30,692 nucleotides of DNA from a virus. The stretch is taken from positions 1 through 30,692 of IMG/VR virus record IMGVR_UViG_3300032331_004265; one strand, 5' to 3'. The notes beneath the pieces are model-generated. The model saw only the letters and a program-made list of their open reading frames with translations. It made no database searches and had not been told where the DNA came from. Positions within the stretch are counted from its first letter, which is position 1, and each line of letters opens with the position of its first letter. Made by a program: the position numbers and the translations under genes. This document shows, piece after piece, positions 1 to 30,692 of the stretch.

Positions 1-56
1 CCACCAGTTGCACCGCCAGCACCACCAGTTGCACCGCCAGCACCACCAGTTGCACC
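1..56. repeat. 21-bp tandem repeat coding for a Gly-rich heptad
   Basis: Two full 21-bp units (1..21 and 22..42) and most of a third are nearly identical. Read on the minus strand they encode a seven-residue unit, Ala-Thr-Gly-Gly-Ala-Gly-Gly, in the C-terminal part of the partial gene 1..557. The unit length is a multiple of three, so gain or loss of copies keeps the frame. The array runs off the left edge, so the copy number is unknown. Confidence 0.9.
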
Positions 57-557
57 AGTGCCTCCTCTTTGAGCCATTTGAGGCTGGGTGTTTGCTGCAG
101 GTTGCATTCTTGGAATCATATCTTTTTGATTCTGAAGCTGTTTTATTATTCCGCCTATATACTTGGCAATAGTAGTGCTGCCATCAGAGGTTTTCATATT
201 CTTTGTTTGATCATTTTTTAGTAAAGCCTGAGCTAGATCGTTTAAGGTTTTGACTGCAGCGTCGAACTTAGCTCCTGGACCCATTACTGTATCTTTTGCT
301 TGATCCCAACCACCTTTTATTCCGCCGCCACTCCAAACGTTTTGTCCAAACTGCTTAACGCCTTGCCACAAATTACCAAACATTCCTTCTTGCAACTCAA
401 TGTGTTGTAAAAGCTTTTCTTCTACTTCTGGATGTTTTGAAACATATTCTAAAACAAATTCTTGTGGATTAATGTCCATTTCAACCATTAGATTGGCTGC
501 TTCCACAATAGAAGTTTCTATCTTTCGGTATTCGACAAATTCATAAAAAGTTTTCAT
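1..557 (-). CDS. Partial protein of unknown function with Gly/Ala/Thr repeat tail
   Basis: The frame is open from an ATG at 557 to the left edge, giving 185 visible residues with no stop. An AAGGAAAACA Shine-Dalgarno stretch lies just before the ATG. The first 60 residues are acidic and probably helical (MKTFYEFVEYRKIE...). A Trp/Gly-rich segment follows (NLWQGVKQFGQNVWSGGG), then a helical Gln/Lys segment, then a low-complexity tail with heptad repeats of Ala-Thr-Gly-Gly-Ala-Gly-Gly. I do not recognise the family. The Trp/Gly segment loosely resembles part of the protein at 16125..17198, but not enough to call them paralogs. The tail does not keep a strict Gly-X-Y register, so it is not a collagen-like triple helix. 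The gene diverges from the M28 peptidase gene. Confidence 0.75.
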   Translation of the reverse strand, partial: MKTFYEFVEYRKIETSIVEAANLMVEMDINPQEFVLEYVSKHPEVEEKLLQHIELQEGMFGNLWQGVKQFGQNVWSGGGIKGGWDQAKDTVMGPGAKFDAAVKTLNDLAQALLKNDQTKNMKTSDGSTTIAKYIGGIIKQLQNQKDMIPRMQPAANTQPQMAQRGGTGATGGAGGATGGAGGATG

Positions 558-647
558 TGTTTTCCTTGTTATCGAGTTGCTAAATTATATATATACAATA
601 TTTAAAAAATTTTCTCATATATATGTGGACTTAAAAATAGGAAAAAT
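558..647. promoter_or_regulatory. Divergent intergenic region with TATATATA boxes
   Basis: These 90 bp separate two divergent starts. They are almost pure A/T and contain two TATATATA-type stretches. One (about 584..600) is oriented toward the minus gene starting at 557. The other (about 617..625, CATATATATG) is oriented toward the plus gene starting at 648. Each lies about 20-40 bp before a Shine-Dalgarno sequence (AAGGAAAACA for 557, AGGAAAAAT for 648). No good -35 box is visible. Promoter function is inferred from position and base content. Confidence 0.45.
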
Positions 648-1721
648 ATGAGAAAACTTTTAATTTTGACTTCTTCTTTGCTTTTTTTAGCTAATGCGGG
701 TTTAATTTACACAAAATTTTGTGTTAAAAATAATCAACCTCAGAAAATTGAAGAAAAAATACCCAACTCACTAGAACAAGCACTTGATATTGTTAGCGAA
801 CAAGATTTAAGAGATTTTGTTGAAAAACTATCTGATAAAGAGCTAGAAGGTAGAATGAGTGGTAAAAATGGTAATAAAAAAGCTGCAGATTATATCGATT
901 CTGTATTAGATTCATATAACATTCCACACACAAGACAAAGATTTAATATCAAAAAAGGAGTCAATATAGGTCCAAATAAAGAGGAAGGCGATTCTTTTAC
1001 CGAAAATATAATTGCTTATATTATATCCGATACAAATAAAGATGACATAATAGTTTTAGGGGCGCATTTTGACCACATAGGCTACGGACCAGCATACAGC
1101 AGAGACAACAAAACAGCTATTCACCCCGGCGCCGATGACAATGCCAGCGGAGTAAGTATGCTCCTAGAGCTTGCCAAAATTCTAAAGACTATGAAACTAA
1201 ACAAAACAGTTTGCCTTCAATTTTATTCTGGCGAGGAAATGGGATTACTTGGAAGCAAATATTATTGCAACAACCCTGTTCTACCCCTAAATAATCCGGA
1301 CATTAAAAAACACATAGCAATGATAAATCTGGATATGGTTGGATACTTGGATGAAAAGTATATTAGAAAAGCAAGTTTGTTTGAAAGTTCTGTTAATCTT
1401 AGAGAGTTTGTTTATGATTTGAACGACAAATATAGTTTTGCAAAAAAGATTAGCAGTTTTGGTCCCGGCTCAAGTGATCATTCAAGTTTTTATAATAAAA
1501 AAATACCAATAGCTTTTATTCACACTGGCGTTCATCCTTATTATCACACATCAAAAGACACGCCAGAAAAATTAAACTATAAAGGTATGGTAGAGATAAC
1601 AAAATTTGTTCTTGAACTCGTCAATAAAATTGATTATGATAATAATCCTGAATTTACAATTGTTGATTTCAAACCTTTTGAAGCCAACTACGACCACGAA
1701 CAGATAAAATTTGGAGAATAA
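648..1721 (+). CDS. Exported M28-family zinc aminopeptidase
   Basis: The 357-residue protein has the complete M28 di-zinc site. HFD at 140-142 gives a zinc His and the catalytic-site Asp. GADDNASG at 161-168 gives the bridging Asp164. GEE at 195-197 gives general base Glu196 and zinc ligand Glu197. LDMVG at 228-232 gives Asp229, and YYHT gives His300. Family members remove N-terminal amino acids from peptides. The N terminus (MRKLLIL, then a hydrophobic run to about residue 20) is a signal peptide or membrane anchor, so it should act outside the cytoplasm or at the membrane. The start has a good AGGAAAAAT ribosome site. It is first in a run of three genes separated by 1-2 bases. An exported aminopeptidase is unusual in a phage. 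It might act at lysis, on the host surface, or on virion proteins; the substrate is unknown. Confidence 0.9.
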   Translation: MRKLLILTSSLLFLANAGLIYTKFCVKNNQPQKIEEKIPNSLEQALDIVSEQDLRDFVEKLSDKELEGRMSGKNGNKKAADYIDSVLDSYNIPHTRQRFNIKKGVNIGPNKEEGDSFTENIIAYIISDTNKDDIIVLGAHFDHIGYGPAYSRDNKTAIHPGADDNASGVSMLLELAKILKTMKLNKTVCLQFYSGEEMGLLGSKYYCNNPVLPLNNPDIKKHIAMINLDMVGYLDEKYIRKASLFESSVNLREFVYDLNDKYSFAKKISSFGPGSSDHSSFYNKKIPIAFIHTGVHPYYHTSKDTPEKLNYKGMVEITKFVLELVNKIDYDNNPEFTIVDFKPFEANYDHEQIKFGE

Positions 1722-1723
1722 TT

Positions 1724-2146
1724 ATGACAAAGCAAGAACTTATTGATCTTCTAAATAATGATCTTAAAAATGAATGGAAACATCATAATTTTTATCTTCA
1801 CAACGCAAGCACCCTCACAGGATTATTATCAATAGAATACAAAGAATTTTTACTAAAGCAGGCTGCAGGTGAAATGCATCATGTCACACAATTCTCAGAC
1901 ATGATAATTGGATTGGGTGGAGTTCCAACAAAAGTCTCCAATGATTTTCCCACGTTGTCAAATCTTGGGGAAATTCTCAACTACGCAGTGGATATGGAAG
2001 AAGAAGTTTTGTCTAACTATGTCCAAAGAATACAAGATGCCGAAAAGCTCGGCGGCGTAGATGGATATTGGGTTACCATATTCCTTGAAAACCAAATTCA
2101 AGACAGCAGGCAGGATAGAGACGAGATAATAAAGTTCTTAAGCTAA
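1724..2146 (+). CDS. Ferritin-like diiron protein (bacterioferritin/Dps-type fold)
   Basis: The 140-residue, all-helical protein has ferritin-like iron-ligand spacing: Glu17 in helix 1, Glu50-x-x-His53 in helix 2, a Glu cluster at 92-94 in helix 3, and Glu122 in helix 4. In bacterioferritin the last motif is Glu-x-x-His. Here it reads ENQIQD, so the His is missing and Gln126 or Asp127 would have to replace it. Family members oxidise and store iron or protect against peroxide. It starts 2 bases after the peptidase stop and ends 1 base before the next ATG, so the three genes are surely co-transcribed. Length and motif layout suit a small 24-mer or 12-mer type protein, but oligomeric state and catalytic activity cannot be read from sequence. 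Confidence 0.8.
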   Translation: MTKQELIDLLNNDLKNEWKHHNFYLHNASTLTGLLSIEYKEFLLKQAAGEMHHVTQFSDMIIGLGGVPTKVSNDFPTLSNLGEILNYAVDMEEEVLSNYVQRIQDAEKLGGVDGYWVTIFLENQIQDSRQDRDEIIKFLS

Positions 2147-2147
2147 C

Positions 2148-2780
2148 ATGAACGTTGGGATACTATTAGCCGCAGGGCATAGCACCAGATTTGGTGGTTG
2201 TGTATCAAAAGTATTATATAAAATAAATAAAAAGCCAATAATACAATATGGAATCGATATATTTAATTGTCTAGAAGAGATTGTGATAGTTTCAAATTCC
2301 GATAATCATAAATATATTAAAAAATTAAATAAAAATAAAAAAGTTAAAATTCTGATTAATAATGTGAACAATAGACTGAAATCAATCCGAGTTGCTCTCG
2401 ATTATCTTCAAAAAAAAGATTTTGAAAATATAATTATACAAGACGCAGCCAGACCATATGTTGCAAAAGAAATGATTGAAAATCTTTTAGTTTCATCTAA
2501 AACATTTTTATATTCTCAGTATTATCTTAAACTTATAAACGGGTTAGTTAAAAAAACCGATGTTGGTTACGAGGTTGTAAATAGAGATAATTATATCGAA
2601 TTATGCACACCTCAAGTAATTGATTTTCATTTATACAATTTTATTTTCAAAAAATACATAGAAAAAAATACAACTTGTGAAGTACTACCCCTGATGGAAA
2701 AATTTAATATTAAATACAACCTTATAGAAGGTGATCAAAGATATCTAAGAAAAATAACCAAGATAAATGACATCTACTGA
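2148..2780 (+). CDS. IspD/TarI-type cytidylyltransferase
   Basis: The 210-residue protein opens with the nucleotidyltransferase signature LLAAGHSTRFG, followed by a Lys in SKVLYKINKKPI. It then has DAARPYV, TPQ and a C-terminal GDQRYLRKITKINDI that matches the usual G-D-x-x-N-x-K-x-T element of IspD. This family joins CTP to an alcohol phosphate: IspD makes CDP-methylerythritol, and TarI and the animal homologue make CDP-ribitol. Sequence alone does not separate these. Isoprenoid synthesis would be odd for one lone phage gene. The convergent neighbour carries a LicD domain, a family that uses CDP-activated donors, so a CDP-alditol product is my preferred inference. Its 3' end overlaps that neighbour's by 7 bases. 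Confidence 0.82.
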   Translation: MNVGILLAAGHSTRFGGCVSKVLYKINKKPIIQYGIDIFNCLEEIVIVSNSDNHKYIKKLNKNKKVKILINNVNNRLKSIRVALDYLQKKDFENIIIQDAARPYVAKEMIENLLVSSKTFLYSQYYLKLINGLVKKTDVGYEVVNRDNYIELCTPQVIDFHLYNFIFKKYIEKNTTCEVLPLMEKFNIKYNLIEGDQRYLRKITKINDIY

Positions 2781-5170
2781 GTCTTTAGGTTATTAAAAAA
2801 TGTATTAATAAGTTGATAACGATAATTTCTATCTGTTAATCCATAAAGCTTTTTGTTCAAAGATTCTAGAGACTTAATAAAAAGATCTAAATTCATTTCA
2901 TTGCTAATATTTGTGTTGTATTCAGCCAATCCAAAATCTATAAATGTTATTTTATTATTTAGAACCAATATATTTTGAAGCCAAAGTTCCGGATAAAAAA
3001 CTCCACATCTGTCCAGCTCATTAAATATTTTTGTTATTTGTGTTTGCCAATCTTTGGGTAAACTAAATTCATTGTATAAAGATTCTCCACAATAAGAAAG
3101 ATTAATTGTTAAGTTTTCTATATTATAGGATAATAATCTTGGAACAAAATCAAATTGTTGAAGATTTTTAAGTAATTCAATTTCTTTTAAAAATATATCT
3201 TTGCTATTTTCATTTTCATTTAAAGCCCACCTTAATTTTGGATTATATTTTTTAATTACGATATTACTATTTTTTAAATAGTAAGTGTTAGCAGTAGATC
3301 CAAATCTATAAGCCTTCCAATTTTCTTTATATTCTTCGTCAAAATAATTATGAAATTTAAAATTTTGTATAGTAAACAAAAGAGTGTTTCTTATTGCTAT
3401 TGATTGATCTTTAACATTTATGCCCTTTTTGCCAGCCTGTATAAAGTCTTGTAAATTCACCAAAAGATCCGTGTATTCTTTATGTGATGAATAAATTGAA
3501 TCATCGAAACAATAATCTTCTATATTTTGATTTGAGTTTTCTTTACAATAATCTATTCTTGTTATATAATCATAAATAACATCATACATCAGATTGAATG
3601 CTATCGTCTCGTTTCTGTCTTCATTGTCTGGCAAAGTTTTGTTTGCTAAGAACATTAAACATTCTTGAATCTTTTTTATTTTTTTCCTTATAGGTCCATA
3701 ATGCGGAGAGTTAAATATAGCTTGAAGATTGTTCTGAGTATTTGTCTCAAGATCTTTTTGATATACGGTATCTTCTATATTATAGATATTGAGTTGCTTA
3801 TGAAGATCGGAAATTAAAACATCGACCTGGTCTGTTATTGGGTACATATTTTTGAAAAGAAATGGAAGACATTTATTTCTTATTATATAACAATGCCCGG
3901 AATGAAACTCGTCCACAAACTTATAATAAGGCTCAGTATAAACTACATTTTTCCCAACACTATTTAAAAATACCATATCCCAATCATCTGGTATCATTTC
4001 TAAGTATTTGGAAATATTTCTTGTGTTTGTTACTGCTATGTCATCTTCAACTATAAACGTATAGTCAGAAAAATTTAAATATCCATATATCATAGCTCTT
4101 AAATGACTGCAGTAGCATCCAAGAGGTCCCTCTTGAATAAAAATATTTTTATCATCAATAACAGAAAACTCATCTACTTTAATGTCTGTTTTGACTATAT
4201 TTTCATTAAATTGTTTTAAAAATTTAAGTATATATGACAAATCTTTTTCAACAGACTCCTTGTTTTTACCATAGGTGCCCTTCAGATGAAAAAAGTTAGT
4301 TACAGATAATTTTTTTAATTCTTCTACTGTGTTTTCATATCTCTGTTTATTTTTTTCTAAATTAATTAGAATGCAATTAGATTGACAAGATTTTTTAATT
4401 AAGTTGGTTTCAATTGATTTGTGAAGATCTATTTTATCATAACATATATTTGTTGCATTTGATTCATATTGCAATATCTTTACATCAACACCATCTACAA
4501 CCTCTTGTCTTACTGATTTGTATTCATCCATTGTTATAATTCTATTTTTAACTAATTCTTCTTTTTTGTGAGAGTAGCGGCTAGATTTTAATGTTTGCAT
4601 ATATCCACTACCATAATTTAATTTTAAAAAATAGTGTGGATCTTTTGGAACCAATGTATTTATACCCAGAAATATTTTATTGTCAGCTGGAAAAAATTTA
4701 TCTGCATCCCACATTTTTTTAAAAAATAATATTTTATTATTGAAATTCTTTTTTTTGTATGTAAACAAGTCAATGAATGGCCACCTAAATGTTCCTTCGT
4801 TTAATATTTTATCTTTCCAACCATTGGCTTTTCCTGGAACTTCAACACCAATATCCTTAAAACAAAATCTAATCATGTTGGGAAATTTAGATAAAACAAC
4901 AACATCTTTGTGTTTTTCAAAAATATCTGGGAGTTTTTTTGAAATGCTATCGTCAACCAACAAGTCTAAATCATCGTCCCAAGGTATAAAATCATTATGT
5001 CGAGCATAACCTAATAGAGTCCCAGATATAAGACAATAATTGATATTACACTCAGTTAGTATATCAATAGTCTTTTTAAGAAGTTGTATGGCTATTGTTT
5101 TGTGTTCACCAAATCCATTTTTTTCATTGAAATATGTTTGCACTATTTCTTTTAGATTTCTTTGAACCAT
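2774..5170 (-). CDS. Three-module LicD phosphotransferase + GT25 glycosyltransferase + kinase-like protein
   Basis: The protein has 798 residues from ATG 5170. Residues about 25-200 are LicD-like: a helix, ISGTLLGYARHNDFIPWDDD and the DDDLD acidic motif (65-69), as in enzymes moving phosphocholine or ribitol phosphate from CDP donors to sugars. Residues about 265-480 resemble GT25: INLEKNKQRYENT, GPLGCYCSHLRA and FIVEDD (EDD at 375-377). Residues about 620-798 look like a kinase fold: Lys640 in IVIKKY, Glu663, a catalytic loop PELWLQN with Glu728 and Asn733, and an intact DFG at 745-747. The loop Asp is Glu and the HRD-type His is absent, so activity is uncertain. A TTG at 5224 would extend the frame but overlap the upstream gene by 43 bases. 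ATG 5170 lies 11 bases past that gene's stop, after a weak GATGAG site. It is co-directional with the PA14 gene. Confidence 0.82.
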   Translation of the reverse strand: MVQRNLKEIVQTYFNEKNGFGEHKTIAIQLLKKTIDILTECNINYCLISGTLLGYARHNDFIPWDDDLDLLVDDSISKKLPDIFEKHKDVVVLSKFPNMIRFCFKDIGVEVPGKANGWKDKILNEGTFRWPFIDLFTYKKKNFNNKILFFKKMWDADKFFPADNKIFLGINTLVPKDPHYFLKLNYGSGYMQTLKSSRYSHKKEELVKNRIITMDEYKSVRQEVVDGVDVKILQYESNATNICYDKIDLHKSIETNLIKKSCQSNCILINLEKNKQRYENTVEELKKLSVTNFFHLKGTYGKNKESVEKDLSYILKFLKQFNENIVKTDIKVDEFSVIDDKNIFIQEGPLGCYCSHLRAMIYGYLNFSDYTFIVEDDIAVTNTRNISKYLEMIPDDWDMVFLNSVGKNVVYTEPYYKFVDEFHSGHCYIIRNKCLPFLFKNMYPITDQVDVLISDLHKQLNIYNIEDTVYQKDLETNTQNNLQAIFNSPHYGPIRKKIKKIQECLMFLANKTLPDNEDRNETIAFNLMYDVIYDYITRIDYCKENSNQNIEDYCFDDSIYSSHKEYTDLLVNLQDFIQAGKKGINVKDQSIAIRNTLLFTIQNFKFHNYFDEEYKENWKAYRFGSTANTYYLKNSNIVIKKYNPKLRWALNENENSKDIFLKEIELLKNLQQFDFVPRLLSYNIENLTINLSYCGESLYNEFSLPKDWQTQITKIFNELDRCGVFYPELWLQNILVLNNKITFIDFGLAEYNTNISNEMNLDLFIKSLESLNKKLYGLTDRNYRYQLINTFFNNLKTQ

Positions 5171-5181
5171 AAGCTCATCTT

Positions 5182-6375
5182 TCACGGGAGAGCTGAACCA
5201 CGCCAAGCATTCGAATACCCCCAATTATTTGTTTTGCTAATTGTTGAAGTAGAATAACTTAAATTAAATCCAGTTGATCCACTATTAAAACTAGATGGCT
5301 GTGCGTAAACTACCAAGAAGGGCAAAAAGTCTCCGGAAACTAAATTGATATTTACAGATTGTTCACTAGTAACGCTGCCTAAGTCATAATTACTCATTGT
5401 TGGAGATAAAGCATGAGACCCCAGCCATAAATAGCTTCCGCTATCCGCAGATAGATAAAAAGTATGAGTTTCTGCAGTTGTTGCTAAAAAATATCCTTGT
5501 ATTTTAATAACCCCAGCTCCCCAATTTGTTAGATTTTGACCAACAACTGTTCCCGGACTATACACAACACTTACCGTACTGTGTGTGCTAAAATATTCAA
5601 TTGTATTGTCCCACCCACTAGCATATATATAAGCCGTATATCCGGCACTTAAACCGCCTGGATCTGGATATGTTATCGGATATGGAGTATTTGTCGGAGT
5701 ATTTGTTTGTGTTGGTGTTGGCGTTGGTGTTGGCGTTGGTGTTGGCGTTGATGTTGGCGTTGATGTTGGCGTTGATGTTGGCGTTAGTGCTATTGATTTA
5801 ACACAAATATTATTAACGCCTTGTTCGCCTGTTAAAAGTGCAAAAAATACATGTAGTGGTTGTGTTACTGAATTTGATGAAGTGTAAATTAAATTGTTAT
5901 TTTGATAATACTTAACGTTTGTTCCATCATAATCTACTCTCCATACATCAGTAGGTAGTGTACTTATAGAACCCGGAACATTAACCTGACCTCCATATTC
6001 ATATATTTCCAAAAATCCATTTTGTATATAAAGTCCATAGGTTGTATTTAAATAGGTGGTAGGACCCCCAGTTGGATTATAAGAAAATCCACCCATTAAA
6101 TAATTACCAGTAGTTGAAGATCTGAATGTTACCGAAACTGGACTGGTGTATGTTTCTGTAGAATATGCTGATCCACTCCACCCACCACCTGGGTTCTTAA
6201 TCGCAGAATTTCCTGTTGTAACGGCATCTACACCCACTAAATTTATTGTTTTGCAATCTGAAGAGCTAAAAGATAATATTTGATTTGTGATTTTATACAG
6301 AGGTCTTTTCCAAAATCTGTGAACAAGACCTTTGGTTAAATCATAATGACCATGAGATTTAAAGTATTTTGTCAT
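5182..6375 (-). CDS. PA14-domain protein with Thr-Pro linker (probable virion glycan-binding protein)
   Basis: The 397-residue protein has three parts. Residues 1-195 are beta-rich and lectin-like, with many Thr/Ser/Gly (GLYIQNGFLEIYEYGG, WRVDYDGTNVKYYQNNNLIY), compatible with a concanavalin-type fold. Residues 198-232 are a Thr-Pro/Thr-Ser repeat stalk. Residues about 243-385 look like a PA14 domain (KIQGYFLATTAETHTFYLSADSGSYLWLG), a fold that often binds carbohydrate. There is no signal peptide. It lies 4 bases after the 270-residue gene and 11 bases before the LicD fusion gene, so it is probably in one transcript with both. The likely role is a surface or tail protein that contacts host or self glycans. 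The PA14 call rests on pattern recognition only. Confidence 0.72.
   Translation of the reverse strand: MTKYFKSHGHYDLTKGLVHRFWKRPLYKITNQILSFSSSDCKTINLVGVDAVTTGNSAIKNPGGGWSGSAYSTETYTSPVSVTFRSSTTGNYLMGGFSYNPTGGPTTYLNTTYGLYIQNGFLEIYEYGGQVNVPGSISTLPTDVWRVDYDGTNVKYYQNNNLIYTSSNSVTQPLHVFFALLTGEQGVNNICVKSIALTPTSTPTSTPTSTPTPTPTPTPTPTQTNTPTNTPYPITYPDPGGLSAGYTAYIYASGWDNTIEYFSTHSTVSVVYSPGTVVGQNLTNWGAGVIKIQGYFLATTAETHTFYLSADSGSYLWLGSHALSPTMSNYDLGSVTSEQSVNINLVSGDFLPFLVVYAQPSSFNSGSTGFNLSYSTSTISKTNNWGYSNAWRGSALP
5680..5784 (-). repeat. Thr-Pro/Thr-Ser coding repeat (linker)
   Basis: This low-complexity stretch of GTTGGC/GTTGGT-type hexamers on the plus strand encodes alternating Thr-Pro with Ser and Asn variants on the minus strand. 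It joins the N-terminal and PA14 domains of the protein at 5182..6375. The hexamer unit keeps frame on expansion. Similar linkers occur at 28833..29264 and 30423..30668. Confidence 0.9.
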
Positions 6376-6379
6376 AACT

Positions 6380-7192
6380 TTATGGTGTTACTAAATCACC
6401 ATCTGTCAACACATATGGTATTTCTGTAACCTTTGAGGGATTAATATTGCTACCACTGTATGTGTAGTTTATTTTACGAGCAAAGTCCCCAGCCGTTGCT
6501 CCGGCTGGATATTCAATTATTTGAGTTATTCTATCGCTTCCATCTACTGTTATTTTTTGAAAAGTAAACAAACCTGATCTTCCCTTGAGAAGTTCATAAT
6601 CCTCTTTAGATGGTATTGTGAATCCTGCTGCTTCAATTACATCCTGGTCCAAAGAGTCAGAAGTATCAAGCTTGATTAACATTCCAAGGCTATCTGGATA
6701 ATTTGATCTATTTTCTATTGTGTGTCTTTCGAAATAACTTGGAAGATCTGCTACACTTGCATATTTGTTGAATTTCAATACAGATTCTGCACTGCTGTTG
6801 CTAAAATAAATTTTAATATCTTGTCTCTTAAGATTGTTTTTAGAGACAACAACTGTTTCTGCGTTGTTTAACTCGGTGACAGAAGCAACAAGCAATTCTG
6901 AGAAAACTGGGTTGGCATTCAATATCGATACGATCTCTGCAGCTCTTGTTTGAGAAGCACTTGCCCCAGCAATATTTATTTGAACTGAACTCCATATCTT
7001 AAAATCTCTATCCCAAGAATAGTTTAAAGTCAAGGTGTTAAGAGAAGATAGATCATAAGGACCAGAGTTCCAAGCTATCTGCTTTGTTTGAGCATTTTTA
7101 TTGGCTGGTATCTTATAAGTAACAGATGCTTGTCTGTCACCTAATACTAAATATCCTTGAAACTCTTGATCAAATAAATTTTGAAAAAACAT
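6380..7192 (-). CDS. Probable virion structural protein, unrecognised family
   Basis: The 270-residue protein has no signal peptide or transmembrane segment. It is rich in short beta-type stretches (QGYLVLGDRQASVTYKIP, LNTLTLNYSWDRDFKIWSSVQINI) and has a middle segment with SQTRAAEIVSILNANPVF, which suggests a small helical insertion. The C-terminal part (FTFQKITVDGSDRITQIIEYP, ARKINYTYSGSN) again looks like beta hairpins. The start is supported by an AGAGG site before the ATG. It lies 10 bases after the membrane-anchored small gene and 4 bases before the PA14 gene, which argues for a virion or surface role. I cannot assign a family. It is shorter than typical major capsid proteins. Confidence 0.7.
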   Translation of the reverse strand: MFFQNLFDQEFQGYLVLGDRQASVTYKIPANKNAQTKQIAWNSGPYDLSSLNTLTLNYSWDRDFKIWSSVQINIAGASASQTRAAEIVSILNANPVFSELLVASVTELNNAETVVVSKNNLKRQDIKIYFSNSSAESVLKFNKYASVADLPSYFERHTIENRSNYPDSLGMLIKLDTSDSLDQDVIEAAGFTIPSKEDYELLKGRSGLFTFQKITVDGSDRITQIIEYPAGATAGDFARKINYTYSGSNINPSKVTEIPYVLTDGDLVTP

Positions 7193-7202
7193 TTTTAAAC
7201 CT

Positions 7203-7493
7203 CTATTTAACTAGTAAGTAAATTAAACCAGCGACCTGAAGAACAATAAATACAATCAAAACCTTATCTACAACATTCGAAAGATCTAAATTTACATCTT
7301 TCTTCTTTACAGACATTTTTTCTTCTATTTTTTGTATCATTGATTTTTTAACATCTTCTTTTGACTCAACTACTTTTGGAGCCAAAGATTTTTGATTTTG
7401 TTTTGTTGGCTGTTTTTTATTTTTTGAAACCACAGGTTTTTGTTGTTTTTGATTGGCTGTTTTTTGTTCATTATTCTTGTTAGGTTTTTTCAT
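7203..7493 (-). CDS. Small basic protein with C-terminal membrane anchor
   Basis: The 96-residue protein is almost entirely Lys/Asn/Gln/Pro in its first 45 residues, then has a short charged helix (DVKKSMIQKIEEKMSVKKKD). It ends in one hydrophobic segment (VLIVFIVLQVAGLIYLLV), with a final Lys. This is the layout of a tail-anchored protein with a long basic cytoplasmic region. A strong AAGGGAGG Shine-Dalgarno sits a few bases before the ATG, so it is likely well translated. A TATATACTATA box lies upstream. It heads the minus-strand run 7493..2774. A basic tail could bind nucleic acid or the acidic protein encoded at 9592, but nothing in the sequence proves that. Confidence 0.75.
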   Translation of the reverse strand: MKKPNKNNEQKTANQKQQKPVVSKNKKQPTKQNQKSLAPKVVESKEDVKKSMIQKIEEKMSVKKKDVNLDLSNVVDKVLIVFIVLQVAGLIYLLVK

Positions 7494-7499
7494 TTTGCC

Positions 7500-7530
7500 T
7501 CCCTTTTAAGTATAGTATATATAATTATAT
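7500..7530 (-). promoter_or_regulatory. Candidate promoter box and strong ribosome site for the 7493 gene
   Basis: On the minus strand, TATATATACTATA (7511..7523) is followed by CTTAAAAGGGAGGCAAA and then ATG 7493. The same ATATATACTATA core occurs at 8052..8063 on the plus strand before the metallopeptidase gene. No -35 element is obvious, so this could be a phage-type promoter recognised mainly through its -10 region. The box overlaps the 3' end of the gene at 7525..8040. Confidence 0.5.
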
Positions 7531-8040
7531 ACCCCATTTATTGCTTAAGTAATTTATTAATTTTTTCTTATTTTCTTCAAAGTTCGACTTAGATGTTTCT
7601 TTTTGCTTTTCCCTATTTGCACTTTCTTTTTCTTTTGCCCTTTTATATAGCGGATTTATTTTCTCTTCCCAAGCAATATTAGGCACATAAGACTCCAGTT
7701 CTCCAGAAACTTCTTCATAAACGTTTTGAGAATCATATTCAACTTTTATTTTTTTATCATTTTCAAAAACAAATATTTCTAAATTAATGCCTATTCCAAG
7801 ACCATCAAAAAACCATCCTATGCAATCTACATTGGATTCCATATCCATTTCTTGTATTTCGTCATCTGATGTTTTCCAAAAATCATCATATGACAATGTC
7901 TCACCAACTCCACCTTGATCTAATATTTCATTTCCAAGATTTTTAGCTATACAAACAAGCTTTCCTTGGAAGCCCATATATTCTTTTTGTATGGCTTCAA
8001 CAGTTCTTTTTTCTTTTATTTGCTGTTCATTAAATTTCAT
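7525..8040 (-). CDS. Hypothetical protein, mixed alpha/beta with charged C-terminal helix
   Basis: The 171-residue protein is not a family I recognise. An N-terminal helix (residues 1-30) leads into an alpha/beta core with an acidic loop (TSDDEIQEMDMESNVDC) and a beta segment (LGIGINLEIFVFENDKKIKVEYD). The last 50 residues form a highly charged Lys/Glu helix. There is no membrane segment. It is transcribed away from the M4-type metallopeptidase gene across a 48-bp gap, and the sequence before its ATG shows no clear Shine-Dalgarno. It ends just before the promoter of the 7493 gene. Confidence 0.7.
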   Translation of the reverse strand: MKFNEQQIKEKRTVEAIQKEYMGFQGKLVCIAKNLGNEILDQGGVGETLSYDDFWKTSDDEIQEMDMESNVDCIGWFFDGLGIGINLEIFVFENDKKIKVEYDSQNVYEEVSGELESYVPNIAWEEKINPLYKRAKEKESANREKQKETSKSNFEENKKKLINYLSNKWGI

Positions 8041-8088
8041 GGTTACACATAATATATACTATAGAGTCAAAAGAAAAAGGAGTTTCTT
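8041..8088. promoter_or_regulatory. Divergent promoter region with TATATACTATA box
   Basis: The 48-bp gap holds AATATATACTATAG at 8051..8064. It matches the box before the 7493 gene and reads toward the plus-strand metallopeptidase. An AAAAAGGAG ribosome site follows, ending 6 bases before ATG 8089. The reverse complement (TATAGTATATATTATG) lies just upstream of the minus-strand ATG 8040, so one nearly symmetric AT box may serve both directions. Confidence 0.5.
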
Positions 8089-9504
8089 ATGCTAAACAAA
8101 TTATATAATTGGTTCTTCCCAGCAAAAAAAACAAACATTTTAAATAATCAGCCCATAGAATATTGGGTGAACGATCCAACAACCCCAGAATTAGTAGGAA
8201 ACACCATATATTCTGGTTCCATTCTACCCATTACTGTTAATGGATTTTTAGGCGGAGGACATAAAATAACCACCCCCGAAGGCAGAGCTGCCAATTGCTA
8301 TGCAATTGTCAACAATACTGTTGGTAATATCGTTCCAAAAATGAAGAAATTCCCAGGTAGATGGGCAGCAACTAACAACCTACACGTATATCCAACTGCC
8401 GGACAGGATTTAAATGCTTTTTACGATAGAAGTAGTCTGAAGTTTTTTTATGCGTTTGATCCGGTGGTCAAAAAGAACATCTATACATCCGATAGCAGCG
8501 ATGTTGTATCTCACGAAACAGGACATGCTCTCTTGGATGCCATAAGACCAGACTTTTGGAATGTTCAATCTTATGAAGTTTGGGCTTTACACGAATCTTT
8601 TGGGGATATAGTTGCAATTTTAAATATCATGGAAAACAAAGATCTTGTAAACATGGCTTTAAAACAAACTTCTGGGGATCTTGGTAATAGTAACATTATA
8701 TCAAGATTAGCAGAAGAGCTTGCAAAAGCAATATTCAATATAACAAAAGGCAAAAAGGGTTATAGCCCGTTATTTTTAAGAGATGCTGCAAATAACTTTA
8801 ATTATGTTTCACCTGATAAGTTATCAGACAATACCCCAGATAACGTTTTAAGCAGAGAGTGTCACAATTTCAGTAGAGTTTGGACTGGCGCTTGGTATGC
8901 CTGTTTAGTTGGTGTTTATAATTTTAATATTAAAAATAATAATACTAGCCAATTTGATGCTTTAATGCTGGCAAAAGATGTTATGGCAAATTATTTTTTT
9001 GAGGCTGTTCAAAGTGTTCCAATGACATCAAAATTATTCTCAGCTTTAGCTGAAAAAATAATACTAATCGACTCAGAAAATGGATCAAAATACTCCGATG
9101 TATTAAATAAAGTTTTCACAGAAAGAAACATAATTGGAAAATTAGGTATATTGAGCGATTTTTCTTTCAACAACCTTAAATCAGATAAAAAATTCGTTCA
9201 AGTAGAATTTGATGGCAATAAGATCTATAGAGATATGGAAAAAATAAAGGTTTTGAAAGTTTCGGACTACGTCAGTAAAAAAGAAATTTTAAACAAAAAG
9301 CTTTATGATATTGAAATAGAAGTTCCATTTGAAGATAGATACGAATTATCTAAAAATGGTATATTTGTTCAATCTACAAATAATATTGAAGAAAATGTAA
9401 ATATTGCTGTTATGTGCTTAAATAGCTTAAGCAGCAACAACTTATTAGATAATCTATTTAAAATAGAAAACAATAAGTTGGTTAGAAATAAATTTATAAA
9501 TTAA
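8089..9504 (+). CDS. Thermolysin-like (M4-type) zinc metallopeptidase
   Basis: The 471-residue protein has the gluzincin site HETGH at 142-146 (zinc ligands His142 and His146, catalytic Glu143). The third ligand is Glu169 in ALHESFGDIVAI. A later CHNFSRVWTGAWYA (His259) aligns by pattern with the transition-state His of thermolysin. The N-terminal part (residues 30-130) looks like the M4 beta domain. Unlike secreted thermolysins there is no clear signal peptide and no room for the usual propeptide, so it may act in the cytoplasm or be carried in the virion. Residues about 350-471 form a second, unrecognised charged domain. Translation is supported by a strong AAAAAGGAG site. A virion-maturation or host-targeting protease are both possible. 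Confidence 0.87.
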   Translation: MLNKLYNWFFPAKKTNILNNQPIEYWVNDPTTPELVGNTIYSGSILPITVNGFLGGGHKITTPEGRAANCYAIVNNTVGNIVPKMKKFPGRWAATNNLHVYPTAGQDLNAFYDRSSLKFFYAFDPVVKKNIYTSDSSDVVSHETGHALLDAIRPDFWNVQSYEVWALHESFGDIVAILNIMENKDLVNMALKQTSGDLGNSNIISRLAEELAKAIFNITKGKKGYSPLFLRDAANNFNYVSPDKLSDNTPDNVLSRECHNFSRVWTGAWYACLVGVYNFNIKNNNTSQFDALMLAKDVMANYFFEAVQSVPMTSKLFSALAEKIILIDSENGSKYSDVLNKVFTERNIIGKLGILSDFSFNNLKSDKKFVQVEFDGNKIYRDMEKIKVLKVSDYVSKKEILNKKLYDIEIEVPFEDRYELSKNGIFVQSTNNIEENVNIAVMCLNSLSSNNLLDNLFKIENNKLVRNKFIN

Positions 9505-9535
9505 ACACTATTATAGTTACGCCAAAGAAATAAGG

Positions 9536-9564
9536 TTGACTTAAAGTTAATTTATTGGTAAATT
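9536..9564 (+). promoter_or_regulatory. Candidate sigma-70-like promoter for the acidic gene
   Basis: TTGACT (9536..9541) is 5/6 to the bacterial -35 consensus. A 17-bp spacer separates it from TAAATT (9559..9564), 4/6 to the -10. Transcription would begin near 9571 and give a short leader carrying the AAGAAAGGAAAGG ribosome site. Together with the terminator at 9981 this makes a one-gene unit. Confidence 0.5.
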
Positions 9565-9591
9565 TCGCCTCCCATAAGAAAGGAAAGGAAA

Positions 9592-9951
9592 ATGCCTCAG
9601 ATTATAGACTTTGAAACCATGCTCCCAGAGAAACTTCTTAATATCTTTTGTTTTGCAAGAGACGAAGATTATTTCGTCGATGATGACGATGATGAAGAAG
9701 AAGATTATAATGATTACGAAGATGATTACGACGACGACGAAGAAGATGAAGATGAAGATGAAGATGAAGATGAAGATGATGACTGGGGCGACGGGGGAGA
9801 ATGGAAAGAAGTCGGGGACGATGATGAGGATGAGGATGAAGATTGGGACGATGAAGAGGATGAAGAGGATGATGAGGATGATTGGGACGATGAGGATGAA
9901 GAAGACGAAGAGGACGATTGGGATGAGGATGAAGAAGATGATGATGACTAA
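9592..9951 (+). CDS. Extremely acidic Asp/Glu-rich protein
   Basis: The 119-residue protein has a short ordinary start (MPQIIDFETMLPEKLLNIFCFARDED; residues 1-26). The remaining ~95 residues are overwhelmingly Asp and Glu, with periodic Trp in DDW/EDDW contexts and a few Tyr. GAT/GAA/GAC/GAG codons make the DNA nearly repetitive, especially at 9742..9780. An AAGAAAGGAAAGG Shine-Dalgarno precedes the ATG, and a strong terminator follows, so it is probably expressed on its own at a high level. Known proteins of such composition mimic DNA, buffer cations, or chaperone basic proteins. Which applies here cannot be told. The sparse aromatic residues spaced along the acidic chain argue against pure coding noise. 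It lies immediately upstream of the terminase gene. Confidence 0.88.
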   Translation: MPQIIDFETMLPEKLLNIFCFARDEDYFVDDDDDEEEDYNDYEDDYDDDEEDEDEDEDEDEDDDWGDGGEWKEVGDDDEDEDEDWDDEEDEEDDEDDWDDEDEEDEEDDWDEDEEDDDD

Positions 9952-9980
9952 CAGTTAAATTTTATTTATTTCCTTTCTTA

Positions 9981-10008
9981 AAGCCCCTAATTTTTAGGGG
10001 CTTTTTTA
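9981..10008 (+). terminator. Rho-independent terminator after the acidic gene
   Basis: AAGCCCCT (9981..9988) pairs with AGGGGCTT (9996..10003) across a 7-base AATTTTT loop, and a T run follows. The hairpin sits about 30 bases after the stop of the acidic gene and 13 bases before the terminase ATG. It is the clearest intrinsic terminator in the window. Confidence 0.9.
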
Positions 10009-10020
10009 ATAGATACACTC

Positions 10021-11784
10021 ATGGATTTCAAAGAGTATTACTCAAAACATTACGATCCCAAATACTTTACTTTAAATAACTACGAGCTTGCCATAGATCC
10101 AACAGAAACAATGGACGAGGTAAACTCATACGACATGGACAGACAAAAAAAAGAAATTGTTAAGTGTGTTAATAGTTTTGAATATTTTTGTCACAAATAT
10201 ATAAAAATTCTTCACCCTGTTAAAGGTTTAATACCATTTGTTCCTTTTAATTATCAAAGAAAAGTAATCAAGGAATACGAAGAAAATAGATTTAATATAA
10301 TTTCTAAGTTTAGACAGGGCGGTCTAACAACGGTTACTCTTCTTTGGGGGTTATGGAGATGTATGTTCAAATTAGATCAACAAATAATGTTGATATCCAA
10401 AACCGATAGAGAAGCAACAGATACAGGAGCCATAATAGACAGGGCGGTGGAGCATTTGCCTTCTTGGCTTATTCCAAAAAAAGATAAGAAATGGAACGAT
10501 CATTTAAAAGAATTTTCTGATACTGGCGGAGCTTTGAAGTTCTACTCCCCAGAAGCCTCTCGCGGTAAAAGCGTTACATTTCTAATAATAGACGAAGCTG
10601 CGTTCATACCAGATATGGATAAACATTGGAAAGCCATGTGGCCAGTTTTAAGCACTGGTGGTAGTTGTGTTTTGATATCCACAGTAAATGGTATGGGAAA
10701 TTGGTACGAACAGACATACAGTGACGCAAAAGAAAAAAGAAACATGTTCAATGTTATAGATCTGGATTATTGGGAGCATCCAGAATATAACAACGAAAAA
10801 TGGATTGATGAGCAAAAACGTCAGTTAGGTGAGAAAGGATTTTTACAAGAAGTTTTAAGAGAATTTTTAGGATCTGGTGAGACTTATATTCCTTCTAATA
10901 TAATTAGGGAACTAACCGAATATACAAGTAAAATGCCCCCCATTAAGAAGCTTTTTCCTAAATGGGCTAATAAAAGTGGTAGAGCCGCACAATTGGAAAC
11001 CGATGAAAATAACAAAGGGGCTTTATGGTTGTGGAAAGAACCTAATGAAAGTAAAGAATACATAATAGGCGTTGACTGCGCCGATGGTATGGGAGAAGAT
11101 GCGGACAACAGCTGCTTCCAAGTATTAGACCTAGAGACTCTTGAGCAAGTTGCTGAATTTTACAGCAATTTAATTCCTCCTCACATATTTGCTCAAATAA
11201 TAAAAGAAGTCGGAGTTTATTACAACACAGCCCTTGTAGTTGTTGAAAACATGGCTGCTGGAGGAGCTGTATTAAGCTCTCTTCAAAACACACTTTTTTA
11301 TGAAAACATATTTTATGAAACCAAGAAAAGTGGATCTCAAACAATAGGATTCAAAGTCAACAGAATAAACAGACCAATGCTCCTAGAGGCTATGCAAAGT
11401 AGGATACTTAGTAAATCAATTAGAATAAACAGCGCCAGATTAACATCAGAGCTTCAGACTTTTGAATTTAATCCTATTACAAAAAGAGCCGAGGCTCAAA
11501 AAAGAAAACATGATGATGCGATTTCTGCTTTATGCTTATCTTTGTATATAAGAAACCAAATAGCTCAAGACTTACCAGTAGGGGCAAACGCCCCTCAAGA
11601 TATGACTAGTGGTTTGAACAACGATGTTTGCCAAGAAATCAAAAGAGAGCTTTTTGACTCAAGGTACGAGGATTTTATCGAAGAAGAAATAAGTACAAGC
11701 TCCTCTATTAGTGAAGAGCAACAAGAGGCTCTTTTTAATCTGTATAGAAAGAACAACAAGATACTAAAAGAGTTTGGGTGGTAA
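10021..11784 (+). CDS. terL: Terminase large subunit (TerL), ATPase + nuclease
   Basis: The 587-residue protein is the DNA-packaging motor. The ATPase has an adenine-binding-type segment FNYQRK (76-81) and a deviant P-loop KFRQGGLTT (96-104) with Lys at its start rather than before the Thr, a form known in several phage terminases. The Walker B is FLIIDEAAF (Asp191, Glu192), and a motif III-like STVNG lies at 220-224. The RNase H-like nuclease has Asp352 in IIGVDCADG, Glu409 in VVVEN and Asp498/Asp499 in KHDDAISAL. All three acidic positions are present, so it should be active. No Shine-Dalgarno is visible before the ATG, which lies just after the terminator. The small gene at 11788 follows after 3 bases. 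No small terminase subunit is recognisable nearby. Confidence 0.95.
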   Translation: MDFKEYYSKHYDPKYFTLNNYELAIDPTETMDEVNSYDMDRQKKEIVKCVNSFEYFCHKYIKILHPVKGLIPFVPFNYQRKVIKEYEENRFNIISKFRQGGLTTVTLLWGLWRCMFKLDQQIMLISKTDREATDTGAIIDRAVEHLPSWLIPKKDKKWNDHLKEFSDTGGALKFYSPEASRGKSVTFLIIDEAAFIPDMDKHWKAMWPVLSTGGSCVLISTVNGMGNWYEQTYSDAKEKRNMFNVIDLDYWEHPEYNNEKWIDEQKRQLGEKGFLQEVLREFLGSGETYIPSNIIRELTEYTSKMPPIKKLFPKWANKSGRAAQLETDENNKGALWLWKEPNESKEYIIGVDCADGMGEDADNSCFQVLDLETLEQVAEFYSNLIPPHIFAQIIKEVGVYYNTALVVVENMAAGGAVLSSLQNTLFYENIFYETKKSGSQTIGFKVNRINRPMLLEAMQSRILSKSIRINSARLTSELQTFEFNPITKRAEAQKRKHDDAISALCLSLYIRNQIAQDLPVGANAPQDMTSGLNNDVCQEIKRELFDSRYEDFIEEEISTSSSISEEQQEALFNLYRKNNKILKEFGW

Positions 11785-11787
11785 ATT

Positions 11788-12057
11788 ATGAAGCATAATT
11801 ACGAATCAGTTGTAAGCCACTTAGAACTAGCTTATAAGAACTGTGATTCTTCAAACGAATCTGCTCCTCTTAGGGATTTAATTAAACAGCTTATAAATAG
11901 TTTCAATAAACTTATAATTAAAAACAAAAAAAGAACCAACAAAAAATTAATTGAAAACAAATCTGTTAAATTCCCACACCCAATAGAAACCCTTCAGTTA
12001 ATAGAAGAATTAATTGAAAAAGAAAAAGGAAAATCTAATGAGACTACTGACAATTGA
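11788..12057 (+). CDS. Small helical protein of unknown function downstream of TerL
   Basis: The 89-residue protein is Lys/Asn/Glu-rich and probably two or three helices. LRDLIKQLINSFNKLIIKN and LQLIEELIEKEKGK have heptad-like Leu/Ile spacing. A GGTGG Shine-Dalgarno lies inside the 3' end of terL, and only 3 bases separate the stop and start, so the two are translationally linked. Its position might suit a packaging accessory factor. There is no family match I can name. Confidence 0.7.
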   Translation: MKHNYESVVSHLELAYKNCDSSNESAPLRDLIKQLINSFNKLIIKNKKRTNKKLIENKSVKFPHPIETLQLIEELIEKEKGKSNETTDN

Positions 12058-12526
12058 AAACATTAAACTAATTGACAAAAACAATAAGGTAAAATACGAA
12101 CAAAGCAATATAAAGAACACGCTGCACCAAATAGGTGAGTCTTATATGTTGAATTGTCTTTTTGTTAATAAAAATACAAGAGTTGATTATTATTGGGCTG
12201 GACTTGACAACAGAAGTTCCTTAAACACCACTGATAACATGTCATCATTAGTTAATGAACCGTCCACAAATGGATATAGTAGACAAAAAATAACATCTTG
12301 GAGTTCACCTGTCATTTCTAACTCTGTTTATGTTGTTAAAAGCAATAATATAACGTTTAGTGCATCAACAGGAACGAGTGGTTGGGGACCAGTCAAGAAT
12401 ATATTTTTATCCACAACCCAAAATATTAGCGGGGTTTTGATTTCTTCTGTTAAATTGAATCAAGAATTAACAATGTCTCCTGGTGACACAATTGTTTTAG
12501 TGATGAATCTTTCTTTAAGCAATTAA
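12038..12526 (+). CDS. Beta-rich virion protein (phage structural-type)
   Basis: The 162-residue protein starts at ATG 12038, chosen because an AAAGGA ribosome site lies 7 bases upstream. It overlaps the preceding gene by 20 bases. The order is a short strand-rich start (LLTIENIKLIDKNNKVKY), a helix (TLHQIGESYMLNCLFV), YYWAGLDNRSSL, then NEPSTNGYSRQKITSW, a stretch ending in WGPVKNIFLSTT, and a C-terminal MSPGDTIVLVMNLSL. This layout (EP-x-x-x-GYxRQ-x-I, then W-G-x-V, then GDT) is one I associate with small tail-fibre-like or neck phage proteins. No signal peptide is present. Its 3' end overlaps the convergent neighbour by 12 bases. Confidence 0.72.
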   Translation: MRLLTIENIKLIDKNNKVKYEQSNIKNTLHQIGESYMLNCLFVNKNTRVDYYWAGLDNRSSLNTTDNMSSLVNEPSTNGYSRQKITSWSSPVISNSVYVVKSNNITFSASTGTSGWGPVKNIFLSTTQNISGVLISSVKLNQELTMSPGDTIVLVMNLSLSN

Positions 12527-12964
12527 AGAATCAGTTAGATTTTCTATTTTTTGAATTTCTATACTGTGAATTATATTTACGTAATCAGAAATTTCATACA
12601 CTTTAAAATTGATCCATTCCGCTCCACCATCTTTTACGTCAACCAGCAATTTTGAGCAAGGAATATAATCTTTTTTCTTAAAAAACTTTTTTATCTTAGT
12701 AGGCAGAATATTATCTTTGTCGTTCGATAAATATATTTTATAACCATCATCAATAACATCTATTCCTTTTGACTGGTTTTTATTATCACTTATAATTATA
12801 TATTTACAAAAAACCTCTATAGCTGGTTCTGATGTTTCGCTTTTATCATAAAACCAAACAGGAACGCTTACTCCCACTACCTCTACTTGTTTCCCTTCAT
12901 AAACATCATATCTTTGCTCTTTTGTTAAAAAAACGTTGTGGGAAACACATAGTATGGAATTCAT
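12515..12964 (-). CDS. Hypothetical protein
   Basis: The 149-residue protein alternates predicted strands and loops (KQVEVVGVSVPVWFYD, AIEVFCKYIIISD, DDGYKIYLSND). A basic patch follows (PTKIKKFFKKKD), then a last beta/helix segment. There is no signal peptide and no membrane segment. It is divergent from the trypsin-like gene and its 3' end interlocks with that of the virion-like gene at 12038. The start has no Shine-Dalgarno; TATAAT lies 3 bases before the ATG. I do not recognise the family. Confidence 0.7.
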   Translation of the reverse strand: MNSILCVSHNVFLTKEQRYDVYEGKQVEVVGVSVPVWFYDKSETSEPAIEVFCKYIIISDNKNQSKGIDVIDDGYKIYLSNDKDNILPTKIKKFFKKKDYIPCSKLLVDVKDGGAEWINFKVYEISDYVNIIHSIEIQKIENLTDSLIA

Positions 12965-13008
12965 GTTATTATATGAGTAATATTTTTGGCAAAAACAATA
13001 AATACATT

Positions 13009-13887
13009 ATGATCAAATATTATTATTTATTGATTTTATTCTTGTGTCTCTCATCACAAGCTTTTGCCCAAAGAATTAAACACCCAATGGATAACATGCC
13101 ATTGGTTCCTCCCGTCCCATTGACAGGAGACAATGATCTTTATGGAATGCCGATAGAAGAAAGAGGCGAAGAATACAAAAGGTTTTTGTCGCCTTCTTTA
13201 AAAATTATGGTAAATGGAGCAAGTGGATCTGGGACTATAATTTATTATGATAAAAAAGATAATACAGCTTATGTTGCCACCTGTGGACATCTTTGGAATC
13301 CGGGCGTCTTAAGTTATGAACAAGCAAAGATTAAAAAACCAAAATGTAAAGTTTTAACTTGGTACCACAATAACGAAAAATTAAAAGAAACAAAAACTTA
13401 TGAAGCAAGTGTTTTATTCTATAGTTACGTCGAAGGTTGCGACACAGCCTTAATAAAATTTACACCAGACTGGACACCTGAATACTTCCCAATAGCACCA
13501 AAAGATTATCCATATATAAAGGGCACCATAGCTCATTCTATGGGTTGTGATGGTGGTGAGGAAGTTGCACATTATAAAGTAGAAATAGTTGGAATAAGAA
13601 ACAGAGGAGATTTAGTGACTGTTCAAAACAGCCCCAGACCAGGAAGATCAGGCGGTGGTCTTGTCGATGATAATTATTTTTATATTGGAACTTGCTGGGG
13701 AACCACCGCATTTGATGGAGGCGGACAAGGATTCTTTACATCACTGCCTGTGATTCATGATTTTTGGAATAAAAATGGATTTGACTGGTTGTTAAAAATT
13801 AAAAAGCAAAAAACAATTATTTTAAACAAAAATACAAATAAAAAAGAAATAGTTGAAGGCGATTATATTTTAATGCCAACACTCTAA
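13009..13887 (+). CDS. Secreted trypsin-like serine protease
   Basis: The 292-residue protein starts at ATG 13009, where MIKYYYLLILFLCLSSQAFA is a clean signal peptide ending in AFA. In-frame ATGs at 12832 and 12973 would add residues ahead of the signal and lack ribosome sites. The chymotrypsin-fold triad is visible: His94 in TCGH, Asp145 in GCDTALI, and Ser214 in PGRSGGGL. GASGSGTIIYY at 70-80 is the usual strand before the His. Cysteines at 92, 113, 144, 180 and 229 could form disulfides after export. The long Pro-rich stretch between signal and domain (PMDNMPLVPPVPL) may be a propeptide or linker. It probably acts in the periplasm or outside the cell. Its stop overlaps the convergent nuclease stop by 4 bases. 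Confidence 0.87.
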   Translation: MIKYYYLLILFLCLSSQAFAQRIKHPMDNMPLVPPVPLTGDNDLYGMPIEERGEEYKRFLSPSLKIMVNGASGSGTIIYYDKKDNTAYVATCGHLWNPGVLSYEQAKIKKPKCKVLTWYHNNEKLKETKTYEASVLFYSYVEGCDTALIKFTPDWTPEYFPIAPKDYPYIKGTIAHSMGCDGGEEVAHYKVEIVGIRNRGDLVTVQNSPRPGRSGGGLVDDNYFYIGTCWGTTAFDGGGQGFFTSLPVIHDFWNKNGFDWLLKIKKQKTIILNKNTNKKEIVEGDYILMPTL

Positions 13888-14639
13888 GTTAAAGAATAAA
13901 ACGGACATATTTTTCTAAAATCACATCTTCTGCAGTGATCCCCTGTTTTTCCAAAAACATTATCTGGATCTTTAGCCTGAATGTCATTGTAAATATTTAG
14001 TAGCATTTTTTCAACACCATCCAACATAGATTGGTTAAACTTTGTTGGTATAAGATCCCCACCGTCCAGATAATAAAGAGCAGCTCTTATGTTTTCTGCT
14101 TTTATACCAAAAAGCTTTTGAACAACTTTTGCGTAACACAACATTTGCGTATCTTGACGTATGGTCTTAGGAGTTTTTCTCCACCTACCCTTCTTTGTAG
14201 TCTTATAGTCTATTATAAAACACATATCTTCTTTAATTATCAATCGATCTATCACACCAGTCAGATATTTTTCATGTGGCGGATCTAAATCATATTTGAA
14301 AAAATATTCTGTTTCTCCATCAAAGCCAACTCTATCACTTAATTTTTTAATATTTGTTATATGCTCGTTTAATTTATTTTTATATTCTGATGTAAGTTCT
14401 ACTTTTTTATTTTCAAGCAACAACTCACCTTTTAAATATGGCTGAAGAAACTTGGTAATTTCTATTTTTCCTTTATTTTTAACATACTCTTCCGCCACCT
14501 TGTGAACCAGTTTTCCATAAAGAAAATATTCTGGTTCTGGTTCTTGTGATTCTAATTTTAAATGATATTTATATTTGTATGCTTGGTTGCACTGGTCCCA
14601 AAGTTGTTTTCTACTAACAGATAAATGTTCTATTTTCAT
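13884..14639 (-). CDS. PD-(D/E)XK nuclease, Cas4/RecB-like with Fe-S cysteines
   Basis: The 251-residue protein has the RecB/Cas4-type nuclease order: His46 in GKLVHKVAEE, Asp131 in TGVIDRL, Asp144-x-Lys146 in FIIDYKT, and QMLCY (Gln165, Tyr169). Four cysteines (Cys17 near the N terminus, then Cys236, Cys239 and Cys245 in HCRRCDFRKICPF) match the Fe-S cluster layout of Cas4 and AddB. Such enzymes cut or resect DNA ends; in phages they usually serve replication or recombination. No cas1, cas2 or CRISPR array is present, so the name Cas4 would mean fold only. It sits divergent to the primase gene, with a 56-bp gap, and lacks a clear ribosome site. Confidence 0.88.
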   Translation of the reverse strand: MKIEHLSVSRKQLWDQCNQAYKYKYHLKLESQEPEPEYFLYGKLVHKVAEEYVKNKGKIEITKFLQPYLKGELLLENKKVELTSEYKNKLNEHITNIKKLSDRVGFDGETEYFFKYDLDPPHEKYLTGVIDRLIIKEDMCFIIDYKTTKKGRWRKTPKTIRQDTQMLCYAKVVQKLFGIKAENIRAALYYLDGGDLIPTKFNQSMLDGVEKMLLNIYNDIQAKDPDNVFGKTGDHCRRCDFRKICPFYSLT

Positions 14640-14660
14640 AAACTAAGGGAGTAAATCGAA

Positions 14661-14689
14661 TTGCAAAAAAGAACAAAAATTGATATAAT
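14661..14689 (+). promoter_or_regulatory. Promoter placed for a leaderless primase transcript
   Basis: TTGCAA (14661..14666, 4/6 to the -35 consensus), a 17-bp spacer, and a perfect TATAAT (14684..14689) precede ATG 14696 by 6 bases. The expected start of transcription, about 7 bases past the -10, falls on the A of the ATG. No Shine-Dalgarno lies before that ATG. Confidence 0.75.
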
Positions 14690-14695
14690 TTAAGC

Positions 14696-15754
14696 ATGGG
14701 AATTTTTGAGAATTTTCAAAAGTGGGCGGAAGATCGTTTTGATGGCGATATAATCGTCAAGGGAAACGAGATAATAATAAACTCAATATTTTCGGATGAC
14801 ACAAAATATCATTTATGGTGCAGCCCCTCAGGAGGAAAAACCGGACGCAAGAATGGTGTGTTTCATTGTTTCAAAACTGATAAAAAGGGCTCACTGCCAA
14901 AATTAATACAAACTGTAGATAAATGTAGTTTTGAAAAAGCCATGTGCGTATTGCACGGTAGGGCATCAATCTCGGAGTTAGAGGATAAGCTTTTTGATTT
15001 TTTTGAAAACTTAGATGAAAATCCTACCACTGAGATCGTTGAACAAAAAAAAATTCAACTAACACTTCCAGAAGGAAGTTGTTCCATAAACTCTTTGCCA
15101 AAAAATAATTTTTGGAGAAATTTAGCCACTGAATATCTTGCTAAAAGAAAAATACCAACAGATGGATTGTATATTTGTAAAACAGCTCCATACAAAGCAA
15201 GGATAATAATCCCGTATTATGACCCAGAAGGAAATCTTTTTTATTGGAATGGCAGGCATGTTGGTAATTCGAAAATTAGATATTTAGGTCCACCCAAAGA
15301 AGTTGGAGTGGGGAAATCTGACGTTTTATTTTTTGCAGGGGGAAATTGGGCTGATAAAAACGAAGAGATATACCTTTGCGAAGGAGAATTTGACGCTTTG
15401 AGTCTTTTCTGCAGCGGCTTAAACGGAGTTGCTTGCGGTGGCAAAAATCTAAGTGAAAAACAAATGAACTTAATAAAAGACTACAAAATCGTTATATGCC
15501 TAGATAATGATAAAGCCGGACTTGGTGGAATGACAGCAATGACAGACATGATTAATAAAAATATTGAATCAAAAAATCTAAAAGAACGATTAATGTTCGT
15601 CAGTCCACACAAATCTTGTAAAGACTGGAACGAAATGTTTGTCAAAGAAGGTCCGTCTGTTTTAAAAAATTACATACTTGCCACAAAGAAAAATTTAGAT
15701 TTTCAAGCACCTATGGGCACAGGTGGTGACTACTTTAGAATGAAAGGAATATAA
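14696..15754 (+). CDS. DnaG-like DNA primase with Toprim domain
   Basis: The 352-residue protein resembles a short DnaG. Residues about 38-60 hold a degenerate zinc-ribbon-like segment (YHLWCSPSGG...GVFHCFKTD) with His39, Cys42, His57 and Cys58 as possible ligands. Residues about 140-220 form the primase N-terminal core (ATEYLAKRKIP, ARIIIPYYDPEGNLFYWNGR). The Toprim motifs are YLCEGEFDAL (Glu229) and VICLDNDKAG (Asp270, Asp272), and KDWNEM follows at 309-314. There is no helicase domain. It should make RNA primers for phage replication. The next gene starts 2 bases after its stop. Confidence 0.88.
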   Translation: MGIFENFQKWAEDRFDGDIIVKGNEIIINSIFSDDTKYHLWCSPSGGKTGRKNGVFHCFKTDKKGSLPKLIQTVDKCSFEKAMCVLHGRASISELEDKLFDFFENLDENPTTEIVEQKKIQLTLPEGSCSINSLPKNNFWRNLATEYLAKRKIPTDGLYICKTAPYKARIIIPYYDPEGNLFYWNGRHVGNSKIRYLGPPKEVGVGKSDVLFFAGGNWADKNEEIYLCEGEFDALSLFCSGLNGVACGGKNLSEKQMNLIKDYKIVICLDNDKAGLGGMTAMTDMINKNIESKNLKERLMFVSPHKSCKDWNEMFVKEGPSVLKNYILATKKNLDFQAPMGTGGDYFRMKGI

Positions 15755-15756
15755 AT

Positions 15757-16116
15757 ATGAATCCAAATTTAGAAAAATTTAAGCATTTTATTGGCAAACC
15801 AATAACTGTTTTTACCATTCACACAGGTAGAAATTTCACAGAAACTCAATTCAATGACTACTTCACAGGCATTTGTCAAGCAGTTCACATGGATGGAATA
15901 GAAACCATACACCCAATCACAAATTGTAAAAACTTCTTCTTTTTTAACAATATTGTTGGTATCTGTGAAGAGCAACAACTAGACCCAGAAAATCCTGAAC
16001 ATCAAGAAATCATAAAAGAAATAAGTAAAGATACACCTATTGAACAAAGTGATTTGCAACCAAATAATTCTGTGAACATAGATATAGATCTATTGAATAA
16101 AATAATAGCCAAATGA
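15757..16116 (+). CDS. Small hypothetical protein co-transcribed with primase
   Basis: The 119-residue protein follows the primase by 2 bases and uses an AAAGGAATATAAAT ribosome site. Residues 10-75 look like a small beta barrel (GKPITVFTIHTGRNF, DYFTGICQAVHMDGIETIHPI, NFFFFNNIVGICEE), in layout like Sm/Hfq or OB-type folds. The last 45 residues are acidic and probably disordered or helical. A replication-accessory role is suggested only by position. It ends 8 bases before the convergent gene's stop. Confidence 0.7.
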   Translation: MNPNLEKFKHFIGKPITVFTIHTGRNFTETQFNDYFTGICQAVHMDGIETIHPITNCKNFFFFNNIVGICEEQQLDPENPEHQEIIKEISKDTPIEQSDLQPNNSVNIDIDLLNKIIAK

Positions 16117-16124
16117 TATATTAT

Positions 16125-17198
16125 TTATTCTTGATCATCTGGGTCACCACCCCCAGCTACGTATTGTGAAATCAAATCATCAATTGGATCATTTGTTCTC
16201 TTATTTACCATCAATCGGAATTGTCTCTCCATTGTTTCGTTTATTAACCACTTCATCCAATCTTCCTGGTCTTTGGGGTCTACACTTCCAGGTATCGCTT
16301 TATCAGGATATTTTTTAAATATTTCTTCACTATGATCTAGTATGTCTTTAAAAGATTCTTTAAAATCTTTTTCGAAATTTTCGAAATTTCCAACAAATTC
16401 TTCTGTTGGAATATACTCACTTGGGGGTTGATCACCGTTTTTTCCAACATACAACTCCTGAAACAGCTCGCCACCTTTATGCTTGCTTCTTCGCAACCTC
16501 TTCCAAACTTCTTTTTTAATTTTATTCACAGCTTCAGAAGATGTGATGTTTTCCCATTTATCTCCCGTCCAATATATTCTGGGATCTGGTTTTCTTCCGG
16601 GACGGCGAGTTTCCCTTTCCGCTGCCACTAGGTCTGAATTTACCGAACCTCCTGACCTGTTTGGTATACCGGACATTTCTTCGGTGCCGCTACTGCCACT
16701 GGGTTTTTCAACTTCATCACGAACCTCTCCACGACTTTCTCCATTATTATTATCGTTTGAAGTATGCACTGCTGAAAATTGTCTAATAACTTCTTGTTTA
16801 AACTTACTAGCCCAATCATCAATTATTCTAAATAGCTTTAGCTTTTTTAAATTTTCAGACTCTGTCTCCAGGTCCTCATTTATAACAGACAAATTATATT
16901 CAAGTTTATTGTATTGTTCTTTGATAAAGTTATACTGCGACAAAGTCAATCTTCTGGACTCTTTTTTTGTATCATCTTCACGTCCAAGTGCACCAAACTT
17001 ATTTTTATATACATATGGATTATCTGGGTTATTTCCACCCATTACTGTGTTGTGCCACCAGTTTTTCATTCTATCCCAAACGCCTGGTAAAATACCAGTC
17101 TTTGCTGGCTTGTATTGAACAACAATAAGATCTTTTTTCAATTGTGTTACAAAGTCATCTATTAACTTTGTAAGTTTATCTAATTCTACTTTTTCCAT
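16125..17198 (-). CDS. Hypothetical hydrophilic protein with disordered middle
   Basis: The 357-residue protein has an N-terminal helical domain with a Trp-rich turn (GVWDRMKNWWHNTVMGG). A coiled segment follows (residues about 80-140), then a Ser/Gly/Glu/Arg-rich disordered linker (about 145-205). A second charged domain contains YWTGDKWENIT, KEVWKRLRRSKHKGGELF and several Glu/Lys helices, and the tail is GGGDPDDQE. There is no signal peptide or membrane segment. It is the last gene of the actin-like ATPase run. The start lacks a Shine-Dalgarno and lies right after an ATATATA stretch that overlaps the end of the upstream gene. The family is not recognised. Confidence 0.72.
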   Translation of the reverse strand: MEKVELDKLTKLIDDFVTQLKKDLIVVQYKPAKTGILPGVWDRMKNWWHNTVMGGNNPDNPYVYKNKFGALGREDDTKKESRRLTLSQYNFIKEQYNKLEYNLSVINEDLETESENLKKLKLFRIIDDWASKFKQEVIRQFSAVHTSNDNNNGESRGEVRDEVEKPSGSSGTEEMSGIPNRSGGSVNSDLVAAERETRRPGRKPDPRIYWTGDKWENITSSEAVNKIKKEVWKRLRRSKHKGGELFQELYVGKNGDQPPSEYIPTEEFVGNFENFEKDFKESFKDILDHSEEIFKKYPDKAIPGSVDPKDQEDWMKWLINETMERQFRLMVNKRTNDPIDDLISQYVAGGGDPDDQE

Positions 17199-17209
17199 GA
17201 TAATATATA

Positions 17210-17668
17210 TTATTTCTTATCAGAAATATATTCGTTTATTTTCTTCAAACTCATTAAACAAGAGTCAAATCTATGAAAATCGCTTGTTAAATACTCGAAA
17301 GCTAGTTCGTCAAATTTATCGCTAACTTCATCGCTTTCTACTTCAAAATATATATATTTGCCTTTTTTTCCAAGAACCTTATATTTATGCATTAATATGT
17401 AGGCTGCAACTCCGAGATCGGTAGCAAATCTAATTTTGCCTGTTTCGTTGAAGTTGTATTCTCTAATTTTCTTCAGACTCATTATGCAGGAGTCAAATCT
17501 GTGAAACTCGCTGCTTAGATAATCCAAGCATATTTCATCAAATTTCTCTTCGTCTTTTTCTTCTATATCAAAAAGAACTTCTTTGCCTCTCCTTCCTGCC
17601 AATTTATAATTGTGCATTAGGACATAAGAAGCAGTTCCGAGATCTTCTACGCTCTTTATTTTTTGCAT
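17210..17668 (-). CDS. Tandem-duplicated DUF5659-like protein
   Basis: The 152-residue protein is two copies of one ~70-residue unit. The first runs from about residue 5 (VEDLGTASYVLMHNYKLAG) and the second from about 78 (ATDLGVAAYILMHKYKVLG). Each continues through a strand pair (VLFDIEE / IYFEVES), then F-D-E, then YLSSEFHRFDSC-SLKKI or YLTSDFHRFDSC-SLKKI. The pattern 'DL..AAYLLM.GYKL......F.F......YL...F.RFD....LK.L' is one I associate with DUF5659, normally a single short unit. Biochemical function is unknown. It lies between the actin-like ATPase and the 357-residue protein. TAATAT sits 5 bases before the ATG and no Shine-Dalgarno is present. Confidence 0.78.
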   Translation of the reverse strand: MQKIKSVEDLGTASYVLMHNYKLAGRRGKEVLFDIEEKDEEKFDEICLDYLSSEFHRFDSCIMSLKKIREYNFNETGKIRFATDLGVAAYILMHKYKVLGKKGKYIYFEVESDEVSDKFDELAFEYLTSDFHRFDSCLMSLKKINEYISDKK

Positions 17669-17694
17669 AAACTATATTAGTTAAAAATTTAAAA

Positions 17695-18702
17695 TTAATT
17701 AGCAGCTTCGGAAGCTAACAAGCAGCCTCTGGCAACACTATAAAGTGGATCTTTTGGCTGAATAACCTCGCCTATCTTGATAGTAAGGTCTGCTTCTTTT
17801 AAGCATTGTGCTAACATATCTTTAAAGCCTGGAGGGCTGGATGTGCCGCCCGCAATAACGAAGTCTATCTCTTGATCTGTCTTAACACTTTTAGATGTAT
17901 TCTGAAGACCTTTTTTGATCCCAGTAACAGTATGCTCTAGCATTATTCTATATTGCGTTTGTATGGCTCTTTCTACAAGGGTGGTGGCTGGTTTGGTTAA
18001 ATCTACCTTTGTTTTTTCTTTATTTATAAAAGTAGTACTTTCGCCAGTAGCTTTGGCAGCCATTTTATCAATCCAGTCTCCACTGTTGACAATAGAAAAT
18101 GAAAATAAAGGGTTTCCAAACATTGCAAAACAAACATTTACCATACCCCCACCAAAACTCATTCCCACGCCTGTAAAGGCTTTGTGAGATAGTTCCGCAT
18201 AAACTAAGGCTAATGCTTCATTTATCGGTCTGGGGTCAAGTGTAAAGCCTTGTTCTGATTTATAGGCTTTGAATATAGCCTCTAATATTTTTCCATGATA
18301 TTCAGCATCTGTTTCTTCGTTTATTGCGTTTGCTGGAACACAGTAATATAATATTTCCTTATCTTTGCTTATTTCTCCAATTAAACTATGGATCATAATG
18401 CTTAATATTTGAAAAGCATCCTTTTCTTTCGGATTCACGCAGCCAGATGTCATAGGTCTCTTTAACTCTAGTCCGCTCATTGTGTAAGCCATATTAACCG
18501 CTGCTTCGCCCAAGGCGTATGCTACTTTTTCTCTTTCAATCAGAGGAACGCCTGCATTTTTCATCATGTTGAAGACAAATTTGTTTTCCAAAGGCATCTC
18601 CAGAAAAGCATTTATTTCTTTTTTATAAGTAAAATTATTTGATTCATCTCTTTTGCAGCAGACGAGCGTATAAGTTCCAACGTCAAATCCAACTCTCGAC
18701 AT
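17695..18702 (-). CDS. Actin-like ATPase (ParM/MreB/Hsp70 superfamily)
   Basis: The 335-residue protein has the actin-fold nucleotide motifs: phosphate-1 GFDVGTYTLV (5-14), connect-1 NEALALVYAE with Glu162, phosphate-2 VGMSFGGGMVNV (179-190) and adenosine FVIAGGTSSPPG (281-292). In most actin-fold ATPases the phosphate-2 loop begins with Asp (D-x-G-G-G-T); here it is Ser182, so hydrolysis may be altered. Filament-forming homologues segregate DNA or position phage replication centres. The ribosome site GGGTGGTTAATT overlaps the end of the 77-residue gene, which ends 2 bases upstream. This tight link makes the small protein a candidate partner. Confidence 0.85.
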   Translation of the reverse strand: MSRVGFDVGTYTLVCCKRDESNNFTYKKEINAFLEMPLENKFVFNMMKNAGVPLIEREKVAYALGEAAVNMAYTMSGLELKRPMTSGCVNPKEKDAFQILSIMIHSLIGEISKDKEILYYCVPANAINEETDAEYHGKILEAIFKAYKSEQGFTLDPRPINEALALVYAELSHKAFTGVGMSFGGGMVNVCFAMFGNPLFSFSIVNSGDWIDKMAAKATGESTTFINKEKTKVDLTKPATTLVERAIQTQYRIMLEHTVTGIKKGLQNTSKSVKTDQEIDFVIAGGTSSPPGFKDMLAQCLKEADLTIKIGEVIQPKDPLYSVARGCLLASEAAN

Positions 18703-18704
18703 AA

Positions 18705-18938
18705 TTAACCACCCTTTCCAAAATTGATCTTCTCAGATGCAAAGTCTGGGATTGCCCAAGCTACTTTATCTTCTGCATCCACTGAAGATTCTTTTTTATT
18801 CATCACTCCCTTTACATCGCCGGATACGGCTTCTATAGAGCCATTCATGTTTATGTTTAAATCTAAAGTTATAGAGACCTTAAGCTCTCCATCCTTAGTT
18901 ACAATCTTAACATCACTTGGTCTTATTAGTTGTGCCAT
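18705..18938 (-). CDS. Small conserved-looking partner gene of the actin-like ATPase
   Basis: The 77-residue protein has a beta-hairpin start (VKIVTKDGELKVSITLDLNINMNG), an acidic middle, and a distinct C-terminal motif (WAIPDFASEKINFGKGG). An AGGTTATAAATT ribosome site precedes the ATG. Two bases separate its stop from the ATPase start. The short conserved-looking tail could be a peptide that docks on the filament, as adaptor tails do in other actin-like systems; that is inference. The family is not recognised. Confidence 0.68.
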   Translation of the reverse strand: MAQLIRPSDVKIVTKDGELKVSITLDLNINMNGSIEAVSGDVKGVMNKKESSVDAEDKVAWAIPDFASEKINFGKGG

Positions 18939-18948
18939 AATTTATAAC

Positions 18949-19524
18949 CTATTTCTTGGTAGATTCAGTTACTACTATTGATGATATGACCTGCAAAGAA
19001 ACAGAATCGATACCTGAGTATTCCTCTGGCAACTTAGCTTCTATTTTCTGGATATTTAAGTCGCCTACATTAAAAACCTGAACTTCTTTTGATCCAAGAT
19101 CGAAAACAGCACTATTTAAACCATTCAATCTTATTTGAACAGAGCCTTCTGATTGATTTGCTATTTGAACAAAGTCTGCAAAGCTATTTGTATCACTTTG
19201 TATATCGATAATATTATCGGTAAAATCAGAGCCTGGCTCTACTGTTATTTTATATACTTTTGGTATGTTGTTTGTATCAGCTTTGTCATACCACGCCGAA
19301 CCATCATCCTCCAGAATTATTAAAAAGGCTAAATCTGCCGAGGTATTGGGATAGACATATCTTTTCCAATAATTAGAACCAGAGAATATTTCTCCATCTT
19401 TTAATTCCCGACTAATTCTATCTGGTCCCATGGCATATACACTTCTTTGAATGCTTGTGCCATTGGGATCATTATCTAACAATCCTTGTGTTCCGTTATT
19501 TAATTTTACTTGAAATGTGCTCAT
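18949..19524 (-). CDS. Beta-rich hypothetical protein, first in the actin-like operon
   Basis: The 191-residue protein is predominantly beta: FQVKLNNGTQGLL, ADLAFLIILEDDGSAWYD, PKVYKITVEPGSDF, VQIRLNGLNSAVFDLGSKEVQVFNVGDL, and IDSVSLQVISSIVVT. No signal peptide is present. It could be a virion protein or a scaffold for the ATPase system, and I cannot name a family. No Shine-Dalgarno precedes the ATG. TATATA lies 6 bases before it, so transcription would be expected to start at the ATG itself. It diverges from the small plus-strand gene at 19578 across 53 bp. Confidence 0.68.
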   Translation of the reverse strand: MSTFQVKLNNGTQGLLDNDPNGTSIQRSVYAMGPDRISRELKDGEIFSGSNYWKRYVYPNTSADLAFLIILEDDGSAWYDKADTNNIPKVYKITVEPGSDFTDNIIDIQSDTNSFADFVQIANQSEGSVQIRLNGLNSAVFDLGSKEVQVFNVGDLNIQKIEAKLPEEYSGIDSVSLQVISSIVVTESTKK

Positions 19525-19577
19525 ATATTTTATATATTAATGAATCTTTCTTTTTATTGGGCAAACTATATATTTAC

Positions 19578-19715
19578 ATGGAAGAAAAAGAAAAAATAGA
19601 AGAATCAAAAGACGCACTTGAAACTTTCTTCAGTCAATTTGGACAAAATGATTTATACACACAAACAATATTAGAAATGATATTTGAGGAGATGTTCAAA
19701 AAATATGAAAAGTGA
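19578..19715 (+). CDS. Small acidic helical protein (45 residues)
   Basis: The protein is rich in Glu/Lys and probably helical (MEEKEKIEESKDALETFF..., EMIFEEMFKKYEK). TATATA lies 5 bases before the ATG and no Shine-Dalgarno is seen. It overlaps the next gene by 11 bases in the arrangement ATGAAAAGTGA, which suggests translational coupling. A longer frame opening at 19455 starts inside the divergent gene and is rejected. The function is unknown. Confidence 0.6.
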   Translation: MEEKEKIEESKDALETFFSQFGQNDLYTQTILEMIFEEMFKKYEK

Positions 19716-20064
19716 TTTAAAAATTCTATGGCTATACTTAGCCAAAAGAGATAAAAAAGGCGTAAAAATACTTTCTAAATTTTATTCAAGAGATATAGGA
19801 CCCATACCCCTAGAGGATTTAAAAATATTAAATTTACCTTCAAGTTGGTATGGAAAAGTAAAAGGATACATAGATGAAAATCTCATGTATTGGCAGCCCT
19901 GGCTTCAAACAGCTGTAGATTTTGATGAGTTAAAAGCAAGTTTAAAAATAAGAGGTTACTCAGAATTACCAGCCAATGGCAGACCCATGGTATTAGTAAC
20001 ACCAACATTATTTGTAAATAGTAACTTTTTTGAAAAACAAAAAGTTATGTTAAAGAAAAATTAA
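19705..20064 (+). CDS. Hypothetical protein
   Basis: The 119-residue protein starts at ATG 19705, overlapping the upstream stop. A GAGGAG stretch lies about 13 bases before the ATG, rather far for a ribosome site. An N-terminal helical basic region (LKILWLYLAKRDKKGVKILSKF) is followed by a Trp/Tyr-rich middle (LPSSWYGKVKGYIDENLMYWQPWLQ) and a short beta end (GRPMVLVTPTLFV). There is no membrane segment. Its stop shares a TTAA with the stop of the convergent gene. The family is not recognised. Confidence 0.66.
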   Translation: MKSDLKILWLYLAKRDKKGVKILSKFYSRDIGPIPLEDLKILNLPSSWYGKVKGYIDENLMYWQPWLQTAVDFDELKASLKIRGYSELPANGRPMVLVTPTLFVNSNFFEKQKVMLKKN

Positions 20065-20342
20065 AAATAAACTTCTTTTTCGTTTATATAAAAAGTTCCA
20101 GAATGAACTTCTACCATGAGCATTTCTCCATCTGCTCTCAATATGACTCCACCTCTTTTAACAAATTCTTTTGTTAATTCTTTATAGCAACCCTCTTCCA
20201 CTATTATCTTTGAGGATAATTTTTTAATATGTTTTGGATAAACTCTTTGGTTCTTTTTAATGTTAAAGTCTTTGTTTACACTTTCCTCTTTTATCCATTT
20301 GCTGAATTCATTTATAAAGGAAAAGTCTATGTTATTTTTCAT
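20061..20342 (-). CDS. Small hypothetical protein
   Basis: The 93-residue protein has a helical N terminus (FSFINEFSKWIKEE), a basic patch (QRVYPKHIKKLSSK) and a beta-rich C terminus (GGVILRADGEMLMVEVHSGTFYINEKEVYF). It overlaps the upstream gene by the 4-base ATGA arrangement, so translation is coupled to the MptE-like protein. The function is unknown. Confidence 0.66.
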   Translation of the reverse strand: MKNNIDFSFINEFSKWIKEESVNKDFNIKKNQRVYPKHIKKLSSKIIVEEGCYKELTKEFVKRGGVILRADGEMLMVEVHSGTFYINEKEVYF

Positions 20343-21187
20343 GTTAAATAATTTTTAATGTCTTCTTTCTTTATATACTCAGCATTATCAAGTTTTTTTC
20401 CGCTGCAATGATAATACGCTTTTCTTCCACTTTTTGTAAACCAATATAAACAACAATCTATAATTTCATTGGCTATATTTTGTTGGGGATAAGTGTATAA
20501 ACCATTCTCCAGTTGTATGCTTCCTGGCTTATTATCTTCAAAAGAATCGTCGCAACATAACAATATCACTTCACTGCAGTTAAATTTATATGCGAGTTGT
20601 ATAGAGGCACAGATTGGATTTCTATAATCATCTATTTGAAAATAAGCATCAGAAGATTTATTGAAATTGAAATTATCTTCATTGGCTGGGCTATATCTGT
20701 ATTTAATTCCACTATAGTTTTCTAAAAATTCTGGATATGTTCTATTAGATGCTATGCATTTGGGCAAACTTCTTTTGTTTGGAAGAAATCTTAAACAATC
20801 TTGGTATGGGTTATTAACAACATAATAATTTAGAGAGGTTGAATTATTATTCCACTTTTTTAAAGAGTTATTTACACCCATAAAACAAACTCCATTTATT
20901 TTCTTTAAAAAAGTATGTACTTCATTAAAATCATATCCATCTGAAATTATTATTGCTGTATTATAATTATTGCTTTCCGCATCAGCCCAAGAATATTTTT
21001 TTCTATTATTTTCAAATTCATTTTTCAATAAAATGAAATATTCATTTTCGTTAATAGTTTTGTTTATGTCTATAGCTTGAGAAGAATTATTGCAAAAATT
21101 TCTTATCCAAAAATTATAATTTGGAGTTTTGATAAATTCGTTGTTTTTTACTTTTTTGGTTCTTGCTAACATTTTATTTACTTGCAT
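20339..21187 (-). CDS. Possible MptE/DUF115-like Rossmann-fold protein (glycan-related?)
   Basis: The protein has 282 residues from ATG 21187. ATG 21172, 5 bases past the upstream stop, is equally possible, and a TTG at 21205 is less likely. The core looks Rossmann-like: NYNTAIIISDGYDFNEVHTFLKKINGV, then CFMGVNNSLKKW, an aromatic middle, then ASIQLAYKFNCSEVILLCCDDSF and a C-terminal helix plus AYYHCSGKKLDN. This order resembles MptE-like/DUF115 proteins, some of which act with Maf-type glycosyltransferases, but it is a weak resemblance. It directly follows the repeat protein at 21178..23127 and overlaps the 93-residue gene by 4 bases. If the assignment is right it could modify those appendage proteins. 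Confidence 0.55.
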   Translation of the reverse strand: MQVNKMLARTKKVKNNEFIKTPNYNFWIRNFCNNSSQAIDINKTINENEYFILLKNEFENNRKKYSWADAESNNYNTAIIISDGYDFNEVHTFLKKINGVCFMGVNNSLKKWNNNSTSLNYYVVNNPYQDCLRFLPNKRSLPKCIASNRTYPEFLENYSGIKYRYSPANEDNFNFNKSSDAYFQIDDYRNPICASIQLAYKFNCSEVILLCCDDSFEDNKPGSIQLENGLYTYPQQNIANEIIDCCLYWFTKSGRKAYYHCSGKKLDNAEYIKKEDIKNYLT

Positions 21188-23127
21188 GGAACGATTGCTA
21201 CACAATTAAGCTTTTGATCATCTCCTGTGATCTTACTTATATCTAATTGTATTTTAACATCTATCGGAGATCCCTTATAGACCATTTCTATTTCTGGTTT
21301 TTCTGGCATCAACAATTGTATTGTAGATGGAATGTTTCCGTTTATTTCTATAACGGGAGGTATTCCAACAACTTGTATCTGACTAGGTATGCCAGAAGCA
21401 TCGATCTTTATCTCTCTTGGGAAATTATCTGGGATATTTAACCCGATAAACTCTGGTATATCACTCTTTATTTGTATTATGGTTGGGACACTTGTGGCAT
21501 CTAAAAATATAGATTTTGGTATCTCTGTATCAGATGTTATCCTAATCTCAGATGGAATTCTTATATCTGGAGCCACTATTTTTATTTGATCCGGCAGATC
21601 TACTTTGTCTATTTTTATCGAGGATGGTATATTTGAAGCATCTACTGTGAGTGGCGGAATATTTGGTGGAACAATATTGATTACAGAGGGTATCCCCAGA
21701 CTGTCAACTTCTATTGTGGCGTTCATAGAAGCGTTTCTGTTATTCAAAGATTCATAAGATTCATAATTATTGAGTCCTTGTATAAATGAAGCACCTCCTG
21801 TGGGGCATTGAACTGTAACTATTGCGCTAAGAACTGGTGGAAGCCAACCGCCTCTTGGTCCAAGCGTATTTCCACCCCAGTCTATAACCATCGTTGGTGT
21901 TGTAAAAGATATGACAGGAGGAATATCCTCCATTCCTATAACTCTTATAAGAGCAGGAATACTGGGCGGCATACCAATAACACTTATTGTTTCGGGCACA
22001 CTAAAGCCAGTGGGGTTCATGACAGTAATTTTTGATGGAAGACTAAATCCACCATCTACATATATTGGAGATAATCCAATATACGAAGTTAAAGATCCAC
22101 TTATATCTATTTTTATTGGAGATATTCCTATCGAAGGTATGTTTATGGGAGTTATTGATATTGGGGGTATATTTATTGGTGATATCGTTATTTTACTAGG
22201 AATATTGATTGGAGATATTCCTATGTTTATAGAAGAAGGCACCGATGCAATATTACCAACATCCAAACACGGAAACACAATAGGTGGCAAATTATATTTG
22301 TTTGGAGGTGTGGAAAAAGGCGTGATTAATATTGGAGGTATATCTGGTGGAGGAGGTATCGGAATTTCCAAAGGAGTTATAACCTCAGCCACTACAGGCT
22401 CTATAGAAGCAGTTCTATTGGTTGGAGTAAACGTGACCGAACAATTATCATTAAAGATTGTTAAGACAGGATCTGGTGTTGAGTTTGGAGCATATGTATG
22501 AGTTCCCTGTAAAACATTTGTAGTATAATTTCCATCTCCAAAATCTAATCTGAAAGTTGTGAAAGATCCATTTATTTCTACCAAATACTGAGAGATTATT
22601 CCGGTAGTCAAACTACTTTCAAGTATGTTAAATGTAAAATTAACATCAGGACATCCATAATCATCAAATATGGCGGGAACAGACTGTAGATTTCTTATTC
22701 TCCAATCAAGTGTATCTTTATCGGTAGAAAAATTGTTTCCTATGAATTCTTGTATATTTATAACAGCATCTACTATTTGGTTATGATGTTCTGCTATTAC
22801 AAATCCTCTTACTTTAACGCCCGAATGATTATATTTTGTCTCTTCTCCGCCTAAGTTACGAACACATTCTTTAAATCTAAAAACTCTTTGTTCTCCATTT
22901 ACAAGCTTTTTTTCAACATTGTTATAATAAAACAATTCGCCATCTATGTTTGCAAAGCCATTGTTTGACCACAATTCATCACCCTCAGACGGTCTTATTT
23001 CTATCTCGTCAGACCAAGGAGCGTTATCTTTAGCTAATATTGCCTCAGATGTGTTAAACACAAGAAACAATGTATCATCAGAGTCATACTTATCGGGATA
23101 TAGCGGATTTGGTGGTGGTCTGGTCAA
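21178..23127 (-). CDS. Appendage protein: AEHHN domain, PKD-like domain and ~20 IPxxIxI repeats
   Basis: The 649-residue protein begins at TTG 23127, supported by GAGGT 9 bases upstream; the nearby ATGs are out of frame and stop at once. Residues 1-130 form a domain shared with the next two upstream genes and ending in AEHHNQIVDAVINIQEFIG. Residues about 155-240 look PKD-like, with LDFGDG at 193-198. A Pro-rich hinge (250-280) leads to about 20 copies of a [I/L/V]-P-x-x-I-x-[I/V] unit (295-605, spacing about 9-14 residues), broken by a non-repetitive insert near 412-470. A short Cys-containing end follows. The regular Pro plus alternating Ile pattern predicts a stacked beta fibre or solenoid. 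It is probably a virion fibre. The repeat family is not one I can name. Confidence 0.8.
   Translation of the reverse strand: MTRPPPNPLYPDKYDSDDTLFLVFNTSEAILAKDNAPWSDEIEIRPSEGDELWSNNGFANIDGELFYYNNVEKKLVNGEQRVFRFKECVRNLGGEETKYNHSGVKVRGFVIAEHHNQIVDAVINIQEFIGNNFSTDKDTLDWRIRNLQSVPAIFDDYGCPDVNFTFNILESSLTTGIISQYLVEINGSFTTFRLDFGDGNYTTNVLQGTHTYAPNSTPDPVLTIFNDNCSVTFTPTNRTASIEPVVAEVITPLEIPIPPPPDIPPILITPFSTPPNKYNLPPIVFPCLDVGNIASVPSSINIGISPINIPSKITISPINIPPISITPINIPSIGISPIKIDISGSLTSYIGLSPIYVDGGFSLPSKITVMNPTGFSVPETISVIGMPPSIPALIRVIGMEDIPPVISFTTPTMVIDWGGNTLGPRGGWLPPVLSAIVTVQCPTGGASFIQGLNNYESYESLNNRNASMNATIEVDSLGIPSVINIVPPNIPPLTVDASNIPSSIKIDKVDLPDQIKIVAPDIRIPSEIRITSDTEIPKSIFLDATSVPTIIQIKSDIPEFIGLNIPDNFPREIKIDASGIPSQIQVVGIPPVIEINGNIPSTIQLLMPEKPEIEMVYKGSPIDVKIQLDISKITGDDQKLNCVAIVPCK
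21313..22245 (-). repeat. Degenerate protein-level tandem repeat, IPxxIxI
   Basis: The DNA units have diverged, but the protein repeat is clear: examples are VPSSINI, IPSKITI, VPETISV, IPSVINI, LPDQIKI, IPSEIRI, FPREIKI, IPSQIQV and IPSTIQL. Successive units are often joined by a Gly/Asp/Asn or by ISP/ITP. There are roughly 20 copies in residues 295-605. The lack of DNA-level identity indicates an old, selected repeat rather than a recent expansion. Confidence 0.88.
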
Positions 23128-23142
23128 TTCATGTACCTCATA

Positions 23143-25731
23143 TTAATATATTGTAGATAGCCATTGTTTTTCACCCTCACCGCCAGGTCTGCCTCCAAGA
23201 TATCTGAAGGTTAGATCTATATCGTTGAATTTTATGAAAGACTTAGTGCTATAATCATAACTTATATATACATTATGATCCTCATCAGAAGTTGCAAATA
23301 AAGTTTGATTTAAATCATCAAAACCAGTGACGGTGGGATCTTGAAGTGATTTAAAAGCAGTAGAACCAACCCCAGGACCACCCGTAGACCAAACGCCTGT
23401 TGTGGAATTAAACACAGATATAGCCCCGGAGTTGTTAAATAGAAATATAGCACTGGAAAGATTTACAAGCTGACCCTCTGTTTTAGTTGGACCAGAAAGA
23501 TCATTTATTTTTTTAATTTCAGATATTGGGTTGGATGTGGTTCCGCTTGTTTTATAAAAACTTTTAAGTCTGAAGAACTTACCCTCACCAGAGTTTTGAA
23601 GCACATATCCGGAGCCATCTCTCCAAGTCGATCTCTGAAAACTATAACTATCAGAAGGTAAAGTATAGTTTTTAATATCTTCTGCTCCATTTTTAAACGA
23701 ATTTGAATTTAGGCAACATCTTGAATAGCTATGATTTGATATAGACGCAGAAATAATACTTGTGTCAATCTGATGGGTTTCATTTGACATCGATGTTACA
23801 GCAGGATTGCTACAATCTTTGTTCCCACAGGTGGAAATGCCCACGCCCTTATTGCCCAAAATAAAATAAAGATTATCTCCCGATGATAATCCAGCCCAGC
23901 CCCATTGTCTTGATATGCTTGATCCACCTAAATAATAAGCAGAATACACATCATAAAAAGCACTATATTTTTGAAAAAATATTCTTTCGTCAGAAACAGG
24001 ATCTGAATCGCCCCTTCCTGTAGCCCAAAATATTAACCCCGAGGAGTTTTTGTCTCCGGATCCATAGTTATCCATTTTAGCAAAACCATTGTTTCTTTCG
24101 AACTCTCTTATGGTTCTACACTTTTCGCTATATGAGTAACAACTGTCGCAACATTTTGTTCCGCAATCACAACCGCTCTCTATATCAACATCCCCTAGAA
24201 AGCTACTATCAAAGTATGGATTTATATCGAAAGGAGTGTTTAAAGTCTTAAATGTTTCGCTTATAAGTCCAAATTCATGAGAAATAATTTCGCTTGATCT
24301 ACCTTTTGTCCATAGCCATAAATTTGAATTTTCTATAACATCTATGCTAGATTTGAAGTTTGTTATTCTATAGTTTCCGCTATAAGTATCTGTTCTCAAA
24401 ACAACATCATAAATACCGCCAACGCTAAATGCTGCTGTTGTGTAGCTTTGATTAAGATGAGCTAAATCGTCATTTATTCCCCATGTATAAGAATTTATTG
24501 GATCAGAAGAGTTTTGACCATTTTTTAAAACTCCGACATCATCTGCTGCTATGGAAATAGCAACGTATGTATTTATTGGTGATGTTATCCTATACAGCCT
24601 ATTGTTTTTTATGCAAGAGTCAGAATCACACCCATCTATTACTATTTCTTGACCCAAGTATGTCTGTGTTTCACCTGGGGCAAATTCTATTTCGGCTTCT
24701 GATGGACAAAAATCTCTAACATTAACTATATTTTTAAGAACGCATGTATCTGATCCAAAATCATTAGTAACAGTTAAAGACGCATCATTAAACCCAGAAT
24801 TTTCATATGTATAAACCAACTTATCCTGATCTAAGTTTAAATAAACAGTTAGTCCGCCTATCACATCCCCGCCGTCTCCTATTAACAATCTATATTTTGG
24901 ATTATTTCTTGTAGAAGAATATGTTATATCAAAAGAATCACTGTTTCCAACATCAATATAAGTTTCCCAATCATCTGTAGATTTTTGTAAAACATAAGTT
25001 TCAGGGAAAAAAGTTTCTGTTATTTCTATACTGACAGTTGTCAATACCTCGCCAGTACCTAAAGTCTTAAAATTAAAGTATTTTTTATAAGCAAAATAAT
25101 TGTTGGATCCGTAGTTAAAATTCCATTTATGTTCTGTTGACTTACTAGTTCCGTCAGTGCCCAACCTAAAACTCAAATCGGTAAAAGATACAGTGATTGG
25201 CTTTAATCCTATTCTTTTATCTACACTGAACCAAGCTTTGGGAGCCAAAACTAGATACCTTAGATAGTTGGTTCTTTGTTCAATCGTACCTTCCAAAGGT
25301 TTGATTGCTCTTTCACCCTTTACGCCGGCAAACTTTTCTATATTTATAACAGCATCTTTTAAAGAATTATGATGTTCAGCCATTACATTTTGAGTAATAT
25401 TTGTTATGTCTTTATATTTTTTTACATCCTCAAAACCAGATAAAATATTAAGACCACTAAAGTATGCTGTTGTTGAAGAAGTTATTGTTTTTGTTGTATA
25501 ATAAAAAGATGTGGCTCTTTGTTTTATTTCTTCACACTGATCTGTAAGGGTTAATATTCCACCACCTCTTGATTGATCTGGAAATCTTGATATAGCCTCC
25601 TCTGTTCCATATACATATATTTTTGAGTCGCCAGGAGTATAATCTTCTGCCAAGTAGACTCTTAGATAGTCATGAACTTCATATAAATTTTTGTTTGTAT
25701 CAAAATTTTCTGGATAATTACTGAGGTTCAT
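23143..25731 (-). CDS. Large appendage protein: AEHHN domain, PKD-like region, Cys cluster, propeller-like C terminus
   Basis: The 862-residue protein starts with AGGAAAAAA before ATG 25731. Residues 1-160 match its two neighbours (YPENFDTNKNLYEVHDYLRVYL... and AEHHNSLKDAVINIEKFAG at 118-136). Residues about 165-350 contain a PKD-like unit (AWFSVDKRIGLKPITVSFTDLSF) but with WNFNYG in place of WDFGDG. A Cys cluster near 525-545 (CDCGTKCCDSC) could bind metal or form disulfides. From about residue 480 on, segments such as NLWLWTKGRSS, GLIFWATGRGD, NLYFILGNKGVG and AIFLFNNSGAISVF recur like blades of an RCC1/kelch-type propeller. No signal peptide is present. The likely role is a tail or fibre component. 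The propeller call is tentative. Confidence 0.77.
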   Translation of the reverse strand: MNLSNYPENFDTNKNLYEVHDYLRVYLAEDYTPGDSKIYVYGTEEAISRFPDQSRGGGILTLTDQCEEIKQRATSFYYTTKTITSSTTAYFSGLNILSGFEDVKKYKDITNITQNVMAEHHNSLKDAVINIEKFAGVKGERAIKPLEGTIEQRTNYLRYLVLAPKAWFSVDKRIGLKPITVSFTDLSFRLGTDGTSKSTEHKWNFNYGSNNYFAYKKYFNFKTLGTGEVLTTVSIEITETFFPETYVLQKSTDDWETYIDVGNSDSFDITYSSTRNNPKYRLLIGDGGDVIGGLTVYLNLDQDKLVYTYENSGFNDASLTVTNDFGSDTCVLKNIVNVRDFCPSEAEIEFAPGETQTYLGQEIVIDGCDSDSCIKNNRLYRITSPINTYVAISIAADDVGVLKNGQNSSDPINSYTWGINDDLAHLNQSYTTAAFSVGGIYDVVLRTDTYSGNYRITNFKSSIDVIENSNLWLWTKGRSSEIISHEFGLISETFKTLNTPFDINPYFDSSFLGDVDIESGCDCGTKCCDSCYSYSEKCRTIREFERNNGFAKMDNYGSGDKNSSGLIFWATGRGDSDPVSDERIFFQKYSAFYDVYSAYYLGGSSISRQWGWAGLSSGDNLYFILGNKGVGISTCGNKDCSNPAVTSMSNETHQIDTSIISASISNHSYSRCCLNSNSFKNGAEDIKNYTLPSDSYSFQRSTWRDGSGYVLQNSGEGKFFRLKSFYKTSGTTSNPISEIKKINDLSGPTKTEGQLVNLSSAIFLFNNSGAISVFNSTTGVWSTGGPGVGSTAFKSLQDPTVTGFDDLNQTLFATSDEDHNVYISYDYSTKSFIKFNDIDLTFRYLGGRPGGEGEKQWLSTIY

Positions 25732-25738
25732 TTTTTTC

Positions 25739-27133
25739 CTAATCTATTGTTATTTCTTCTTTTAAGAATGCTTTTTTAATTGTTTGGTTATTAAACAAAA
25801 CAAACACAGAAGGATTATATGTTGAAGATGGATGATTTATTTTATAAATAAAATTTATAGTATGAATATTTGGATCTGTTTCTGTGTAGTTTCTAATTAT
25901 ATCAGGACTCCATTTATTCTGATTATTATAACTACCATTGATTGCACCGATTTTACCCGCATTTATAGACTCAGGTAATTCAAATCCACTTATTATAAGT
26001 CCTGTTTCGTCTATGTATGATATTTTGCCGAATTTGGTTTTTATTTCTCCATCTTCATCATAAGCAAAAACCAATATTTGATTAGTGTATGGATATAATA
26101 AAAAATTTCTAATATCATCTTTAAATGTAAGTTTGTGTGATGTGCCGCCATTATTGTTTACCTCGCAAGAATAGAATTTTTTAATTACACATCCATCACC
26201 ATTAAAATTCCAATATCTTTCTTTTACATCACCATCAGTTTGATCTACAAATTCAAAAACAGTTGGATTTTCGCCATTAAAATTTTCATCTTGATCAAAA
26301 TAAAAAGAAAAACCGCTGGTCACATTTGGGGTTGTTGTTAAAACATCAAATCCATCTGGGGAATTTTTGACATAAAAAAACGGTGGTCTCAATGTATCAT
26401 CAACTTTAATATAATTGTTTTTTGTAACTATTCCTTGACCACCTAACACACTCACAACAACAAGCTCGACAGAATAAGATCCTTCTTTTGCATATGTGTG
26501 AATTGGATTTTTTTCAGTAGATGTTGTTCCGTCCCCAAAATCCCAAAAACATCTAATCAAAGGTCCGTTTAATTCATTTGGTGCCATTCCAAGGCTAAAA
26601 TTTTGAAAAGAAACTGTGAGAGGAGCACCACCAGAAACAGGAAATGCTCTAAACAAAGGCTTGGGTGTAAGAAACTTATTTTCTTGTGCTTTTAATATAC
26701 CGTGTAGAGAAATATCATTTGGATTTGACTTCAAGCCCAGATTAATTTCTGTTTTTATGATCGCATCTTTAACAGCATTATGGTGCTCAGCACTCACTGA
26801 ATTAGTCACAGTGCTGCCCAAACTCCATTGATTTTGTCTTGATCCTGCAAAACCACGAACTAGGTTATTAAAAGTATTGTTTGTTCTAGAGGCGTAGTAT
26901 ATTAATTCTCCTGAATTGAATTTCTTGTTTGTTATTCTTATTAAGCCCTGAGGAGGAAATCCTGACGCATCTTCAACAATAATTTTTTTTGCAGAATATC
27001 CAACACTTTGTTTTAAAGCGGTTGTTGCATTATTTCTAACTTCATACAAGCTATCTTTAGTATCAACAGCTTCTGGATACAAAGAAAGATCACCAGTTAT
27101 ATAACCATTATTTAAACTATCAATTCTTGCCAT
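25739..27133 (-). CDS. Appendage protein: AEHHN domain plus PKD domain
   Basis: The protein has 464 residues from ATG 27133, chosen because AGGTGCGTCAA precedes it; a GTG at 27142 is in frame but lacks such a site. Residues 1-150 are the shared domain: YPEAVDTKDSLYEV, GELIYYASRTNNTFNNLVRG and AEHHNAVKDAIIKTEINLG (115-133). Residues 160-235 are a clear PKD domain, with PLTVSFQNFS, CFWDFGDGTTS (WDFGDG 197-202) and HTYAKEGSYSVELVV. The remainder is beta-rich (FDQDENFNGENPTVFEF, LTFKDDIRNFLLYPY, and others). It overlaps the coiled-coil gene upstream by 14 bases and lies 7 bases before the next paralog. PKD domains mediate protein or glycan contact at surfaces, so a tail-surface role is likely. 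Confidence 0.82.
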   Translation of the reverse strand: MARIDSLNNGYITGDLSLYPEAVDTKDSLYEVRNNATTALKQSVGYSAKKIIVEDASGFPPQGLIRITNKKFNSGELIYYASRTNNTFNNLVRGFAGSRQNQWSLGSTVTNSVSAEHHNAVKDAIIKTEINLGLKSNPNDISLHGILKAQENKFLTPKPLFRAFPVSGGAPLTVSFQNFSLGMAPNELNGPLIRCFWDFGDGTTSTEKNPIHTYAKEGSYSVELVVVSVLGGQGIVTKNNYIKVDDTLRPPFFYVKNSPDGFDVLTTTPNVTSGFSFYFDQDENFNGENPTVFEFVDQTDGDVKERYWNFNGDGCVIKKFYSCEVNNNGGTSHKLTFKDDIRNFLLYPYTNQILVFAYDEDGEIKTKFGKISYIDETGLIISGFELPESINAGKIGAINGSYNNQNKWSPDIIRNYTETDPNIHTINFIYKINHPSSTYNPSVFVLFNNQTIKKAFLKEEITID

Positions 27134-27794
27134 TTGACGCACCTAATTTTTTCGTATATTCATTTTGCAAATTAATCATATTGGACTGTAAAGCGTTTAA
27201 TTTATTTAAAACTTGTTGTTTTATTGGAATGTCATCAGGCAGAGACAAAACAGTCTCCACTAGATCTATATCTATATTATTTTCAAGTAAAATTTTAAGG
27301 TTCATTTTTTCTAATAGCTTTGTTCCCCAATACTCTTTTTGAGCTTCAAAATCATCAAAATTTTTAAGGGGCTCTATTTTTTCAATATTTTTGTATGTTT
27401 GGAGAAAAAACTCAGATTCTTCTTCTATAAATCTTTTCTTTTCTTGAAGATCTGAGATTGTGTTCTTAACACCTTCTACAGCTCTATTTAATTGTCTTTG
27501 TTTTATCTTGAGTTCTTTTACAGCAAGATCGTCTGTTTCTTGATCTTTTAATTTATTTAATTTTAAAATATTAATTTCTTGAAGTTCTAATTTATCTTTT
27601 TCTTCATCAATTTGTAATATTATGTTTTTTAAATTGTCTCTTCTTAATTTCAATTCTCTTAGGCATTGCCACATCTTGGCTTGATTTGTTGGTTCTTTGC
27701 CTATTAAAAAATATTTTAATTGAAAATAACTGTGTCTTGAGATCACATCGGCTTTTAATAAGTCATCCATTTTTTCAATTAATTCTGTGGGCAT
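27120..27794 (-). CDS. Coiled-coil protein of unknown function
   Basis: The 224-residue protein is helical almost throughout. Residues about 1-40 are a small globular helical part (KADVISRHSYFQLKYFLIG). Residues about 45-135 are a long coiled coil with dense Lys/Glu/Leu heptads. A gap with Phe/Asp/Trp (NFDDFEAQKEYWG) is followed by two more helices. No membrane segment or signal is present. It lies between the propeller protein and the three AEHHN paralogs and overlaps the first of them by 14 bases, so it may be an assembly chaperone or connector for these fibres. That role is inferred from position only. Confidence 0.72.
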   Translation of the reverse strand: MPTELIEKMDDLLKADVISRHSYFQLKYFLIGKEPTNQAKMWQCLRELKLRRDNLKNIILQIDEEKDKLELQEINILKLNKLKDQETDDLAVKELKIKQRQLNRAVEGVKNTISDLQEKKRFIEEESEFFLQTYKNIEKIEPLKNFDDFEAQKEYWGTKLLEKMNLKILLENNIDIDLVETVLSLPDDIPIKQQVLNKLNALQSNMINLQNEYTKKLGASNGKN

Positions 27795-27863
27795 ACTTTA
27801 CACTCTCTGTTAAAGGTTTCTTAAACTAAGATAGTAAAATCTGGATCAATCTACCCACTAGCA
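27795..27863. other. Short intergenic gap in the appendage operon
   Basis: These 69 bases separate the stop at 27864 from the ATG at 27794, a long gap for this run. Reading leftward, an AGAGAGTGTAAAGT stretch before the ATG may serve as ribosome site. I see no strong hairpin with a T run and no good promoter. Confidence 0.4.
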
Positions 27864-29768
27864 TTATGTTGAATAAAGAGAAACAGTCACGCTACTGCTA
27901 GATATTACAAATTTACCATTTCCGTAAGCCACAGAGGTCCAAGTTGCAGAAACAGGTAGGTTGATCCCACTCCAATTTAATCCATCCATAGAAAAAGCCG
28001 CAATCGACGAAGGACCACCGACAGCAATCCATTTTCCATCACCAAAGGCTATGCTCGTCCAATTTAAAGTAGCTGGCATTCTCAAGGACGTCCAGCTAAC
28101 TCCATCAACACTGGTGGCTGCGTAAAGACCATTGCAAACTGCAACAAACCGCCCAGCCCCATATGCAACACCATTCCACACAGCCGAAAAGGGAAGCGTT
28201 GATGCCGTCCAATTTATTTGATTTGTGGATCTGATGCATTTGTTTGTAAGTATAGAAGAAGTTGTGAGATTTCCATTTAATCCTCTGCCAACAGCAACAG
28301 ATATGGTAGGACTATTTGCTATTCCTCTAACTTCACACAAATCAGCATGAGCCGTCGCCCCAGCCCAACCATCTGTGAATGTGAGCCCAGATATTGCACC
28401 TGCAGCCCAATTTGCGCCGTCAACAGAATAATTTAGTATTACATTTTTAGGACTTCCAAGTCCCCATGTTCCTAAAAATCCAAAAAACCTACCATTCAGA
28501 AAAGAAATTTCTTGACAACCAGGAATACCGTGTGAATTAGATGGAGTTCCTATGCTGAACGAGCCTGTAGCTATTGCATAAGGCAAATAAGATTGGGCAG
28601 ACCAATTACTACTATCAGGGCTAGTATAGGGGAAACATCTTATTGCGCCCGAACTGATAGATGCCGCCTTCCAAGCCAACCAATTTCCCCCGCCAAACAC
28701 AGGAGTATTAGACATAACAACCGAGCTAGCTTGCCATGTAATTCCATCTGAAGACATGGAGCCCCCGCGACCTGAAAATTTATTTCCCCAAAATCCAATC
28801 TCAATAGGAGCGTTTGCCCACAAATTCCAAATAGGAGGAGTGGCAGTCGGCGTAGGAGTAGCAGTTGGAGTTCTTGTTGGAGTTGGAGTAGCAGTTGAAG
28901 TTCTTGTTGGAGTTGGAGTAGCAGTTGGAGTTCTTGTTGGAGTTGGAGTAGCAGTTGGAGTTCTTGTTGGTGTGGCTGTAGCGGTTGGTGTTCTTGTTGG
29001 AGTTGGGGTGGCAGTAGCAGTGGCGGTTGGCGTTGGGGTGGCAGTTGGAGTTCTTGTTGGTGTGGCTGTAGCGGTTGGTGTAGGAGTAGCCGTTGGAGTT
29101 CTTGTTGGCGTTGGTGTAGCAGTTGGAGTAGCAGTGGCGGTTGGCGTTGGGGTGGCAGTAGCAGTGGCGGTTGGCGTTGGGGTGGCAGTAGCAGTGGCGG
29201 TTGGCGTTGGTGTCGGTGTTGGTGGGTATGTAAATCCTGGGGGTGTCGCAGATGGCGTTGGAGTAATGCCTGGAGGTAGACCTAGGTCATACCCAACAGA
29301 CTTACTTACAAACAAATATGTTTTTTCGTTTTGTAAATTAGAATTAATCGAAGATCCTGGATTCCAAGAAAGCAGACTAAGACCAGAATTAGATTCCATA
29401 TAAACTGCAGATAATTTATTTTTAATTTCAAGGCTTAAGTTGTTTAAATTAAAGTTTGCGTTATTTCTATAAGTTATAAATTGATATGTTTTTGAAACAT
29501 ATCCATTTTGATAAGGAATAAGTGTTTCTATGTCTATGGAATATGATGAGAAGCCTATATTGTTACTGATAATATAATATGTTTTTCCACTCTCAAGTAA
29601 ACTAAAATTAGATATCTGATTTGGACGCCAAGATAAAAGAGAAGATCCACTTGGTGATTCGGTTAGTATTGAAGAGATTTTATTTTTAGTCTCTGTGGGT
29701 AAAAGATTGAGAGAATAATTCTCGCCAGAGTAAGAAAAAAATTGATTTATTTTTGTTATAACCAACAT
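27864..29768 (-). CDS. Propeller-type appendage protein on a Thr-Pro stalk
   Basis: The 634-residue protein starts at ATG 29768 after AGGTATTTAAT. Residues about 8-80 and 93-163 are two copies of one domain (shared ...[19 protein letters not shown]... and ...[19 protein letters not shown]..., each followed by KTYYIISN or KTYLFVSK). Residues 169-312 are a long Thr-Pro-Ala-Arg stalk. Residues 313-634 carry blades of the type S-x-DG-x-x-W-x-x-x-x-x-P, then W-x-x-V-A-Y-G-x-G-x-F-V-A-V, seen for example in [29 protein letters not shown] and [11 protein letters not shown]. That pattern is typical of sialidase-like beta-propellers in phage tail or receptor-binding proteins. It probably presents a host-binding head at the end of a stalk. 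Enzymatic residues were not identified. Confidence 0.82.
28833..29264 (-). repeat. Thr-Pro stalk minisatellite with 30-bp units
   Basis: The region encodes residues 169-312 of the 634-residue protein as alternating Thr with Pro, Ala or Arg. At DNA level four adjacent 30-bp units (28861..28890, 28891..28920, 28921..28950, 28951..28980) are nearly identical; the second has one change and the last diverges at its end. Looser variants continue to about 29230. All units preserve frame, so stalk length can change by slippage or recombination. Confidence 0.92.
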
Positions 29769-29780
29769 ATTAAATACCTA

Positions 29781-30692
29781 TTATGCTATTGTTACATCGC
29801 CCTCAGCAAATATTCCTGTGTATTTTCTGCCATCATAAATCAAGTCAAAACTAGCTCCGTAATAATCAGTTGGTATGTTTGCCACTGCTACTAAATTAGA
29901 ATCTAAATAAATATTCATAATACCACCCAGACCCAAAGAACCTGTGTAGTTGAATATTAAAACACATGACTTATTAAGACTTGTGATATTAATCCCAGCT
30001 AACTCACCAAAATAATAATTATTTTGAGAATCATAAATTGTCAACAAGTTTTTATTGTAATCAGATGTTGCAGATGAACTAGTTATATTTTTTATCCCAC
30101 TGGCGAATGATTGGTTGTAAGTTATTCCATCTTTTATCAAAACAAAAGATTTAGGAGTGGGTAGTAAATAATCAAGAACAAAGTCTACGCTAGCAACCTG
30201 TACATTATCAACTCTTAGATCCATGTTAATTCCAGGTCCACTTGCATTTTCATCATAGGGATATCCAAAAGCAACTCTATCACAAATTATAGTTGTTCCA
30301 TCTATTGGCAATTTTAAACAACCCCAAGTTATATCATTAGTGCAAGTTGAGTCTGTTGGTGGAGAGCCTGAATCGCAATTACCATATAAGTAAAAAAGCT
30401 GCGCCGAAGAAGATGTTGCGGTGGGAGTAGGAGTAGGAGTTTTAGTTGGCGTGGCTGTTGGAGTTGCACCGACAGCTGCAGTAGCGGTTGGTGTGGTTGT
30501 TGGAGTCGCTGTTGGCGCCGGGGTGGCTGTTGGTGTCTTGGTCGGCGTAGGTGTGGCGGTAGGCGTTGGGGTTGCGGTAGGTGTCTTAGTCGGTGTGGGT
30601 GTCTTTGTTGCAGTGGGAGTAGCTGTAGGAGGATATGTAAATCCTGGAGGAGTTGCTGTTGGTGTTGGTAAAGTAACGTCGCTACAATTAAG
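29781..30692 (-). CDS. Partial appendage protein: Thr-Pro stalk with C-terminal beta domain
   Basis: The frame is open to the right edge, giving 303 visible residues ending at the stop at 29781. A TTG at 30311 could be taken as a start but is simply internal: the frame upstream continues without a stop through a Cys-containing segment ([17 protein letters not shown]) and a long Thr-Pro-Ala-Lys stalk to 30692. The C-terminal ~200 residues are beta-rich ([61 protein letters not shown]) with two similar halves. The stalk includes [14 protein letters not shown], nearly the same as a piece of the neighbouring protein ([15 protein letters not shown]), so the two stalks share ancestry. A virion or tail-fibre protein is likely. 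The N-terminal domain lies outside the window. Confidence 0.82.
30423..30668 (-). repeat. Thr-Pro coding repeat (stalk) in the partial right-edge gene
   Basis: Imperfect GTTGGxGTxGCx hexamer and 12-mer units encode Thr-Pro-Thr-Ala-Thr-Pro and Thr-Lys-Thr-Pro patterns. The piece at about 30628..30659 closely matches 29220..29249 of the neighbouring gene, which points to duplication or recombination between the two stalk segments. Confidence 0.88.

Follow-up and report, generated by a model that had tools for sequence, protein, structure and literature searches.

A phage gene set with IspD-family, LicD, and GT25-kinase-like components that may add a phospho-alcohol to a glycan

Some viral proteins join domains that suggest glycan modification, and an enzyme that could supply their activated donor may be encoded nearby. 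Do these proteins act in one pathway? We asked this question for a locus in a 30,692-base virus fragment from IMG/VR, which we will call the window. The window comes from a large bacterial virus and encodes a terminase (by profile matches), so its source is a tailed phage. A first-pass annotation of this DNA noticed a 798-residue protein with a LicD module, a GT25 module, and a kinase-like fold, as well as a converging gene for an IspD/TarI-type enzyme. Profile searches support all of these modules (Table 1), and because the two reading frames overlap tail to tail at 2774-2780, the genes are indeed convergent. The annotation also proposed that they form a single phospho-glycan pathway. We give about an even chance to a version of this idea, in which a mobile cassette of late phage genes decorates a glycan with a CDP-activated phospho-alcohol, using a joint pathway to make the donor and to transfer it.

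Table 1. Locations of the features discussed, in window coordinates.
Feature	Position	Strand	Evidence
LicD + GT25 + helical linker + kinase-like fusion, 798 aa	2774..5170	-	ORF; relatives match nearly full length
LicD nucleotidyltransferase-fold phosphotransferase module, residues 1-213	4532..5170	-	PF04991
Internal ATG (Met214), fusion seam	4529..4531	-	Equals the start of the GT25-kinase ORF in relatives
GT25 glycosyltransferase module, residues ~264-490, end approximate	3701..4381	-	PF01755, phrog_2835
Helical linker, residues ~491-605, boundaries approximate	3356..3700	-	Secondary structure, low-confidence model
Kinase-like domain, residues 613-798	2777..3334	-	Bud32 profile; solved kinases by sequence
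IspD-family cytidylyltransferase, 210 aa	2148..2780	+	PF01128; comparison to E. coli IspD residues; relatives
GLEYA/PA14-like TPTP-rich upstream gene, candidate acceptor	5182..6375	-	PF10528, phrog_19691

Linkage of the genes in three phage lineages

The fusion is a single reading frame that runs from LicD through GT25 to the kinase-like domain. An upstream TTG start would lengthen the protein to 816 residues, but we prefer the ATG because of the relatives and because it leaves an 11-nt gap after the stop codon of the preceding gene, which is on the same strand. Promoter-like matches around the cassette were not in excess of those in shuffled sequences. There was an excess of terminator-like matches, mostly within the upstream gene, in its TP-repeat DNA.

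We found homologs on three other viral contigs: 3300036985_009454 (18.8 kb), 3300023184_009074 (83 kb), and 3300023174_000033 (464 kb). (We label the relatives' loci as L003, L004, and L006; L004 is from the 464 kb phage.) These proteins are about 46-58% identical to those of the window, and the homology to the fusion, at 52-55% identity, is nearly full length. Since 3300036985_009454 and 3300023184_009074 are close to each other, the three contigs represent two further lineages. In all three relatives, LicD has an ORF to itself, which overlaps the GT25-kinase ORF where the latter starts. Only in the window are the two fused, and there Met214 marks the point at which the relatives' GT25-kinase ORF begins. 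The fusion may have originated as an assembly error, an explanation that we set aside; the seam between LicD and GT25 keeps the frame and aligns with the relatives on both sides.

In all four contigs, and hence in three lineages, the IspD gene is tail to tail with the LicD/GT25-kinase set. In L003 and L006, an RgpF-like gene (PF05045) separates them; otherwise, either no gene or a weakly hydroxylase-like one intervenes. In other words, licD and ispD adjoin in the window (at 2148-5170) and are separated by at most one gene in L003, L004, and L006. Because the flanks differ between lineages, we think that the set travels as a unit: a weak terminase match (30%) is the only other similarity between the genes of the window and the sampled DNA of the relatives. 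The first-pass annotation had asked if homologous phages keep these genes together, and they do. It had also suggested a search for the same fusion beside IspD or TarI, which recovered the gene set in three contigs but the LicD fusion in the window alone.

To see how specific this linkage is, we scanned viral contigs for the LicD motif. The scan found 26 contigs, 3 of which belong to this family. The other 23 all score above the LicD cut-off, and just one of them (G075) has an IspD gene, which lies ~1 kb from LicD with an SDR-like ORF in between, so that the three are in a row. The GT25-kinase protein was absent from the examined DNA of these 23 contigs. Since IspD accompanies LicD in only 1 of 23 other viral contigs, its pairing with LicD/GT25-kinase is specific. 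If we count by lineage, the linkage to IspD is 3/3 versus 1/23 (p ~0.0015, hypergeometric test by hand), but this value is only a guide, as the contigs are fragmentary and some are near duplicates. Overall, a joint pathway is well evidenced because the set has remained linked in three phage lineages whose flanking genes differ.

Wider searches gave few additional candidates. There were no relatives of the fusion in the phages of INPHARED (by tblastn). IspD did have matches there, in the MaAM05 record and in unannotated "Bacteriophage sp." records, but we rejected these, as the contigs look bacterial where inspected. An alignment scan of genome contigs for bacterial relatives of the GT25-kinase protein found none, which is no proof of absence because the scan used short peptide patterns. 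Sensitivity mattered for IspD as well: scanning viral contigs with the window's IspD alone found nothing, and a three-row alignment was needed to find its relatives.

We also noticed other genes in the relatives. In L006, a phage CTP synthase (14824-16524(-)) is ~1.8 kb from the IspD gene; it might be a linked supply of CTP or just part of nucleotide metabolism. L004 encodes a FolD-type THF dehydrogenase/cyclohydrolase that is fused to a GT25 domain (17433-19196(+)). Two more proteins from L004 (2113-3738(-) and 4398-5711(-)) have C-termini that resemble, by eye, the sorting signals of type IX secretion, which suggests that the host of the 464 kb phage is from the Bacteroidota.

Catalytic motifs and the IspD pocket

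The LicD module is a member of PF04991 (E = 2.4e-11 and 44.6 bits, with a curated cut-off of 22.6; 63 bits if the pieces are joined), and we predict that it transfers a phospho-alcohol from a CDP donor. Its motif, GTLLGYARHNDFIPWDDDLD, begins at residue 50 and retains the pattern GTLLG...RH...IPWDDDLD. The aspartates of the DDDxD motif (D65-D67 and D69, within IPWDDDLD) are invariant in the relatives. The closest NCBIfam model is the mf1 cholinephosphotransferase (NF045866), which matches at 8.8e-16 but under its cut-off. Among solved structures, fukutin-related protein (FKRP) comes closest, at 4.9e-5.

The GT25 module matches PF01755 at 8.5e-9 in the window (29.5 bits, cut-off 24) and at 38-40 bits in the relatives. 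PF01755 is absent from the window's listed matches in two other Pfam scans. The module also matches phrog_2835 (5.7e-15), and its acidic metal/donor motif (EDD, residues 375-377) is invariant in three members.

Judging by sequence, the kinase-like domain resembles the Bud32, RIO, and ArkI kinases. Its match to NCBIfam's Bud32 model (1.8e-9, 37.4 bits) is well below the curated cut-off of 125 bits, so we consider it to be a relative with the kinase fold and not a Bud32. Among solved kinases, it matches Ark1 (3.4e-5) and TTK. The recognizable motifs are the FGSTA loop (at 623), K640, E663, the YPELWLQN loop, N733, and the DFG (at 745). Of these, the lysine, the alpha-C glutamate, the catalytic-loop asparagine, and the DFG aspartate (K640, E663, N733, and D745) are conserved with the relatives. 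So, the kinase-like module of the first-pass annotation has the expected fold match and motifs, but the catalytic-loop aspartate is replaced by Glu728, and every relative has a glutamate as well. This change could leave the domain inactive. On the other hand, ArkI has activity even though its catalytic loop is not HRD (HGQ in TkArkI; PMC9095486), so Glu728 does not prove that the kinase is dead.

Structure prediction, which had been proposed as a check on the folds, gave a partial answer. AlphaFold reached a pLDDT of 45 for the complete fusion (from a 7-row alignment) and 49 for the kinase domain alone (from a 4-row alignment). When we ran Foldseek with the low-confidence kinase model, kinases were among the best 50 hits, with Ark1 first, but because the TM-scores were ~0.3, we treat this result as consistent with the sequence searches and no more. 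There were no POMK chains among the listed matches to solved structures, either from the sequence searches or in Foldseek's best 50.

The converging gene's product clearly belongs to the IspD family (PF01128: 2e-18, 67.4 bits, cut-off 27). It retains the catalytic residues R14, K21, D99, R102, R146, and K202, which are equivalent to R20, K27, D106, R109, R157, and K213 of E. coli IspD. However, its pocket is altered: T140 of IspD is replaced by G132, and N211 is replaced by Y199. All four phage enzymes have Gly and Tyr at these positions. The T189-D190-E191 stretch has changed across the clade, with E or C at the position of D190 (the alignment is ambiguous by one column). From structures of IspD, we take T140 and D190 to contact the alditol phosphate. 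Canonical IspD and TarI both retain T140 and N211. Because of these changes in the specificity pocket, the donor cannot be named.

Models for specific functions agree that this enzyme is divergent. It scores 87.4 bits against the equivalog for IspD of the MEP pathway (TIGR00453), which has a cut-off of 181.3, and 40.0 bits against the TarI subfamily (NF001183), which has a cut-off of 166. In the tree of IspD proteins, the phage enzymes form a clean clade (100/100) with a long stem (length 1.95). The best tree places this clade with the IspD-SDR group, but the support (57/75) is not firm. Placement as sister to TarI was rejected (AU test, p = 0.006), while placement as sister to canonical IspD was not (p = 0.13).

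A proposed pathway and its alternatives

The domains, the catalytic motifs (which are intact except for the kinase's Glu), and the linkage in three lineages point to a shared pathway, and we predict the order of its steps from the protein families. The IspD-family enzyme would join a small alcohol phosphate to CTP, which would give a CDP-activated donor. LicD would move the phospho-alcohol part onto a glycan as a phosphodiester, as in FKRP, LicD, and mf1. The GT25 domain would build or cap the glycan with a sugar, and the kinase-like domain might phosphorylate the sugar or the acceptor, or else it might be an ATP-binding regulator. The fusion in the window, or the translational overlap in the relatives, would confine the final steps to a single enzyme or complex. 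The idea of a single phospho-glycan pathway fares well for its modules, its mostly intact motifs, and its linkage, and less well for a CDP-alditol product: the pocket differs from both IspD and TarI.

What would be decorated? The acceptor is probably a virion surface protein that is made late. This is because, in the window, the set adjoins a gene of virion-structural type, whose product matches PF10528 (3e-12) and phrog_19691 ("virion structural protein", 2.3e-8), and in L006 the set is ~6 kb downstream of the tail sheath and tube genes. Neither the fusion nor the IspD-like protein has a clear transmembrane segment (by a crude hydropathy scan), and a soluble cytosolic enzyme could equally act on precursors of host surface glycans.

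Elsewhere in the window, 27864-29768(-) encodes a putative surface protein with a long Thr-Pro/Ala repeat tract, which is a candidate for O-glycosylation. A 119-aa protein (9592-9951(+)) is composed almost entirely of Asp and Glu plus Trp and Gly. The protein at 17695-18702(-) matches Volactin, an archaeal family of actins (PF25216, 9e-66), although this is a phage.

The main rival is that the same chemistry modifies a different acceptor: the host's O-antigen, capsule, or another envelope glycan would be altered, which would block superinfection. We think that this is possible, if somewhat unlikely. The glycosyltransferase clusters of jumbo phages are usually understood in this way (PMC7824862), as is LicD in the Flandersviridae (PMC8008677). 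Also, bacterial LicD-IspD-(IspD-SDR) rows are found in surface polysaccharide loci, and the RgpF-like gene in L003 and L006 would fit with polysaccharide synthesis. But late structural neighbors (in the window) and tail genes (in L006) make a poor site for genes for early exclusion, and we recognized no polymerase, flippase, or lipid-linked glycosyltransferase among the examined neighbors.

A fuller version of the preferred pathway would be specific to viruses. An IspD with a new substrate would make a CDP donor that is unlike those of the MEP or ribitol pathways, LicD and GT25 would add the donor and a sugar to the TP-rich virion surface protein, and a kinase similar to ArkI or Bud32, with its Glu loop, would add or regulate a phosphate step. 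We consider this version rather unlikely. If it is true, then a virus would have a part-by-part counterpart of the dystroglycan system.

It is decidedly unlikely that this is a true CDP-ribitol pathway, a functional viral match to ISPD with FKTN/FKRP. FKRP is a relative of LicD, the IspD family includes enzymes that make CDP-ribitol, and the phage clade falls (not firmly) with the IspD-SDR group. But sistership to TarI was rejected, and T140, N211, and the T189-E191 region are altered in every phage member, while TarI keeps T140 and N211. Furthermore, we found no gene for an SDR or ADH_N reductase in the window or in its three relatives, including the 464 kb contig, and hence we see no virus-made supply of ribitol-5-phosphate. 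(The host could provide the substrate for the IspD-like enzyme.)

Could the IspD-like gene instead serve isoprenoid synthesis, via the MEP pathway, with its location beside LicD/GT25-kinase being incidental? The best full-length NCBIfam models are for IspD, and the tree allows a sister relationship to canonical IspD. However, the scores are about half of the IspD cut-off, pocket residues T140, D190, and N211 are changed, and the linkage to LicD/GT25-kinase is preserved in three lineages, so we consider this highly unlikely. Least probable of all, and by our estimate very improbable, is that the cassette hypermodifies phage DNA instead of a protein or a surface glycan: phage YerA41 encodes an IspD-SDR protein close to glycosyltransferases, and its thymidine apparently carries an oligosaccharide of ~1 kDa (PMC9023294), but no LicD, GT25, or kinase fusion is listed for that region, and among our contigs only the 464 kb relative has a gene of the thymidylate synthase family, which looks ordinary by its score. 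We also considered activation of phosphonates by PntC-type enzymes (PMC6697681) and set this aside.

Comparison with known systems

The first-pass annotation described its pathway as undescribed, which overstates the case for licD and ispD. Benler et al. (2021, PMC8008677) published adjacent licD and ispD genes for the Flandersviridae, a group of tailed gut phages, and interpreted them as having separate functions in teichoic acid and isoprenoid metabolism. That pair resembles the window in having LicD-family and IspD-family genes side by side, but it lies in the replication module, with no GT25 or kinase reported in the text consulted, whereas the window's set is beside structural genes. A limited search of the open-access literature found no LicD-GT25-kinase protein, and the GT25-kinase fusion with an altered activating enzyme appears to be undescribed. 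The new elements are the GT25-kinase protein and its conserved association with IspD and LicD (three lineages), together with the window's fusion and the changes to the pocket of IspD.

Among kinases, ArkI and Bud32/RIO share their fold with the window's domain, which differs in that its loop contains Glu728, its DFG is complete, and it is fused to glycan enzymes. The parallel to dystroglycan that was suggested at the outset holds for IspD and LicD, including the match to FKRP, but not for the kinase, which is similar to Bud32/RIO/ArkI and has no POMK among its listed matches. Therefore we view it as a parallel by parts and not by descent. To our knowledge, GT25 is not part of the alpha-dystroglycan core. 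In mammals, the CDP-ribitol used by FKTN/FKRP comes from ISPD, and some bacteria encode ISPD-LicD fusions (PMC4873967). As in the alpha-dystroglycan set of ISPD, FKTN/FKRP, and POMK (PMC4873967), an IspD-fold enzyme would feed a LicD-fold phosphotransferase in the phage, but the window offers no evidence of ribitol or of shared descent.

Similar pairings are known from bacteria and other phages. Clostridial rows of LicD, IspD, and IspD-SDR (L033) and Bcs1-type enzymes also have LicD beside IspD-family genes, probably for adding ribitol phosphate to surface polymers; the phage IspD differs in lacking a reductase partner and in its pocket. In an 88.6 kb phage (L017, 9965-13146(+)), an IspD-SDR fusion adjoins a protein that combines two LicD motifs with a GT2 domain. 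This phage is from a different lineage than the window, with GT2 instead of GT25, an SDR, and no kinase. Together with G075, it represents independent pairings, by phages, of IspD with LicD chemistries. The IspD-SDR protein of YerA41 (L022, 12040-13407(+)) lies amid glycosyltransferase-like genes (for its DNA sugar, see PMC9023294).

If our proposal is correct, then phages produce activated phospho-alcohol donors for themselves and use them to decorate glycans, and two gene families that have been seen separately in phage genomes are joined in one pathway. The locus would also be a compact, three-gene system for testing how LicD chooses its donor and its acceptor. More broadly, ispD and licD neighbors elsewhere among phages, which have been interpreted as genes for isoprenoid and teichoic acid functions, would then be better understood as one donor-and-transfer pair.

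Follow-up and report, generated by a model that had tools for sequence, protein, structure and literature searches.

To our knowledge, few viral fibrous beta folds are known, and each was found via a solved structure. The triple beta-spiral is built on a 15-residue repeat (positions a-o), with hydrophobic residues at c, e, g, k and m and Gly or Pro at j (PMC3150272). The beta-bracelet consists of five-residue strands of alternating hydrophobics joined by 3-residue loops, with a period of 8 residues; that of Orsay virus delta is a pentamer, has a consensus without Pro and pairs its strands between chains (PMC7565637). The triple-stranded beta-helix of T4 gp5 follows a VxGxxxxx octad consensus (PMC4576200).

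The window analysed here, 30,692 nucleotides of the IMG/VR virus record IMGVR_UViG_3300032331_004265, encodes on its minus strand a repeat-bearing protein of 649 aa (21178..23127, from the ORF listing and its translation). We read it, with a probability of roughly 0.6, as a homo-oligomeric beta fibre that is attached to the baseplate of a large contractile-tailed phage and has constant ends on either side of a shaft of variable length. The putative fibre gene starts with TTG and has GAGG upstream, and this GAGG-TTG context is kept in close relatives. An antisense ORF (21911-22501, plus strand) was set aside as incidental; antisense frames vary in length among the relatives.

The N-terminal domain (residues 1-150, 22678..23127, minus strand) was delimited by blastp to the upstream ORFs and carries an AEHHN motif that is invariant in the alignment. 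The PKD-like domain (residues 155-237, 22417..22665, minus strand) was identified from pLDDT, Foldseek and the presence of PKD_4 in relatives. The first-pass annotation had placed such a domain before the repeats, and this was borne out weakly by sequence (PKD_4 at E=0.015, below the Pfam cut-off, in the window copy; PKD_4 found in 13 of 33 family members) and also by fold, where the best PDB match was 1l0q (YVTN propeller plus PKD, E=5.8e-4). Foldseek also matched 6aem and others and the DFGDG motif is present, so the domain was counted as a PKD member.

The remaining parts, all on the minus strand, are a Pro-rich linker seen in the sequence (residues 238-294, 22246..22416), a variable repeat array delimited by motif counts, omega and length in relatives (residues 295-410, 21898..22245), an insert (residues 411-475, 21703..21897), a fixed-length repeat domain defined from alignments and omega (residues 476-607, 21307..21702) with 11 units of IPxxIxI type, and a C-terminal tip (residues 608-649, 21181..21306). 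The insert reads VIDWG...TVQCP followed by a low-complexity loop, and its counterpart in relatives is WGxPPxxSCxVTVQCP. The tip, recognised by identity among close relatives, reads PEKPEIEMVYKG...C.....PC.

The repeats span residues 295-605 and were counted against shuffles of the same 320 residues (maxima from 5,000 shuffles). The exact motif [ILV]PxxIx[IV] occurs 12 times vs 0.65 in shuffles (maximum 5), the broader [ILVFM]Pxx[ILVF]x[ILVF] 17 times vs 1.6 (maximum 7), and Pxx[ILVF]x[ILVF] within residues 291-610 19 times vs 4.6 (maximum 14). Some 20 regularly spaced copies had been claimed initially; the motif is real in its exact and broader forms, but the copies fall into two clusters with an insert of about 65-75 aa between them, so they do not form a single unbroken array of 20. 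Units of the C-terminal cluster (residues 500-605) follow each other every 9-13 residues; spacing is less regular in the N-terminal cluster (296-410), which holds the 5-residue units SPINI, PPISI and TPINI.

In 58 C-terminal domains of the family, the motif was found 632 times vs 70 in shuffles. Around the Pro of 649 anchors in these domains, a large hydrophobic residue stands at -1 in 94% and at +5 in 89%, position +4 is charged in 55%, position -2 is mostly Gly, Asp or Asn, and position +3 is hydrophobic by the way the anchor was defined. Unit spacing has its main peak at 11 and a second peak at 9. Judged from these residue preferences, the repeat unit is a putative two-sided beta-strand pattern followed by a turn.

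Between units of the window protein, positions with the same residue share the codon in 41% of cases vs 46% expected from the codon usage of the gene. The codons are thus as different as codon usage predicts and the units are old at the DNA level, which agrees with the earlier observation that the DNA units had diverged. Neighbouring units of two relatives (L022 and L018) share 69-74% of codons, above expectation, and this marks recent tandem expansion.

Set against the known folds, the putative fibre resembles the adenovirus and reovirus triple beta-spiral shaft in being a viral fibre with beta repeats, a Pro/Gly turn and alternating hydrophobics (PMC3150272), but the 15-residue pattern is depleted (2 vs 19.5 in shuffles) and the spacing is mostly 8-12 residues. 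With the Orsay virus delta beta-bracelet it would share one short strand per repeat, inward alternating hydrophobics and charged loops (PMC7565637), whereas the 8-residue pattern is not enriched (7 vs 21 in shuffles) and only the alternation is present. T4 gp5 is likewise a phage tail protein with a regular one-strand repeat, and interdigitated chains would be common to both only if the proposed model is right; the VxGxxxxx octad has 0 matches here, and T4 gp5 is a central spike, whereas the relatives here carry a separate gpV/OB gene. Of the known fibres, the beta-bracelet is the closest in idea; for the present protein, pairing between chains is our inference.

The repeats of the window protein and its C-terminal domain had no match in Pfam, PHROGs or PDB, and the protein as a whole had none in PHROGs, so that the repeat still stands without a named family, as had been noted from the sequence. 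No description of an IPxxIxI repeat was found in publications, in a search that covered few subscription papers. A phmmer match of one relative to 9lc0 ('60 kDa protein', E 5e-6) was rejected, since it aligned spaced hydrophobics without the prolines. Also dropped were hits between the WGxPP array of one relative and tail-sheath stabilisers of Vibrio phages, which were composition-like at ~20-25% identity.

Relatives are encoded at ~100 IMG/VR loci. A protein scan gave 45 loci, and scanning with the C-terminal domain confirmed 95, of which 80 were kept; some contigs appear in both lists. Several of the contigs measure 323-381 kb, a 595-kb uncultured phage is among the records, and one bacterial MAG contig also encodes a relative. 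Used as a search query, the whole-protein alignment had no conserved stretch.

Across 35 complete relatives, the length of the region between the PKD and C-terminal domains ranges from 198 to 800 aa, and its units are IPxxIxI, FGPAP or WGxPP, pentads, or mixtures of these. On the tree of the C-terminal domain, unit type (IP-only vs FG/WG, classes separated by an arbitrary cut at five FG/WG units) requires 7 changes, at least 4 of which are forced by well-supported branches. Two contigs that are 99.6% identical over 10.5 kb encode fibre proteins differing by exactly one 11-aa unit, a difference that may be an assembly effect. Contig ends interrupt the gene at 22 of 44 loci, which would fit assemblies being broken by repeats. 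The WGxPP-type array of one relative (L033) matches the PHROG tail protein phrog_6079. Another (L038:4986-8273) has hundreds of residues of PPINI/PPVTI/SPINI pentads and ends at the edge of its 381-kb contig.

Omega was estimated among six related genes: the N-terminal domain gave 0.02-0.12, the C-terminal repeats 0.03-0.14, the C-terminal tip about 0.02 or lower and the variable array 0.10-0.58. These values are rough because many of the comparisons have a dS close to 1 or higher and, for the variable array, because the alignment there is uncertain. The tip is 98-100% identical among the five closest proteins, and C167, P172 and C173 (numbered within the C-terminal domain) are invariant. Many Pro columns of the fixed-length repeat domain are invariant or nearly so in 61 sequences. 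The first-pass annotation held that selection had kept the protein pattern; this applies strongly to the C-terminal cluster and weakly to the N-terminal one, which is fast-evolving and varies among relatives in length and unit type.

In the AlphaFold2 monomer of the full protein (mean pLDDT 48), only the PKD domain was confident (~80-91), and the N-terminus was moderately confident in part. The C-terminal domain, modelled as a monomer with 61 aligned sequences, came out as an extended chain with no DSSP secondary structure, with block pLDDT up to 74 and pTM 0.16. Two matches of low-confidence models were set aside for that reason, one in BFVD to an adenovirus fibre (probability 0.18) and one, the single match of a PDB search with the C-terminal model, at E 9.6. 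A strandless monomer model is as expected if partner chains are needed; the low confidence fits disorder equally, and the monomer models do not separate an oligomeric fibre from a disordered region.

In the main rival to the beta-fibre reading, the repeats are an elastin-like tether, extended and for the most part disordered, that joins the PKD domain to the conserved tip; we give it a minor share of the probability. Besides the low pLDDT across the repeats, such a tether would suit the abundance of Pro, the PPINI/PPVTI pentads in relatives and an array length that is free to change. The composition points the other way: large hydrophobics make up 39% and alternate strictly, Ile recurs at set positions, and charged residues lie between them; the low omega and the invariant Pro and Ile columns of the C-terminal cluster would also be unusual for a linker.

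A single-chain beta solenoid, in which each chain folds alone, had also been suggested from the sequence, and the regular strand-turn period of 9-12 residues, at which about three units could make one turn, would accommodate it. It now appears distinctly improbable: neither AlphaFold2 monomer run gave a confident fold for the repeats, the one with the 61-sequence alignment included, and the chains were extended and of low confidence. The patterns of the left-handed beta-helix ([LIV]Gx4) and the pentapeptide repeat (A(D/N)LxX) had 1 match each in the 58 domains, neither family was matched in Pfam, and there was no PDB match. The trimeric beta fibre proposed alongside the solenoid would be compatible with the data.

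The fibre gene is preceded by two paralogous PKD-containing ORFs on the same strand, one of 862 aa identified by sequence comparison (23143..25731) and one of 467 aa identified by baseplate-wedge and virion structural family matches (25739..27142), to whose N-termini its own N-terminal domain is related (blastp 27% for both, E 5e-6 and 2e-4). The N-terminal region of the 467-aa ORF matches phrog_4406 and phrog_2885; these and phrog_708 (virion structural / baseplate wedge) also match parts of a few relatives. The 862-aa paralogue has a Cys-rich stretch, CDCGTKCCDSCYSYSEKC.

On the other side, an MptE-like gene (PF01973, 20339..21205, minus strand; a weak match, below cut-off) overlaps the end of the fibre gene, and such a gene adjoins it in 7 of 12 related records. 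A volactin-family actin-like protein (PF25216, E=9e-66) is encoded at 17695-18702 (minus strand). Ten of 12 records have its counterpart 2.5-5.2 kb downstream of the fibre gene; the contigs of the remaining two end inside that gene.

The baseplate context was read from relatives, since the window ends before the corresponding genes. Six of seven records have a gp25 gene 9-15 kb upstream of the fibre gene, and the seventh contig begins ~5.6 kb upstream. In a 323-kb relative, the fibre gene follows a block of gpV-OB, gp25, gp6-like, Tail_P2_I and YHYH genes, and the relatives thus have the gp25, gp6-like and gpV-like neighbours of a contractile-tail baseplate module. That the product is some other late protein (an assembly scaffold or cell-surface factor) encoded among tail genes, with no fibre on the virion, would suit a tip so unlike those of host-range fibres and the nearby actin-like gene, but is made quite unlikely by these baseplate genes and by an N-terminal domain common to ORFs of which one matches virion structural families.

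Under the preferred reading of a baseplate-attached oligomeric fibre, the protein would be part of the virion, and its N-terminal domain, common to the two neighbouring structural ORFs, would dock it on the tail. The PKD domain may serve as a spacer or adhesive module, and the IPxxIxI units would build the shaft. Each unit would form a short beta strand, one face lined by Ile (-1, +3 and +5) and the opposite face by polar and charged residues, and then a turn of 3-6 residues; strands from several identical chains, most likely three, would pair between chains into the fibre. The shaft would grow or shrink as units are gained or lost in the DNA. Selection keeps the C-terminal repeat domain and the tip constant, probably so that they can nucleate oligomerisation or bind a conserved partner.

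Receptor-binding fibres usually vary at the tip, but conservation in this protein is highest there, which counts against the fibre reading, as does the lack of fit to any known fibre consensus. We suggest only tentatively that, in a widespread lineage of large phages, IPxxIxI represents a new oligomeric beta-fibre fold of Pro-capped strands with variable spacing, whose length is adjusted as units are rapidly gained and lost between two constant ends. If true, it would be the shaft of an appendage, not the tip, that varies in some large phages, and the ~100 natural variants, differing in unit type and number, would provide a series for the rules of fibre length and stability.

Two further repeats were observed in the window. 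An ORF of 634 aa (27864-29768, minus strand), which matches phrog_15511, has non-repetitive parts on both sides of a long Thr-Pro/Ala-Thr repeat, and an ORF of 119 aa (9592-9951, plus strand) lies over a GAT/GAA-rich (Asp/Glu-coding) low-complexity repeat.
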